Below are positions 1 to 64,000 of a stretch of DNA of 64,000 nt, piece by piece. The notes beneath the pieces were generated by a model. That model was not told the origin of the DNA. It ran no database searches and saw only the letters and a program-made list of their open reading frames with translations. Numbering within the stretch: the stretch's first letter is position 1; the number at the start of each line of letters is the position of its first letter. The translations under genes were made by a program, and so were the position numbers. This DNA comes from Thalassococcus halodurans (GTDB taxonomy: Bacteria > Pseudomonadota > Alphaproteobacteria > Rhodobacterales > Rhodobacteraceae), in assembly GCA_950096585.1 (NCBI GenBank), contig CATNDK010000001.1:1-64000 (forward strand), given 5' to 3'.

Positions 1-9
1 GTGGGGGGC

Positions 10-630
10 TTACGTGAAGGGAATGAAAAGCCCGACGGCAATCATCAAACTGCCAGCCGTCAGGTTGGTCCGGCGCAGCGCTTTCGGCGACGTCATCAGC
101 CGCTTCACGCGGTCCACGAACAGCGCAAGGATCAGGTTACCAACCAAGGGCACCGCCGCGGATAGGGCCGCGATGGCAATCATATCCGGCCATTGCAGAC
201 TGGGCAGATCGAAGAAGCCCGGAAGCATGCCCATGTAGAACAAGATCGCCTTGGGATTACCGATGATCACAGCCAACCCCGCCAGAAACCCTGACCACAT
301 GCCGGGACGCGTCAGACGGCTATCGCTTGATATCTGTTTGTCGGCGTTTTTGATGATCAGATAGCCCATCAGCAGGAATGTCAGGCAGGCGACCCACTTC
401 ATGAACAGCAGAAAGCCGGAAAAGACCGAGATGATCCATGTCACGCCAAGGATCGCCAGAAACGGCCACAGCACGTCACCTACAACAACGCCAAACGCCA
501 ACGGCCACGCCGCATGAAAACCGCCGGACATAGACCGCGCCAGCAGGGCAACCCAGACAGGTCCGGGGGTCAGGAACAGGATGAACAATGCGCCCGCATA
601 AAGCGCAAGTTCTGTTGCGGTGATGGTCAT
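10..630 (-). CDS. LysE family amino-acid/metabolite exporter
   Basis: ORF 10..741; LysE-like hydrophobic pattern and 'LFLTPGPVWVALLARSMSGG' N-terminus; MTITATELALYAG start at 630 preferred because the longer ORF would overlap recF. Confidence 0.8.
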   Translation of the reverse strand: MTITATELALYAGALFILFLTPGPVWVALLARSMSGGFHAAWPLAFGVVVGDVLWPFLAILGVTWIISVFSGFLLFMKWVACLTFLLMGYLIIKNADKQISSDSRLTRPGMWSGFLAGLAVIIGNPKAILFYMGMLPGFFDLPSLQWPDMIAIAALSAAVPLVGNLILALFVDRVKRLMTSPKALRRTNLTAGSLMIAVGLFIPFT

Positions 631-640
631 GTCGGATGGC

Positions 641-1762
641 CTACGATGAAAGCGCGATTTGCTTGGTGCAGCTTTGCCCGTCTTGTTCGGTGACTTCAAT
701 ATACTGCGCACGCTGGCCCAGTTCTTCGAACAAGTCGGCACCCGTGCCTGTCATCCACGCCTGCGCACCTAGCGCAGTTATTTCGTCGTAAAGCGCTGCA
801 CGTCGTCCAGCATCAAGATGGGCCGCGACCTCATCCAGCAACAGAATGGGCGCTGCACCGAAATCTTTGGCAATCGCGCGGGCGTTGGCAAGGATCAGGG
901 AAATCAACAACGCCTTCTGTTCGCCGGTCGAACAGTCAGAGGCTGGCACGCCCTTGGCCTGAAACACGCCGTACAGATCGGCACGATGCGGCCCGATCAG
1001 CGTTCGTCCCGCCATGACGTCGCGCGGGCGGCCATCGGCCAAGGCCTGCGCCAAGGCCTCTTCTGTTTCAGGCATGTCGCCATCGGCTTGGGTCAGTGTC
1101 AGATCGGCGCTTGGGAAGCTGGTTTCAGCGTTTTCTTGCGCCTCTGCGAGGGCCTTCAGCGCCGCGATGCGGTTGGAATGGATAACGGCACCCGTGCGCG
1201 CCATCTGCGCCTCGAGCGCGCGATACCAGACGGGATCACGCACCTGATCCTTCAACAGCCTGTTCCGGTCGCGCATCGCCTTTTCATAGTTCAGCGTCGC
1301 TTCGGCGTGTTCAGGAAAGAAACTGAGCGTCATGCGATCCAGAAACCGCCTGCGCCCCTCAGCCCCTTCGATCCACAAGCGGTCCATGCTGGGGACAAGC
1401 CACAAAACCCGCGCGATGCGGCCCAGCGCGACCTGCGAGGCGGGTTTATCATTCACCCGAACCGTGCGCGGATTGCCGTTTTCAGACTGAAACGCGATTT
1501 CGTGGACACCATCAGGCGCGGTCAGAATGCCCGACACCTTCCAGCCCAGTGCCTCGGGTCGTCGTGTCATCGTCTCTGCCGACGCGCGACGCATTCCGCG
1601 ACCGGGGGAAAACAGCGACACCGCCTCAAGCAAGTTGGTTTTGCCCGCGCCATTCGGTCCGAAGATCGCGATAGGGCGGCTATCTACGTCAATTTCCGCC
1701 CGCTTATGCGAACGGAAATGAGACAGATTTAACGATTGTAGGTGAAGGCCTGACAGGGTCAC
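641..1762 (-). CDS. recF: DNA replication/repair protein RecF
   Basis: Walker A 'FGPNGAGKTNLLEAVSLFSPGRG'; C-terminal 'LLLDEVAAHLD'; directly downstream of dnaN. Confidence 0.97.
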   Translation of the reverse strand: MTLSGLHLQSLNLSHFRSHKRAEIDVDSRPIAIFGPNGAGKTNLLEAVSLFSPGRGMRRASAETMTRRPEALGWKVSGILTAPDGVHEIAFQSENGNPRTVRVNDKPASQVALGRIARVLWLVPSMDRLWIEGAEGRRRFLDRMTLSFFPEHAEATLNYEKAMRDRNRLLKDQVRDPVWYRALEAQMARTGAVIHSNRIAALKALAEAQENAETSFPSADLTLTQADGDMPETEEALAQALADGRPRDVMAGRTLIGPHRADLYGVFQAKGVPASDCSTGEQKALLISLILANARAIAKDFGAAPILLLDEVAAHLDAGRRAALYDEITALGAQAWMTGTGADLFEELGQRAQYIEVTEQDGQSCTKQIALSS

Positions 1763-2877
1763 ACACGCATCGGCATGACGACGTAAACCGCCGATGTGTC
1801 ATTGCCTTCGCGCATCAGGGTCGGATCGCCGGACGAGTTGAACAGGAACACTGCGTTTTCGCGATCAACCTGACTTGCGATTTCCAAGAGGTATTTGGCG
1901 TTGAAACCGATTTCGAGACGTTCGTCACCGTAGGCCACGGCCAGCTCTTCTTCCGCAGCGCCGCTATCAGGGGCATTCACCGACAGAACCAGACGGTCTT
2001 CGTCCAACTGCAGCTTAACAGCGCGCGAACGTTCCGAGCTGACGGTCGCCACACGGTCAACCGCCTTGGCAAAGTCCGCTGCGTCCACTTCCAGACGACG
2101 TGTGTTGCTGGTCGGAATAACGCGTGTGTAGTCGGGGAACGTGCCGTCGATCACTTTGGACGTCAGGGTGATGTCCGGCGTTGCGAAACGCACTTTGGTT
2201 TCAGAGACCGAGACCGCGATGTCCATATCGTCGTCATCGAGCAGCTTGCGCAGTTCGCCCACAGTTTTGCGGGGAACGATAACGCCGGGCATATCTTCGG
2301 CACCGGCAGGCACAGTCGCGTCGATGCGGGCCAGACGGTGACCATCGGTTGCCACGCAACGCAGCATGCGGCCGTCTTCTGCCTCGGCGACATGCATATA
2401 GACGCCGTTCAGATAGTAACGTGTTTCTTCAGTCGAAATCGCAAACTTCGCCTTATCGAACAAGCGACGCAGGACGGATGCCTTAGCGCTGAAATTTGCC
2501 GAGTATTCCGACGACGCCATGACAGGGAAGTCTTCTTTGGGCAGCGTCGCGAGCGAGAAGTTGGAACGGCCCGCTTCGACAGTCAGGCGGCCAGACGCGC
2601 CGTCTTCTGTTAGTGTGACCAGCGCACCGTCGGGCAGCTTGCGCACGATTTCGTGCAGCATGACGGCAGACACGGTCGTTGCACCGGCCTTTTCGACCTG
2701 CGCGGGCGCCTTATCAACAACTTCGATATCCAGATCGGTGGCACGGAACATGACCGTGTCGCCTTCGGCTTCGATCAGCACGTTAGCGAGGATCGGAATG
2801 GTGTTTCTCCGCTCGACGACGGACTGCGCCTGACTCACGGCCTTAAGCAGTGTCGCGCGTTCCATGCTGAATTTCAT
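1759..2877 (-). CDS. dnaN: DNA polymerase III subunit beta (sliding clamp)
   Basis: Full-length beta clamp, MKFSMERATLLKAVSQAQSVVERRNTIPILANVLIEA ... VYVVMPMRV; 4-nt overlap with recF. Confidence 0.98.
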   Translation of the reverse strand: MKFSMERATLLKAVSQAQSVVERRNTIPILANVLIEAEGDTVMFRATDLDIEVVDKAPAQVEKAGATTVSAVMLHEIVRKLPDGALVTLTEDGASGRLTVEAGRSNFSLATLPKEDFPVMASSEYSANFSAKASVLRRLFDKAKFAISTEETRYYLNGVYMHVAEAEDGRMLRCVATDGHRLARIDATVPAGAEDMPGVIVPRKTVGELRKLLDDDDMDIAVSVSETKVRFATPDITLTSKVIDGTFPDYTRVIPTSNTRRLEVDAADFAKAVDRVATVSSERSRAVKLQLDEDRLVLSVNAPDSGAAEEELAVAYGDERLEIGFNAKYLLEIASQVDRENAVFLFNSSGDPTLMREGNDTSAVYVVMPMRV

Positions 2878-3033
2878 CGCTTATCCCTCCGAAGGGCTGG
2901 ATGGCGCAGGATTCAACAGTCGGATGGCGCGCCCCAGCTAAGTTGTTTCTGTTTTGTCCAATGGAATGACGGAGGCGTCAAGGCCAGCGGGCCGCTAAGA
3001 AGCAGCCCGAGACAAGATTGTGGTGGTTGGGAA

Positions 3034-4407
3034 TCACTCTTCGAGCGTTCTGCGCAGAATTTCGAGGTCTTCTGCGATTTGTCCGTCCTGTATTTTCAGC
3101 TCTTCGATGCGGCGCACACCGTGCATAACGGTCGTGTGGTCGCGTCCACCGAATTTGCGGCCGATTTCCGGAAGCGAACGGCTGGTCAGCTGTTTGCACA
3201 AATACATGGCAACCTGACGAGGACGCGCAAAGGTACGAACGCGTTTGGGACCAACCATTTCGCTCAGGCGGATGTTGTAGTGTTCCGCAACGCGACGCTG
3301 AATTTCCTCGATCGAGACTTTGCGCTCGGACGCGCGAAGAACGTCTGCCAGACATTCCTGCGTCAGGTCGATGTTGATTTCGCGACCGACAAGCGACGCG
3401 AAAGCGAACAAGCGGGTCAGGGCGCCTTCCAGAACGCGCACGTTGGTCGAAATGCGGTGCGCAAGGAATTCCAGAACACGAGGATCTATTTCAAGGTTCG
3501 GATAGATCGCGCGCTGGGCTTCGACCTTGGACTGCAGAATGCCAAGACGCAGTTCGTAATCGGTCGGGTGAAGATCGACGACAAGACCGGACTGCAGGCG
3601 CGAGCGGATGCGGTTTTCCAGATCCTTGATTTCATCCGGCGCGCGGTCGGCCGAAATGATGATCTGTTTGTTCTGATCCACAAGTGCGTTGAACGTGTGG
3701 AAGAATTCTTCTTGTGTGCTGTCCTTACCGGCGATGAACTGAACGTCATCGACCATAAGAACGTCGACCGAACGGAAGATGGATTTGAAATCCATCATAC
3801 GGCGGTCGCGCAGCGCCTGAACAAAGCGGTACATGAACTGTTCCGCGGACAGATAAAGGACGTTCAAGTTGGGCTGGCGTGTGCGCAGTTCCCACGCAAT
3901 TGCGTGCATCAGGTGCGTTTTACCGAGACCAACGCCACCATACAGGAACAGCGGGTTGAACGTGACAGGGCCGCCTTCGGCCACACGGCGGGCAGCGGCG
4001 TGCGCCAGTTCGTTCGGTTTTCCGACAACAAACGTGTCAAAGGTAAAGCGTTTATCAAGCGGCGCGCCGGGTAGCAGATCGGATGCAGAAGATTGCTTTT
4101 GGACGGGTTCAGGAACCTCGGCCGCCATTTGGGGCGCACGAGGTGCTTTGACAGCTTCGCGCGCATCGACATCGGTTTTGAAGTGAATGCGACGCACGGA
4201 CGGATTTACCGAAGCGATCTGCGACAGCAGCATATCGCCGTAGTTCTGGGACACATAAGTGCCGAAGAAATTCGTAGGTGCTTGGAAAATCGCTACGCCG
4301 GCTTCTGCGCCTTCGTAGTTCAGGGGTTCGATCCAAACCTTGTAGTTGTTTTGCCCGATCGTCTTGCAAATATCATTTTGGAGAGCACCCCATTGATCCC
4401 GTGTCAT
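3034..4407 (-). CDS. dnaA: Chromosomal replication initiator protein DnaA
   Basis: 'LFLYGGVGLGKTHLMHAI', 'VDVLMVDDVQFIAGKDSTQEEFFHTFNAL', C-terminal 'GRDHTTVMHGVRRI' DnaA-box-binding signature. Confidence 0.99.
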   Translation of the reverse strand: MTRDQWGALQNDICKTIGQNNYKVWIEPLNYEGAEAGVAIFQAPTNFFGTYVSQNYGDMLLSQIASVNPSVRRIHFKTDVDAREAVKAPRAPQMAAEVPEPVQKQSSASDLLPGAPLDKRFTFDTFVVGKPNELAHAAARRVAEGGPVTFNPLFLYGGVGLGKTHLMHAIAWELRTRQPNLNVLYLSAEQFMYRFVQALRDRRMMDFKSIFRSVDVLMVDDVQFIAGKDSTQEEFFHTFNALVDQNKQIIISADRAPDEIKDLENRIRSRLQSGLVVDLHPTDYELRLGILQSKVEAQRAIYPNLEIDPRVLEFLAHRISTNVRVLEGALTRLFAFASLVGREINIDLTQECLADVLRASERKVSIEEIQRRVAEHYNIRLSEMVGPKRVRTFARPRQVAMYLCKQLTSRSLPEIGRKFGGRDHTTVMHGVRRIEELKIQDGQIAEDLEILRRTLEE

Positions 4408-4825
4408 AAATTTCCCGCTTCGCTTTCCCGTCGTCAGTTAACCGGCCACGCGCAGAACGCGACCAGCGCGGTCACCCTTCATTTGGGAACAAAAAGCCTC
4501 GCGCGTCCCGGATGGGACACGTGACATATGATGCCGCACAACAATAAGGCGTCCGGTTCCCGATTCCGGACAAATTTTACTGTCTGCGCCATGCGCTTCT
4601 TTTGGACCGGCGGAGGCAAGCTCCTGATTTCATGCACTAATTTGCACATGAACAGCGTTAACAAAGATCAAAAACGGATCCCTGCGCTCCCTGTCCCCCC
4701 AGCGAAAAGTGACTCGCTGACGGCAAGTTAGCAACCTGCTGCGAGGCGCTTCAACAGAAACTACTTGTTGACTCGCAGTTTCTGGAAAAAGAATCTCTTG
4801 GTCAAAAAATTCGTGGCAAAAAAAC

Positions 4826-4855
4826 AAAAAAGCGCCGCTCGAAAGCGACGCTTTT
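4826..4855 (-). terminator. Intrinsic terminator of rpsT
   Basis: AAAAAGCGcCGCTcgaaAGCGaCGCTTTTT hairpin just 3' of the rpsT stop, with a T tract on the minus strand. Confidence 0.75.
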
Positions 4856-4876
4856 TAATCTTTCGTTAAGCTTGGT

Positions 4877-5140
4877 TTACGCCAGAGCTTTAACGCGAGC
4901 GGCCAGACGCGACAGTTTGCGGGACGCTGTGTTTTTGTGGAAAACGCCTTTGGTGACGCCGCGCATCAGTTCGGGCTGAGCTGCCTTCAGAGCGGATGCT
5001 GCTGCGTCTTTGTCGCCGGATGCGATTGCTTCTTCAACCTTACGGATGAAAGTACGGATGCGCGAACGGCGCGCCGTGTTGATGTCATTACGCTTTTCGT
5101 TCTGACGTGCGCGTTTCTTGGACTGTACCGAGTTTGCCAT
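4877..5140 (-). CDS. rpsT: 30S ribosomal protein S20
   Basis: [39 protein letters not shown], 87 aa. Confidence 0.98.
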
Positions 5141-5311
5141 GTGATCGTTTCCTAGGTTCGTATTCTATTCTGTCTAAGCGCAACTGACGCCGACGCCGGA
5201 TATGAACCACCGGATCGATTCTTGCCTAAGCGGGCATCACGCGCATGTATTGGGCGGCGTATAGGCGAAAACGCCTATGCTGCCAACCCGATTCTTTTCT
5301 TAGCTTTGGCC

Positions 5312-6100
5312 TTATTTGTCGCGGAACTGCGCAGTGCGCTTTTCCAGGAATGCGGCCATTCCTTCTTTCTGGTCTTCGGTCGCGAAAAGCGAATGGAACA
5401 TGCGCCGTTCGATCAACAGACCTTCAGCCAGTGTGGTTTCATAAGCGCGGTTCACCGCCTCTTTTACCACCATCGAAGCCATCATGGATTTCTCGGCAAT
5501 TTTCGCCGCAGCACCTTGGGCCTCTTCCATGAGCGATTTGGCCGGAACAACGCGGCTGACAAGACCCGAGCGCTCTGCTTCTTCTGCGTCCATGAAGCGA
5601 CCTGTCAGGTGCATATCCATGGATTTGGATTTACCAACAAAACGGGTCAGGCGCTGTGTGCCACCGATACCGGCAACGACACCAAGGTTGATTTCCGGCT
5701 GACCGAATTTCGCGTTGTCCGCCGCAATGATGAAGTCGCACATCATCGCCAGTTCGCAACCACCGCCCAGCGCGTAACCCGCGACAGCAGCAATGATCGG
5801 CTTGCGCACCTTGGTTACCGCTTCAGATTCGGCACCAAAGAAATCGGACATGAACATTTCAACGAAAGTCTTTTCGGACATTTCCTTGATGTCCGCGCCT
5901 GCAGCAAAAGCTTTGGCCGAACCGGTCAGAATAATGCAGCGGACTTTTTCGTTCTGATCGGCATCTTTCAACGCCTCTGCCAATTCACCAAGAAGTTGCG
6001 AATTCAATGCGTTCAACGCTTCGGGGCGATTCAGCTTGATCGTAGCAACGTGGTCTTCGACTTCGACGATGATCGTTTCAAAGGCCATGTAAGAACTCAT
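5312..6100 (-). CDS. Enoyl-CoA hydratase
   Basis: Crotonase fold motifs '[11 protein letters not shown]', '[24 protein letters not shown]'. Confidence 0.93.
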
Positions 6101-6153
6101 TTTTTGTTTCGGTCAGGTTCCGAGTCATTATCACGCCGGTCACTTGGATCAAG

Positions 6154-7005
6154 TTATCTTTGACATTGCGGACAGTAGAAACTGGACCGACCAGATTGAA
6201 CGATCCGCGCGATCGTTCCGTCGCATCCAGCGCGGCGGCACGGGTCGCCTTCGCGGCCATAAACGTCAAAACTGTGCTGAAAATATCCAAGCTCTCCATC
6301 GGCTTGGCGGAAATCTTTCAAACTGGATCCGCCCGCAGCAATCGCATCCGTCAGCACATCGCGAATGACCGGCACCAGTCCGGTGATCCGCGCCTTGGAC
6401 AGATTCGCCGCCTTTCGCGCTGGGTGAATTCTGCAACGGTAAAGCGCTTCGCATACATAGATGTTGCCTAATCCCGCGACGTTTTTCTGATCCAGAAGCG
6501 CAGACTTGATCGGCGTTTTCCGATCCTTCAAGCGCTCGTACAAATACGATTCGTCAAATGTGTTCCCTAGCGGTTCGGGGCCCAGAACGGTCAGAAGCGG
6601 ATGTTCCGCCTGCCCTGCGGTTTCCATCAGATCCATCGCACCAAACCGGCGCGGATCGTTGAATGTGATCCGCGCGCCATTTTCCATGTCAAAAACCACG
6701 TGATCGTGCTTTTGCGCTGGCTGATGATCGTGGACGAATTGCCCCAAGGGATCGCCCGTCACTAACATCCGCCCAGACATGCCCAAATGAATCAGCAGGG
6801 TTTCCCCCGTGCTGAGGTCAGCAAGAATATATTTGGACCTGCGCCGAAGCTGCAGAACCGTGGCTCCGGTCAAGCGCTCTGCCATCCTTTCCGGAAAGGG
6901 CCAGCGCAAATCCGGTCGGTTCACAGAAGCTTTGGCGATCACGGCGCCTTCCATTGCGGGCGCCAATCCACGTCGGACAGTCTCAACTTCGGGTAACTCA
7001 GGCAT
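6154..7005 (-). CDS. mutM: Formamidopyrimidine-DNA glycosylase
   Basis: N-terminal [14 protein letters not shown]-terminal zinc finger '[28 protein letters not shown]'. Confidence 0.97.
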
Positions 7006-7093
7006 GATGTCGCGGTCCTTGGGTAGCGGGGCGCATTGTATCGGCGCTCTGGCGCTCTATAAGAAGGGGCAAGCCAAGGAAACGACAAGTGCC

Positions 7094-7846
7094 ATGACCG
7101 AAAACTCTGGAAAAACGACGCATTTCGGATTCAGCGAAATTCAGGAATCTGAAAAGGCAGGCAAGGTTCAGGGTGTCTTCAACTCTGTCGCCAACAAGTA
7201 CGACGTGATGAACGACGCCATGAGCATGGGCATCCACCGTATCTGGAAAGATGCGATGATGGATTGGCTTGCGCCACGCCCTGGCCAGAAGCTGCTGGAT
7301 GTTGCCGGCGGGACCGGTGACATTTCCTTCCGCTTTTTGAAGCGTGCGGGCCGCGGCCATGCCACCGTTCTGGACCTGACAGAGCCGATGCTGACCGAAG
7401 GCCGCAAACGTGCCGAGGCCGCATCGATGGCCGACAGTCTGGATTGGGTTGTGGGCGATGCGATGGCCCTGCCCTTTGAAGACAACACCTTTGACGTTTA
7501 CACGATTTCCTTTGGCATCCGGAACGTGACCGTGCCGCAGCAGGCGTTGAACGAAGCCTATCGTGTACTGCGTCCGGGTGGCCGACTGATGGTGCTGGAA
7601 TTCAACCAGATCCCCAATGAGATGATGCAGAAGGTGTACGACCTGTATTCCTTCAACATCATTCCCCGCATGGGCCAATTGATCGCTGGGGACAAAGACA
7701 GTTATCAGTACTTGGTGGAATCGATCCGTCGGTTCCCCGATCAGGAAACCTTCCTTGGGATGGTGAAAAAGGCCGGTTTTGAAAACGCGAAGTATCGCAA
7801 CCTGAGCATGGGCATTGCCTGCCTGCATTCGGGGTGGAAAATCTAA
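7094..7846 (+). CDS. ubiE: Demethylmenaquinone/2-methoxy-6-polyprenyl-1,4-benzoquinol methyltransferase
   Basis: UbiE family '[25 protein letters not shown]', '[13 protein letters not shown]'; ATG at 7094 rather than the extended ORF start. Confidence 0.96.
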
Positions 7847-7847
7847 C

Positions 7848-9380
7848 ATGCGCGGACCCCACAACATCTGGCGTTTGATCCGCACCGGTGCAACGTTTGA
7901 ACGTACCGGCGCGATGCGCGTTGTTCTTGACGCGTTCGAGGCCCCCAAGCCTTTGCGTATCGCGGCACGTGTGCTGGGGTGGCCATTCAAATGGCTCGGA
8001 TACGAAGGCGATCCCGAGATGCCTCCGCTGACACGCGCGCTAACTGCTCTGGGCCCCGCCTACATCAAGTTCGGCCAGGTTCTGTCGACCCGCCCTGACG
8101 TTGTGGGCGAAGATCTGGCCGTTCAGTTGCGCATCCTGCAGGATAAACTGCCGCCGTTTTCGACCGAGATGGCCAAGAAGGCGATCGAAGAAGAACTGGA
8201 CGTTCCGGCCGACAGCTTGTTTTCGACGTTCAGCGAACCCGTCGCAGCAGCATCCATCGCACAGGTTCACAAGGCCACTTTGGCGGACAACGGCGAAACC
8301 GTAGCTGTCAAGGTGCTGCGCCCCGGCATTGAGAAAGCGTTCCGCAAAGATCTGGACGCCTTCTTTTTTGCCGCTCGGTTTATTGAATTCCTGTCACCCG
8401 CGTCGCGCCGATTGCGCCCGATGGATGTGATCACCCACTTTGAGGGCGTGGTCATGGGTGAGCTGGACCTGCGGCTTGAGGCGGCTTCGGCATCCGAATA
8501 CGCCGCCAACACTGAACAGGATGCCGGTTTTCAGGTGCCGCCGGTCAAGTGGTTCCTGTCGGGTCGTCGCGTAATGACATTGGGTTGGGCCGAAGGGCTG
8601 CCGATGGGCGACAATACCGCGATTGATGCGGCTGGCATTGATCGCTCCGAACTCAGCGAGCGGGTGCTACAACTGTTCCTGAACCATGCGCTGCGTGATG
8701 GGTTTTTCCATGCCGATATGCATCAGGGGAACCTGAAAATCTCTGAAAATGGCGACATCATCGCGCTTGATTTCGGGATCATGGGGCACATCGACGAATA
8801 CACACGTCGGGTCTACGCTGAGATTTTGTTCGGCTTTATCCGCCGTGATTACAAACGTGTCGCCGAGGTGCATTTCGAGGCCGGTTATGTGCCTGCGGAT
8901 CGTGACGTTGATGAGTTCGCCCGGGCACTGCGCGCTGTGGGTGAACCGATCTTCGGCATGGATGCCACCCGCATTTCCATGGCCCGCCTACTTGCCTACC
9001 TGTTCGAGGTAACAGAACGGTTCGGCATGGAAACACGTACTGAGCTGATTCTTCTGCAGCGCACGATGGTTGTGGTCGAAGGCGTCGCGCGGTCGCTTGA
9101 TCCGCATATGAATATCTGGAAGGCTGCTCAGCCGATTGTCGAAGATTACATCAAGCAATCGATTGGCCCCCGCGCCGTTCTGAAGGACCTTGCGCAAACG
9201 GCCCGCGTGCTTGCGCGATTTGGCCCACGCCTACCGGAAATGGTCGAGGATTTGATGACCCAAAATAGCCGCTCGCACGATCACCATCACCCCAAAAGCA
9301 GCAGTGGTCGTTTTGTTTGGGGTATCTTGGGTTTGGTTATCGGCGGCGCACTGGGCGGGCTGTTGATTGGCGGTTTTTGA
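7848..9380 (+). CDS. ubiB: Ubiquinone biosynthesis protein UbiB (ABC1/AarF kinase-like)
   Basis: 'LGPAYIKFGQVLSTRPD', 'FFHADMHQGNLKI.. GDIIALDFGIMGHI', C-terminal TM segment; next to ubiE. Confidence 0.95.
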   Translation: MRGPHNIWRLIRTGATFERTGAMRVVLDAFEAPKPLRIAARVLGWPFKWLGYEGDPEMPPLTRALTALGPAYIKFGQVLSTRPDVVGEDLAVQLRILQDKLPPFSTEMAKKAIEEELDVPADSLFSTFSEPVAAASIAQVHKATLADNGETVAVKVLRPGIEKAFRKDLDAFFFAARFIEFLSPASRRLRPMDVITHFEGVVMGELDLRLEAASASEYAANTEQDAGFQVPPVKWFLSGRRVMTLGWAEGLPMGDNTAIDAAGIDRSELSERVLQLFLNHALRDGFFHADMHQGNLKISENGDIIALDFGIMGHIDEYTRRVYAEILFGFIRRDYKRVAEVHFEAGYVPADRDVDEFARALRAVGEPIFGMDATRISMARLLAYLFEVTERFGMETRTELILLQRTMVVVEGVARSLDPHMNIWKAAQPIVEDYIKQSIGPRAVLKDLAQTARVLARFGPRLPEMVEDLMTQNSRSHDHHHPKSSSGRFVWGILGLVIGGALGGLLIGGF

Positions 9381-10049
9381 TTAATCCGTCACCCGAATAC
9401 CATCGACACCTGACGCATTGACCTCGGCCCCGCCCAACAGGGTCAGAACGATCTCGCCATCCGAGCCGCTGCGCGCCTCGGTCACGCGTTGGTATGTGGT
9501 TGCTTGACCCGAATTGATCAGCTCTCCACTTGCGTACGCGTCGATGCGGAACGTGTAAAAGCCGCTGGATTGTGTTTCGCTGTTGTTGCCGAGGCCGTCC
9601 CATTCATAAAAACTGTCGCCTAGCGAAAGCTGTCGATGCGCGACTTCGTTGCCGTGTGCATCAGAGATGACAAGCGTTGCACTGTCCGCGTTCGGCTGCG
9701 ACGGGACCTGAAGCGCGATTGGGCGGCCATCAAAGTAAGCGCCACCACTTTGCAACACTTCAGAATCGACCCAATCCACCAATTGCCCCAAACCAGATGA
9801 TTGGAACTGCGCGTTCAATGCGGTCAAAAGGTCATTCGTCATCACCTGCTGCTCGACCGACGAGAATGACGCAAGTTGAGACGCATATTCGGTCGAATCC
9901 AGCGGATTCAAAGGATCCTGATTTTGCGCCTGTGTGGTCAGCATTTTCAGGAACGTCTCAAAATCCGAGTTCAAAACACCGGATTGAGAAGAGGTGGACT
10001 GACTGACCGTTTGATTGGACGTCGCTGTTGTGGAAACGTTTGTGATCAT
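9381..10049 (-). CDS. flgD: Flagellar hook capping protein FlgD
   Basis: 'FLKMLTTQAQNQDPLNPLDSTEYASQLASFSSVEQQ' FlgD N-terminal signature. Confidence 0.95.
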   Translation of the reverse strand: MITNVSTTATSNQTVSQSTSSQSGVLNSDFETFLKMLTTQAQNQDPLNPLDSTEYASQLASFSSVEQQVMTNDLLTALNAQFQSSGLGQLVDWVDSEVLQSGGAYFDGRPIALQVPSQPNADSATLVISDAHGNEVAHRQLSLGDSFYEWDGLGNNSETQSSGFYTFRIDAYASGELINSGQATTYQRVTEARSGSDGEIVLTLLGGAEVNASGVDGIRVTD

Positions 10050-10052
10050 TTT

Positions 10053-11417
10053 TTAAACCCGAATATCCAGACCGTCGTTAATGACAACTGTTGTCATATT
10101 TTGGCTTTGTCCTTCGTCCAGAACGATGGAAGGCCCTTCAGCCCGCTTCAGATGTTCCTGGGCTGAAGCACCCCCATTTTGACCGCCGCCAAGCTGCAGA
10201 TTCAGCGACTCGTAGCCAACCGAAACAAGGTCTTTCTGAAGCGTTTCGATATGGCGGCGCATGAAATCCAGCGTCTCTGGCCGTTCAATATTGACGTGCA
10301 AAGTCCAGCCAGTTTCCGACCGCGTGATCTGCATTCGCAGTTTCCCGAGTTCTTCCGGATCTAAAACAATCTCAACCGGCCCTTCCGTGACCGCGGGGAT
10401 GGCTTCGACGACTCTTGCAGAAATTTGTGGTGCGACACTCGGGGATGGCTTGAAAACTGTTCCCGATGTTCGTTCCACGCCCAACTGTGGATCAATTGAT
10501 ATCGCCGGTGGCACGAAATCTTGCTTTTGGGAGGCAGGCTGAATTTCTACAGCTCGTGCCTCTGCCGATAAGTGGCTACTAAAGGTTTGCTGCTTCGGAA
10601 GCACGCTATAATGACCCTCGCGTTCGGAGGTCTCGGGTGTGGAATCAGTCGCTTTTTCGATGTCTTTTGCAGGCTTCACACCAAAATTCTGCGTCTCGCT
10701 CCCACTAGTCACGACAGGCGATACTGTTTGGTTTTCACTCTTGCTTATTAAAGTGGGGATGTTTTGTTTTCTATCTCCAGCTTCAAGTTTTTCAAGATTG
10801 GTGTCGAGTTGTCTTTTATTGATTTCATTCTCAGAAAATTGGAACGTTCCTTTAGGAAATACTGACGTCGCATTTTGGAGGTTATTGCGTTCACCAATGG
10901 CTACAGTCTTAACTAAATCGTCAGCTCCAATCGATTCTCTCTCTACCCTGTTTGGGAAATGAGAAATATTATCCCCAACCTCAAGCTGATCTGTATTTCC
11001 CGGGTTAAATCCCACCGATATTCGTTCTATTTCTGTATCAGGATATTTGGGAAAACTTTTGAAACTAAAAGTAGATAAATCACTTTCCTTCGCTTTATCA
11101 AATTCGACAAATTGATCTGTCACTTTTTGTATTTGGCCGTAATGGACCCTACCATCATCGAGAGCATCCTCAAAACTTTGACCTTCGGAATCAACGACCA
11201 ATTCAGAAACGTTCTGATCCGCTTCAATATCAACTTCGGGAATCACATCATCCTGCCCGGGCTCAGCGGGCGCAGAGCCCTCCTCCGGCAGCACCGCCAT
11301 CAACTCGTTCAACACAAATAGGAAATCTTCCCCTTGGTTTTCCAAGCCTTCATCCACCGGACAACCAGTTCTGCCAACCGCACCGAGTGTTGCCATAATT
11401 GAGTTTGGGATAAACAT
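10053..11417 (-). CDS. fliK: Flagellar hook-length control protein FliK
   Basis: C-terminal FliK domain 'VEIVLDPEELGKLRMQITRSETGWTLHVNIERPETLDFMRRHIETLQKDL'; low-complexity N-terminus; upstream of flgD. Confidence 0.87.
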   Translation of the reverse strand: MFIPNSIMATLGAVGRTGCPVDEGLENQGEDFLFVLNELMAVLPEEGSAPAEPGQDDVIPEVDIEADQNVSELVVDSEGQSFEDALDDGRVHYGQIQKVTDQFVEFDKAKESDLSTFSFKSFPKYPDTEIERISVGFNPGNTDQLEVGDNISHFPNRVERESIGADDLVKTVAIGERNNLQNATSVFPKGTFQFSENEINKRQLDTNLEKLEAGDRKQNIPTLISKSENQTVSPVVTSGSETQNFGVKPAKDIEKATDSTPETSEREGHYSVLPKQQTFSSHLSAEARAVEIQPASQKQDFVPPAISIDPQLGVERTSGTVFKPSPSVAPQISARVVEAIPAVTEGPVEIVLDPEELGKLRMQITRSETGWTLHVNIERPETLDFMRRHIETLQKDLVSVGYESLNLQLGGGQNGGASAQEHLKRAEGPSIVLDEGQSQNMTTVVINDGLDIRV

Positions 11418-11505
11418 GTTGGCCTCCTGATTGTGCCTACAGAAGACATGAATTTGTTACCAAATTATTCACCTCCTACAGATTACGTCGTCACAGGAGG
11501 TAAGT

Positions 11506-11751
11506 ATGGACACAACAAACTATGGACTTTTGGCATATCGTAGCGCGCCGCAAAAGGTTGCCTCGAAGTGCGACCTATTGGAGCAAGCCTTTTTGGAGAA
11601 CTACTTAAAAACAACCAAAGCGTTTCAAAATTCTGAGACTGAGTTCTCTTTCGTTTTTTATCAGGAGCTTTCCAAAAAGTTATCAGAAAAAATTGATTTA
11701 AATCTTGGGTGCATTGACGAAAACAAAACTCGAAAAGCCAATCCTCGTTAA
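11506..11751 (+). CDS. Candidate minimal FlgJ-like rod-binding protein
   Basis: 81 aa with a strong SD (AGGAGGT); 'LLEQAFLENYLKTTKAFQ...FSFVFYQELSKKLSEKIDLNLG' has the pattern of a FlgJ rod-binding domain (FEa.FL..mLk ... f.d.l...la..i....GlG); flagellar neighbourhood. Confidence 0.5.
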   Translation: MDTTNYGLLAYRSAPQKVASKCDLLEQAFLENYLKTTKAFQNSETEFSFVFYQELSKKLSEKIDLNLGCIDENKTRKANPR

Positions 11752-11762
11752 CCCAAATTTAG
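11748..11762. promoter_or_regulatory. CtrA-box-like site upstream of fliC
   Basis: TTAA-CCCAAAT-TTAG; one mismatch to TTAA-N7-TTAA. Confidence 0.4.
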
Positions 11763-11886
11763 TCTGTGGCCAACAATTTTGGCGATGCGATCAAAAGTCG
11801 GCACGGTACGACCGTTCATGTCAGAAGGCATTGATATCAAGGAAAATCGAAAATGGCGCTAAAGGCGCTTATGAAAGGACATGTCA

Positions 11887-13155
11887 ATGTCGAGTATTCT
11901 TACAAATAATGGCGCGATGGTTGCGCTGCAAACACTGAAGTCGATCAACGGAAATCTGGCAGACACACAGAACCAGATTGCGACGGGCAAAACGGTTGCC
12001 AATGCAAAAGACAACTCTGCCGTCTGGGCGATTTCCAAGGTGATGGAATCTGACGTGCAGGGATTCCAGGGTATTTCCGACAGCCTCAACCTTGGTGAAT
12101 CCACGGTTGCTGTGGCCCGACAAGCGTCGGAAACTGTCACAGATCTTCTGACCGAGATGAAGGGAAAGATCGTCTCTGCACAGGAAGAAAACGTCGATCG
12201 TGCGAAAATCCAAACGGATATCGATGCGCTGAAAGACCAGATTTCGTCGGTCGTGAACGCGGCTCAGTTCAACGGTCTGAATCTGCTGTCCAACGGCAGC
12301 ACCGACGAGGGTTCTGGCACGGTCAACGTTCTATCGTCTCTGGATCGCTCAGCCTCCGGTGTCGAGGCAAGTGATATCTCGATCGCGAAACAGGATTTGC
12401 GTCAGGACCAGCAGGACTTTACCGGCGGCACAGTGGCCGTATCCACAGCTGACCAAACACTGAACGCAACACAGACTCGCACACTTTCGGTCGCGGCACC
12501 GACGGCAGGTCAGGTCTTTAGCATCGAAATTACCGGAACGGATGCCGACAACAGCACGTTCACAGCGGCCGATTACACATCTGGCGCAACAACTGCAGAT
12601 GCTAAAAAGATGTTCTACGTTGCCAAGGACGGTGACTCTGCCGCAGACGTGGCCGCCGGTCTGGCGTCGGCCTTTGCCAGCTATGCTGAGGAGCAGGGTC
12701 TTGATACCAACGTTCTGAACATCACGGCAGATGGCGATAGCCTGACCGCGACATCGGGTGTTACTGACGCAAACGATACAATTGCCGTTGGTATCAACAC
12801 GGTCACAGCGCCGACCAGCGTTACCATTGGTGGCGGGTTGTCTCAACTTTCTGATATTGACGTCACAACCAATGAAGGCGCGGATGCCGCTCTGACGGCG
12901 ATCGAATCCATGATTGATACGGCAATCGACGCATCTGCCTCTTTCGGTTCGGTCGAAGGACGCATCGAGACACAAGAGAAGTTCATCTCGTCTCTCACAG
13001 ATGCCCTGAAGTCCGGTATCGGGACACTGGTTGATGCCGACATGGAAGAGGCGTCCGCGCGTCTTCAGGCACTTCAAGTTCAGCAGCAGCTGGGTGTTCA
13101 GGCTCTCTCGATTGCCAACCAGGCACCGCAGAGCTTGTTGTCCCTGTTCCGCTAA
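11887..13155 (+). CDS. fliC: Flagellin
   Basis: Conserved N-terminus 'ILTNNGAMVALQTLKSINGNLADTQNQIATGKTVANAKDNSAVWAIS' and C-terminus 'LQALQVQQQLGVQALSIANQAPQSLLSLFR'. Confidence 0.97.
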   Translation: MSSILTNNGAMVALQTLKSINGNLADTQNQIATGKTVANAKDNSAVWAISKVMESDVQGFQGISDSLNLGESTVAVARQASETVTDLLTEMKGKIVSAQEENVDRAKIQTDIDALKDQISSVVNAAQFNGLNLLSNGSTDEGSGTVNVLSSLDRSASGVEASDISIAKQDLRQDQQDFTGGTVAVSTADQTLNATQTRTLSVAAPTAGQVFSIEITGTDADNSTFTAADYTSGATTADAKKMFYVAKDGDSAADVAAGLASAFASYAEEQGLDTNVLNITADGDSLTATSGVTDANDTIAVGINTVTAPTSVTIGGGLSQLSDIDVTTNEGADAALTAIESMIDTAIDASASFGSVEGRIETQEKFISSLTDALKSGIGTLVDADMEEASARLQALQVQQQLGVQALSIANQAPQSLLSLFR

Positions 13156-13164
13156 AGGGACATC

Positions 13165-13189
13165 GGGCAGGCTTTCATTGAGCCTGCCC
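13165..13189 (+). terminator. Post-flagellin hairpin (partial terminator or mRNA-stabilising stem)
   Basis: Perfect 9-bp stem GGGCAGGCT-ttcattg-AGCCTGCCC 9 nt after the fliC stop; weak T-tract. Confidence 0.55.
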
Positions 13190-13220
13190 ATTCAGAACTT
13201 CAAAATTGAGGATTATTTCA

Positions 13221-13598
13221 GTGAACGCAGTCGCAAATGCGAAGTATGGCTATTCATCTTTCTCCAACGCCACCAGATCTGAACAATCCATTGAGTACGA
13301 CATTATTGCACGGGTTACCGCCGAATTGGATGCCGCAAGCAAAATACAAGGCAATGACTTCAGCGCGTTTGTGAAAGCGCTTTCGAATAACAGACGACTA
13401 TGGGTCCTTTTGGCATCTGACGTGGCTCACCCGTCCAACCGCCTGCCGAAGCCGCTTAAAGCACAGATTTTCTACCTGTCCCAATTTGTCGAACAAAAAT
13501 CACGCGAGGTCCTACGAGACCGGGGAGACGTGGCGCCACTGATCGAAGTCAATCGAAGCCTTCTTAACGGTCTCGGGCAGCAAGGAGCAAAAAGATGA
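13221..13598 (+). CDS. flaF: Flagellar biosynthesis regulator FlaF
   Basis: FlaF-family 'ANAKYGYSSFSNATRSEQSIEYDIIARVTAEL'; between flagellin and flbT; GTG start at 13221 preferred over ATG 13206. Confidence 0.85.
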   Translation: MNAVANAKYGYSSFSNATRSEQSIEYDIIARVTAELDAASKIQGNDFSAFVKALSNNRRLWVLLASDVAHPSNRLPKPLKAQIFYLSQFVEQKSREVLRDRGDVAPLIEVNRSLLNGLGQQGAKR

Positions 13599-13999
13599 GC
13601 GGACTGGTTCTAAAACTGGCACCAAAAGAGCGCCTGTTGATCAACGGGGCTGTGATTGAAAATGGTGATCGTCGAAGCCGGTTGTCGATCCTGACATCCG
13701 ATGTGAACATCCTGCGCCTGAAAGATGCGATCCATCCGACCCAAGCCAAAACCCCGGTAAAACGGGTATGCTATGCCGCGCAACTTGTCCTGATTGGCGA
13801 GCTTTCCGCAGCCGAAGGAAAAGCAGCGCTACTGAAAGGATTGGAGGAGCTGAGTCATGTTCTGTTGGACAACGACAGCCGCCACCATCTGAGCCTTGCG
13901 ACAGACGCTGTTTTGGATGGAAATTTTTACTCGTGTCTCAAGACATTGCGAAATCTGATTCCACGTGAAAATCGCCTGCTTGGAGCCTGTCAGGAATGA
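13595..13999 (+). CDS. flbT: Flagellar biosynthesis repressor FlbT
   Basis: FlbT-like 'LVLKLAPKERLLINGAVIENGDRRSRLSILTSDVNILR'; overlaps flaF by 4 nt. Confidence 0.9.
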   Translation: MSGLVLKLAPKERLLINGAVIENGDRRSRLSILTSDVNILRLKDAIHPTQAKTPVKRVCYAAQLVLIGELSAAEGKAALLKGLEELSHVLLDNDSRHHLSLATDAVLDGNFYSCLKTLRNLIPRENRLLGACQE

Positions 14000-14796
14000 G
14001 CTTTCAGCCGGTCATCGTCGGATCCGGTCTTGTTGGCTGGAACTTTTTGCAATCGACATTCGATCGGCAAAACGAGCTATTTCAAAAAAGCCCGTTAATT
14101 TTGCGGGATACTGAATACTTCGCCGAAAACATTGCTAGCGTTCAAAATGCCGAAGACCTGGTGAATGACCGGCGTTTGCTGCGTGTCGCTTTGAAAGCAT
14201 TCGGCTTACAGGACGACATCAATTCCAAAGCGCTGATTTCCAAAGTCCTGTCAGAGGGCACAGAAAGTTCGAGTTCTCTGGCGAACAAACTGTCTGACTC
14301 CAGATATGCTGAATTTTCGAAGACCTTCGGTTTTGGCAACGCAAACGGGGCGCAAACTTTGGCTGATGGCTTCGCCGAAGACATCATTGCCCGCTACAAT
14401 GCACAATCATTCGAAATCGCGGTGGGCGAGCAGAACGAAACGCTACGCTTGGCTTTGAATGCGGAACGGAAACTGCCGGAACTTGCCGAGCAGTCCAGTT
14501 CCAACGACTCGCTTTGGTATCAAATCATGGGAACACCGCCGCTGCGCGAGGTATTCGAATCTGCGCTGGGATTGCCGAGTTCGTTTGGCCAAATTGATAT
14601 CGACCAGCAACTTGAAGTTTTCCAAGACAAAGCCAACCAACGTTGGGGGACAGATGATGTCCGCGAACTGGCAAAGCCGGAGATGTTGGAAGAGATTACG
14701 AAAACCTATCTTCTACGGGAACAGGCGCAAGAGATCGGCTCTTCGAGTTCCGGCAGCATTGCCTTGACCCTACTTCAATCAATTTCCTTCGGCTGA
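13996..14796 (+). CDS. DUF1217 domain-containing flagellar-cluster protein
   Basis: Matches the pattern of DUF1217 proteins in alphaproteobacterial flagellar clusters; 4-nt overlap with flbT. Confidence 0.65.
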   Translation: MSFQPVIVGSGLVGWNFLQSTFDRQNELFQKSPLILRDTEYFAENIASVQNAEDLVNDRRLLRVALKAFGLQDDINSKALISKVLSEGTESSSSLANKLSDSRYAEFSKTFGFGNANGAQTLADGFAEDIIARYNAQSFEIAVGEQNETLRLALNAERKLPELAEQSSSNDSLWYQIMGTPPLREVFESALGLPSSFGQIDIDQQLEVFQDKANQRWGTDDVRELAKPEMLEEITKTYLLREQAQEIGSSSSGSIALTLLQSISFG

Positions 14797-14800
14797 ATTT

Positions 14801-16141
14801 TTAGGACGCAGCTTTAATTGTGCCAGCGGCCGCCCTACGCAGGATCAGGTTCAATTTGGCAAAGCTCTGCTCGTGACCTGAAACGCTTTTATCCGAGACA
14901 AATGAATCCAGCTCTGGCCATGCCACCACAGCTTCGTCAATTCTCGGGTCTGCGCCCTCGCGATAAAGACCTGCCCGCATCATCGGCTCGATCTTTTCAT
15001 ACTGGCCCAACAAGCGACGCGCATGTGTTAGCAAATCATTCTCGGGCTCAGATGCAGCTTCTGGCAGGCTTCTGGACACCGAACGCAAGATATCAATCGC
15101 GGGGAATCTGCCGCGCTCTGCGATTTCCCGGTCCAAAATAACATGCCCGTCCAAGGTACCTCTAAGAACATCGGCGACCGGTTCTTCCATATCGGAGCCA
15201 GCGACGAGCACGGTGAAAACCGCGGTGATATCGCCCTGCCCTTCACCACCTGGCCCAGCGCGTTCGCATAGGCCCATGAGCTCGGCGGGCATCGAGGGGG
15301 GAAACCCCTGCAGGACGGGCAATTCACCAGCAGAAAAGGCGATGTCGCGGTGAGCTTCGGCCATGCGCGTCAGTGAGTCGGCCAGATAAAGAACCTGTTT
15401 GCCTTGGTCGCGGAAATATTCTGCGATTTCCATAGCAGAGCGGGCGCAACGCCGTCTTTCCAACGCCGGTCGTTCAGAGCTTGCCGCAACGACGATGCTT
15501 TTTGCCATGCCTTCCGACCCCAGAACGTTCTGCACAAAATCGCGGATTTCTCGACTGCGTTCACCGACCATCGCCACCACGACAACATCGACGTTTATTC
15601 CGCGGGTCAACTGCGCCAGCAGACGGGATTTACCGACACCGGAGCCAGCAAAAACTCCGATCCTTTGACCCTGTGCCAGCGGCAAAAACGTATCAAAGAC
15701 CGCCAGTCCGGTCTTAAGCCGTTCCCCCAGACCACGACGGGACATCGGAGAAACCGTTCGTATGGAAGTCGCATCTTCGGAAACGGGGATAGGACGACCA
15801 TCCAATGGCTGTCCGTCCGGATCAATAACACGACCAATCCAGCCCAGATTCGGGCGCAGACTGATATTGCTCCACTGCGTCACGCGATCACCGATCGAGA
15901 TACCGGACAAGGGCCCCTCGACCATCACTCCGGCGCCCTGATCGGACAGGCGCAAAACCTCGGCAAATAGCTTTCTGCCGCTGTTCTGCGTGATCTGCAC
16001 CCGATCAGAGACAGACAGAAGATTGGTTAAACCGGAGACCCAGACGATATTGCTGTCAACGGCGTGAACGCGGCCCGCAACACGAGACATCCGCAATTTG
16101 CCAATTTCGGTTGCCAGTCCTGCCAATTCGAATCGATCCAT
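14801..16141 (-). CDS. fliI: Flagellum-specific ATP synthase FliI
   Basis: Walker A 'GVFAGSGVGKSRLL', 'VLYLADSLTRMAEAHRDIAFSAGELP'. Confidence 0.96.
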   Translation of the reverse strand: MDRFELAGLATEIGKLRMSRVAGRVHAVDSNIVWVSGLTNLLSVSDRVQITQNSGRKLFAEVLRLSDQGAGVMVEGPLSGISIGDRVTQWSNISLRPNLGWIGRVIDPDGQPLDGRPIPVSEDATSIRTVSPMSRRGLGERLKTGLAVFDTFLPLAQGQRIGVFAGSGVGKSRLLAQLTRGINVDVVVVAMVGERSREIRDFVQNVLGSEGMAKSIVVAASSERPALERRRCARSAMEIAEYFRDQGKQVLYLADSLTRMAEAHRDIAFSAGELPVLQGFPPSMPAELMGLCERAGPGGEGQGDITAVFTVLVAGSDMEEPVADVLRGTLDGHVILDREIAERGRFPAIDILRSVSRSLPEAASEPENDLLTHARRLLGQYEKIEPMMRAGLYREGADPRIDEAVVAWPELDSFVSDKSVSGHEQSFAKLNLILRRAAAGTIKAAS

Positions 16142-16188
16142 CGTGCGCTCCGTTCAACTCTCGCAAACGGTTTCTAAAGGAATCGCGG

Positions 16189-16203
16189 TTAAGGCTTGAT
16201 TGA
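16189..16203. promoter_or_regulatory. CtrA-box-like site in the fliI/flgB divergent promoter region
   Basis: TTAA-GGCTTGA-TTGA; one mismatch to TTAA-N7-TTAA. Confidence 0.25.
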
Positions 16204-16225
16204 AGCCACCGAGGGAGAAGCCCCG

Positions 16226-16609
16226 ATGTTCCAAAATATGCAGGTCTTAGACGCCTCTATCGCACTTGCGAAAAATGCTGGGCGCCGTCAGGCCGCCAGC
16301 GCCCAAAACCTCGCGAACGCAGATACGCCGGGATACAAAGCTCTGCGCGTATCCACGTTTCAGGCCAGCTTTGACTCGGCCAGCGGTCAGCAGATCAAGA
16401 CCACGCGCAGTCAGCATACAGGCCGCGCCGCGCCCTTTGCTTTTCAAGATCAGATTGTCAATCGCACGAGCGCGGACCCGAATGGCAATGCCGTGAATCT
16501 GGAAGAGGAAATGATGGAGGCCGCTCAGGCCAAAAGCGATCACACAAAAGCGCTGTCTATCATTCAATCCAGCCTAAAAATCCTGCGCCTTAGCCTTGGA
16601 AAATCATGA
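16226..16609 (+). CDS. flgB: Flagellar basal-body rod protein FlgB
   Basis: 'ASAQNLANADTPGYKALRVSTFQASF'; first gene of flgBC-fliEQ operon. Confidence 0.93.
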   Translation: MFQNMQVLDASIALAKNAGRRQAASAQNLANADTPGYKALRVSTFQASFDSASGQQIKTTRSQHTGRAAPFAFQDQIVNRTSADPNGNAVNLEEEMMEAAQAKSDHTKALSIIQSSLKILRLSLGKS

Positions 16610-16620
16610 GGTCAGAACAG

Positions 16621-17013
16621 ATGAATGATTTTTCCAACGCCATTAAGGTCACCGCAAGCGGGCTGCACGCACAAGCGACGCGCCTGCGCCACCTGTCCGA
16701 AAATATCGCAAACGCAGACACGCCCGGCTACCAGCGGAAGACCGTTGCTTTCGAAGCTGTGCGCGCAGGTACCGGCGAGCCCACCACTGTTTCGACCGGT
16801 CCGGTGCTATTGGACCCGACGGATGGCGAACGGATTTTTGAGCCGGGCCATCCACTGGCCGACGAAAGCGGTTTTTACGAAGGTTCCAACGTCAATTTGC
16901 TGATCGAAATGGCCGATTCCCGCGAAGCCCAGCGCACCTACGAAGCGAACCTGAAAATGTTCGAGCAAACCAAAGAAATGTCGCGCGGCCTTTACGACCT
17001 TCTCAGACGATAA
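16621..17013 (+). CDS. flgC: Flagellar basal-body rod protein FlgC
   Basis: 'ASGLHAQATRLRHLSENIANADTPGYQRKTV', C-terminal 'SREAQRTYEANLKMFEQTKEM'. Confidence 0.95.
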   Translation: MNDFSNAIKVTASGLHAQATRLRHLSENIANADTPGYQRKTVAFEAVRAGTGEPTTVSTGPVLLDPTDGERIFEPGHPLADESGFYEGSNVNLLIEMADSREAQRTYEANLKMFEQTKEMSRGLYDLLRR

Positions 17014-17036
17014 CCACCCAAATCTAGGAGACCAGA

Positions 17037-17312
17037 ATGGACATCCGAACCCTGTTTTCAAATCAAACGAACTCGATCCAAGCGGCGACAAAACCAGATG
17101 CAATGGCAGCCGCAGCTGCTGAAAAGTTCGAAAGTTTTTCCGCGACGCTTGCCAATGCCGAGGGCGAAGCCAAAGCTGCCCTGTCGGGTAACGCAGATCC
17201 CCATGCTCTTGTGACGGCGCTTGCGCAATCTGAACTGGCTGTCGAAACCGCCGTGACACTGCGCAACAAAGTGGTCGAGGCCTACCAAGAAATTCTTCGG
17301 ATGCCGGTCTGA
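17037..17312 (+). CDS. fliE: Flagellar hook-basal body complex protein FliE
   Basis: C-terminal 'VTALAQSELAVETAVTLRNKVVEAYQEILRMPV'. Confidence 0.93.
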   Translation: MDIRTLFSNQTNSIQAATKPDAMAAAAAEKFESFSATLANAEGEAKAALSGNADPHALVTALAQSELAVETAVTLRNKVVEAYQEILRMPV

Positions 17313-17315
17313 GCC

Positions 17316-17582
17316 GTGCAGGACACCCAGATATACGACGTGCTGCGTCAGGGGCTTTGGATCGCGACAATAACGTCAACCCCGATCCTTCTTGCCGCAC
17401 TTGTGACCGGACTGTGCATTGGCCTGTTTCAGGCCCTGACGTCCGTTCAGGAAATGACGCTAACCTTTGTGCCCAAACTCGTGGCCATCGTCGCCGTTTT
17501 CTGGATGTCGATGAACTTTATGACGGAAACGCTCGTGTCATTTTTCCATAGCCAGATCATCCCCCTAATCACGGAAAGCTGA
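17316..17582 (+). CDS. fliQ: Flagellar export apparatus protein FliQ
   Basis: 88 aa, 2 TM, 'VTGLCIGLFQALTSVQEMTLTFVPKLVAI'; GTG start. Confidence 0.95.
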   Translation: MQDTQIYDVLRQGLWIATITSTPILLAALVTGLCIGLFQALTSVQEMTLTFVPKLVAIVAVFWMSMNFMTETLVSFFHSQIIPLITES

Positions 17583-17583
17583 G

Positions 17584-18294
17584 ATGCAAACCACAGGTTA
17601 CACCACACTGACCCGTATGGCGGGGCTTGAGCGGGAAATGCGCGTTGTCGCCAACAATATCGCCAATGCACAAACCAAGGGGTACCGCCAACAGGGTGTC
17701 CTGTTTTCGGAATATATCACCGATACCGACAGGGGTTCGGTTTCGATGGCAACAGCCCGCATTTCCGAGACGCTGACACATCAAGGTAGCCTTGAGCTGT
17801 CCGAGGGGCAGTTCGATCTCGGGCTTCAGGGCGATGGATATTTCCTGATTCAATCGGCAGATGGCCCACGGCTCAGCCGCGCTGGCGCGTTTACCACGAA
17901 TGCCGCAGGTGAGCTGGTGACGCCTTCAGGTTTGGCTGTGCTGGACTCCGGCGGGGCACCCATCCAACTGTTACCGAACGCCAGCGACACCCGGATCGGG
18001 CAAGATGGTACAATCACGCAAGACGGGGCACCGGTAGCACAGATTGGCGTCGTAGAGCCAACAGACCCCGCGGGTTTGGTGAGGGAGGGCAATTTGCTGT
18101 TCCGCGCCGATGCGGGCTTTGAACCATCCGAAAACACCACTGTCATGCAGGGGTTTCTTGAAGCGTCCAACGTGGATCCAATCGGCCAGATGGCCCGATT
18201 GATCGAAGTCCAGCGCGCTTATGAAATGGGGCAAAGCTTTCTCGATGCAGAAAGCGATCGCGTCAAATCTTCAATCCAAAGCCTTTCTAGATAA
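17584..18294 (+). CDS. flgF: Flagellar basal-body rod protein FlgF
   Basis: 'GYTTLTRMAGLEREMRVVANNIANAQTKGYRQQGVLFSEY'; C-terminal 'LIEVQRAYEMGQSFL'. Confidence 0.93.
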   Translation: MQTTGYTTLTRMAGLEREMRVVANNIANAQTKGYRQQGVLFSEYITDTDRGSVSMATARISETLTHQGSLELSEGQFDLGLQGDGYFLIQSADGPRLSRAGAFTTNAAGELVTPSGLAVLDSGGAPIQLLPNASDTRIGQDGTITQDGAPVAQIGVVEPTDPAGLVREGNLLFRADAGFEPSENTTVMQGFLEASNVDPIGQMARLIEVQRAYEMGQSFLDAESDRVKSSIQSLSR

Positions 18295-18309
18295 ACCGTA
18301 GGAGTTCCC

Positions 18310-19095
18310 ATGCGCGCCCTTCAAATCGCCGCCACTGGTATGTCTGCCCAACAAATGCGGGTCGAGGTGATCTCGCAGAACCTGTCGAACATGAGCACGA
18401 CGGGCTACAACCCACGACGCGCCGAATTCACCGACCTGCAATATGAACAGGTCGCCCGGGCTGGGACTGTGACAGCATCAAACGGCACAATGCTTCCAAC
18501 CGGTATCCAGCTGGGGCTTGGTGTGCGGCCGGCCTCGGTCACGTTCCAGCCTTCACAAGGCTCGCTCAGTCAAACAGGTGGTGATCTGGATATTGCAATC
18601 GATGGGTCCGGTTTTCTTGAAGTCACTTTGCCTTCGGGCCAGTCCGCCTACACGCGCGACGGGTCGTTAAAGCGAAACGCGGACGGCATGATCGTCACGT
18701 CTGACGGGCATCCTGTGGTTCCCGAAATCGTTATTCCCGCTGACACGAGATCGCTGTCGATCAATGCCTCGGGCGAGGTGTACGCCTATTTTGACACAAG
18801 CACCGAAGCCCAGCTGTTGGGGCAACTGACGCTTTCCGGATTTTCCAACCCCAAAGGCCTCGAAGCGCTGGGCGGAAATCTGTTTCTTGAAACAGCTGCC
18901 TCGGGAAATGCGCTGGTTGCCACACCGGGAACTGATGGCGTTGGCACCGTCCGGCAGGGTTACCTTGAGGACAGTTCTGTCGATGCCGTGCGTGAAATCA
19001 CCGAACTGATCGAAGCCCAGCGCGGTTATGAACTGAATGCCAAGGTCATGACTGCGGCGGATCAGATGCTTGGCGCGACGACGCAGATCAAATGA
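18310..19095 (+). CDS. flgG: Flagellar basal-body rod protein FlgG
   Basis: 'MRALQIAATGMSAQQMRVEVISQNLSNMSTTGYNPRRAEFTDLQYEQ'. Confidence 0.97.
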   Translation: MRALQIAATGMSAQQMRVEVISQNLSNMSTTGYNPRRAEFTDLQYEQVARAGTVTASNGTMLPTGIQLGLGVRPASVTFQPSQGSLSQTGGDLDIAIDGSGFLEVTLPSGQSAYTRDGSLKRNADGMIVTSDGHPVVPEIVIPADTRSLSINASGEVYAYFDTSTEAQLLGQLTLSGFSNPKGLEALGGNLFLETAASGNALVATPGTDGVGTVRQGYLEDSSVDAVREITELIEAQRGYELNAKVMTAADQMLGATTQIK

Positions 19096-19514
19096 AACTA
19101 GTCCCCGCCCTTTTGACCACGGTGCTTAGCGCATCCACCGCATTCGCCGACAGCATCGTCGCCGCCCGGAACATTCGCCCCTACGAGGTTCTGACCGCCG
19201 ACATGCTTTTGGCAGTTCCCGATTCCGTTGACGGGGCAGCAATGCATGCCGATCAGCTTCTTGGGATGGAGGCCAGCGTCGCTCTTTTTTCAGGGCGGAC
19301 AATCATGCTGAGCCAAGTCGCCCCACCGGCAGTCGTTGAAAGAAATGCCATCGTTCCTCTGATTTTCACCAAGGGCGCCCTCAGTATCGAAGTCGAAGGA
19401 CGTGCCCTTGGGCGTGGCTCTGTCGGAGAGCGGATCAGAGCGATGAACCTGCAATCTAAAACCAGTCTGACAGCAATCGTTCAGTCGAACGGGACGCTTT
19501 TGGTCACGGAGTGA
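19092..19514 (+). CDS. flgA: Flagellar P-ring assembly chaperone FlgA
   Basis: Signal peptide, SAF-like 'AARNIRPYEVLTADML', 'ALGRGSVGERIRAMNLQSK'; between flgG and flgH. Confidence 0.92.
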   Translation: MKLVPALLTTVLSASTAFADSIVAARNIRPYEVLTADMLLAVPDSVDGAAMHADQLLGMEASVALFSGRTIMLSQVAPPAVVERNAIVPLIFTKGALSIEVEGRALGRGSVGERIRAMNLQSKTSLTAIVQSNGTLLVTE

Positions 19515-20245
19515 AAATGAAATTTCTGATGTATTCGTCTCTGATTTGCCTGATGCTAAGCGGATGCGGGCGCGTGAAACATATTGGCACAGAGCCCGAT
19601 TTCACGCCTGTTGATGACAGCCATGAATTGCAGGCGATGACCTTTGGTGCTCTGCCGACAGAACTGCCCTCAATCCATGAAATTGATCGTGCATCCCTGT
19701 GGCACGCCGGGCCCGCTTCCCTGCTGGGCGATCAACGCGCGGTGCGACGGGGTGACATTCTGACGGTGGTGATTGAAATCGACGATGCTGCAGAAATTTC
19801 AAATAGCAGCAACCGGTCGCGTAGCGGGTCCGAGCAACTCGCGATCCCCGAGCTTTTCGGCCTGCCCCAGCGCGTTGACCCAGACATGCCCGCCGGCGCG
19901 AGCCTGTCCAATGCTGTCTCGTTGAACAGTTCAGCGAAGTCGGGCGGCGAAGGGTCTGTGAAACGCAAAGAAAAACTCGCACTGCGAATTGCGGCAACGG
20001 TCATTCAGACAATGCCGAACGGCGTGCTCCAAATTTCGGGAACGCAACAGGTACGTGTGAATTTCGAGATGCGGGAGTTATTCGTATCCGGGTTTGTCCG
20101 CCCCGAAGATATCTCGCGGTCAAACGAAATCACGTACGACAAAATCGCTGGCGCGCAGATCTCATACGGCGGTCGTGGGCACATCTCGGATGTGCAGCAA
20201 CCGCGCATTGGTCAGCAGATTCTTGACGTCGTACTGCCGTTCTAA
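19511..20245 (+). CDS. flgH: Flagellar L-ring protein FlgH (lipoprotein)
   Basis: Lipobox 'LMLSGCG'; 'GDILTVVIEIDDAAEISNSSNRSRSG'; C-terminal 'ISYGGRGHISDVQQPRIGQQILDVVLPF'. Confidence 0.96.
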   Translation: MKMKFLMYSSLICLMLSGCGRVKHIGTEPDFTPVDDSHELQAMTFGALPTELPSIHEIDRASLWHAGPASLLGDQRAVRRGDILTVVIEIDDAAEISNSSNRSRSGSEQLAIPELFGLPQRVDPDMPAGASLSNAVSLNSSAKSGGEGSVKRKEKLALRIAATVIQTMPNGVLQISGTQQVRVNFEMRELFVSGFVRPEDISRSNEITYDKIAGAQISYGGRGHISDVQQPRIGQQILDVVLPF

Positions 20246-20257
20246 AAGGAGCCAACG

Positions 20258-20749
20258 TTGAAATTGATCATTCCAATCATCTTGGCTCTTTTGGGCACCG
20301 GAGCAGGCGTTGGCGCGGCAATTGTCATGGGCGCGGACAAGCAATCGCACGTGACCGAAATCGCCTGCCTGCCAGCTGCGGAAAACATTGTAGCGGAAAC
20401 ACCCCCGAGTTCCGAGGAAGCTCCGCCAAGCGATGGGGAGTTCGTGAAGCTTGCCAACCAGTTTCTGGTTCCGGTTTTGGCCCAAGACGAAGTGGATGCC
20501 ATGGTGGTCATGTCGCTTAGTCTTGAGGTCGAGCCGGGGACAACGTCAGAGGTGTTTCATCTCGAACCCAAAATCCGCGACAAGTTTCTTCAAATCCTAT
20601 TCGATCATGCCAACAAAGGGCACTTCGGTAGCGGATATACCAGCAATCGATCACTCGAAATTCTGCGCAACGCTCTGCGTGCTGCAGCCCAGGACATCAC
20701 GCGCGGGAAAACGCGTGACGTGCTTATCGTAGAAATCGCCAAGCAATAA
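20258..20749 (+). CDS. fliL: FliL family flagellar basal body-associated protein
   Basis: N-terminal TM; 'SLSLEVEPGTTSEVFHLEPKIRDKFLQILFDHA' FliL-like core; directly after flgH. Confidence 0.7.
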   Translation: MKLIIPIILALLGTGAGVGAAIVMGADKQSHVTEIACLPAAENIVAETPPSSEEAPPSDGEFVKLANQFLVPVLAQDEVDAMVVMSLSLEVEPGTTSEVFHLEPKIRDKFLQILFDHANKGHFGSGYTSNRSLEILRNALRAAAQDITRGKTRDVLIVEIAKQ

Positions 20750-20759
20750 ATTCTTCGAC

Positions 20760-21185
20760 CTACCGGTTTTTAGCCTCGGCCATCAGAATGACCGAGGCCA
20801 TTTTCCGTTGTGCCTTTTTCTTGGCTTCCGATTTTAAGGCAAGTGTTTCCATTTCCACCAAGGCCTCGGCCGCAAGGCGGTTGGAAAATCTGATCCTCAA
20901 TTGATCTGTACGATGTGCCTCGAGCGCTCTGTTTTTCGCAAGCGCGATGTTCAAAGATTTCTGACGTTCAGCAAGCCAAGCGAGCCATGTTTCGTTCATA
21001 CCGGACAACTGCATCGCGGCATCGTCCCAATCGATATTCATTCCCTCTCGGAATGCGTCGCTTGCTTTGACGGTTTCAGCGCGCAGGCGATCCCCTTGCG
21101 CTTGAACCGCACGGCAATCCGCCTCTGCTTTTTCTTCCATTAGCCTCGCGACAAGTGCCAGATCCGAGTATTTGTTGTTCATCAA
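20760..21185 (-). CDS. Hypothetical coiled-coil protein, possible FliJ functional analogue
   Basis: 141 aa, charged/heptad-rich, overlaps flhB by 4 nt at the end of the flhA-fliR-flhB operon. Confidence 0.45.
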   Translation of the reverse strand: MMNNKYSDLALVARLMEEKAEADCRAVQAQGDRLRAETVKASDAFREGMNIDWDDAAMQLSGMNETWLAWLAERQKSLNIALAKNRALEAHRTDQLRIRFSNRLAAEALVEMETLALKSEAKKKAQRKMASVILMAEAKNR

Positions 21186-22264
21186 GAACCCCTCTTTTTA
21201 GCGACCCGCGCTGCCTCGGCAAATCTTAGCGCAGCGGCAACCGCCCTATAGAGTTCCGGCTGAATTTCGGCACCGATTTCAACTGTCTTGTGAATCGCAC
21301 GCGCGACTGGCGGATCAGAATGGATCGGGACACCTGACTCATTGGCGATTTCGCGGATTCTTGCCGCAACCTCATCCACACCCTTCGCAACACAAGTTGG
21401 CGCTGAGTGCTTCGAGCTGTCCCACTGAAGCGCGACCGCGTAGTGGGTCGGGTTGACGATGATGACGTCAGCTTTGGGAACACTTGCCGCGATGTTTTGC
21501 CTCGCGATCTCTTCGCCGCGCGCACGCCTTTGGGATTTTTGATGCGGATCGCCCTCGGCCTCTTTTGCTTCATCCCTGAGTTCTTTGTGTGACATCCGGT
21601 TCCGGGACAAAAATTCAAAGTGCTGCCAAAGAAAATCTACAGCGGCGATGACAAGCGCGACGACAAAAACCAGCGTCAAGAAACGTACGACAACGTTTGT
21701 TTGGAGGACGGCGATCTGGTGGGCTTCCTGGGCAAGAGACGCCAAGATTTCATTTAGGTTCAAACGAATGAAAATTCCCAAAATTATGCAGTAAATCAAT
21801 AGTTTCACTGCACTTTTTGAAAATTCGAATAGGCCCCTTTTACCAAATTTGTTCTTAGCGTTTTCCAATACGGAAATCCGTGACAATTTTGGCGCCAGTT
21901 TCGATGGCGAGAAAATCAACGTTCTGGTAGCGAGAAGCACGGCCAGAACACAAAGCCCCGGTACCACCCAGAACAGCCAGAGTGCGCCCGTTACATTCAG
22001 CAAAGGTTTGAACCAAGCGGTGTTGTTCAAACCAGAGCCGTTATTCGGGAAGAACTGAGCGGCTTGCGACCAATAGATCATCAAACCATTGGCCGCAGAC
22101 ATGATTGCGCCGGATCCAAGTGCGATCGCCCCAATCAAAAACCCGCCGTAGGCCGTGGCCGTCAACAGATCAGGCGATCGTGCGACCTGCCCTTTCTGTC
22201 TGGCGTCGCGAAGCTTTTTCTCTGAAGGCTCGTGGGATTTTTCGATGTCCTGATCTTCGGCCAT
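21182..22264 (-). CDS. flhB: Flagellar export apparatus switch protein FlhB
   Basis: Autocleavage motif 'IIVNPTHYAVALQW'; 'EPSEKKLRDARQKGQVARSPDL' N-terminus. Confidence 0.97.
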   Translation of the reverse strand: MAEDQDIEKSHEPSEKKLRDARQKGQVARSPDLLTATAYGGFLIGAIALGSGAIMSAANGLMIYWSQAAQFFPNNGSGLNNTAWFKPLLNVTGALWLFWVVPGLCVLAVLLATRTLIFSPSKLAPKLSRISVLENAKNKFGKRGLFEFSKSAVKLLIYCIILGIFIRLNLNEILASLAQEAHQIAVLQTNVVVRFLTLVFVVALVIAAVDFLWQHFEFLSRNRMSHKELRDEAKEAEGDPHQKSQRRARGEEIARQNIAASVPKADVIIVNPTHYAVALQWDSSKHSAPTCVAKGVDEVAARIREIANESGVPIHSDPPVARAIHKTVEIGAEIQPELYRAVAAALRFAEAARVAKKRGS

Positions 22265-23035
22265 CTAGGGTCCCCCGACCGGCGACGCCAAGAAATTATC
22301 GACGGCAACAAGCCATATGCCCAGCATTAGCGGAGACGCGATCATCAGCAGCGCAATTGCCGCCCATGTCACGGCCGGAGCGCCGACCAAAGCAACCATC
22401 AACTGCGGCATCGCTTTGTTGATCACGCCCAAAGTCAGATTGTAGAGGATCGACACAATCATAAACGGAGCCGCGAGCACAAAGGCCTGGTTCATCATGC
22501 TGCCCGCGTTGGCCAAGGCCCAGGCGACAACGTCTTCCGCACTGGGTACGGCACCAAACGGCAACCAGACATAAGAGCTGATGATGAACATGGCGAGCTT
22601 GACATGGAAACCGCCCGCCATCAAAAGCGCCAGTGCCGCAAAGGTCAGGATATGGCCAATTGTTGGCATCGGGTCTTCTTGGGACCCACCGAAAAGCTGT
22701 GAGAGGGACATTGATTGGGCGGCGATTGTCCCTGCCATTTGAAGAGCAAAAATCAGAAACCGAAGCCCCAAACCAAGGAACACGCCGATCAGAATTTCGG
22801 CGAGAACCCAAAGCGACAAGCTGGTAAGTGTCAAACTGTGTATGGCCGCAAAATCGGGCATCGAACCAAGGCATATCACCGAAAATGCGCCCGCGAGGAC
22901 AAGACGGAAACGGACTGGAACCGAGCGGTCGGCAAAGCCCGGAACAACTGTCATCAGGCCCCCGACCCTAAGGAAAACCAGAAAAAGCGATGTCAGGAAT
23001 TCCTGTTGTGCAAGAAGAAGCTCAGCCACAAACAT
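22265..23035 (-). CDS. fliR: Flagellar export apparatus protein FliR
   Basis: Polytopic; 'RVGGLMTVVPGFADRSVPVRFRLVLA'; between flhB and flhA. Confidence 0.95.
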   Translation of the reverse strand: MFVAELLLAQQEFLTSLFLVFLRVGGLMTVVPGFADRSVPVRFRLVLAGAFSVICLGSMPDFAAIHSLTLTSLSLWVLAEILIGVFLGLGLRFLIFALQMAGTIAAQSMSLSQLFGGSQEDPMPTIGHILTFAALALLMAGGFHVKLAMFIISSYVWLPFGAVPSAEDVVAWALANAGSMMNQAFVLAAPFMIVSILYNLTLGVINKAMPQLMVALVGAPAVTWAAIALLMIASPLMLGIWLVAVDNFLASPVGGP

Positions 23036-25104
23036 CAGGTTGCGACCGTGCCGACCAGGTATGGCTTATTGGCGACGCCCAGCTCATCAAACGAGAGGAC
23101 CGGATTGTTGATGCCCTTGGATGACAACACTGTCCGAATGAACCGCCGGCGCTTTCCATTTGTCACAAATGCCGCGGAAATACCGTTCGTCTGATTGTCA
23201 GATACAATAGACGCGGCATTACCCGTCAGGGCATCAAACTCCTTCTTTGGCAACGCAACATTGAAAGACGCGTCATCCATCGATACCTGATGAGCGCGGA
23301 ACAGATCTTCCCATTCCGGAGCAAGCTGGATCAGAGGAATGGTTCCATCCGGACGCTTCAGGCCCGACACAATCTGGAAGCCCAACCGTTGTCGCACGTG
23401 TTCGCACTGGTCATCGATCGATCTGCGTGACTGGCTAATTTCAGCCAAAGCCTCAAGGATCAGTGGAAGATTTCGAATGGAGACCTGCTCGTCCAGCAAG
23501 AGCTTGAGAACCGGTAGAAGATTATCGATTTGAACCTTTTCGGGGATCATTTCATCGAGCAGTCTTTTATTCGCCTCGGCGCGGAAAGGATTGGACACCT
23601 GCACCATTTCATCAAGGATGCGACGCAGCGATTTGAGCGTAAACAACCGCGAGAAGTTCGCTTTGATCGTCTCCATCAGGTGGGTCGTCAGAACTTCGGT
23701 CGGCACAACGATTGTCGCACCAGCAAGGGCCGCCACATCTTGTTTTTCGCGACTGATCCAGCGGGCTGGCGCACCATAGACGGGTTCTTTGACATCCTGG
23801 CCATCCGGCAGAGAGGCCTGATTTTCGGGCAACAAGGCCAGAACCAGATCCGCGTGCAGCATGCCGCGGGCAACCTCTACGCCTTGAATATAAATGACAT
23901 AGGTGCCCGGCGCTAAGTCCAAGCCGTCAGTCAACCTGATCTCGGGCAAAATGAACCCGAAATCAGTGGCGATGTGACGTCTGAGATTGGTGATCCGTGA
24001 ATCCATGCCCGTGTCAGCATTCAACGCCATTGGCACCAGATCCGGCGCAAACTCGATATGGATTTCGTCCAGATCCAGAATGTCACCCAAAGGTTTGGTT
24101 GGCGGTTCGGACGACGGCTCTTCTACGTCCAAACTTTGCTCGGACTCTTTCCGGATTGCTGCCTTTCTGAGCCAAGCAAAAACGCCGACAACCCCGCTGC
24201 CAAAAAGGAAGGGCAGAAATGGCATTCCCGGAAAAAAGGCGAGGACCGCCATGAATGCGGAGACAAGCACAAGTGCATCAGGGTAGCGCCCAAGCTGCTC
24301 GACGATACCGCTGTCTGTCGTGCCCTTAGCCCCGCCGCGCGCCAGCAAAAGAGCGGAAGCAATCGACACGATAACGGCGGGAATTTGCGACACCAAACTG
24401 TCACCGACCGTCAGAATGGCATAGGTTTCGGCCGCAGCGCCGAACTCCATTCCATGAACACCGACCCCCATGATAAGCCCCATGACGAGGTTGAGCATCG
24501 TGATCAAAAGGCCTGCAATGGCATCGCCTTTGACGAATTTCGAGGCACCGTCCAGAGACCCGTAGAAAGTTGTTTCCTGCAGCTCCGTCTCACGCCGCGC
24601 TTTTGCGGTTTCGTGATCAATGGCTCCGGCCGCCATATCGCTGTCGATTGCCAACTGCTTGCCCGGCATGCCATCCAAAGCAAAACGCGCCCCGACCTCG
24701 GCCATCCGCGTCGCGCCTTTTGTGATAACAACAAAGTTCACAATCAGCAGAACAAGAAAGACAACCAACCCCAGAAATATGCTGCCGCCCATCACAAAAA
24801 GGGCGAACCCTTCAATGACCTTGCCGGCGGCGCTGATGCCCTCGTGACCCTGCCCGATAATCAGTTTTGTTGAACTGACATTCAGCGACAGCCGGAGCAT
24901 CAAAGTCGCAAGAAGTACGGTTGGAAAAATCGAAAAATCCAATGGTCGCTCAATGAAAAGAGTGACCGCAAATATCAAAATCGCCAGGGCGAACGACAGC
25001 GACAGCCCGATATCAAGCACCCATGACGGAAGGGGCATCACCATGATAATGATCACGGCCAAAAGTGCTCCTGGCAGCAAGAACCTTGATATGTTTGTTG
25101 TCAT
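23035..25104 (-). CDS. flhA: Flagellar export apparatus protein FlhA
   Basis: 689 aa; 'FPTVLLATLMLRLSLNVSSTKLI', 'MAEVGARFALDGMPGKQLAIDSDMAAGAI' FHIPEP signature region. Confidence 0.98.
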   Translation of the reverse strand: MTTNISRFLLPGALLAVIIIMVMPLPSWVLDIGLSLSFALAILIFAVTLFIERPLDFSIFPTVLLATLMLRLSLNVSSTKLIIGQGHEGISAAGKVIEGFALFVMGGSIFLGLVVFLVLLIVNFVVITKGATRMAEVGARFALDGMPGKQLAIDSDMAAGAIDHETAKARRETELQETTFYGSLDGASKFVKGDAIAGLLITMLNLVMGLIMGVGVHGMEFGAAAETYAILTVGDSLVSQIPAVIVSIASALLLARGGAKGTTDSGIVEQLGRYPDALVLVSAFMAVLAFFPGMPFLPFLFGSGVVGVFAWLRKAAIRKESEQSLDVEEPSSEPPTKPLGDILDLDEIHIEFAPDLVPMALNADTGMDSRITNLRRHIATDFGFILPEIRLTDGLDLAPGTYVIYIQGVEVARGMLHADLVLALLPENQASLPDGQDVKEPVYGAPARWISREKQDVAALAGATIVVPTEVLTTHLMETIKANFSRLFTLKSLRRILDEMVQVSNPFRAEANKRLLDEMIPEKVQIDNLLPVLKLLLDEQVSIRNLPLILEALAEISQSRRSIDDQCEHVRQRLGFQIVSGLKRPDGTIPLIQLAPEWEDLFRAHQVSMDDASFNVALPKKEFDALTGNAASIVSDNQTNGISAAFVTNGKRRRFIRTVLSSKGINNPVLSFDELGVANKPYLVGTVAT

Positions 25105-26720
25105 TGGGTTAATGCCGTCTGTTCCCGCAGCTTATTATCCAAGGGAGCGATACGTCCCTCGGAAACCACTACGGACTCCAGAAGATCATCAACTTCGTTA
25201 ACCACCTCTAAAAATTTAGAATAATCCGTGCCTAAAAGGGCTTCCGTTGTTGATAGTGAGCTCGATTGTTTTGAATCCGTTAATGTTTCACTCATTGCCG
25301 GATAAGATTTCGGTATCGAGAATTTTGGATCAAATTCCGGAAGTCCGATGGCGTCAATTTCCGCCCTAAGGCGAGTGAACTCATCTTGGCCCTGGTCTTC
25401 TTCGTTAATTTTTTGCCAGAAAGCCGCCGAAGATAGCAATAATATATCTTCTTCACTTCCATACTCGACAGCATAAATTACAATCGATTTAAACATGGAC
25501 AGCTTTGTATCGTAGCTGAGTTCAACTTCATCTACGATCTTGATCGACGATAGAAGATCATTATCGGATAAGCGTTTGGATAATTTGATCTTCGTCAGCT
25601 TTTCGAGCTCATTGATGTTCTGAGCTACAACAGCCAACTGATCCAAAAGGGATATTGGCACTTCTACCAAAGATTCCTCATTTATGGCACCTAGGATAGC
25701 AATTTTTACATCCATATCCAGCTGGGGAATTTCTTCTTCGGGCCAAAATTCGTCGACCAAACCAACCTCTCCAAGATGCAGCAATCTTTCTTTGAAATGC
25801 GGTTCAATCCAGTGCCGCGTGACTTCTGGAAAACTGTCCATCATTCTCAACGCAGCCTTGTAGTCAGCAGAGGTTTGGCTGGGTGGATCTGAGAAAATAG
25901 ACCAGAAAACATAGGCTTCGTGGCATTTTTCGTAATTAGCGAAGTTGTGGCCAGAGCTGTTTGGATCATACGACACATTCAGAACTGCGCGCGCTTCGCG
26001 CGTATCTTCCAAATTCAAAGAGTTCATCATAGACTCTGCCTCTGCGAACAATCCCAAAGCAAGGTACTTCGCTATGAATTCAGTGACATCTTGGTTGGAT
26101 AGTTCGTTTCCCACTTTTTCCGATAAATTGGTTCTAGAGACCAGAAGATCTCTATAGGAGAAATGAATTGGAAGGTTTGCAATGTTCTCTACAATACTAT
26201 TACTTGGGCAAACATGTTGGGTAGGAGTAGATGTCGAAGCTGGCATGGCTTTCGATTCAGGGCGTTCTTCTGATTCATCAAGAATGTTTATTGCCTGGCG
26301 TCTGCTTGTATCAAATTTCCATAAATTTTTAGCCTTTAGGAAGTTTTTAGAACTCGAAACTGAAGTGTCATGCGTGCCGTCTTTGATGTCTATCACAAAG
26401 TGAGTTTTATTAAATATGTGAGAGGACAACTCACAATCACAATTAAGGCGTATATTAATCGCTCCGTTATCTTGAGAGATAGAATCTAGTCTTTCGTTAC
26501 TTATATAGTCGAACACGTGATCAACATTGAAAAGAGTTTCTTTCGGAAACTTCACCTTTACCAATCTACGCGTTTTATGATTTATTACCGGTTTTTTTCC
26601 ATTTGGCATCTCCATCACCAAGCGGACAAAGCCGTCGTGTGTTCCAGATTTGACCACGATGCCCTCAGCCGCAACCGAACGTGCGAAAATCAACAGGAAT
26701 ACGGCAAGATAAAACTTCAT
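25101..26720 (-). CDS. Uncharacterised secreted/periplasmic protein of the motA-flhA interval (possible AMIN-like N-terminal domain)
   Basis: Signal peptide MKFYLAVFLLIFARSVAA; N-terminal beta-rich block 'IVVKSGTHDGFVRLVMEMPNGKKPVINHK..', helical remainder; ATGA overlaps with both motA and flhA. Confidence 0.75.
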   Translation of the reverse strand: MKFYLAVFLLIFARSVAAEGIVVKSGTHDGFVRLVMEMPNGKKPVINHKTRRLVKVKFPKETLFNVDHVFDYISNERLDSISQDNGAINIRLNCDCELSSHIFNKTHFVIDIKDGTHDTSVSSSKNFLKAKNLWKFDTSRRQAINILDESEERPESKAMPASTSTPTQHVCPSNSIVENIANLPIHFSYRDLLVSRTNLSEKVGNELSNQDVTEFIAKYLALGLFAEAESMMNSLNLEDTREARAVLNVSYDPNSSGHNFANYEKCHEAYVFWSIFSDPPSQTSADYKAALRMMDSFPEVTRHWIEPHFKERLLHLGEVGLVDEFWPEEEIPQLDMDVKIAILGAINEESLVEVPISLLDQLAVVAQNINELEKLTKIKLSKRLSDNDLLSSIKIVDEVELSYDTKLSMFKSIVIYAVEYGSEEDILLLSSAAFWQKINEEDQGQDEFTRLRAEIDAIGLPEFDPKFSIPKSYPAMSETLTDSKQSSSLSTTEALLGTDYSKFLEVVNEVDDLLESVVVSEGRIAPLDNKLREQTALTQ

Positions 26721-27586
26721 GCTGCATCCTGCTTGGTCTGCTTCAATGCCTCTGCCAAATCACCGAATGACGGCCTGATCGCTGAAGGTGCGTTCTGGCG
26801 CCCCACTTCGATGCACATATTGGTTGGGTGATTGAAGAGATTGGCAACAAGCACTTCTCTGATCAGCTTGTAGAAATGGCTATCTTCCTCAACGACAGCC
26901 CGGACACGCGACGCGAAGGGGGCCACCAACCCATACGCCAAGAAAACACCAAGAAATGTTCCAACCAGCGCGCCGCCGATTAGTTTACCGAGGACTTCCG
27001 GCGGCTGGTCGATCGACCCCATGGTTTTGATCACGCCCAGAACGGCGGCCACAATCCCCAGAGCAGGCAGGCCATCTGCGACCGTTTGCAATGCGTGGCT
27101 TGAGTGTAGATCTGAGTGGAGCTTGGCCTCCAATCGTTTCTCGAGGATTTCTTCAACTTGATGGGGGTCATCGTAGTTCATGGAACCGGATCGAAGCGTG
27201 TCGCAGATCAGCGATACGGCCTCTGTGTCGCCCTGGATTTTAGGATATTTCCCGAAAATCGAAGAGGTATCAGGCTCTTCTATATGAGCTTCCAGCTCCA
27301 TAGGGCTCTGTCGGGCAACTTTTAGAAGTTCGGAGAGCAAACACAGCAGATCACGATAGTCTTCTGGCACCCACTTAGGCCCTTTGAAGACCTTTTTGAT
27401 GTCCTTACCGGTGTGCTTCAGAACGTGTTTGTCATTCGCAATCAAGAAAGCGCCAATTGCGGCGCCGCCGATCATCATCATCTCGAACGGCAGCGATTTC
27501 ATGATGATCCCCATCTTGCCGCCGGCCAAAAGGTAACCCCCGAACACCATGGCAAAAATGGTTACAATTCCTAACAAACCAAACAT
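26717..27586 (-). CDS. motA: Flagellar motor stator protein MotA
   Basis: 'DGLPALGIVAAVLGVIKTMGSIDQPPEVLGKLIGGALVGTFLGVFLAYGLVAPFASR'. Confidence 0.97.
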   Translation of the reverse strand: MFGLLGIVTIFAMVFGGYLLAGGKMGIIMKSLPFEMMMIGGAAIGAFLIANDKHVLKHTGKDIKKVFKGPKWVPEDYRDLLCLLSELLKVARQSPMELEAHIEEPDTSSIFGKYPKIQGDTEAVSLICDTLRSGSMNYDDPHQVEEILEKRLEAKLHSDLHSSHALQTVADGLPALGIVAAVLGVIKTMGSIDQPPEVLGKLIGGALVGTFLGVFLAYGLVAPFASRVRAVVEEDSHFYKLIREVLVANLFNHPTNMCIEVGRQNAPSAIRPSFGDLAEALKQTKQDAA

Positions 27587-27607
27587 AGTTTTTCCCGCAG
27601 TTTTTGG

Positions 27608-28708
27608 TTACATAACAACAAGTTCGGCGTGCAGAGCGCCTGCGGCATGTATCGTTTTCAGAACATCAATCATGTCGTGGGGTGCGACCCCCAAGGCATT
27701 CAGGCCTTCCACAATTTGCGACAGGGTCGTTCCACCGGACACTTCGGCCAAACCTGTTCCTTCGGCCTGATCAATCTGCGCATTAGTTCTAGGAAGTTCG
27801 ACCGTTTCGCCGTCTGAGAACGGGTTGGGCTGGCTAACCACGGGTGCTTCCTGAATTCGTAGTGTTAGCCCACCCTGTGAAACCGCGACCCTTGAGATAC
27901 GAACGGATTCGCCAATCACGATTGTTCCTGATCTTTGGTCGACCACAACCTTTGCCCGACGCTCCGGAGCGATCGCCAGAGACTCGATATTCACCAACAA
28001 ATGCGCAGGAGAGTTGCTGCCTGCTGCCGCGACATCAACATCGACGGTTCCGGCATCCAGCATCACCGCGGCCGGTCGCCCGAGATGTTTGTTGATTTGT
28101 GTCTCGATGCGGACCGCGGTTGTGAAATCTGGTTCACGCAACGCCAAACGCAGGGATTTCAACGCTGCGAAGTTGTACTGCACTTCTCGCTCGACCCGCG
28201 CGCCGGACGGAATTGATCCAGACGTCGGGACGCCTTGAACAACGCGTGCGCCCTGCCCCTCATTGGACACCCCCCCCGCGATCACGGTTCCCTGTGCGAC
28301 AGCATAGATTTCACCATCCGCTGCGTTCAAAGGGGTCATGATCAACGTGCCGCCAAGCAGGCTTTTGGCGTCGCCAATGGCTGATACGGTCACATCGATT
28401 TTTGATCCGTTTCTGGCGAACGGAGGCAATTCTGCGGTTACGAAAACTGCTGCTACGTTTTTTGGCCGAAACTGTTCGCCATTTACATTTACACCAAGCC
28501 GCTCGAGTAGGGTTGTCATGATTTCTTCGGTGTAGGGCGCGTTGCGCAGACCATCACCTGTGCCATTCAAGCCAACAACCAGGCCGTAACCAACCAAATC
28601 ATTCCCGCGAAAGCCCTCGAACTCGACCAGGTCCTTGATACGAACAGATTGGGCATGAGCAAGCGATGACACCACGCAAAAGGCGATGAGTAATACGACG
28701 CGGAACAT
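27608..28708 (-). CDS. flgI: Flagellar P-ring protein FlgI
   Basis: 'RIKDLVEFEGFRGNDLVGYGLVVGLNGTGDGLRNAPYT', 'GVAPHDMIDVLKTIHAAGALHAELVVM'. Confidence 0.98.
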   Translation of the reverse strand: MFRVVLLIAFCVVSSLAHAQSVRIKDLVEFEGFRGNDLVGYGLVVGLNGTGDGLRNAPYTEEIMTTLLERLGVNVNGEQFRPKNVAAVFVTAELPPFARNGSKIDVTVSAIGDAKSLLGGTLIMTPLNAADGEIYAVAQGTVIAGGVSNEGQGARVVQGVPTSGSIPSGARVEREVQYNFAALKSLRLALREPDFTTAVRIETQINKHLGRPAAVMLDAGTVDVDVAAAGSNSPAHLLVNIESLAIAPERRAKVVVDQRSGTIVIGESVRISRVAVSQGGLTLRIQEAPVVSQPNPFSDGETVELPRTNAQIDQAEGTGLAEVSGGTTLSQIVEGLNALGVAPHDMIDVLKTIHAAGALHAELVVM

Positions 28709-29709
28709 CAGCGCATAACCTCTAGAAACGAAAGCTGAGACCTGCGTGACACGATTGTATAAAGCGCCTCGAGCTGGGTCTGTGCCTGTTCGAGTTTCGT
28801 CGCCGCTTCGTATTGATCGATTTCGGTCAGCGCCAATTTGGCGGCTTCCAGATTTTGAACCTCAGCTTCTTGAACCTGCTGCATGCGATCGATGCGGCTT
28901 TCGACGTTCCCCACCTTTGCCATGGAATTGATCAGGTCGGATTCCGCGCCGTTCAGCGCGTCAGCCGTCCGCGAAAGAAGCTTGATCTGCTCTGAAGGCG
29001 CGAGGTTCAGAGAACTGTCGGTCGCGAAGGCCGACATAGCCATCGCCTTCAAGCCATCGCGGAACACATTGTCGTCGGCGCGAACAGATAGCCCGATGCG
29101 CTGCCCATTTCCCAAATCCAGTGGCGGGACATCCGTTTGGGACCCTAAATATCCCAGAGCAGAAAACCCGCCTGTGTCGCTGAACCAATCATCCAGACGC
29201 ATTTCGACTTCATCAGCGGTCGTTGCGCCCTGCAAAACCTGTGAAATCTCATTAAGCATGCCATTTTCGCCCGCCAAAGGCTGCCGGTCGGTTGCAACAC
29301 CCGAGAAAAGCGAACGGCCCGCGACCTGCGTGTTCAGGTTGGAAATGGTCAGACCAAAGGCAGCTCGTGCGCTTTCCGACAAAGCGTTTCTGTCCACAGT
29401 CGCCTGCGCAAATTCAACGTGCTGAAGGCTTGATTTCAGTTCGGACCACGCCGAATTGATTGAAGTCAGGCTTTGCTGGGCAGACGTCGCGCGTATACCC
29501 AGTTCACTCAGCGCGATACTGCGGCTCTCCCGATTTGAAAGATCTGCAGAAATTCGACCAAGGGATGTCAGATCACCTTTCAGGTTCTTTCCAGTATCCT
29601 CAGCAACCCCAGTTGTGACCTCGGCACCGCTTGTCAGAACGTCGGACTTCAGCTGCGCCTGCCAGCGTTTCATGACCAAAGTCTGGGATAAATCACCAAT
29701 AGAAATCAT
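28708..29709 (-). CDS. flgL: Flagellar hook-associated protein FlgL
   Basis: Flagellin-like N- and C-termini, 'GLTISNLNTQVAGRSLFSGVATDRQPL'; between flgK and flgI. Confidence 0.9.
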   Translation of the reverse strand: MISIGDLSQTLVMKRWQAQLKSDVLTSGAEVTTGVAEDTGKNLKGDLTSLGRISADLSNRESRSIALSELGIRATSAQQSLTSINSAWSELKSSLQHVEFAQATVDRNALSESARAAFGLTISNLNTQVAGRSLFSGVATDRQPLAGENGMLNEISQVLQGATTADEVEMRLDDWFSDTGGFSALGYLGSQTDVPPLDLGNGQRIGLSVRADDNVFRDGLKAMAMSAFATDSSLNLAPSEQIKLLSRTADALNGAESDLINSMAKVGNVESRIDRMQQVQEAEVQNLEAAKLALTEIDQYEAATKLEQAQTQLEALYTIVSRRSQLSFLEVMR

Positions 29710-29719
29710 TGTCCGTTCC

Positions 29720-31105
29720 TCACATTTCGAGAAGGCGCGTAATCAGGTCATCCAAGGTCTGGAGCACCTGAGCGTTGGCCGCATATGCCCGTTCCACCAG
29801 CATCAAATTTTGAAGCTCTTGATCCGTATCCACCCCTTCAGAAAGTTCGATTTCGCGAAGGGAAATATTTCTGTCGGTGGCTGCGGATTGCTGTGTTTCA
29901 AAGCGGACCCGAGCCGATACCGCACGATTTTCAAGATCCAGCACCATGTCGGACAAAGACCCCGAAACACTTTGTGGGCCGCTTGTTCCGTTGAGCGATG
30001 AAAGCATTGAATTCAGGACCGTGGGGTCGCCTACCTCACCGTTTGCAGGCGCATAGATGCCATCCCTGATGCGCCACACATCTTCTTCTGTGACGGCCGA
30101 ATTCAGCTGCAATCTACCCGCAAGTCCGGTTGAAGGGGGGGCAGTTACGTTGCCCATATCCGTGAAAAGGCCCGGTGCACCGGTTGCGATGGTGCCATCT
30201 GGACCGCCAACTTCAAACCGCAGGGCGAGCTCTTGAGCGGCGGCGTCCAGTGATTGCTGATATTCCGGAACGGTCTCATCTCTGAGAAGGAACTGCGCAG
30301 CGATTGCGCCACCTGCAAAGGGGCCGCTCTCCGTTAAAGACACGTTTCTTCCGTTCAACGTTAGACCCCCAAGCATGCCATTCGCTTGGGTCATGTGGGC
30401 TGCGATTGTCGGCGTTTCGTCGAAACCTACTACAGCGGCCTTATCACCCACCAGAATGGCACCACCCTCTGTGTAGACAGTGAGTTCGCCACGATCACGG
30501 GCAACTGTCCGGATCGGAACGAGTTCAGCAATCTCATCCAAGGCCTTTTGCCTTTGATCCATCAGGCCGGACACTTCGACGTCGCCATGTTTGGCCACCG
30601 AGATGCTGTGGTTCAGGTTTGCCACCTCTTCCAACTTGGCGTTGAGGAGCTCTACCTGAGAAGCAATTGTTGAATCCGCCTGACTGCGGATATCCTGCAG
30701 CTCAGCCTCTTTCGCATTAAACGCGGCTGTCAGATCGTTCGCCGCGTCGACAACAGCCTCGAGTCGCAAAGTTGCGGATGGATCGCTTGCGGCCAGGACA
30801 AGCGCGGAGTCAAAGGCGGCCAAAGAGCTGCTGATCGAACCAGCATCCTCGATCGTGCCGAAGACCTGTTCGATTTTCTGGGCGCCCTTTAGACCACCGG
30901 ATGCCAACCCCACTTCGGCGTCGGAGAGCCTACGGTCGGATAGCAGGACGGGGTTGGTGATCCGTTTGACCAACCCGTTGTCAAACTCCCGTTTGCTGTA
31001 GGCATCATTGCTTGCGTTCGCGACGTTAGACGCGATGACCTCTGCCGTGCGGACATTATAGGCCATGCCGCCCAGCGCATTGGACATGGCTGATGAAATG
31101 GTCAT
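29720..31105 (-). CDS. flgK: Flagellar hook-associated protein FlgK
   Basis: 'SSAMSNALGGMAYNVRTAEVIASNVANASNDAYSKRE', C-terminal 'LMLVERAYAANAQVLQTLDDLITRLLEM'. Confidence 0.94.
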   Translation of the reverse strand: MTISSAMSNALGGMAYNVRTAEVIASNVANASNDAYSKREFDNGLVKRITNPVLLSDRRLSDAEVGLASGGLKGAQKIEQVFGTIEDAGSISSSLAAFDSALVLAASDPSATLRLEAVVDAANDLTAAFNAKEAELQDIRSQADSTIASQVELLNAKLEEVANLNHSISVAKHGDVEVSGLMDQRQKALDEIAELVPIRTVARDRGELTVYTEGGAILVGDKAAVVGFDETPTIAAHMTQANGMLGGLTLNGRNVSLTESGPFAGGAIAAQFLLRDETVPEYQQSLDAAAQELALRFEVGGPDGTIATGAPGLFTDMGNVTAPPSTGLAGRLQLNSAVTEEDVWRIRDGIYAPANGEVGDPTVLNSMLSSLNGTSGPQSVSGSLSDMVLDLENRAVSARVRFETQQSAATDRNISLREIELSEGVDTDQELQNLMLVERAYAANAQVLQTLDDLITRLLEM

Positions 31106-31122
31106 CTCAGGCCCCCTTCAGA

Positions 31123-32424
31123 TCAGCGTTTGATATTCGTGGTTTCCTGAAGCATCTCATCCACCGTCTGAATGACTTTGGCGTTCGACGAATACGCCCG
31201 CTGGGTCTGGATCAGATTGGTGAGCTCGCTTGCAACATCAGTTGTGGACTCTTCCCGTGCATAGGAAACGATGTCACCCGTTGGGCCATCCGCCGCGTTC
31301 CACAGGAAGTAGCTGCCGCTTTCCGGTGAGGGGATGTAGACTTGGTTATCCAGCGCGATCAGCCCGTTGGGATTGGGCAGATCGACCAAAGGAACCTGGT
31401 AGATTGTGCGTGTGATACCGGTATCGAAATAGGCATGAACAAAGCCATTTTCGTCAATTTCCACAGAAGTCATGTTGCCCACTGGCGAGCCGTCTTTTGA
31501 GATATTCAGCGGTGCGAAACTGTCGGAAAGCTGGGTGATCCCATCGTTTTCACCAATGTTCCCGATTGAGACTTCGATCGGGCCACTAGCAACGTTGGCC
31601 ACGAAAGAGCCGGACGAGGGATCATACGCGCCGCCGGACAAGGTGTTGACTGACAACAGTGTACCACCGCTTGATCGGGAGTCATCGAACACCAGTTCGT
31701 ATTCGCCGATCAACGTTCCGCCTGTTGCACTATCAGTGATTTCCATACGCCAAGTGTTTGAAGCACCGGATGCGAGCAGGACTGGAGTGAAGTTGATATC
31801 GATCGTCTCGGAAACACCGAGGTTATCGTAATATTCAACCGACAAGTTCAGCGGATCGCCAGAAGCCGTTGAATACGTCTCTGTCGCAGGTAGATTCAGG
31901 CCCAAAGACACTCGTGTCGTTGGTTCACCTGAAAACTGGTTCACATTGATTTGGACTGGCTCGAGACCATCACTTGTGTCACGGGGAAAAACTGGAACCG
32001 TGCCATCGGTGCTTGCCGGCCAGCCAAGAAGAACCAAGCCTGTTTCCGTTACCAGATACCCATTGGCATCCGTCCGGAACGACCCTGTTGTAATAAGCTG
32101 CATCTGTGGTGCGCCATTTCCAGCTTCGATATCCGATGTCTCTGCAACAGGAAGAAAGCCGCGCCCGCGGACTGCCATGTCGGTCGCATTAGACGTACTG
32201 ACAAGCGAGCCACTTTGATCGACAACGCGCTGCGACGTCGCACGCACGCCACCAGCTGTATAGGTGCCGCCAGAATTCGACATAACCATCGAGTGAAAAT
32301 CTGTTTCCACCCGCTTGTATCCATAAGTTGCCGAGTTCGCGATGTTGTCGGAAATCGACGACAATTTACTCGCATTCGCCGTCAGGCCCGCGACACCTGC
32401 GTTCAGGGAGGAGGAGATGGTCAT
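31123..32424 (-). CDS. flgE: Flagellar hook protein FlgE
   Basis: 'SLNAGVAGLTANASKLSSISDNIANSATYGYKRVETDF', C-terminal 'LIQTQRAYSSNAKVIQTVDEMLQETTNIKR'. Confidence 0.95.
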   Translation of the reverse strand: MTISSSLNAGVAGLTANASKLSSISDNIANSATYGYKRVETDFHSMVMSNSGGTYTAGGVRATSQRVVDQSGSLVSTSNATDMAVRGRGFLPVAETSDIEAGNGAPQMQLITTGSFRTDANGYLVTETGLVLLGWPASTDGTVPVFPRDTSDGLEPVQINVNQFSGEPTTRVSLGLNLPATETYSTASGDPLNLSVEYYDNLGVSETIDINFTPVLLASGASNTWRMEITDSATGGTLIGEYELVFDDSRSSGGTLLSVNTLSGGAYDPSSGSFVANVASGPIEVSIGNIGENDGITQLSDSFAPLNISKDGSPVGNMTSVEIDENGFVHAYFDTGITRTIYQVPLVDLPNPNGLIALDNQVYIPSPESGSYFLWNAADGPTGDIVSYAREESTTDVASELTNLIQTQRAYSSNAKVIQTVDEMLQETTNIKR

Positions 32425-32477
32425 GGAACGCCTTTCTGCTGTTTCCGACTGTTCCTCTTACCCTTACGCACGCTGTC

Positions 32478-32492
32478 TTAACGTCAGCCTAA
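32478..32492. promoter_or_regulatory. CtrA-box-like site upstream of flgE
   Basis: TTAA-CGTCAGC-CTAA; one mismatch to TTAA-N7-TTAA; 54 bp upstream of flgE ATG. Confidence 0.45.
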
Positions 32493-32525
32493 TAGGAAAA
32501 ACTTTCCTTTTCCGCGGCGACAGCC

Positions 32526-33356
32526 CTATTTCAGAAGGACAAACTCCAACCGGTTGTTGCGGATGTTCATCGGGTTTTCCTGAACCGGATATCGATCGCC
32601 CAGCGCGGTCATCCGCGCGATGCGCGACTCGTTAAGTCCGGCGTGCAGAAGTTGGGTATAAAATGCCTTCGCGCGTGCCTGAGAGACGGACCATGTGGGA
32701 TCTTTGTCCAACACAACCGGAAAACTGGCCACACCTGCCTTCAATGCGATCTGCTGGTTTGTCAGTTCAGCAAACTCCGTCAAAGCACCGGACAGTTTTA
32801 CCAAAAGATCGCTCGGGGTCGTTCCGTCGAATAGTTCGGCCGTGGGAAGATCATTCAGCCTGATTGCGTAGCCCTCATCGGTGAAGCGCGCCGAAACGTG
32901 CGGCATCAAACTGTTGCCATCCAAGCTTTCGACAAGCGTTGCGCGCAGGATTTTATCCAGCTCTTCTTGCGTCTTAGGACCTGCACCGGAGAGGTGAAGT
33001 CTTTGATCTTCGATCAACTCGGATTGGAATTTCGACTGCTTTTGATCGGTTGCTCCGGTGCCGTTCTGCGGCAGGGTATCTTCGGCAAAAACCGAATCCC
33101 CCCTAAGGTCCTTTTCGCCGCCGCCAGAAACCCGGCTGATCGAAATATTCGGGCTGAAATAGTCAGCCAAACCTTTCCGCTGCTTTTCCGTCGTCGCATT
33201 CAACAGCCACATCAGCATGAAAAAGGCCATCATCGCGGTCACGAAATCCGCGTAGGCCACTTTCCACGCGCCCCCGTGGTGGCCATCGCCCGCGACAACC
33301 TTTTTGCGCTTGATAATAATCGGCGCAGATTCATTTCCAGATGCCATTGCATCCAC
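32526..33356 (-). CDS. motB: Flagellar motor stator protein MotB
   Basis: 'HHGGAWKVAYADFVTAMMAFFMLMWLLNATTEKQRKGLADYFSPN', OmpA-like C-terminus. Confidence 0.95.
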   Translation of the reverse strand: MDAMASGNESAPIIIKRKKVVAGDGHHGGAWKVAYADFVTAMMAFFMLMWLLNATTEKQRKGLADYFSPNISISRVSGGGEKDLRGDSVFAEDTLPQNGTGATDQKQSKFQSELIEDQRLHLSGAGPKTQEELDKILRATLVESLDGNSLMPHVSARFTDEGYAIRLNDLPTAELFDGTTPSDLLVKLSGALTEFAELTNQQIALKAGVASFPVVLDKDPTWSVSQARAKAFYTQLLHAGLNESRIARMTALGDRYPVQENPMNIRNNRLEFVLLK

Positions 33357-33395
33357 TCCCGTTACTCACCCGGGAGCAGATTATTTGGCGAGACT

Positions 33396-33410
33396 CTAAC
33401 CAAGGGTTAA
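33396..33410. promoter_or_regulatory. CtrA-box-like site upstream of motB
   Basis: CTAA-CCAAGGG-TTAA; one mismatch to TTAA-N7-TTAA; 40 bp upstream of motB ATG. Confidence 0.45.
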
Positions 33411-33443
33411 GTCTTTAATTTAAGGGAAATTTTCGGGTCTTCG

Positions 33444-33848
33444 CTACTTCGTGGATTTCAGAAAGGCGTAGATGTCTCTGGCGCTATGGTTTTGACGGTA
33501 TGCCATCCGCGCGCGCGCTGTATCGTCCTTGAGCCACTTCTTCAGGAACGTCGTAGGATTCTTCAGGTATGCCTCAAGCGTTTCGGGCGTCCACACCAGA
33601 CCTTGTTGGCCTGCCTGACGCAACGAGGGGCTATAATTGAAACCTTTGTTGCTGCCTGCGGTGCGACCGGCAATCCCGTACAGGTTAGGCCCAACTTTAG
33701 CCCCCTGAAACAAGGCCCGACCATCCGGTGCTTTGACCATATGACATGCCGCACAATCAGAAAACGCTGCGCGACCACGATCAGCATCCTGCGCATTCGC
33801 TAAAACAGGAAGGAAAAACATAAGCGCAATGAGAGCTTTGAGTGTCAT
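33444..33848 (-). CDS. Class I c-type cytochrome (cytochrome c2-like)
   Basis: Signal peptide MTLKALIALMFFLPVLANA; CxxCH 'CAACH'; distal 'KWLKDDTARARMAYRQ'. Confidence 0.85.
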   Translation of the reverse strand: MTLKALIALMFFLPVLANAQDADRGRAAFSDCAACHMVKAPDGRALFQGAKVGPNLYGIAGRTAGSNKGFNYSPSLRQAGQQGLVWTPETLEAYLKNPTTFLKKWLKDDTARARMAYRQNHSARDIYAFLKSTK

Positions 33849-34015
33849 AATGGCGTCCGTAGTCGGTAACTGACTACCTATGTGATTTTCTGAAAATGCA
33901 CAGGTCGAATCTAAAAAATTAAAGGTGTTCGATGAACTTGTGCCACAAAACACCCGGAAATGACACTGTATGCGGGCCTACGCGTGTTTCCCAATCGCCT
34001 AAGGCACAAATCTGA

Positions 34016-34609
34016 TTAGCGTTGGCGCTTTAGATACACGTAGTAGGCACCTTCGCCCCCGTGGCGGATATGTGCGGGCGTCACCTGCAGCACGACCTGT
34101 GCCAAAGGCGGTAGCTTTAGCCAGAGCGGAACCTGCGTTTTCAAAACACCCCGTCGGCGTGGCATCGGATCGTACGGGTCTTCGCGGCTGCCTTTACCGG
34201 TGATCACCAGAACCAGTCGAAGACCCCGTGAGAAGGATGTCATGACAAAACGGTTGAGCGCGGGATGCGCCTGATCAAGCGTCATTCCATGAAGGTCGAT
34301 CCGCCCCTCGGGCACCAGCTTACCGCGCTTCATTTTGCCAAAGGCCTTGGCGTCCATCGACACCGGATCCTTTGCCAATCTTTTATGAGTGGTTTCCGGC
34401 GCTTTGATAGCTTCGGGAAGCCGCGTCGCCGACTGACCTAGTCGGAAACTTTTGAAGGGTGTGGGCTTTGGTTTGGATGCAGGCTTCTTGGCAGGAGCTT
34501 CTTCGCCGGATATCGGCGCAAAGTAATCCCGCCTATCGAGTTTTTCAGTCGTTTTGGCGACCCTCGACCATAGATCGGCGTCTTCCTGATCCAGCTTGCG
34601 GCGTTTCAC
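34016..34609 (-). CDS. Smr domain-containing protein
   Basis: 'GRIDLHGMTLDQAHPALNRFV', 'LVITGKGSRE' Smr signature. Confidence 0.93.
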   Translation of the reverse strand: MKRRKLDQEDADLWSRVAKTTEKLDRRDYFAPISGEEAPAKKPASKPKPTPFKSFRLGQSATRLPEAIKAPETTHKRLAKDPVSMDAKAFGKMKRGKLVPEGRIDLHGMTLDQAHPALNRFVMTSFSRGLRLVLVITGKGSREDPYDPMPRRRGVLKTQVPLWLKLPPLAQVVLQVTPAHIRHGGEGAYYVYLKRQR

Positions 34610-35670
34610 TGGGAAACATCCGGCAACATCGCGTAGGCCCGCTGGATTGGCAGAAACACCACCATCCGGCCCGGATCCTTCAGCTTACCCGCCGCTTTTC
34701 CCGCTTTGTCGCCAGTGCCCATGAAAATATCAGCACGCTGAGCGCCCTTAATGGCCGAACCGGTGTCTTGCGCGATCATGAGCCTGCGCATCGGGGACTC
34801 ACCATCCTTTTCGACCCAAACAGGGGCCCCAAGCGGTGTGTACCGTTTGTCGACCGCAATCGAGCGCAGCGTGGTGATAGACCGGTTCATAGCACCCAGA
34901 GGGCCTTTGTCGGCGGGCACTTCGCTTACTTCGCGAAAGAACACGTAAGACGGGTTGTGGTACAAAAGTTCGGTCCCGTCCGCAGGATTGCGCCGCACCC
35001 AGTTCTTGATGACGTCGGCAGACACCTGATGCGATTTGTACGTACCACGACGGATCAGTTCGACCCCAATGGACCGGTACTCATGACCATTGGCGCCACC
35101 ATATCCGACGCGGATTGTGCGCCCGTCGGGAAAGCGCACACGGCCTGACCCCTGAACTTGCAAAAAGAACAGCTCGACCGGATCATCAACCCAGGCGATC
35201 TCAAGCCCGCGGCCATCCATAACGCCAGATGTCAGAATATCCCTGCGCGAATACCACGGTTGGTTTCGGCGCGCTTCCGGAGGCATTTTATAGATCGGAT
35301 ACTGATACGGCCCGCCGCGCGTGGGCGCGCCTGTCAGCTCTGGTTCGAAATAGCCGGTGAAAAGTGGCTCCTGATCCGGGATCGTGATCATCACAGGCCG
35401 GAAAAACAGTTCAAAGAACTCTTTCGCCGAAGCGGGGTTCTGATCTTTCGCCGCCGCACACAGATTTCGCCAGTCAGGATCGTCAAAATCGCTGCACGTG
35501 TTCAGAAACACCTCAAGAGCGGCGCTATGGTCATCCTGATCCCAGCCGTCGAGGTCATCGAACGACAGGATCGAGTAGACGATGTCTTCGCCATCGTCCC
35601 CCTGAGCACTGGCTTGTGTCCCTACCAAAGCGAGCCCCGCTAATATGACCGCAGCGATCCTTTGGATCAT
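34606..35670 (-). CDS. mltA: Murein transglycosylase A (MltA)
   Basis: 'FTGYFEPELTGAPTRGGPYQYPIY', 'FFLQVQGSGRVRFPDGRTIRVGYGGANGH', 'IAQDTGSAIKGAQRADIFMGTG'. Confidence 0.96.
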   Translation of the reverse strand: MIQRIAAVILAGLALVGTQASAQGDDGEDIVYSILSFDDLDGWDQDDHSAALEVFLNTCSDFDDPDWRNLCAAAKDQNPASAKEFFELFFRPVMITIPDQEPLFTGYFEPELTGAPTRGGPYQYPIYKMPPEARRNQPWYSRRDILTSGVMDGRGLEIAWVDDPVELFFLQVQGSGRVRFPDGRTIRVGYGGANGHEYRSIGVELIRRGTYKSHQVSADVIKNWVRRNPADGTELLYHNPSYVFFREVSEVPADKGPLGAMNRSITTLRSIAVDKRYTPLGAPVWVEKDGESPMRRLMIAQDTGSAIKGAQRADIFMGTGDKAGKAAGKLKDPGRMVVFLPIQRAYAMLPDVSQ

Positions 35671-36329
35671 TCGCCCGTTGCGACAAGCTGCCAGTTCGGA
35701 TCGTCGCTGCCCATGTTGCGTGCGAACGTCCAGACGTCGCGCTGACGCTTAACTTCGGTCGGGCCGCCCTCAACGATCTCGCCCTCAGCGTTGCGCACTG
35801 CGAAGGTCAGTTCGCCAAAGAAACGAACGGTCAGTTCCGCCAGACCTGTTGCAGCGTCGAACGTCGCTTCGGTTAGCTTGGTTTCGCGCACGCCGATAAA
35901 CTCTGCCTCGATTGTCAGGCCCTGTTCTTCACGGGACTTGATCACTTCTTCGAAGCTTTCAAAAACATCCGCGTCCAGATAGGGGCGCAAATCTTCGATC
36001 TGGCCATTTTCGAAACCCATCAGGATCATTTCATAAGCACCACGGGCGCCGCCCAAGAACTCCGAAACCGAAAAGGCGGGCTCGACCCGCTTCATCTGCT
36101 CCAAAGCTTTGGCGCTTTCGCTGCCTTCTTCAACGTGATCGGTAATATCCCGATCCGGACCGCCATCGATCACTTCGAAATTGCGACGATCTTTGCGGGG
36201 AGCCGCATCAAGAGGGGCAGGGGGCTTTTCAAAGCCCTCACGTGTCCCCAGAACATTCTTCAGGCGAATGATCAGGAACACAGCGATAGCTGCAAGTACG
36301 AGCAGCTGTAAAATAGGCAAATTCATCAA
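35667..36329 (-). CDS. Tim44/TimA family putative adaptor protein
   Basis: N-terminal TM; Tim44-like domain 'FSVSEFLGGARGAYEMILMGFENGQIEDLRPYLDADVFESFEEVI'. Confidence 0.92.
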   Translation of the reverse strand: MMNLPILQLLVLAAIAVFLIIRLKNVLGTREGFEKPPAPLDAAPRKDRRNFEVIDGGPDRDITDHVEEGSESAKALEQMKRVEPAFSVSEFLGGARGAYEMILMGFENGQIEDLRPYLDADVFESFEEVIKSREEQGLTIEAEFIGVRETKLTEATFDAATGLAELTVRFFGELTFAVRNAEGEIVEGGPTEVKRQRDVWTFARNMGSDDPNWQLVATGE

Positions 36330-36428
36330 GACCTCATGCTGGGTTCTTTGAATGGACGTGTTGAAACCTTATGTAGGGAGTGCACGCGTAGCTGTCCACC
36401 GTACGCGACGACTTAGGAGATCAGATTA

Positions 36429-36947
36429 ATGTGGCTCTTTTTGGCATTTCTGGCCATTCCAATCATCGAGATTGCCCTTTTCATTCAGGTTGGCGGCCTA
36501 ATTGGCCTTTTCCCGACGTTGGCGATCGTGGTGATTACCGCGATTTTGGGCACGTGGCTGGTTAGATCACAAGGGTCCCAAGCGCTACGAAATCTGCAGT
36601 CGTCATTCTCTGAACTTCGCGACCCGACCGAACCTTTGGCGCACGGTGCGATGATCTTGATCGCCGGTGCGCTGCTGCTAACCCCCGGCTTTTTCACCGA
36701 CGCGGTTGGTTTCGCACTTCTGGCACCGCCGGTACGCATCGCGGTTCTGCGCTGGGCACGAAAAAACATCAAAGTGACCCAATTTTCTATGGGTCAGTCC
36801 GCCAGCTATTCGCACAGCAGCCACAAACAACATGATCCGCGCACTAACGCCGGTCGCGGGCAGGGGGAAATCATCGAAGGCGACTACGAAGAAATTTCAA
36901 AAACACCCAAACCCACCCATCCGGGTTCGGGCTGGACTAAGCATTGA
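36429..36947 (+). CDS. fxsA: FxsA family membrane protein
   Basis: 'MWLFLAFLAIPIIEIALFIQVGGLIGLFPTLAIVVITAILGTWLVRSQG'. Confidence 0.93.
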   Translation: MWLFLAFLAIPIIEIALFIQVGGLIGLFPTLAIVVITAILGTWLVRSQGSQALRNLQSSFSELRDPTEPLAHGAMILIAGALLLTPGFFTDAVGFALLAPPVRIAVLRWARKNIKVTQFSMGQSASYSHSSHKQHDPRTNAGRGQGEIIEGDYEEISKTPKPTHPGSGWTKH

Positions 36948-37003
36948 GGATACCGCGCGTCACTGATAAGCGGTAACAAAAGCCATTTAAGGGAGTTGAT
37001 CGC

Positions 37004-37504
37004 ATGGGTGATGCGAATACGAACGGTGCACCGGAAGCAGCACCTCAGGTTAAAATGAACGTACTGGCCCAATTCATTCGGGACATGTCGTTTGAAAACA
37101 TCCTCGCGCAAAAAGGTGCGCAGGGTGACACGCAGCCGGACGTTCAGGTTCAGGTAAATCTGGATGCGCGCAAACGCGCGCCGGAAAACCAGTACGAAGT
37201 CGTCATGAAGCTTAAGATCGACAGCAAGGCCAAGGAAACCGGCGATCAGCTGTTCCTGCTTGAGATCGAATACGCAGGCGTCTTCGTCGTTGAAAACGTA
37301 CCCGAGGAACAGATCCATCCGTTCCTTCTGATCGAATGCCCGCGCATGCTGTTCCCGTTTGTGCGCCGCATCGTTGCCGACGTCACACGTGACGGTGGCT
37401 TCCCGCCGCTGAACCTTGAAACGATTGATTTCCTTGCACTTTACCGTGCGGAACTTCAGCGTCGCGCAGCCGCATCTCAGGCCGAGCCCCAGGGCACAGC
37501 CTAA
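37004..37504 (+). CDS. secB: Protein-export chaperone SecB
   Basis: 'NVLAQFIRDMSFENILAQKG', 'YAGVFVVENVPEEQIHPFLLIECPRMLFPFVRRIVADVTRDGGFPPL'. Confidence 0.98.
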   Translation: MGDANTNGAPEAAPQVKMNVLAQFIRDMSFENILAQKGAQGDTQPDVQVQVNLDARKRAPENQYEVVMKLKIDSKAKETGDQLFLLEIEYAGVFVVENVPEEQIHPFLLIECPRMLFPFVRRIVADVTRDGGFPPLNLETIDFLALYRAELQRRAAASQAEPQGTA

Positions 37505-37508
37505 GATA

Positions 37509-38198
37509 TCAGCCCTTATTCCAAAGGGCGTTATCCCCGAGTTTTTTGACAAAGGCGGCATGTGCCGCCTTTTCGTTTTCTGTGATCCGCGAAGGCAAAG
37601 GTGTTGGGCGTCGGGTCGGACGCCAATCGGTGTCCACTGATGCGCCAGCCGTCTTTTCCTTTGAAACGGAAAGCGCAAAATCGGGCTGCTTGCCGCCGAT
37701 CAGCTCAAGATACACCTCGGCCAGAATTTCAGAGTCGAGCAAAGCGCCGTGCAATGTCCGCGATGAGTTGTCGATGTTAAAACGGCGACACAAGGCATCG
37801 AGCGACGCAGGCGACCCCGGGAAACGTTTGCGCGCGATGGCCAGCGTATCCAGCGCCTGTTCCCAAGGCAGCTGGCGCTTGTTCAGCCACTTCAGCTCGG
37901 CGTTCAGGAATTTCATGTCGAAGCTGGCGTTGTGGATGATCATTTTGGAATCCCCAACGAATTCCAGAAATGCGTCCGCAATTTGAGCGAAGACAGGTTT
38001 ATCACGCAGAAAATCGTCGCCCAGTCCGTGAACTTCAAACGCTTCCTGCGGCATCGACCGTTCTGGGTTGATGTATTGGTGATATGTGTTGCCCGTGGCC
38101 ACATGGTTCCACAGCTCGACAGCACCGATTTCTACGATCCGATCGCCGGACTCGGGGTCAAAGCCTGTGGTTTCGGTATCAAGAACGATTTCACGCAT
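37509..38198 (-). CDS. dnaQ: DNA polymerase III subunit epsilon
   Basis: 'MREIVLDTETTGFDPESGDRIVEIGAVEL' exonuclease motif I, 'ALLDSEILAEVYLEL'. Confidence 0.96.
   Translation of the reverse strand: MREIVLDTETTGFDPESGDRIVEIGAVELWNHVATGNTYHQYINPERSMPQEAFEVHGLGDDFLRDKPVFAQIADAFLEFVGDSKMIIHNASFDMKFLNAELKWLNKRQLPWEQALDTLAIARKRFPGSPASLDALCRRFNIDNSSRTLHGALLDSEILAEVYLELIGGKQPDFALSVSKEKTAGASVDTDWRPTRRPTPLPSRITENEKAAHAAFVKKLGDNALWNKG
37551..37572 (+). terminator. Probable secB terminator embedded in the dnaQ 3' coding region
   Basis: 10-bp perfect stem AAAGGCGGCA-TG-TGCCGCCTTT followed by TCGTTTTC on plus; ~50 nt 3' of secB stop. Confidence 0.5.
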
Positions 38199-38784
38199 TG
38201 TCAGAGCCACTTTTCAGGGTTTCAAGCACAGTTTTGACGTCGTTTTCCGCCATTTCAAGGGTATCTGTCCGAACCCTGAAATCAGATCTCCGGACTTTTT
38301 CATCGTTCGGCATCTGCTTGGACAGGATTTGTTCAAACTGCGCTTCTGTCATCGTGCCCCGGGCCATAACGCGTTCCCGTTGAAGGGTTGGATTTACGTC
38401 AACGCAGACAACAGCGTCAAATTCACCCTCTGAGTTCGTTTCGAACAACAGGGGAATGTCAAAAACGATGCAGTCCGCTTTCGAATGCGCTGCGAAGTCT
38501 GCCCGATCCTGTCTGACCAACGGGTGCACGATCTTTTCCAGTTTAGCCAAGGCATCACTTTCCGCAGAAATGATATCTTTCAACCGGTCTCTGGAAACAG
38601 CGCCATCAGAGATTGCTTGTGGCCACAGGTCCTGAATTGGGGCTAGTTTTTCACGCACCGTTTGGGCCGATCGGGGAACGGCTGCGTCAGCATCCCACAC
38701 ATCGCATCCAAGATCTTTGAAAATCTTGGACGTTGTCGACTTACCCATGCCGATAGATCCGGTCAGACCGATTTTAAGTGTCAT
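38191..38784 (-). CDS. coaE: Dephospho-CoA kinase
   Basis: 'IGLTGSIGMGKSTTSKIFKDLGCDVWDADAAV', 'IVFDIPLLFET'. Confidence 0.96.
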   Translation of the reverse strand: MTLKIGLTGSIGMGKSTTSKIFKDLGCDVWDADAAVPRSAQTVREKLAPIQDLWPQAISDGAVSRDRLKDIISAESDALAKLEKIVHPLVRQDRADFAAHSKADCIVFDIPLLFETNSEGEFDAVVCVDVNPTLQRERVMARGTMTEAQFEQILSKQMPNDEKVRRSDFRVRTDTLEMAENDVKTVLETLKSGSDNA

Positions 38785-39614
38785 CGCAAAACGGCCGCAC
38801 GCAGCGCATCATCCACTTCCGGGCGCTTGTTGAACCAGCGCTCAAACCCCGGAACCGCCTGATGTAGCAACATGCCCAAGCCGTCGACAGTCGGGCAGCC
38901 GATTTCACGCGCTGTTTTCAGAAGCTTGGTTTCTAGCGGTGTGTATACAATGTCTGTAACCAAAGTTGTCGGTCGCAACCCGTCAAGCGGCACGCGCAAT
39001 TCGGGCTTGCCGACCATGCCAAGCGACGTCGTGTTCACAACAGTCGCGGCATCCTCCATGACATTTCCTGCCTGCACCCATTCTATAACGCTCAGGCGCT
39101 TGCCAAAATCTTCGCGCAGCTTATCGGCCCGTGCCCGCGTTCTGTTGGTGATCAAAATCTCTGGGCAGCCGGCCTCGATCAATGACGCAACAATCGCACG
39201 CGCCGCGCCGCCCGCCCCAAGAACGACAGCCGGCCCAGCCTTTGGTTCCCAAGTAGGGGCTTTCTGGCGCAAGTTGGCAATAAATCCGTAACCATCTGTA
39301 TTATCGGCATGAATTTTACCATCACTGCGGAAAATCAAAGTGTTGGCAGCCCCGATCACCGCAGCCCGATCTGTGATCAGATCAGCGATCTCAAGTACCT
39401 TTTCCTTATAAGGGATGGTCACATTGACGCCCACAAACCCCAGCTCTGGCAGCGTTTTAAGGGCACTTTCCAGTTTGTCAGCGGCAATCTCCATCGGGAT
39501 GTAGTAGCCAGGCAAACCATATTTCCGAAGCCAATAACCATGAAGCTGAGGCGATTTCGAATGCGCAATAGGGGACCCGATAACACCCGCCAACGGGATA
39601 CGATTTGCGGTCAT
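38781..39614 (-). CDS. aroE: Shikimate dehydrogenase
   Basis: 'GVIGSPIAHSKSPQLHGYWL', 'GVNVTIPYKEKV', 'VVLGAGGAARAIV'. Confidence 0.97.
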   Translation of the reverse strand: MTANRIPLAGVIGSPIAHSKSPQLHGYWLRKYGLPGYYIPMEIAADKLESALKTLPELGFVGVNVTIPYKEKVLEIADLITDRAAVIGAANTLIFRSDGKIHADNTDGYGFIANLRQKAPTWEPKAGPAVVLGAGGAARAIVASLIEAGCPEILITNRTRARADKLREDFGKRLSVIEWVQAGNVMEDAATVVNTTSLGMVGKPELRVPLDGLRPTTLVTDIVYTPLETKLLKTAREIGCPTVDGLGMLLHQAVPGFERWFNKRPEVDDALRAAVLR

Positions 39615-40210
39615 GATGCCAGTTCTCCGATCAACGTCAGATGATTGATAAACTCTATAAGCGGAAGACCAAGCACATTGAAATGATCACCTTCAATCCG
39701 CGTGAACAATCGAACGCCTTCCTGTTCCAATTTGTACGCACCGACAGAGTCTGCAACCGAAGGCCAGTTCCGCCCGAGATAATCATCAATGAATCCATCT
39801 GACAGATCGCGCATATAAAGGCGCACCATCCCGATGTGGCGCCATTTCGGCTCGCCATCTTGATAAAGAACCGCGGCTGAAAGCAGCATGTGCTTTTTCC
39901 CGCTTAGTAAAGTCAGCTGTTCCTTCGCCTGCTCGATGGTTTCCGGTTTGGACAGGATGCGATCATCGATTTGCAAAATCTGGTCACACCCCAGAACATA
40001 TGCGCCAGGATTCTTCTGCGAGATTTTGCGCGCCTTCAATTCGGCCAGAGTATCAGCCACGTCACGGGGTTTGGCCTGCTCGGCTTCCAAGGCACCGCGA
40101 ACCGAATCTTCATCAATCCGTGCGACCTGTACAGAGTGGGTGATTCCAGCCGACGACAGCAGTTCGGTGCGGATTTTTGATCCTGAAGCGAGGATGAGCG
40201 GATTTTTCAT
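39611..40210 (-). CDS. maf: Maf family nucleotide pyrophosphatase
   Basis: 'LILASGSKIRTELLSSAGI', 'VLGCDQIL'; adjacent to aroE-coaE. Confidence 0.95.
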   Translation of the reverse strand: MKNPLILASGSKIRTELLSSAGITHSVQVARIDEDSVRGALEAEQAKPRDVADTLAELKARKISQKNPGAYVLGCDQILQIDDRILSKPETIEQAKEQLTLLSGKKHMLLSAAVLYQDGEPKWRHIGMVRLYMRDLSDGFIDDYLGRNWPSVADSVGAYKLEQEGVRLFTRIEGDHFNVLGLPLIEFINHLTLIGELAS

Positions 40211-40739
40211 GTGGAAAACTCGTCGAATAACCGCGGGTAAATGTGGTTGGATCGTTCATGGGAAAATTAACACGATCATGCAAGCCGTGGACAACTTCCA
40301 TGTTTTTCCCGACGTTCAGTAAGATTATCAGTTTGGGGACGGGATAACTTTACCGATGTGCGTAAGCTAAAATTTCTTGTATCTCTACCAAGATATGTAC
40401 AAGAAACAATGAAATCCGAAATCACAATAAGATATTGTTAAATAACATTTTTTCTTGGTTAATCTAGTATACAAGAATTTTGGTACACCAAGTTTTCCAC
40501 AATCTGTTCTAACTGTGGAAAAACGACCAGAAACTCAGTAATCCCAAGCTTAACAAATCCCCAACAAACAAAATCATCTCTTAAATATTTTCTTTATTTT
40601 ATAAAGTTTACCTGCCTGACCTCGACGATTGACTTCACACGGTAATTTTCTTACCTGTGTTCCAACGCCTCAGTCCTGAGGAACGTGTTTTCCAACATAA
40701 CTGCTTTGAACTGCATCCATCAGGTGCAGAGAGTGTGCG
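40211..40739. other. oriC: Putative chromosomal replication origin (oriC) region
   Basis: ~530 bp non-coding; DnaA-box-like TGTGGAAAA at 40210-40218 and 40514-40522 and TTTTCCACA at 40493-40501; AT-rich tract ~40570-40611; gene polarity switches here; maf/aroE/coaE/dnaQ/secB on one side and rho...parAB on the other. Confidence 0.7.
40373..40494. repeat. Cluster of six TACAAGAAA/ACCAAGAAA-like motifs
   Basis: TTTCTTGTA (40373), TACCAAGAT (40386), TACAAGAAA (40398), TTTCTTGGT (40451), TACAAGAAT (40470), CACCAAGTT (40486). Confidence 0.55.
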
Positions 40740-42011
40740 ATGAATCTCGAAAAACTGAACCTGTCCGATCTTAAGGCCCAAAGCCCAAAGAACCTTTTGG
40801 CGCTTGCTGAAGAGCTTGAGATTGAAAACGCCTCGACCATGCGAAAAGGCGAAATGATGTTCCAAATTCTGCGTGAACGCGCAGACGAAGGCTGGGACAT
40901 TTATGGTGATGGCGTTCTTGAAGTTCTTCAGGACGGTTTTGGTTTCTTGCGTTCTCCGGAAGCAAACTACCTGCCGGGTCCTGACGATATTTATGTATCG
41001 CCCGACATGATCCGTAAATTTTCGCTGAGAACAGGCGACACAATCGAAGGTCAGATCAAAGCACCTGAGGGTGAAGAACGTTACTTTGCTTTGATGGACG
41101 TATCGCAGATCAACTTCGAAGATCCTGAAAAAGCACGTCACAAGATCGCATTCGATAACCTGACGCCGCTCTACCCAGATGAACGTCTGAAGATGGAAAT
41201 CGAAGATCCTACCATCAAAGACAAATCCGCGCGCATCATCGACCTCGTCGCACCGATCGGTAAAGGTCAGCGTTCTTTGATCGTTGCCCCGCCGCGGACC
41301 GGTAAAACGGTGCTGCTGCAGAACATCGCGTCCAGCATCGAAAAGAACCACCCGGAATGCTATCTGATCGTTCTTCTGATCGACGAACGTCCGGAAGAAG
41401 TTACTGACATGCAGCGTTCTGTGAAGGGTGAGGTTATTTCCTCGACCTTCGATGAACCTGCGACACGTCACGTGGCCGTCAGCGAAATGGTTATCGAAAA
41501 AGCCAAGCGCCTCGTTGAACATAAGCGCGACGTCGTGATCTTGCTCGACTCGATCACACGCCTTGGCCGCGCCTTTAACACTGTCGTACCTTCCTCTGGT
41601 AAGGTTCTGACTGGTGGTGTTGACGCGAATGCCCTGCAGCGTCCTAAACGCTTCTTCGGTGCCGCGCGTAACATCGAAGAGGGTGGCTCTCTGACCATCA
41701 TCGCAACAGCGCTGATCGACACAGGCAGCCGTATGGACGAAGTCATCTTTGAAGAATTCAAAGGTACGGGTAACTCTGAAATCGTTCTGGATCGTAAGGT
41801 CGCGGATAAGCGGGTCTTCCCGGCGATGGATATTCTCAAGTCCGGTACGCGTAAGGAAGATCTGTTGGTCGATAAGGCAGATCTGCAGAAAACATTCGTG
41901 CTGCGCCGCATTCTGAACCCGATGGGCACAACGGACGCGATCGAATTCCTGCAATCGAAGCTGAAACAGACTAAAACGAACTCTGAATTCTTCGATTCTA
42001 TGAACACCTAA
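40740..42011 (+). CDS. rho: Transcription termination factor Rho
   Basis: '[44 protein letters not shown]', '[24 protein letters not shown]'. Confidence 0.99.
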
Positions 42012-42028
42012 ATCAGGGGCGCTAGCGG

Positions 42029-43312
42029 ATGGATACGATCTTTGCCCTTGCCACCGCGCAGGGGCGCGCTGGCGTTGCTGTAATCCGTATTTCAGGTCCT
42101 CAGTCATGGGATGTAGGCACCGCGCTTGCTGGTAGCCTGCCAAAGCCTCGTAAGGCTGGTCTACGACGTCTTACAGCGTCTGATGGAACCTATCTTGATG
42201 AAGCTTTGGTTCTTACTTTTGAGGACAAAGAAAGCTTCACTGGTGAAAAAACGGTCGAGCTTCAGACCCACGGAAGTATTGCAGTCGTAAACTCTATTTT
42301 AAAAGAGTTGGGCAGATTTAGTGACTGTAGACCGGCTGAACCTGGTGAGTTTACCCGCCGCGCAATGGAGAGTGGTCGACTTGATCTTGTTCAGGTCGAA
42401 GCTCTCTCTGATCTGATCGAGGCAGAAACAGAGCTGCAAAGAAAACAAGCTTTACGGATGTTCGATGGCGCGTTTGGTGAACGCGTTCTATCGTGGCGGC
42501 AATCGCTGATCCGGGCGGCTTCTTTGCTAGAAGCGGTTATCGACTTCGCTGATGAAGAAGTACCAGAGGACGTTTCAGTAGAAGTTTCCGAGCTTCTGAA
42601 AATGGTAATCGAAGCTTTAAACAAAGAGCTGACTGGCTTTCAAAGTGCAGAACGAATTCGATCCGGTTTTGAGGTTGCGATCATAGGCGCTCCGAATGTG
42701 GGTAAATCCACATTACTCAATGCGCTGGCTGGTCGCGACGCAGCCATCACGTCTGAAATCGCGGGAACGACGCGCGATGTGATCGAGGTGCGAATGGACC
42801 TCTCGGGCATCCCCGTAACCTTGTTGGATACGGCCGGTCTACGAGAGACCGACGATACAATTGAAGCACTTGGTATTGCGCGAGCAAAGGACAGGGCTTC
42901 GGCTGCAGACCTTCGTGTATTTCTGAAGTCTGGTGATGAAGGCGTTCCTGACTTCATCGAAGCAGAAGATTTGGTTTTTGAAACTAAGGCTGATTTAACC
43001 GGAAAGGCCGACGCTATCTCGGCCAAATCGGGTGAGGGGCTGGATAAGGTCATTCGATTGATAACCCATGCTTTGCAGCAGAAAGTTGCTGGTGCTAGCC
43101 TTGCCACCCGAGAACGCCATCGCGTGGCACTGGTTCTGGGTGTTAAACATCTGGAAACCGCTGAAAGATTGGTTTCGGAAGGCTCCGAAATTTATGATAT
43201 CGCTGCTGAAGAGATTCGAACCGCCGTGCGTGGACTTGAAAGTCTTGTCGGTAAAGTTGGTGTTGAAGACCTGTTGGACGAAATCTTCTCAAGTTTCTGT
43301 CTTGGAAAGTAA
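42029..43312 (+). CDS. mnmE: tRNA uridine-5-carboxymethylaminomethyl(34) synthesis GTPase MnmE
   Basis: 'MDTIFALATAQGRAGVAVIRISGPQ', 'IIGAPNVGKSTLLNALAGRDAAITSEIAGTTRDVIEV', C-terminal 'EIFSSFCLGK'. Confidence 0.98.
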   Translation: MDTIFALATAQGRAGVAVIRISGPQSWDVGTALAGSLPKPRKAGLRRLTASDGTYLDEALVLTFEDKESFTGEKTVELQTHGSIAVVNSILKELGRFSDCRPAEPGEFTRRAMESGRLDLVQVEALSDLIEAETELQRKQALRMFDGAFGERVLSWRQSLIRAASLLEAVIDFADEEVPEDVSVEVSELLKMVIEALNKELTGFQSAERIRSGFEVAIIGAPNVGKSTLLNALAGRDAAITSEIAGTTRDVIEVRMDLSGIPVTLLDTAGLRETDDTIEALGIARAKDRASAADLRVFLKSGDEGVPDFIEAEDLVFETKADLTGKADAISAKSGEGLDKVIRLITHALQQKVAGASLATRERHRVALVLGVKHLETAERLVSEGSEIYDIAAEEIRTAVRGLESLVGKVGVEDLLDEIFSSFCLGK

Positions 43313-43315
43313 GGA

Positions 43316-45193
43316 GTGTTTCACGTGAAACATTTGGACTTTGATGTGATCGTTGTTGGCGGTGGCCACGCCGGGACAGAAGCGGCCCACGCATCAGCGC
43401 GAACAGGTGCAAAAACCGCTTTGATCACTATGCGCGAGGCGGATATCGGCGTGATGTCTTGTAACCCAGCGATCGGTGGTTTGGGGAAAGGCCACCTTGT
43501 CCGCGAAATCGACGCCTTGGATGGTGTAATGGGGCGGGTCGCTGACCTTGCAGGCATTCAATTTCGGCTTCTGAACCGCCGGAAAGGGCCGGCGGTACAG
43601 GGGCCTCGTGCGCAAGCCGATAGAAGAATCTATCGACGTGAGATGTTGGCGCTGACTAAAAGCCAAAAGAACCTGACAATCGTTGAAGGTGAAGTCGTCG
43701 ATCTTCTTCTGAATGGTGATACCGTGTCGGGTGTTTCTCTGGCCTACGGAACTACGCTTAGCTCTAAATCCGTTGTTTTGACCTCGGGAACTTTCCTACG
43801 TGGCGTAATCCACATTGGGGATATGTCCTATGCTGGGGGTCGAATGGGTGACCAAGCTTCTGTACGATTGGCCGAGCGTATTGATGAATTTGGTCTGCCG
43901 TTAGGGCGCTTGAAGACCGGCACGCCCCCGCGACTGGATGGTCGAACAATTGATTGGGATCGCTTGGATTCTCAACCCGGTGACGACGAACCGGTGATGT
44001 TTTCGTTCTTATCCAAGTCACCGACAGCAAAGCAGATTTCTTGTGGTATCACGCACACGAATGAAAAAACGCATGAGATCATACGTTCAAACCTAGAGCG
44101 TTCAGCGATGTATGGCGGCCATATCGAAGGCGTCGGGCCGCGATACTGCCCGTCGATCGAAGACAAGGTCGTCCGTTTCGCTGATAAAACATCGCATCAG
44201 ATTTTTCTTGAACCTGAGGGCGTCGACGATCACACCGTTTATCCCAACGGGATTTCGACGTCCTTGCCAGCTGACGTGCAAAAGGATTATGTCCATTCGA
44301 TCGAGGGTTTGGAAAAGACTGAAATCCTTCAACCGGGTTACGCGATTGAATATGACTATGTAGATCCCCGTGCGCTTGACCTGCAATTGGCGGTCAAAGG
44401 CGTGAACGGCTTGTTCTTGGCCGGCCAAATCAACGGCACAACCGGTTATGAAGAAGCGGCCGCACAGGGTTTGATCGCCGGCACAAACGCGGCGCTTCGT
44501 TCTTCGGGGAAAGACCCATTCATTCTAAGCCGGTCTGACAGCTATATTGGCGTGATGATCGACGATCTTACCACACGGGGCGTTAGCGAACCTTATCGCA
44601 TGTTTACGTCCCGCGCAGAGTTCCGCCTGTCACTGCGGGCAGATAATGCGGACCAACGCCTTACACAGATTGGTCTGGATTTTGGACTTGTGGGTGATGT
44701 TAGAAAATCAGCGTTCCAATCAAAGATGGAAGCATTGTATTCGGCGAAAGCGTCACTGGAAGCACTCAGCCTTACTCCAAAAGAGCTGAATGAGATTGGC
44801 TTAACTGTCAATCAGGACGGTGCCCGCCGGAATGGTATGGAAATTCTGGCGTTCCCGGATACGTCCTTTGAATCGCTGCTTGCAGCGGATCCTTCGCTTA
44901 AAAGCGTTCCTGATGACATTCGCCGCCAGCTTGAAAAAGACGCGACGTATGCAAGTTACATCGAGCGCCAGAAAAAAGACGTGGAGGCGCTTCGTAAAGA
45001 CGAGAAACAAGCTATTCCGTCCGACTTCGATTTCGGAGTTCTGAGTGGTTTGTCAAACGAGTTGAAGGATAAGTTGACACGGGCACGCCCGGATAACCTT
45101 GCTCAGGCGGCGCGGGTTGAAGGGATGACGCCGGCCGCACTATCGCTGCTACTGTCCAAGCTTCGCCAAGCTAGCCGTCAAAAATCTGCGTGA
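43316..45193 (+). CDS. mnmG: tRNA uridine-5-carboxymethylaminomethyl(34) synthesis enzyme MnmG
   Basis: '[31 protein letters not shown]', '[23 protein letters not shown]'; GTG start at 43316 or 43325, inside parS. Confidence 0.98.
43317..43332. promoter_or_regulatory. parS: parS centromere site (perfect 16-bp palindrome)
   Basis: TGTTTCACGTGAAACA; ParB encoded 3.3 kb downstream. Confidence 0.93.
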
Positions 45194-45205
45194 CGGGTTC
45201 CTAAG

Positions 45206-45796
45206 ATGAATGTTTCACGTGAAACACTGGACCGGTTGCGCGCGTATGAAGCGCTGGTTCTGAAGTGGTCACCAAAGATCAACCTCGTTTCCAAAGGCAC
45301 GCTGGCTGATACCTGGGGGCGACACATTGTTGATTCCCTCCAAGTTATCGAGTTGGCCCCGAAATCCGGAAAATGGGTTGATTTGGGCAGTGGTGGGGGA
45401 TTTCCCGGTATCGTTGCTGCGATTTGCGCGATGGAAGCGGATCGCGACCACGATGTGATTCTCGTTGAGAGTGACGCCAGAAAATCTGCTTTTCTACGCA
45501 CAGCTCTTCGGGAAATCGGTGTCGAAGGAACAGTTATTACCGACAGGATTGAAAACGTTCCAGGGCAGGGGGCAGACATCCTAACTGCCCGCGCATTGAC
45601 GTCGCTTGATGGTTTGTTGGGCTTTGCAAAACAACATATGGCCGAACAGGGAATAGCCCTTTTCCCGAAAGGGGCGACGTGGCAAAAAGAAGTTGAAGCA
45701 GCAAAAGAACACTGGGATTTCCAAGCAAAAATGCACCCCAGTACGACACATCCAGACGCCGTTGTGCTGGAAGTAAGTGAGGTCAAACATGTCTGA
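45206..45796 (+). CDS. rsmG: 16S rRNA (guanine(527)-N(7))-methyltransferase RsmG
   Basis: 'VSRETLDRLRAYEALVLKWSPKINLVSKGTLADTWGRHIVDSLQ', 'WVDLGSGGGFPGIV'. Confidence 0.97.
   Translation: MNVSRETLDRLRAYEALVLKWSPKINLVSKGTLADTWGRHIVDSLQVIELAPKSGKWVDLGSGGGFPGIVAAICAMEADRDHDVILVESDARKSAFLRTALREIGVEGTVITDRIENVPGQGADILTARALTSLDGLLGFAKQHMAEQGIALFPKGATWQKEVEAAKEHWDFQAKMHPSTTHPDAVVLEVSEVKHV
45211..45226. promoter_or_regulatory. parS: parS centromere site (perfect 16-bp palindrome)
   Basis: TGTTTCACGTGAAACA, starting 5 nt after the rsmG start position. Confidence 0.93.
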
Positions 45797-46598
45797 TCCG
45801 ACGCGTCCCGTTGGTCCGAAGATTATCGCAATTGCCAACCAAAAGGGCGGGGTCGGCAAAACGACAACTTCCATCAACCTAGCTGCGGCGCTTGCGGAAG
45901 AGGGGCTATCGATCCTTCTTGTTGATCTTGATCCACAAGGAAATGCGTCCACTGGCATTGGTGTTGAACCCACAGAGCGCGAATACACCTCTTACGAACT
46001 GCTGCTCGAGGACGTTCCGTTGAACGATGTGATCCGCAAAACGGAAACCGAAGGTGTCTTTGTAGTACCAGCCACCGTTGACCTAAGCTCGGCTGATATC
46101 GAGCTCTATTCGACCGAAAAGCGTAGCTTTTTGCTGCACGATGCGCTGCGCCAGCCTGCAATGGATGATTTCGGCTTTGATTACATCCTTATCGACTGTC
46201 CGCCTTCGCTCAATTTGCTGACGGTGAACGCGATGGTCGCCGCACATTCCGTCCTCGTGCCCCTGCAAAGCGAATTCTTCGCACTTGAGGGCCTGTCTCA
46301 GCTTATGCTGACAGTCAGAGAGGTTAGGGAAACGGCGAATTCCGCGCTCAGGATCGAAGGTATTGTTCTGACCATGTACGATGCACGGAATAACCTGTCG
46401 TTGCAGGTAGAAGAGGATGCGCGCGATAATCTTGGGGATCTTGTTTTCCAGACGGTTATTCCCAGAAACGTCCGGGTCAGCGAGGCGCCGTCTTTTGCGA
46501 TGCCGGTTACGTCCTACGATGGCATGTCCAAGGGTGCGCAGGCATACCGCGCCCTTGCCCGTGAACTAATCAAGAAAAACAGCAAACTGGCCGCATGA
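45789..46598 (+). CDS. parA: Chromosome partitioning ATPase ParA
   Basis: Deviant Walker A 'ANQKGGVGKTTTSINLAAALAEEG'; upstream of parB. Confidence 0.98.
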   Translation: MSDPTRPVGPKIIAIANQKGGVGKTTTSINLAAALAEEGLSILLVDLDPQGNASTGIGVEPTEREYTSYELLLEDVPLNDVIRKTETEGVFVVPATVDLSSADIELYSTEKRSFLLHDALRQPAMDDFGFDYILIDCPPSLNLLTVNAMVAAHSVLVPLQSEFFALEGLSQLMLTVREVRETANSALRIEGIVLTMYDARNNLSLQVEEDARDNLGDLVFQTVIPRNVRVSEAPSFAMPVTSYDGMSKGAQAYRALARELIKKNSKLAA

Positions 46599-46608
46599 GG
46601 AGAGCATC

Positions 46609-47511
46609 ATGACAACGAAAAAAGATACACGTCGGGGGTTGGGTCGCGGTCTTTCTGCTTTGATGTCGGATGTGGCCCCGTCGGCACCCGCTGATCAGGT
46701 AGCTGCCACACCGGCACGCGCCGACCGCATGGTACCGATCGAGCGGATTTTCCCCAATCCGGACCAGCCGCGTCGCACCTTTACCCAGGATCAATTGGAA
46801 GAACTGGCGGCGTCTATCAAGGAAAAGGGCGTTATCCAACCGATCATCGTTCGTGAAAAACCGAGTGAGGCTGGAAGTTTTGAAATCGTAGCTGGTGAAC
46901 GCCGGTGGCGTGCCTCGCAGTTGGCGCAGCTGCACGAAATGCCGGTTTTGGTTCGCGAATTTACCGACACTGAAGTGCTGGAAATAGCGATCATCGAAAA
47001 CATTCAGCGCGCAGACCTGAATGCGATCGAAGAAGCGGCCGGTTATCGTCAACTGATGATGAAGTTTGGTCATACCCAAGAAAAGCTGGCAGAAGCCTTG
47101 GGTAAAAGCCGAAGCCATATTGCGAACCTGCTTCGTCTGCTGAATTTGCCGGAAGACGTTCAGGCACTTGTTGTCGAAGGAAAGCTCAGCGCGGGTCATG
47201 CGCGCGCGTTGATCACAGCTGAAAACCCTTCCGAGCTTGCCAAGCTGGTCGTGGAAAAGCAGCTTTCTGTGCGTGAAACCGAACGTCTGGCCAAAACAGT
47301 TGCCGCTCCGGACAGCGCCAAGATCAAAGCGAAGCCGCGCGATGATAAAGATGCAGACACAAAAGCGCTGGAGGGCGATCTGTCGGCCGCACTACGCATG
47401 AAGGTTCGGATCGATCATAAGCCCGGCCAAGAGGCGGGCTCGGTCAGCATTTCCTATGATACGCTTGAGCAGTTGGACGAACTTTGCATGTTGCTGAGCA
47501 CGTCGCGCTAA
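46609..47511 (+). CDS. parB: Chromosome partitioning protein ParB (CTPase)
   Basis: 'RRGLGRGLSALMSDV', 'NPDQPRRTFTQDQLEELAASIKEKGVIQPIIVR', 'GERRWRASQ', HTH 'TQEKLAEALGKSRSHIANLLRLLNLP'. Confidence 0.98.
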   Translation: MTTKKDTRRGLGRGLSALMSDVAPSAPADQVAATPARADRMVPIERIFPNPDQPRRTFTQDQLEELAASIKEKGVIQPIIVREKPSEAGSFEIVAGERRWRASQLAQLHEMPVLVREFTDTEVLEIAIIENIQRADLNAIEEAAGYRQLMMKFGHTQEKLAEALGKSRSHIANLLRLLNLPEDVQALVVEGKLSAGHARALITAENPSELAKLVVEKQLSVRETERLAKTVAAPDSAKIKAKPRDDKDADTKALEGDLSAALRMKVRIDHKPGQEAGSVSISYDTLEQLDELCMLLSTSR

Positions 47512-48687
47512 TTATTCAGGATGGTCCGGCAGCAATTCGGTAATTAGCGAATTCAGGACCATCCGCCCCTGTGGGGTTGCTCCCAGACGATCTCCGTTTT
47601 GCCCAATTAACCCGAGATCGGCCATTTTGTTCGTTTGTTCGGGTGAAAGTGCGGCGGGATCCAGATCGCGAACACGCACCACATCTATGCCTTCATTAAG
47701 TCGAAGCCCCATCATCAGGTATTCTCCAGCCTGATCGATGTTGGAAACGATATCGTCGATGCGGTCCCCGTTACCTTGCTCAGCGTTTTCCAGCCAAGCA
47801 CCTGGATTGCGCCAAGCCACCGTCGCGTGCTTCCGTCCATTCAAAGACAGTCTGCCGTGCGCACCGGGGCCGATCCCGCCGTAATCGCCGTATCTCCAAT
47901 AGATAAGGTTGTGCTGCGACTCCGCGCCGGGTTCTGCGTGGTTTGAAACCTCATAGGCCGGCATCCCGTGCTGATCGCAAATCTCTTGCGTCAGTTCATA
48001 CATATCTGCGGACAGATCTTCGTCTGGCAGGCCGGACAGTTGACCACGGCGCTGACGCTCCCAGAATGCGGTGCCCTGCTCAATTGTCAGCTGGTACAGC
48101 GACAAATGATCCACTGACATCGCCAAAGCTTCGGTCAGTTCTTTGCGCCAATCGTTCAGGCTTTGGCCTTGTCTGGCGTAGATCAGATCAAAGCTGATCC
48201 TTTTGAAAACTGAACGCGCGGTGTCAAAGGCCTTGCGGGCTTCCTCGACTGAATGCAAACGCCCTAGTTTGGCCAAGTCGGGGTTATTTAGTGCCTGAAT
48301 ACCCATCGAAACGCGGTTTACACCCGCGTCTGAAAACCCGCGAAAACGCCCAGCCTCAACAGACCTTGGGTTGGCCTCAAGCGTGATTTCGATGTTGTTG
48401 GCAAAGGTCCACTTTTCGCGAATACGTTCGATCAGCGCATTCACCAGCTCTGGCGACATCAAGCTGGGCGTACCGCCACCGAAGAAAACCGAGTTCAGCA
48501 CGCGGTCCGGCGTCAAATCAGCAATCCGGTCGATTTCGGACAGATACGCAGCGCGCCAGCGATCTTCGTCTATTTCACGTGAAACATGGGAATTGAAATC
48601 GCAGTAGGGGCACTTGGCTTCGCAGAACGGCCAATGCACGTACAGGCCAAACCCCCCGTTGCGCCAATCTTCAATCAAACAGGGCAC
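47512..48687 (-). CDS. hemW: Radical SAM family heme chaperone HemW
   Basis: 'GLYVHWPFCEAKCPYCDFNSH' radical SAM CxxxCxxC, 'NSVFFGGGTPSLM'. Confidence 0.96.
   Translation of the reverse strand: MPCLIEDWRNGGFGLYVHWPFCEAKCPYCDFNSHVSREIDEDRWRAAYLSEIDRIADLTPDRVLNSVFFGGGTPSLMSPELVNALIERIREKWTFANNIEITLEANPRSVEAGRFRGFSDAGVNRVSMGIQALNNPDLAKLGRLHSVEEARKAFDTARSVFKRISFDLIYARQGQSLNDWRKELTEALAMSVDHLSLYQLTIEQGTAFWERQRRGQLSGLPDEDLSADMYELTQEICDQHGMPAYEVSNHAEPGAESQHNLIYWRYGDYGGIGPGAHGRLSLNGRKHATVAWRNPGAWLENAEQGNGDRIDDIVSNIDQAGEYLMMGLRLNEGIDVVRVRDLDPAALSPEQTNKMADLGLIGQNGDRLGATPQGRMVLNSLITELLPDHPE
48571..48586. promoter_or_regulatory. parS: parS-like site (15/16) inside hemW
   Basis: TATTTCACGTGAAACA; one mismatch to the two perfect sites. 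Confidence 0.75.
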
Positions 48688-49279
48688 CTGTCAGCTTGCG
48701 GAACGCATCAGCACGGTGACTGATCTTGTTCTTTTCCCAACGATCCATTTCACCAAACGTGATGTCATAGCCTTCGGGAACAAAGATCGGGTCATAGCCG
48801 TGACCCTGATCACCACGCATCGGCCAGACAACCTTACCCTCCATCACACCGGGGAAAACCTCGTCGTGGCCATCGGGCCAAGCCAGAACCAAAGTACAGC
48901 AAAAGCGCGCTGTCCACGGCTCAGGCGCGCCTTTAGCGACCAAGAGATCATGGGTTTTGGTCATCGCCATTACAAAGTCGCGGCCATTGGGTGTTTCTGA
49001 CCAGTCAGCTGTATAAACGCCCGGCGATTTGTCCAATGCATCAATCTCGATCCCGCTGTCATCAGACAGGGCAGGGAGGCCGGTTGCTTTGGCAGCAGCA
49101 TGCGCCTTGATGCGGGCGTTTTCGACAAATGTGGTGCCGGTTTCTTCGGGCTCGGGAAGGTTCATTTCCTTTGCGCCGACAACCTCAACACCGAAGGGCG
49201 CGAAAAGCGCCTTCATCTCTTCAAGCTTGCCAGCATTGTGGGTCGCAACAAGAAGACGCTTTTCGCTAAACTTGGGCAT
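48671..49279 (-). CDS. rdgB: RdgB/HAM1 family non-canonical purine NTP pyrophosphatase
   Basis: 'LLVATHNAGKLEEMKALFAPFGVEV', 'ETGTTFVENARIKAHAAAKATGLPALSDDSGIEIDAL'. Confidence 0.96.
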   Translation of the reverse strand: MPKFSEKRLLVATHNAGKLEEMKALFAPFGVEVVGAKEMNLPEPEETGTTFVENARIKAHAAAKATGLPALSDDSGIEIDALDKSPGVYTADWSETPNGRDFVMAMTKTHDLLVAKGAPEPWTARFCCTLVLAWPDGHDEVFPGVMEGKVVWPMRGDQGHGYDPIFVPEGYDITFGEMDRWEKNKISHRADAFRKLTGALFD

Positions 49280-49995
49280 TATGCACCTACGGCCTTCAGT
49301 TGTGCCTCGACCAGCTCGGCAATGCCCTTGTCAGCCAGATCAAGCAGTTCGTTCATCTGCGCACGCGAGAATGTCGCGCCTTCTGCAGACATCTGAACTT
49401 CGATCATCTGGCCATCAGCACGCAGGATGAAGTTACCATCAACGCCTGCTTCGCTGTCTTCTGGGTAATCCAGATCAAGCACCGGCTGGCCCGCGTAGAT
49501 ACCGCAGCTTACCGCCGCGACCGGCGAAATCAGCGGATCGGTTACGATATCGCCGGCTTTCATCAGCTTGTTCACTGCCAAACGCAATGCGACCCAGCCG
49601 CCAGTGATAGATGCGCAACGTGTCCCGCCATCAGCCTGAATGACGTCGCAGTCGATTGTGATCTGGCGTTCACCCATTGCAACGCGGTCCACGCCAGCGC
49701 GCAGCGAACGGCCAATCAAACGCTGGATTTCAACTGTACGACCACCTTGTTTACCGGTTGCGGCCTCGCGGCGCATACGGCTGGATGTCGAACGGGGCAG
49801 CATGCCGTATTCGGCGGTGACCCAGCCCAAGCCGGAACCTTTGATAAACGGTGGAACGCGGTCTTCGATCGTCGCGGTGCACAGAACGTGGGTGTCGCCC
49901 ATGCGGATCATGCAGGATCCTTCGGCGTGCTTGGTCACATCTGTTTCAATTGAAACGCTGCGCATCTCGTTTAGTTGTCTTCCGGACGGTCGCAT
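49279..49995 (-). CDS. rph: Ribonuclease PH
   Basis: '[42 protein letters not shown]', '[14 protein letters not shown]'; ATG at 49995 preferred. Confidence 0.97.
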
Positions 49996-50107
49996 GAAAT
50001 TCTCCTTAGGGGTTGGTTCGGGGATATAGCCGCAGGTACAGGTCACGCAACCCCGATTGACCTTTCGATGGAACCGACTTTAATGCTTAGGAAAGAGCGT
50101 TTGAGCA

Positions 50108-51172
50108 ATGAATGACGGAACTTCCATTCTGAACCAGATGAACGACCGCTCGCGCGAGGTCTTTCGCCAGGTCGTTGAGGGGTATCTGCAAACCGGAGAG
50201 CCGATAGGTTCACGGACGCTCACACGTACCCTGTCCGAGAAAATCTCTGCCGCGACCATTCGCAATGTGATGCAGGATCTGGAGTTTCTGGGCCTACTGG
50301 ACAGCCCCCACACAAGCGCGGGGCGTATCCCGACGCAGGCGGGGCTGCGGATGTTTGTGGATGGCCTTCTTGAGGTTCAGCATCTGGACGACAACGACCG
50401 CGAAAAGATCGACGCGACGTTGGGCAAAGAAGCGAACGACGTCGGCGACATCATGGATCGCGTGGGTTCCGCTTTGTCGGGTGTTACACAGGGCGCGTCT
50501 CTGGTTTTGACCCCGAAACATGAAGCGGCGATCAAGCATATCGAATTCGTCAGCCTTGCACACGACCGGGCCTTGGTGGTTCTGGTCTTCTCTGATGGGC
50601 ACGTCGAAAACCGCATCTTTGTTCCGCCTCCGGGACAGACACCCAGTTCTATGCGCGAGGCTGCGAATTTTCTGAACGCGCTGGCCGAGGGCAAAACCCT
50701 GACGGAAATCCAGCGCGATCTGAAAGGCCAGATTGAAGCGAAGCGGCGCCAGATCGACGGGCTTGCCCATGATCTGGTTCAAAGCGGGCTGGCAGTTTGG
50801 GCTGACGATGATGATCAGGCCGAACGTTTGATCGTTCGGGGCAGGTCGAATCTTTTGGGGCAAGACGGCCAAGAACAAGAAATTGATCGCATCCGTGTGC
50901 TGTTTGACGACCTTGAACGTAAGCGGGACATCGCCGAATTCCTGCAATTGACCGAAGATGGCGACGGTGTGCGCATTTTTATCGGCTCCGAGAACAAACT
51001 TTTTTCTCTTTCGGGTTCCTCTCTGGTCGTGTCTCCTTATATGAACGCTGACCGAAAGATTATTGGCGCGGTCGGGGTCATTGGTCCGACACGCCTGAAC
51101 TACGGTCGGATTGTTCCGATTGTGGATTACACCGCACAGTTGGTCGGAAGGCTCCTCTCCGACCGGAGATAG
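50108..51172 (+). CDS. hrcA: Heat-inducible transcriptional repressor HrcA
   Basis: N-terminal wHTH 'REVFRQVVEGYLQTGEPIGSRTLTRTL..SAATIRNVMQDLEFLGLLDSPHTSAGRIPT'. Confidence 0.96.
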   Translation: MNDGTSILNQMNDRSREVFRQVVEGYLQTGEPIGSRTLTRTLSEKISAATIRNVMQDLEFLGLLDSPHTSAGRIPTQAGLRMFVDGLLEVQHLDDNDREKIDATLGKEANDVGDIMDRVGSALSGVTQGASLVLTPKHEAAIKHIEFVSLAHDRALVVLVFSDGHVENRIFVPPPGQTPSSMREAANFLNALAEGKTLTEIQRDLKGQIEAKRRQIDGLAHDLVQSGLAVWADDDDQAERLIVRGRSNLLGQDGQEQEIDRIRVLFDDLERKRDIAEFLQLTEDGDGVRIFIGSENKLFSLSGSSLVVSPYMNADRKIIGAVGVIGPTRLNYGRIVPIVDYTAQLVGRLLSDRR

Positions 51173-51181
51173 AGGATGAAC

Positions 51182-51754
51182 ATGGCAAACTCGACGAACG
51201 ACGAATTCCTCGATGATATCGACGATCTCGAAGCTGAAGCGACAGCGCAGGAAGAGGCAGACGCAGAATACGCGGATTCCCCCGAAGCCCGCATCGAAGA
51301 GCTGGAAGCAGAGCGCGACGAATACAAAGACCGTTTCATGCGTGCTTTGGCCGATGCCGAAAACGCACGGAAGCGCGCAGACAAGGATCGCCGCGAAGCC
51401 GAGCAGTACGGCTCGACCCGCATGAGCCGCGATATCTTGTCTGTCTACGACAATCTGAGCCGCGCGCTGATGGCTGCAAAAGAAGAACAGACGCCTGCGT
51501 CTGATGCTTTGGTTGAGGGGATCGAGCTTACGCTGCGCGAACTTCTGAACGTCTTCAAAAAGCACGGCATCGAAAAAATCGCGCCGGAAGTCGGCGACAA
51601 ATTCGATCCGACCCACCACGAAGCAATGTTCGAAGCGCCCGTGCCGGGCACAAAAGCGGGCGAGATCATTCAGGTTTCTGCCGAAGGGTTCATGCTGTAC
51701 GACCGCCTGCTGCGCCCCGCGCAAGTCGGCGTCAGTTCGATGCCAGCTAGCTAA
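51182..51754 (+). CDS. grpE: Nucleotide exchange factor GrpE
   Basis: 'RDEYKDRFMRALADAENARKRADKDRREAEQYGSTRMSRDILSVYDNLSRAL', 'FDPTHHEAMFE'. Confidence 0.96.
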   Translation: MANSTNDEFLDDIDDLEAEATAQEEADAEYADSPEARIEELEAERDEYKDRFMRALADAENARKRADKDRREAEQYGSTRMSRDILSVYDNLSRALMAAKEEQTPASDALVEGIELTLRELLNVFKKHGIEKIAPEVGDKFDPTHHEAMFEAPVPGTKAGEIIQVSAEGFMLYDRLLRPAQVGVSSMPAS

Positions 51755-51759
51755 TATGG

Positions 51760-51784
51760 AAAAGGCGGCCACTGGCCGCCTTTT
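51760..51784. terminator. Bidirectional intrinsic terminator between grpE and mutS
   Basis: AAAAGGCGGCC-act-GGCCGCCTTTT, A-tract/T-tract on both sides, convergent genes. Confidence 0.85.
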
Positions 51785-54442
51785 TTATCCGTTCGCCAGT
51801 TCGCGAAGTTCATACAAAATTTGTAGCGCCTCGCGCGGCGTCAGATCGTCAGGCACAATTTCCTTTAGCCGCTCTTCAGCTGCAGACGTTTTGGCGGCAA
51901 TGGCCTCTTGTTTTACAGTCTCGGTCACAGCAGAGAACAACGGTAGGTCGTCGATCAAACGGGCGGGAGATGTTTTTTCGCGCTCGCCTTGCTCAAGCGA
52001 TTCCAGCACAGACTTGGCGCGTGAAATAACCGCTTTGGGTAGGCCGGCCAGTTGCGCCACCTGCACACCATAGGACCGGTCGGCTGCACCAGCGCGTACT
52101 TCGTGTAGGAAGATCACCTCACCTTCCCATTCTTTCACAGTCACCGTGGCGTTGGATACGCCGGGCAGTTTGTCGGCAAGGGCTGTCATCTCGTGGTAAT
52201 GCGTTGCGAACAATCCGCGCACACGGTTGACCTCGGCCAGATGCTCTAGCGTTGCCCAAGCAATAGACAAGCCGTCATAGGTCGCTGTGCCGCGGCCGAT
52301 TTCATCCAGAATGACCAAGGCACGGTCGTCTGACTGGTTCAAGATGGCGGCAGTTTCGACCATTTCCACCATGAAGGTTGAACGCCCTTTCGCCAGATCG
52401 TCCGACGCACCAACGCGGCTAAAGATTTGTCCGACAAGGCCGATATGAGCTGCCTTGGCCGGAACATAGGCCCCCATTTGTGCCAGAATGGCGATCAGCG
52501 CGTTTTGTCGGAGGTAGGTCGACTTACCCGCCATGTTCGGACCGGTCAGCAATTGTAGCGCTGGGCCGTTGGCATTGGGCGACAGTTCGCAGTCATTGGC
52601 GATGAATGGGGCGCCACCAGCATTTCGCAGGGCATATTCCACAACAGGATGACGCCCCTGTTCCACGTGAAACGCGCGGCTGTCGTCGACTGTTGGTTTC
52701 ACCCAGTCTTCCGATTTCGCCAGCTTGGCCATGGCCGTTGCAACATCGAACTCGGCCAGTGCTAGGGAAAGTTGGGTCAGGATGGGTGCGTTTTCTGTTA
52801 TTCGGCTCTGTAACGCCTGAAAGTGGGCCTTTTCGATCTCGATCGCGCGTCCGCCAGCGTTCAAAATTTTTGTCTCAAGTTCTGACAATTCAACGGTCGT
52901 AAATCGGACCTGATTGGCTGTGGTTTGCCGATGGATAAAAGTTTCCGACAGCGGTGCGGACATCATCTTTTCCGCGTGGAGCGCGGTGGTTTCAATGAAA
53001 TAACCCAGCACGTTGTTATGCTTGATCTTGAGCGACGTAACGCCGGCCTGTTCGGCATACTCTGACTGAAGGCGGGCAATGACGCCACGACCCTCGTCGC
53101 GCAGTGTGCGTACTTCGTCTAATTCAGGATCGTAGCCTTCGGCAATAAATCCGCCGTCACGGGCCAGCAACGGTGGCTCTGCGACAAGTGCATTATCAAG
53201 CAGATTGCACAGATCGTCATGGCCGAGCAAAGCGGCACGGGCGTTCTGTAGCAACTCGGGCAGGTCGCTACCCTCTACGAGCGCCGCGATTTCCTCGGCT
53301 TGGCCAAGCGAATTGCGCACGGCGGCAAGGTCACGGGGCCCACCTCGATCCAGACCCAATCGCGACAGGGCGCGGTCGATGTCGGGTACTTTCTTTAAAG
53401 CCGAGATCAGCTTTTCCGAAAGGGCACTGGCTTTAACCGCCCAGGTCACGCCATCTTGTCTTTGGTGGATTGTATCCAGATCGCGCGACGGGGAAGACAG
53501 GCGGCGTTCGAGCAAACGCGCCCCGGCTGCAGTGACCGTGCGGTCAATGACGGACAGCAAAGAACCCGCGCGACCGCCTTGCATGGATTGCGTCAGTTCA
53601 AGGTTTTTGCGTGTGGCATTGTCGATCTGCAAAAGACGCGACACGTTTTCCTGACGCGGCGGCTGCAGCAAGGGAAGGTTTCCCTTTTGCGTAATCTCAA
53701 GGTAATCGACGACCGCGCCAAGCGCGGAAAGCTCAGCCCGATCAAAACTGCCAAAAGCGTCGGATGAGGCGACGCCGAATACGTCGCAAAGCCGTTTTTC
53801 AGCCGAAGTAGAGTCGAATGACGCCCGACCAAGGAATGTCGGAACCACGCCGATATCATCCAGAACCGTAGCGAAACCCTCATCCATGCTTTCTGAAATC
53901 AACACCTCGGAAGGGGCCAAACGCGCAAGCTCAGATCCGACACGGGCCTGCGGCAGTGACAGCGCATGAAAGGCCCCTGTGGAAATATCCGTGTACGCAA
54001 TTGCCCAAGCGCCGCGCACATTGCTGATGGCCACAAGGTAGTTGTGGCGCCGCGCCTCTAGCAGACTTTCTTCGGTCAATGTGCCGGGCGTTACCAGACG
54101 CACCACGTCGCGTTTCACAACAGACTTGGATCCACGCTTTTTCGCCTCTGCGGGGCTTTCCATTTGTTCACAAACGGCAACGCGAAACCCCTTCCGGATC
54201 AGCGTCAGCAAATACCCTTCGGCGGCATGCACCGGAACGCCGCACATCGGGATGTCATCGCCGTTGTGCTTTCCGCGCTTTGTCAGAGCGATATCAAGCG
54301 CCTCTGCAGCGGCTGCTGCATCGTCGAAGAACAGCTCGTAAAAGTCACCCATGCGATAAAACAACAAAGCATCAGGATATTGTTGTTTTATTTCAAGATA
54401 TTGCGCCATCATTGGCGTGACAGCAGTAGTGTTAGCGCTCAC
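51785..54442 (-). CDS. mutS: DNA mismatch repair protein MutS
   Basis: 'YRMGDFYELFFDDA', 'LLTGPNMAGKSTYLRQNALIAILAQMG', 'LVILDEIGRGTATYDGLSIAWA'. Confidence 0.98.
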   Translation of the reverse strand: MSANTTAVTPMMAQYLEIKQQYPDALLFYRMGDFYELFFDDAAAAAEALDIALTKRGKHNGDDIPMCGVPVHAAEGYLLTLIRKGFRVAVCEQMESPAEAKKRGSKSVVKRDVVRLVTPGTLTEESLLEARRHNYLVAISNVRGAWAIAYTDISTGAFHALSLPQARVGSELARLAPSEVLISESMDEGFATVLDDIGVVPTFLGRASFDSTSAEKRLCDVFGVASSDAFGSFDRAELSALGAVVDYLEITQKGNLPLLQPPRQENVSRLLQIDNATRKNLELTQSMQGGRAGSLLSVIDRTVTAAGARLLERRLSSPSRDLDTIHQRQDGVTWAVKASALSEKLISALKKVPDIDRALSRLGLDRGGPRDLAAVRNSLGQAEEIAALVEGSDLPELLQNARAALLGHDDLCNLLDNALVAEPPLLARDGGFIAEGYDPELDEVRTLRDEGRGVIARLQSEYAEQAGVTSLKIKHNNVLGYFIETTALHAEKMMSAPLSETFIHRQTTANQVRFTTVELSELETKILNAGGRAIEIEKAHFQALQSRITENAPILTQLSLALAEFDVATAMAKLAKSEDWVKPTVDDSRAFHVEQGRHPVVEYALRNAGGAPFIANDCELSPNANGPALQLLTGPNMAGKSTYLRQNALIAILAQMGAYVPAKAAHIGLVGQIFSRVGASDDLAKGRSTFMVEMVETAAILNQSDDRALVILDEIGRGTATYDGLSIAWATLEHLAEVNRVRGLFATHYHEMTALADKLPGVSNATVTVKEWEGEVIFLHEVRAGAADRSYGVQVAQLAGLPKAVISRAKSVLESLEQGEREKTSPARLIDDLPLFSAVTETVKQEAIAAKTSAAEERLKEIVPDDLTPREALQILYELRELANG
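52659..52674. promoter_or_regulatory. Degenerate parS-like site (14/16) inside mutS
   Basis: TGTTCCACGTGAAACG; two mismatches to the perfect sites. Confidence 0.45.
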
Positions 54443-54528
54443 GAGCCTTCCCCCAGAGGATTTGGCATGACATTAAGGCGGCCAAACTTCGGGTAAAACC
54501 CGAATTTCCAGCAAAAAACCAGAGTGCC

Positions 54529-56784
54529 ATGTCGAAATCAAAACTGACCCGCGAAGAAGCGCTTAATTTCCACCTCGAGCCGACCCCCGGCAAGTGGGAG
54601 GTGCAAGCGACCGTACCCATGACAACACAGCGGGATTTGTCGCTGGCCTATTCGCCGGGTGTGGCTGTTCCGTGTGAAGAAATCGCGCAAAACCCTGAAT
54701 TGGCTTATGATTATACGAACAAGGGCAACCTTGTTGCGGTCATTTCCAACGGTACAGCGGTTCTAGGCCTTGGCAATTTGGGTGCGCTGGGCGGCAAGCC
54801 GGTGATGGAAGGCAAGTCGGTTCTGTTCAAACGCTTTGCCGATGTGAACTCGATCGACATCGAACTCGACACCGAAGATCCGGACGAATTCTGCAAAGCG
54901 GTCAAGCTGATGGGCCCGACGTTTGGTGGAATCAACCTTGAAGACATCAAGGCGCCAGAATGCTTCATCATCGAACAGCGCCTGAAGGAAGAGATGGACA
55001 TTCCTGTCTTCCACGATGACCAGCACGGCACTGCGGTTATCTGTGCGGCGGGCCTGCTGAACGCGCTGCATATCTCGGGCAAAAAGATCGAAGACGTTAA
55101 GATCGTTCTGAACGGCGCGGGCGCTGCGGGAATTGCCTGTATCGAATTGCTGAAAAGCATGGGCGCGCGTCACGACAATTGCATCGTTTGTGACACGAAG
55201 GGCGTCATTTATCAGGGTCGCACCGAAGGCATGAACCAGTGGAAATCGGCACATGCCATCACCACTGAACTGCGTACCTTGGAAGATGCTATGAAAGGCG
55301 CGGACGTGTTTCTTGGTGTTTCGGTCAAAGGTGCCGTGACACAGGCGATGGTCGAGGCGATGGCACCCAACCCCGTTATCTTCGCGATGGCCAACCCCGA
55401 TCCGGAAATCACACCGGAAGAAGCCCATGAGGTTCGCCCCGATGCAATCGTTGCTACGGGCCGTTCTGATTACCCGAACCAAGTAAACAACGTTCTGGGC
55501 TTCCCCTATCTGTTCCGCGGGGCGCTGGATATCCACGCGCGCGCCATCAACGACGAAATGAAGATCGCTTGTGCCCATGCATTGGCCCAACTGGCACGCG
55601 AAGACGTTCCGGATGAGGTTGCGGTTGCATACGGCAAAACCCTGAAGTTCGGTCGCGACTATATCATCCCGACACCGTTTGACCCGCGTCTGATCTATCG
55701 CATTCCGCCCGCTGTTGCGAAGGCTGGTATGGATACCGGTGCCGCGCGTCGTCCGATCATCGATATGGACGCTTACGAGCTGAACCTAAAGACGCGCCTC
55801 GATCCGACGGCCTCGATCCTGCAGGGTCTGAGCGCGCGCGCACGAGCGGCCCAAGCCCGCATGATCTTTGCCGAAGGTGACGACCCGCGTGTTCTGCGGG
55901 CTGCTGTGTCCTACCAGCGGTCCGGTTACGGTAAATCCTTGGTTGTTGGCCGTGTCGATGACGTGAAAGCAAAGCTTGAGGCGGCTGGTCTGGGCGATGC
56001 CGTGAACGAGATCGAGGTCGTCAACGCGGCGAATACCGAGCACCTCGATTCCTACAAAGAGCTTCTTTATTCGCGCCTTCAGCGTAAGGGCATCGACAAA
56101 TCCGACGTGCACCGGATGGCAGCACGTGATCGCCACATTTTCTCGTCCCTGATGTTGGCCCACGGCCACGGCGATGCGTTGGTCACGGGCGCTACACGTA
56201 AATCCGCACATGTTATGTCGCGTATCAACCGTGTATTTGACGCGGATGCCGACACGGGTGCCGCAGGTGTAACAGCCGTGATGCACAAAGGCCGTATCGT
56301 CCTGATTTCAGACACGCTGGTCCATGAATGGCCGAACGAGGAGGATCTCGCAAACATCGCAGAGCGTGCTGCAGGCGTTGCCCGCCACCTAGGCCTTGAA
56401 CCCCGTGTCGCGTTCGTATCTTTCTCGACCTTCGGGTATCCGGTGTCTGAACGCGCCGAAAAGATGCACCTTGCCCCAAGCGTGCTGGACCGTCGCGGCG
56501 TTGATTTCGAATACGAAGGCGAAATGACCGTCGACGTGGCGCTGAATTCCCGCGCGCAAGAGGCCTATCCCTTCCAGCGCCTGACAGGCCCGGCGAACAT
56601 CCTTGTTGTGCCAGCGCGTCACAGCGCGTCCATCAGCGTTAAGCTGATGCAGGAAATGGCCGGCGCGACAGTGATCGGTCCGATCCTTGCTGGTGTCGGG
56701 CAGTCGATCCAGCTGTGTTCGACAGGGGCAACAGCAAATGACATCCTGAACATGGCCATTCTGGCGGCCTGCAAAGTCGGTTAA
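54529..56784 (+). CDS. maeB: NADP-dependent malic enzyme (malic domain fused to phosphotransacetylase-like domain)
   Basis: 751 aa; 'SLAYSPGVAVPCEEIAQNPE', 'VLNGAGAAGIACIELL', C-terminal PTA-like 'ALVTGATRKSAHVMSRI'. Confidence 0.95.
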   Translation: MSKSKLTREEALNFHLEPTPGKWEVQATVPMTTQRDLSLAYSPGVAVPCEEIAQNPELAYDYTNKGNLVAVISNGTAVLGLGNLGALGGKPVMEGKSVLFKRFADVNSIDIELDTEDPDEFCKAVKLMGPTFGGINLEDIKAPECFIIEQRLKEEMDIPVFHDDQHGTAVICAAGLLNALHISGKKIEDVKIVLNGAGAAGIACIELLKSMGARHDNCIVCDTKGVIYQGRTEGMNQWKSAHAITTELRTLEDAMKGADVFLGVSVKGAVTQAMVEAMAPNPVIFAMANPDPEITPEEAHEVRPDAIVATGRSDYPNQVNNVLGFPYLFRGALDIHARAINDEMKIACAHALAQLAREDVPDEVAVAYGKTLKFGRDYIIPTPFDPRLIYRIPPAVAKAGMDTGAARRPIIDMDAYELNLKTRLDPTASILQGLSARARAAQARMIFAEGDDPRVLRAAVSYQRSGYGKSLVVGRVDDVKAKLEAAGLGDAVNEIEVVNAANTEHLDSYKELLYSRLQRKGIDKSDVHRMAARDRHIFSSLMLAHGHGDALVTGATRKSAHVMSRINRVFDADADTGAAGVTAVMHKGRIVLISDTLVHEWPNEEDLANIAERAAGVARHLGLEPRVAFVSFSTFGYPVSERAEKMHLAPSVLDRRGVDFEYEGEMTVDVALNSRAQEAYPFQRLTGPANILVVPARHSASISVKLMQEMAGATVIGPILAGVGQSIQLCSTGATANDILNMAILAACKVG

Positions 56785-56814
56785 TCGCTGGCACTGCCTG
56801 ACATTGTGATGCAC

Positions 56815-56843
56815 TTTGGTCCCGTAGATTTTACGGGACCAAA
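56815..56843. promoter_or_regulatory. Perfect 12-bp inverted repeat overlapping the RBS of the ribokinase-like gene
   Basis: TTTGGTCCCGTA-gattt-TACGGGACCAAA, ends 3 nt before ATG at 56847. Confidence 0.7.
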
Positions 56844-56846
56844 TCC

Positions 56847-57728
56847 ATGACTGTCTTCAACCTCGGATCCATCAACGCCGATCTGGTGTACCGTGTGCCG
56901 CATCTTCCCGAACCCGGTGAAACGCTGGCATCGACGTCGTTCACCCGTTTTCTGGGTGGCAAGGGTGCGAATATGTCCGTCGCGGCTGCGCGCGCAGCAG
57001 CGCGGGTGGTGCACATCGGCGCTGTTGGGCATGGTGGTGACTGGATGGTTGATCGCCTAACCGAATATGGCGTTGATACCCGTGAAATCGTCACTGTTTC
57101 AGGGGAATCCGGCCATGCGGTGATTGCAGTCGATGATCACGGTGAGAACAGCATTCTTCTCTTTCATGGTGCAAACACCTGTCTGGACCCGGAAGAGATT
57201 TCGGGCGCGTTGGCCCAGGCCACTGCGGAAGACAGCTTTCTGTTCCAGAACGAAACCAACGCACAGCGCGAAGCAGCCGAGGCCGCGTCCTTGCGCGGAA
57301 TGCGCATTATCTATGCTGCAGCGCCCTTTGATGCTGACGCGGTTCAAGATGTTATGCCCCTGATCGACATGTTGGTTCTGAACGAGGTCGAGGCAGCACA
57401 ATTGGAAGAGGCGACAGGCCTAAGTCCCGAAAACCTGCCAGTCAAAGATATCGTCGTGACGCTGGGCTCAAAGGGTTGTCGATGGTACGAAACCGACAAG
57501 GGCGAACAGATCGACGTGCCTGCCATTCAGGTTGACCCTGTGGATACAACGGGTGCTGGGGACACGTTCACGGGGTATCTGGTTGCCGGTTTGGACCGTG
57601 GATTTTCGATGCGGCAATCGCTTGATCTGGCAACAAAGGCCGCCGCTATCATGGTTACGCGTCAAGGCACGGCTGATGTGATACCTGACTTGAAAGACAT
57701 TGAAGACGCGCGGTTCAACCGCCTGTAA
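56847..57728 (+). CDS. Ribokinase / PfkB family sugar kinase
   Basis: '[47 protein letters not shown]', '[19 protein letters not shown]'. Confidence 0.93.
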
Positions 57729-58341
57729 AGGCCGCGTTTGATCCCCAGACCTGTTTAACCCGCTGATCACGTCCGCAGGCGCTACGGTATTTTTTGTAGG
57801 CGTCAGAACGGGTGATGTACCCGAACCGTGTCAGCGTTTTTTCGGAACTCTTGTAGTAGTCCTGATGATACTTCTCGGCCTTGTAAAACGGTTTGGCGGC
57901 TAGAACGGGTGTCACGATCTGCTGTCGCAGTACCTTCATACCGTCCTTCAACGCCGCGATCGCATCGGCCTTTTCGGCATCGTTTTTGACAAATATCGCG
58001 GTGCGATAACTGTCTCCGCGATCACAAAACTGGCCTCCGGCATCCAGCGGATCAATGGAACGCAGGAACATATCGTACAGAGTACGACGTGACACGATAT
58101 CCGGATCGTAGGTGATTTTGACGGCCTCAAAATGGCCAGAGCCATCAGCGGAAACGTCCTTGTAGCTTGGGTTTGCCTTTGCTCCTCCGGTGTAGCCTGA
58201 CACGACAGACGACACTCCGGTCACCTTTTCGAAATCGGCCTCAACGCACCAAAAACATCCACCCGCTACGATGATCTGGTCGGCCTGAGCGGTTGCAGCG
58301 GGGGCTAAAGCGATGAAAAGGGCGCTGATAAAGCGGAACAT
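57715..58341 (-). CDS. msrA: Peptide-methionine (S)-S-oxide reductase MsrA (exported)
   Basis: Signal peptide; '[31 protein letters not shown]', 'YFKS..DYY'; 3' end overlaps the ribokinase-like gene by 14 nt. Confidence 0.94.
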
Positions 58342-58443
58342 GTGCGGTCTCCTGTTTAGGGCCGACTTTTCTGTTCGCGGGGCATTATTGCAAATGAAAG
58401 ATCGCGACTTCACGTGTTGATGAAGCGTCGTGAAGAATAGAAA

Positions 58444-58469
58444 CCCCCGTCCACCGTGATGAGCGGGGG
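58444..58469 (-). terminator. Probable terminator of the OPX-yjbF-yjbH operon
   Basis: CCCCCG...CGGGGG stem followed by TTTCTATTCTT on the minus strand, just 3' of the OPX stop. Confidence 0.5.
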
Positions 58470-58478
58470 ATATTTTTA

Positions 58479-59837
58479 TTATTGAACCGCTTGCTGGGCC
58501 GTGTTGATCAGCACCGGGAAGAACTGCTGCATTGCGCGGTTCCACGATGTGATCGGTTGTTCTTCGATAAAGATGATGTCGTTCGGGCGCATTTCGAACC
58601 GTGTTGCGAGGGTCAGGTTGATCGCGTTTCCTGCATCCAAATGCCATGCGGTCACCGCGCCGAATTCAGCGGGATTGCTGGAAGGACGCAGAACGTAGAT
58701 GTCGGACGGGTCGCCCGTTGTTACGTTAAAGCCGCCTTTTTCATAAAGCACATCGGCCAAAGTTGCCTGCTGGCCGAAGGGCAGGGCCACACGGCTTTGG
58801 TTTGAAACCTCGCCTGCCAGATAAACGTAGTCACGTTTTTCCGCGCCCAGATCGAGTCGGCTTTGGAAATTCGTACGCTGTTCGTTCAGGGCTGCACTGC
58901 GGATCGAAATCTCGGCCTGCAGTTCGTTTAGGGCATTGCTACGCGCCTGCTGGCGCATCTGGATGACTTCGACCTGGCTATTATAGAAGGCTAGCGCCTG
59001 ATCCAGGTCGTAGTTTGTGTCGACGTAAACAGCATCGCCATCCTGCAGCTTCAGTTTTTGAAGATCAGGGCGGGCAAAGAATGTTTCGAGCGGAATCTGA
59101 TAAAGTGTGCCGTCGCGATAGATACGAACTGACGCAAATTCCTCATTTTTTACTTGTACGCCACCGGATGCGGTCAAAGCTTCACTCAGATCGATGGTAT
59201 TCAAGGTAACGGGCAAGATTTTCGCGCTGCCAACGGCGCCGCCAACTACCACACGTTTCGAATTGAACTCGGCGACCTCAAGCGAGAAGGCAGGATCAAT
59301 TCCGTTTTCTATCAGCGCTTGGAAAACACGCGCTTCAGCTTCTTCCAGCGTCAGACCAGCGACCATTACCTGACCAAGATCAGGGATCGAGATCGAGCCG
59401 TCGTCACGGACGGTATACCCTTGCCGCTTGTTTTGGGCCGTCAAAAGACCGCTGAGTTCTTCGATTGTTGTGCCGCCGGACTTGGTTGCCAGCAACAAAA
59501 CATCGCTTACTCCGATACGGTAAGCTTCGACCGGTGGTGTCGGGGGAATGCGCAGCTCAAGCGGTTTGCGTGTTTCGTTGGGAACATACGGCGCGTCGGG
59601 CAATGCGCCAGCGCCACGTAGTTGACCGCCGCCTGCTTGTTGGAAAAACGCCGCTGGCAGCGCCTTGGGTGTATAAGGGGCGCGGTTGGCGACCAGAACG
59701 GTTTGTGCATCCAGATCGACAACGCGGACCTCTGCGCCTGCAGATTGGCTTTTTACGGTGGGGGAAGTGTAAGTCACACCGCAGCCCGCGGTCACAAGGC
59801 ACGTGCCAAGTACGAGTGTTTTCCAAAGACGTATCAT
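58479..59837 (-). CDS. Polysaccharide export outer-membrane lipoprotein (Wza/OPX family, GfcE-like)
   Basis: Lipobox 'VTAGCGV'; '[25 protein letters not shown]..', repeated SLBB-like '[32 protein letters not shown]' and '[32 protein letters not shown]'. Confidence 0.88.
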
Positions 59838-59863
59838 GGTCATTCCTTCTAAAAGCGTGCGGC

Positions 59864-60475
59864 CTATTGCGCCTGTCGTTCGATTGTCATGTGCCCGACA
59901 CCTTCGCTGATCCATTGGCGAGACCGCCAGAGCGTGCCGTTGGCCCCTTGCCAGTAGGTATTGGAAACGGAAAACCCGATCGAAGAACAAGTTTCAACAA
60001 TTCTTGTCACCGGCACGGTGTTTGAGCTGATTTTAATCGTGGTGGCAGATCGGTCTGAAACCTGACATTGGAATGCCCGGAATTCAGTCTCTAACTCACC
60101 ACCAAGTGTGGTTTGAAAACGTTCATAGTATGCGTCGCCGATAGTGCCTTTAAGCGCCATCAGGCTATTCGAGACGTCGGATGACATCATGTCGTCGCCC
60201 AACCCCCGCGTTTCGACGACAAGGCCCTGATTCAGCGCAACAGACACACCCGAGGCATCGGTCCAGTTTGTGACTGCACCAAGGGTGCTATCGGCGGTCA
60301 ACACCGCAGACGCGCCGCGCGATTCAAGAAAGACCCGGATCGTGGGGGTGGCTGCCTTCTGTGTGTTCAGCACAACGACCTTGTTGCTGGCTTTTGCCCG
60401 CGTCGGTAGGGTGGGAAAGCCACTGCAAGCAGACAATGACAGGGCGGCGATGACAATTGCGAAGGTAGATTTCAT
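59864..60475 (-). CDS. YjbF/GfcB family lipoprotein
   Basis: Lipobox 'LSACSGFP'; between YjbH-like and OPX genes; 'NWTDASGVSVALNQGLVVETRGLGDDMMSSDVS' YjbF-like. Confidence 0.82.
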   Translation of the reverse strand: MKSTFAIVIAALSLSACSGFPTLPTRAKASNKVVVLNTQKAATPTIRVFLESRGASAVLTADSTLGAVTNWTDASGVSVALNQGLVVETRGLGDDMMSSDVSNSLMALKGTIGDAYYERFQTTLGGELETEFRAFQCQVSDRSATTIKISSNTVPVTRIVETCSSIGFSVSNTYWQGANGTLWRSRQWISEGVGHMTIERQAQ

Positions 60476-62577
60476 CGCCAGAATCGCCCCCATTTTTCCT
60501 GAAGATCAGGACGGTGGGTTTCCGCCACCGTTTCATACAAACGATCCGAAACATTCAAGCGCGCGCCACCATCCCGTGTCAGCGGGCGTAGGACGGTCGA
60601 ATATGTTTGCTTGGTCGGTTTTCCGGTGATCCACGACATCGGTACGCTAAGACGGATACCCTTATCAAAAGAGCCTTCGCCGAAATCTTCAAAGGGAATA
60701 TCGGTCAGGGTTGCGAAGGCACCGATGCTCCAACCGTTTTCAAATGTACGGTCGACTGCCAGTGTGGCACCCCAATCGCCGGCAAGATAACGGCCGGCAT
60801 CAATCTGCGTCGAAAAACCGTTGTCAAAGTCATAGTACAGGGATGCGTGACCGGTTGTGACTTCGTATTCGCGGAATCCGAAAAGCTGATCGAATTCGCG
60901 TTGTTTCACGTGGTTCAGCTCAAACCCAAGCGCAAGATTGCTGTCGACGGGTTTCCACAAAAGCTCGCCCGAAACACCGGCATACTGGGGCTCAAGATAT
61001 CCGACCGTCACACGGCCATAGACGTTGTCAGATGGCCTAAAGAAATAGGCGGCGGTCAGTTCTGGAATGGATGGATCACCTTCCTTTTCATACAGGTTGG
61101 TGTCTGACCGAACACGTTGGACAACCGAATCCGATTCACGCGTTGATTCATTCTTGTTTCCCAAAAGCGTTTTCCGGACGCGCCCCTTGAGCAAATATCC
61201 GGGTGCAGGCCGATAGGTTGCGCGTGCCTCGACCCCTAAATCGGCGCGGATAGGTGCATCCGGATCGAAAAGGCTGGTCGTGATGTAGGGCCCAAAACCC
61301 AAGTCGAGCTTGGGATAGAACTCTTCCAGCGGCTCAATGGACGTGGATTCGGGCGCGATGTCAGCGCGGGCATAGCTTAGCCAAACGTTATCCAGATCAT
61401 GCGCAAGGCTTTCCATATCTGCCCTACGTATGGTGACCCGTGTGGTGGGAACGCCGTTTACGACGGGCACAATCTTGAACGTGTCCACTGAACTCGGGAT
61501 CGTTCCGGTCAGGACCCGCGCTGTGCGCCCGATTGCCTGAGGAAGGGCGCGATACGTGTCGTTCTCGATTTCAACCGTGGCCGTTGCGCCGTGAATTTCA
61601 AGCGCGTGCAGCGTGATGCCTGTCGCACTCAGGCGGCGCTTTGTAAGGAGGCGCACATTTGATCGGGCAACTTCGGTTCCCCAACCCAAAGCTACGGCTG
61701 ACGCAGGCGAAATCGCCGGCGGAGTGCCCTCGAGGCCGCTGGGTGCCTTCGGTGTCTTGGGATCAACCGCTAAGGTGATCTGTGCACCGAATTGTGATCC
61801 GTAAAGATAATGCGCGCTTAGATGCACGCCGGGACGCGGCGTGTAGGTGACCCCGTAGTTCACCTGAGACTTCAGATCAAAGGCAGTCGTACTTTCCAGG
61901 GGATACCCATCGGAAGACAGTTCGACAGCAAAGCTAAGCTTGTCGTTCAGCTGGTATTCAATGCCGCCGAACAGGCCCGCATCACCTTGGAAAATCTGGT
62001 CGAATTCGACTTCACCACCCAGATTGCCATCACGCGAACCGCGGTCTTCAAAGCGCTCGTCCAGAATGCTTAGCGGGTTCTTGAAATTGTTCGCCGTGCC
62101 CAGCCGTCCCCAGCCGATTCCCGCTGTGGCACGTAGTTGGTTCGTTAGTGTTTTTGATGCGACGAGGTACTCGGATCGGTAAATGCCGGTGCCCAGAAAA
62201 TCGTTCAATCCAAACGCCAGCGCTGGACGGTATTTGCCTTCGTCCATCAATCGGTAGTGGATCGAGAAACTACGGTCAAAACGGGTCGTCTCGGTGCCGT
62301 CAGAAATCGGGTACTGCGACATCCGAGAATACCGGAAACTCGCCGACAATCGGGGAGTGACCTGAAACGTAAGCGTATTTCTTGTCTGTCCCGCAAAGTG
62401 ACTTGTCGAGAGCGAAAGCTCGGCATCGGCCAGGCTATGGGCTGCGGGCATTTCGATCAGGCCGGGAAACCCGTACGAGTTATACCCAGTTTTCAGCTCG
62501 GTCGCATGACTGGCTGACGCCGCGCCCATCAGGACGCCTGCAATGCACGAAACGCGCTTCAATCGAAAGCCCCCCAT
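60472..62577 (-). CDS. YjbH/GfcD family outer-membrane protein
   Basis: 701 aa beta-rich; 'GYNSYGFPGLIEMPAAHSLADAELSLSTSHFAGQTRNTLTFQVTPRLSASFRYS' YjbH signature; 4-nt overlap with the YjbF-like gene. Confidence 0.87.
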   Translation of the reverse strand: MGGFRLKRVSCIAGVLMGAASASHATELKTGYNSYGFPGLIEMPAAHSLADAELSLSTSHFAGQTRNTLTFQVTPRLSASFRYSRMSQYPISDGTETTRFDRSFSIHYRLMDEGKYRPALAFGLNDFLGTGIYRSEYLVASKTLTNQLRATAGIGWGRLGTANNFKNPLSILDERFEDRGSRDGNLGGEVEFDQIFQGDAGLFGGIEYQLNDKLSFAVELSSDGYPLESTTAFDLKSQVNYGVTYTPRPGVHLSAHYLYGSQFGAQITLAVDPKTPKAPSGLEGTPPAISPASAVALGWGTEVARSNVRLLTKRRLSATGITLHALEIHGATATVEIENDTYRALPQAIGRTARVLTGTIPSSVDTFKIVPVVNGVPTTRVTIRRADMESLAHDLDNVWLSYARADIAPESTSIEPLEEFYPKLDLGFGPYITTSLFDPDAPIRADLGVEARATYRPAPGYLLKGRVRKTLLGNKNESTRESDSVVQRVRSDTNLYEKEGDPSIPELTAAYFFRPSDNVYGRVTVGYLEPQYAGVSGELLWKPVDSNLALGFELNHVKQREFDQLFGFREYEVTTGHASLYYDFDNGFSTQIDAGRYLAGDWGATLAVDRTFENGWSIGAFATLTDIPFEDFGEGSFDKGIRLSVPMSWITGKPTKQTYSTVLRPLTRDGGARLNVSDRLYETVAETHRPDLQEKWGRFWR

Positions 62578-62716
62578 GGCTTATTTGGGATTCGGTTTAG
62601 GCCATTACCGAACCAGATTTGACCCTAGCGGATACCATACAAAAGCAGGATTCCAAATTGTGGTCAAACGGCAACAACAGTATGTAGGAAGGGATGTGGA
62701 AAGACCCTATTTACGG

Positions 62717-62736
62717 GTGTTTTCACGATAAAACAC
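62717..62736. promoter_or_regulatory. Short perfect inverted repeat upstream of the phosphatase gene
   Basis: GTGTTTT-cacgat-AAAACAC, 33 nt before ATG at 62770. Confidence 0.35.
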
Positions 62737-62769
62737 AGGTTACCCAAAGGCGGCCGGAGCCATAAGAAT

Positions 62770-63525
62770 ATGAAGAAAAAGTCTTTGTTTTCCCGTTTGT
62801 TCGGCAAGGAACCCAAGCCGGTATCAATGGACTGGTCTTTGACGCCACCTAAGCCCGAAACACCGCTTGCTGTTATCGGCGATATTCATGGCAGACTAGA
62901 TCTGCTGCGTGACCTTCTGGTGCAAATTCCTGACGGTTACCAAGTTGTTTGTGTTGGCGACTACATTGATCGCGGGCCAAGCAGCGTCGAGGTTCTTCGC
63001 TTTTTGTCCGAGCGTGACGACATCATCTGTCTTAAAGGAAACCACGAAGCGATGATGCTGGATTTCCTGTCAGACCCTGATGAAAAGGGGCGCCGCTGGG
63101 TCCGGAATGGTGGGCTGCAAACGCTTGCGGAAATCGGTGTGAACGGCCTGACCGAAATGTCTGGTGGTATGAAGCTTTTTGAAGCGCAGAACAAAATGTA
63201 CGATGCGCTGGGCGAAGGTCTTGCGAGATGGATCGAAGAGCTTCCTGTCATTCATGCGTCTGGAAATATCGTTGTTGTCCATGGGGGCGCAGATCCTGCC
63301 AAATCAATTGATGAGCAAAAGCAGCGCCATCTGATCTGGGGCCATCGAGAGTTCTTCGTCAATGAACGCACCGATGGGTTGTGGATTGCGCATGGGCATA
63401 CGATCTTTGATCAACCATCCTGCGAAAAAGGGCGTATTTCCCTAGATACGGGTGCATTTGCGACCGGAAGATTAACGGCTGGTCTGATCTCGGTCGATGG
63501 GACCGTCAGATTTCTGCAAAGTTGA
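62770..63525 (+). CDS. PPP-family serine/threonine (or diadenosine tetraphosphate) metallophosphatase
   Basis: 'GDIHGRLDLLRDLL', 'GDYIDRGPSSVEVLRFL', 'LKGNHEAMMLDFL', 'HGGADP'. Confidence 0.92.
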   Translation: MKKKSLFSRLFGKEPKPVSMDWSLTPPKPETPLAVIGDIHGRLDLLRDLLVQIPDGYQVVCVGDYIDRGPSSVEVLRFLSERDDIICLKGNHEAMMLDFLSDPDEKGRRWVRNGGLQTLAEIGVNGLTEMSGGMKLFEAQNKMYDALGEGLARWIEELPVIHASGNIVVVHGGADPAKSIDEQKQRHLIWGHREFFVNERTDGLWIAHGHTIFDQPSCEKGRISLDTGAFATGRLTAGLISVDGTVRFLQS

Positions 63526-63536
63526 TCGTGCAAAAT

Positions 63537-63562
63537 AAAAGCGCGCCGTAGGGCGCGCTTTT
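63537..63562. terminator. Bidirectional intrinsic terminator
   Basis: AAAAGCGCGCC-gtag-GGCGCGCTTTT between convergent phosphatase and YjbE-like gene. Confidence 0.85.
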
Positions 63563-63586
63563 AATCCTACACTTCTGAAGAAGTGA

Positions 63587-63880
63587 TTAGTTTGTGCCGC
63601 TGGAGCTGGAGTCGCCGCCACCCAGAAGCAGAGCACCCAGAACCAGTGCGCCAATCGCAACACCAGCACCGCCGCCGTTCAGGCTGCCTTTTGCTGCAAC
63701 TTCTTCCGCACATGTGACGCCTACTTCACCGTTCGGCAGGAACTCTGCAGATGTGATAACACCGCCGTTGCATGCGTCAGACGCGATTGCGACTTCCATT
63801 GCTGTGCTTTCGCCACCGGCGAATGCAGATGTTGCAGAAGATGCGATCAAGGCTGCCGCCAGGTAGTTGCCAAGTTTCAT
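63587..63880 (-). CDS. Small secreted YjbE/GfcA-like exopolysaccharide-locus protein
   Basis: Signal peptide MKLGNYLAAALIASSATSAFA; Gly-rich C-terminus 'GVAIGALVLGALLLGGGDSSSSGTN' resembling the YjbE tail. Confidence 0.6.
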   Translation of the reverse strand: MKLGNYLAAALIASSATSAFAGGESTAMEVAIASDACNGGVITSAEFLPNGEVGVTCAEEVAAKGSLNGGGAGVAIGALVLGALLLGGGDSSSSGTN

Positions 63881-64000
63881 TTCAAGCACTCCAAAAAAAG
63901 CTTTGTGGTTTGGTATATTCATAGGCGAACGGTACAACTCAAGCCAGCAAAAATTTGTGAAACTAAGCTGAAAAAGCGGAATTGTTCCTATTTTCGGGAT

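Follow-up and report, generated by a model that had tools for sequence, protein, structure and literature searches.

MotK is a periplasmic protein of Cereibacter sphaeroides (C. sphaeroides) that is essential for flagellar rotation, and a motK mutant has paralysed flagella (PLoS One 2024, PMC10954123). The protein binds MotE and MotB2 and localizes to the flagellated pole, where formation of a polar focus requires MotA2 and MotB2; its gene belongs to the operon fliL2-pflI-motE-motA2-motK (PMC10954123). In Phaeobacter inhibens (P. inhibens), a gene known as CP4 is essential for motility and is found in the order CP2-CP3-motA-CP4-sltF-flhA (mSystems 2025, PMC12363192). CP1 is another motility-essential gene of the fla1-type flagellum, and C. 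sphaeroides was one of the strains in the comparison that defined CP1-4.

In Campylobacterota, the spoke protein PflA acts between FlgY and the stators. FlgY, the E-ring partner of PflA, is itself a relative of MotE. PflA is made of a beta-sandwich and 16 TPR motifs (PMC12222027). MotE has been viewed as the likely E-ring protein of Alphaproteobacteria, and MotK as the counterpart of the PflA spokes (PMC13023049). MotC of Sinorhizobium meliloti is likewise periplasmic, MotE-dependent and needed for rotation; its relation to MotK has been proposed on structure only.

A motK homolog between motA and flhA

The window, a 64,000-nucleotide stretch at the start of a Thalassococcus halodurans contig, carries a minus-strand cluster with the order motB-flgE-flgK-flgL-flgI-motA-motK-flhA-fliR-flhB. 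Its first gene, motB (32526..33356), encodes a stator subunit. The motK/CP4 homolog (25101..26720, minus strand) is an open reading frame for a 539-aa protein with an ATG start, read from the sequence. It is preceded by the stator gene motA (26717..27586; Pfam MotA_N and MotA_ExbB), which has flgI (27608..28708) directly upstream, and is followed by the export gate gene flhA (23035..25104), all on the minus strand. The coupling proposed in the sequence-only reading can be read directly in the DNA: the start of motK overlaps motA by four bases (gcagcATGAagttt, 26717-26720), and its stop overlaps flhA by another four (cccaATGAcaaca, 25101-25104), both of the ATGA type.

On the plus strand, a gene for a DUF1217 protein (13996..14796; PF06748, E=1.3e-46) lies in the CP1 position, a slot assigned by the order fliC-flaF-flbT-CP1, which is that found on plasmid pA of C. 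sphaeroides. After flhB, a 141-aa open reading frame without Pfam match (20760-21185, minus strand) occupies the slot of 'gene 19', which is conserved but has no known function, and looks FliJ-like by eye. The flagellar genes are flanked by dnaA, dnaN, recF and gidA/parAB-type genes, identified by eye (3034-4407, 1759-2877, 641-1762 and 43316-47511); similar flanking has been reported for the oriC-proximal flagellar cluster of P. inhibens. The surroundings of the flagellar genes contain no CtrA-type TTAA-N7-TTAA site, and the one exact match elsewhere in the window is about what chance would give.

Orthology with MotK and correspondence with CP4

A BLASTP comparison with MotK of C. sphaeroides 2.4.1 gave two colinear matches, one in the N-terminal domain (2e-13) and one in the middle domain (4e-8). 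A family HMM, built from 79 named relatives with the window genus left out, scored the window protein at 138.7 bits (E=1.5e-41), while 200 shuffled versions reached 2.2 bits at most. The alignment pairs model positions 3-160 with residues 2-161, and positions 299-416 with residues 206-318; the middle domain alone yields 34 bits, with an independent E-value of 1e-8 for residues 206-318.

Gene position tells the same story. No part of the motK alignment is conserved well enough to serve as a probe; when loci of relatives were gathered by scanning a genome collection with motA, the gene was found immediately 3' of motA in every one of the 79 complete named loci, 73 of them with a 4-base overlap. 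Relatives in other genomes directly follow motA wherever motA was assigned, and a family match is present in 201 of the 298 genomes of the GTDB family. Orthology to MotK is thus shown by similarity in sequence, by the place of the gene and by the order of the domains. The gene very probably encodes a shortened, rapidly diverging MotK (that is, CP4), which would be a periplasmic protein exported by Sec and belonging to the archetypal, fla1-type Rhodobacterales motor. The earlier description of an uncharacterised protein that matches no flagellar protein therefore has to be abandoned, as genetic studies of C. sphaeroides and of P. inhibens have characterised MotK/CP4, and the BLASTP, HMM and positional evidence makes this gene an ortholog of motK. 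Homology to a characterised motor protein, the finding that the sequence-only reading had itself named as fatal to its proposal, is what was obtained.

To relate the two nomenclatures, we relied on the C. sphaeroides 2.4.1 genome, recognised by its plasmid pA flagellin region (100% identity over 2490 bases). Its operon reads fliL-PflI (130 aa)-MotE (185 aa)-motA-MotK (652 aa)-sltF-flhA, and the lengths of MotE and MotK are those published (PMC10954123, PMC13023049). Because the gene order is also the one published for the CP genes, position indicates that CP4 is MotK, CP3 is MotE and CP2 is PflI. CP4 of P. inhibens (PGA1_c35690) was linked through gene order and close relatives (Leisingera, Phaeobacter sp. 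J2-8). MotK and MotE are unmentioned in the paper on the CP genes (PMC12363192), a literature search combining MotK with Phaeobacter returned no match, and none of the papers examined equates CP2-4 with PflI, MotE and MotK.

The resemblance to Fla2 MotK of C. sphaeroides (RSWS8N_12065; Q3IY86, 652 aa) extends to the overlap after motA, the AMIN-like domain, the linker and the first part of the TPR-like helices, and probably to the signal peptide. However, 113 aa are lacking from the length of the window protein, no resemblance can be recognised in its last ~214 residues, and motE lies outside the motA-motK operon. With P. inhibens the locus shares the type of flagellum and the motA-CP4-sltF-flhA gene position, except that no sltF separates motK from flhA in the window.

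Domain layout and predicted structure

The N terminus (MKFYLAVFLLIFARSVAA, followed by E) resembles a Sec signal peptide by eye, with a lysine, a hydrophobic stretch and an SVAA cleavage-like site; the signal peptide would cover residues 1-18, in agreement with the secretion proposed earlier. An AMIN-like domain is predicted at residues ~20-116, followed by a disordered linker (~117-170), TPR-like helices with family match (~171-325) and a region without recognisable homology (326-539). When the window protein was modelled with AlphaFold, residues 20-116 reached pLDDT values of ~94-97, most helices up to ~325 came out well, and the remainder was mostly poor. A Foldseek search matched the AMIN part only. 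The top two PDB matches were the B2 AMIN domain of PilQ (4aqz) and AmiC (4bin), with E-values of only 0.03-0.04 and a probability of 1.0. The AMIN-like N terminus suspected from the sequence is thus borne out at the level of fold, and the helical remainder is predicted to be TPR-like. Searches of Pfam, NCBIfam and PDB sequences with the single window protein gave nothing useful; some family members match TPR and AMIN-like Pfam models.

A full-length relative, from Phaeobacter sp. J2-8, was modelled as an AMIN-like domain plus a long rod of helical repeats. Among 350,542 PDB chains, its top match was chain K of 9hmf, a structure of the periplasmic scaffold of the C. jejuni flagellum (E=1.1e-5, TM 0.16); from its length of 773 residues, we infer that this chain is PflA. 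The features in common with PflA would be a beta-sandwich N terminus, an unstructured linker and a TPR superhelix, as judged from the fold of the full-length relative at this low TM-score. For PflB, the rim partner of PflA, no Rhodobacterales counterpart was identified here.

In family alignments, H28, F31, R33, I73, R77 and D111 of the N-terminal domain are invariant, and E227, A228, C266, W273 and P298 are conserved in the middle helical domain. Cysteines C94, C96, C171 and C266 are kept across the family, C171 and C266 being invariant in the alignments, and periplasmic disulfides are possible.

A short C terminus in a fast-evolving gene

The window MotK has 539 aa, whereas the 79 named relatives range from 641 to 837 aa. 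Some 330 C-terminal family positions have no counterpart, as model positions 417-748 are not found in it, and for residues 326-539 no match was found outside the genus. Relatives from other genera share only ~14-20% of their residues with it overall. Comparison with a same-genus ortholog (87% identity) yields a dN/dS of 0.40 for the whole gene, versus 0.028 for motA and 0.014 for flhA; the AMIN-like domain and the middle domain stand at 0.24 and the linker near 1.4. motK is thus the fastest-evolving gene of the cluster, and constraint appears to be weak in places.

Shortening and fast divergence admit more than one explanation. One is that motK is decaying, and that its function is being lost in this genus under relaxed selection. 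Loss of the C-terminal repeats, the highest dN/dS of the cluster and a low GC3 would fit. This explanation seems, however, improbable, as the reading frame is intact in two species, and motA, flhA, flgI and MotE all show ~99% identity or more within the genus, so that the motor is under strong constraint. Furthermore, the dN/dS of ~0.24 in the two folded domains makes motK look like a working, constrained gene. A 533-aa MotK is also encoded directly after motA in another genus (6810-8411 of its locus), where flhA does not follow; short forms are therefore not unique. A tentative reading, to which we give less than even chances, is that MotK in this genus and at least one other has been reduced, separately or jointly, to the AMIN-like domain and a short helical remnant that ends in a new C terminus. 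The spoke from E-ring to stator would then be either shorter or completed by another protein.

Another explanation for the contents of this slot is a stator factor of the MotC or MotF type, unrelated to MotK. MotC, MotF and MotK are all needed for rotation, and a distant homology between MotC and MotK is accepted in a review (PMC13023049). This explanation is nevertheless very unlikely: the direct similarity to MotK is significant in two colinear regions, and an AMIN-like domain is present in the window protein and reportedly absent from MotC (PMC13023049). Besides, the family profile reports one gene of C. sphaeroides, motK, even though that species also encodes MotF, and MotF was accordingly rejected as a family member. 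Of the two functional analogues proposed in the sequence-only reading, MotC stands as a suggested distant counterpart, while MotF finds no support.

Acquisition of a foreign gene into the operon, invoked to account for the AT-richness of motK, has hardly any chance of being correct: the GC content is indeed 42.2% (GC3 0.43) among neighbours at 52-58% (GC3 0.61 in motA and 0.62 in flhA), which confirms by count an AT bias first noticed by eye, but in every relative examined this position is held by the same family. In nearly all 79 named relatives GC3 is lower in this gene than in motA, by 0 to 0.16 (0.18 here); the lag is family-wide, and AT-richness does not point to a foreign source. Horizontal transfer was rejected as the cause on these grounds.

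Partner genes and a split flagellar cluster

Orthologs of MotE (47% identity to C. sphaeroides, 1e-37) and PflI (52% identity) are encoded in the genome of the window, at ~150 kb on the same contig, beside fliF and ~120 kb from motA-motK. Contig stretch 143000-162000 holds both the fliF operon and fliL-pflI-motE (positions 6694-8364 and 8463 onward of that stretch). The same split is seen in a sister species, where the fliF operon and fliL-pflI-motE are likewise apart from motA-motK. It is because fliFHNP and fliL-pflI-motE are located elsewhere that flgI adjoins motA in the window. In D. shibae, an insertion of 108 genes reportedly separates motBflgEKLI from fliFHNP, so breakage in this region has a precedent.

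The genome harbors two FliL-family genes, one by flgH (window 20258-20749) and one by pflI-motE (7834-8364 of the 143000-162000 stretch). A second flagellar system (fliE-fliF-fliI and others) exists in the genus, both in this genome and in the sister species, and the stretches of it that were read contained no gene of the MotK family.

Distribution beyond the family

A class-wide search detected family-like proteins outside the GTDB family, many of them ~1000-1400 aa long. A MotE homolog was nearby in all 12 loci checked there, and in 11 the MotK profile also matched an open reading frame. When a full-length member was compared by tblastn with plasmids, including those with other flagellar clusters, only Paroceanicella matched. 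CP2-4 have been stated to be exclusive to the Rhodobacterales fla1 type, whereas Caulobacter CC_2058 has been suggested on structural grounds as a MotK counterpart (PMC10954123, PMC13023049). The pairing of MotE with MotK-like genes outside the family argues that the pair is older than Rhodobacterales, which fits the CC_2058 suggestion and runs counter to exclusivity.

A candidate role for MotK in the motor

By orthology, the window MotK would most likely be a periplasmic spoke that ties the MotE ring and the cell wall to the MotA/MotB stators. The AMIN-like domain might hold on to a rim protein or to peptidoglycan, the TPR-like rod might extend toward the MotE ring around the MS-ring, and both together might hold MotA/MotB stator units or open them, much as PflA does between FlgY and the stators in Campylobacterota. 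None of the papers examined reports that the AMIN-like domain binds peptidoglycan. The earlier idea of a co-translated motor gene agrees with a motK ortholog joined to motA and flhA by ATGA overlaps, and co-translation after motA would keep the dose of MotK matched to that of the stator.

Mutant phenotypes of the partners differ between species: P. inhibens lacked visible flagella when CP2 or CP3 was mutated (PMC12363192), in contrast with the paralysed motE mutant of C. sphaeroides. The roles of the partners may differ between P. inhibens and C. sphaeroides, or the P. inhibens insertions may have been polar. In PMC12363192, FliC is given for the CP1 and CP4 mutants in the results, and the discussion calls CP1 and CP3 late-acting, which is probably a slip.

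Altogether, these observations are mostly ordinary, as the protein family is already characterised and loss of half of the scaffold domain is the one unusual point. They remove one 'unknown' from the archetypal Rhodobacterales flagellum, and they join two literatures, that of CP2, CP3 and CP4 in P. inhibens and that of PflI, MotE and MotK in C. sphaeroides. CP4 thereby gains a concrete candidate role as stator scaffold and E-ring spoke, and the short allele offers a natural test of how much spoke a motor requires.
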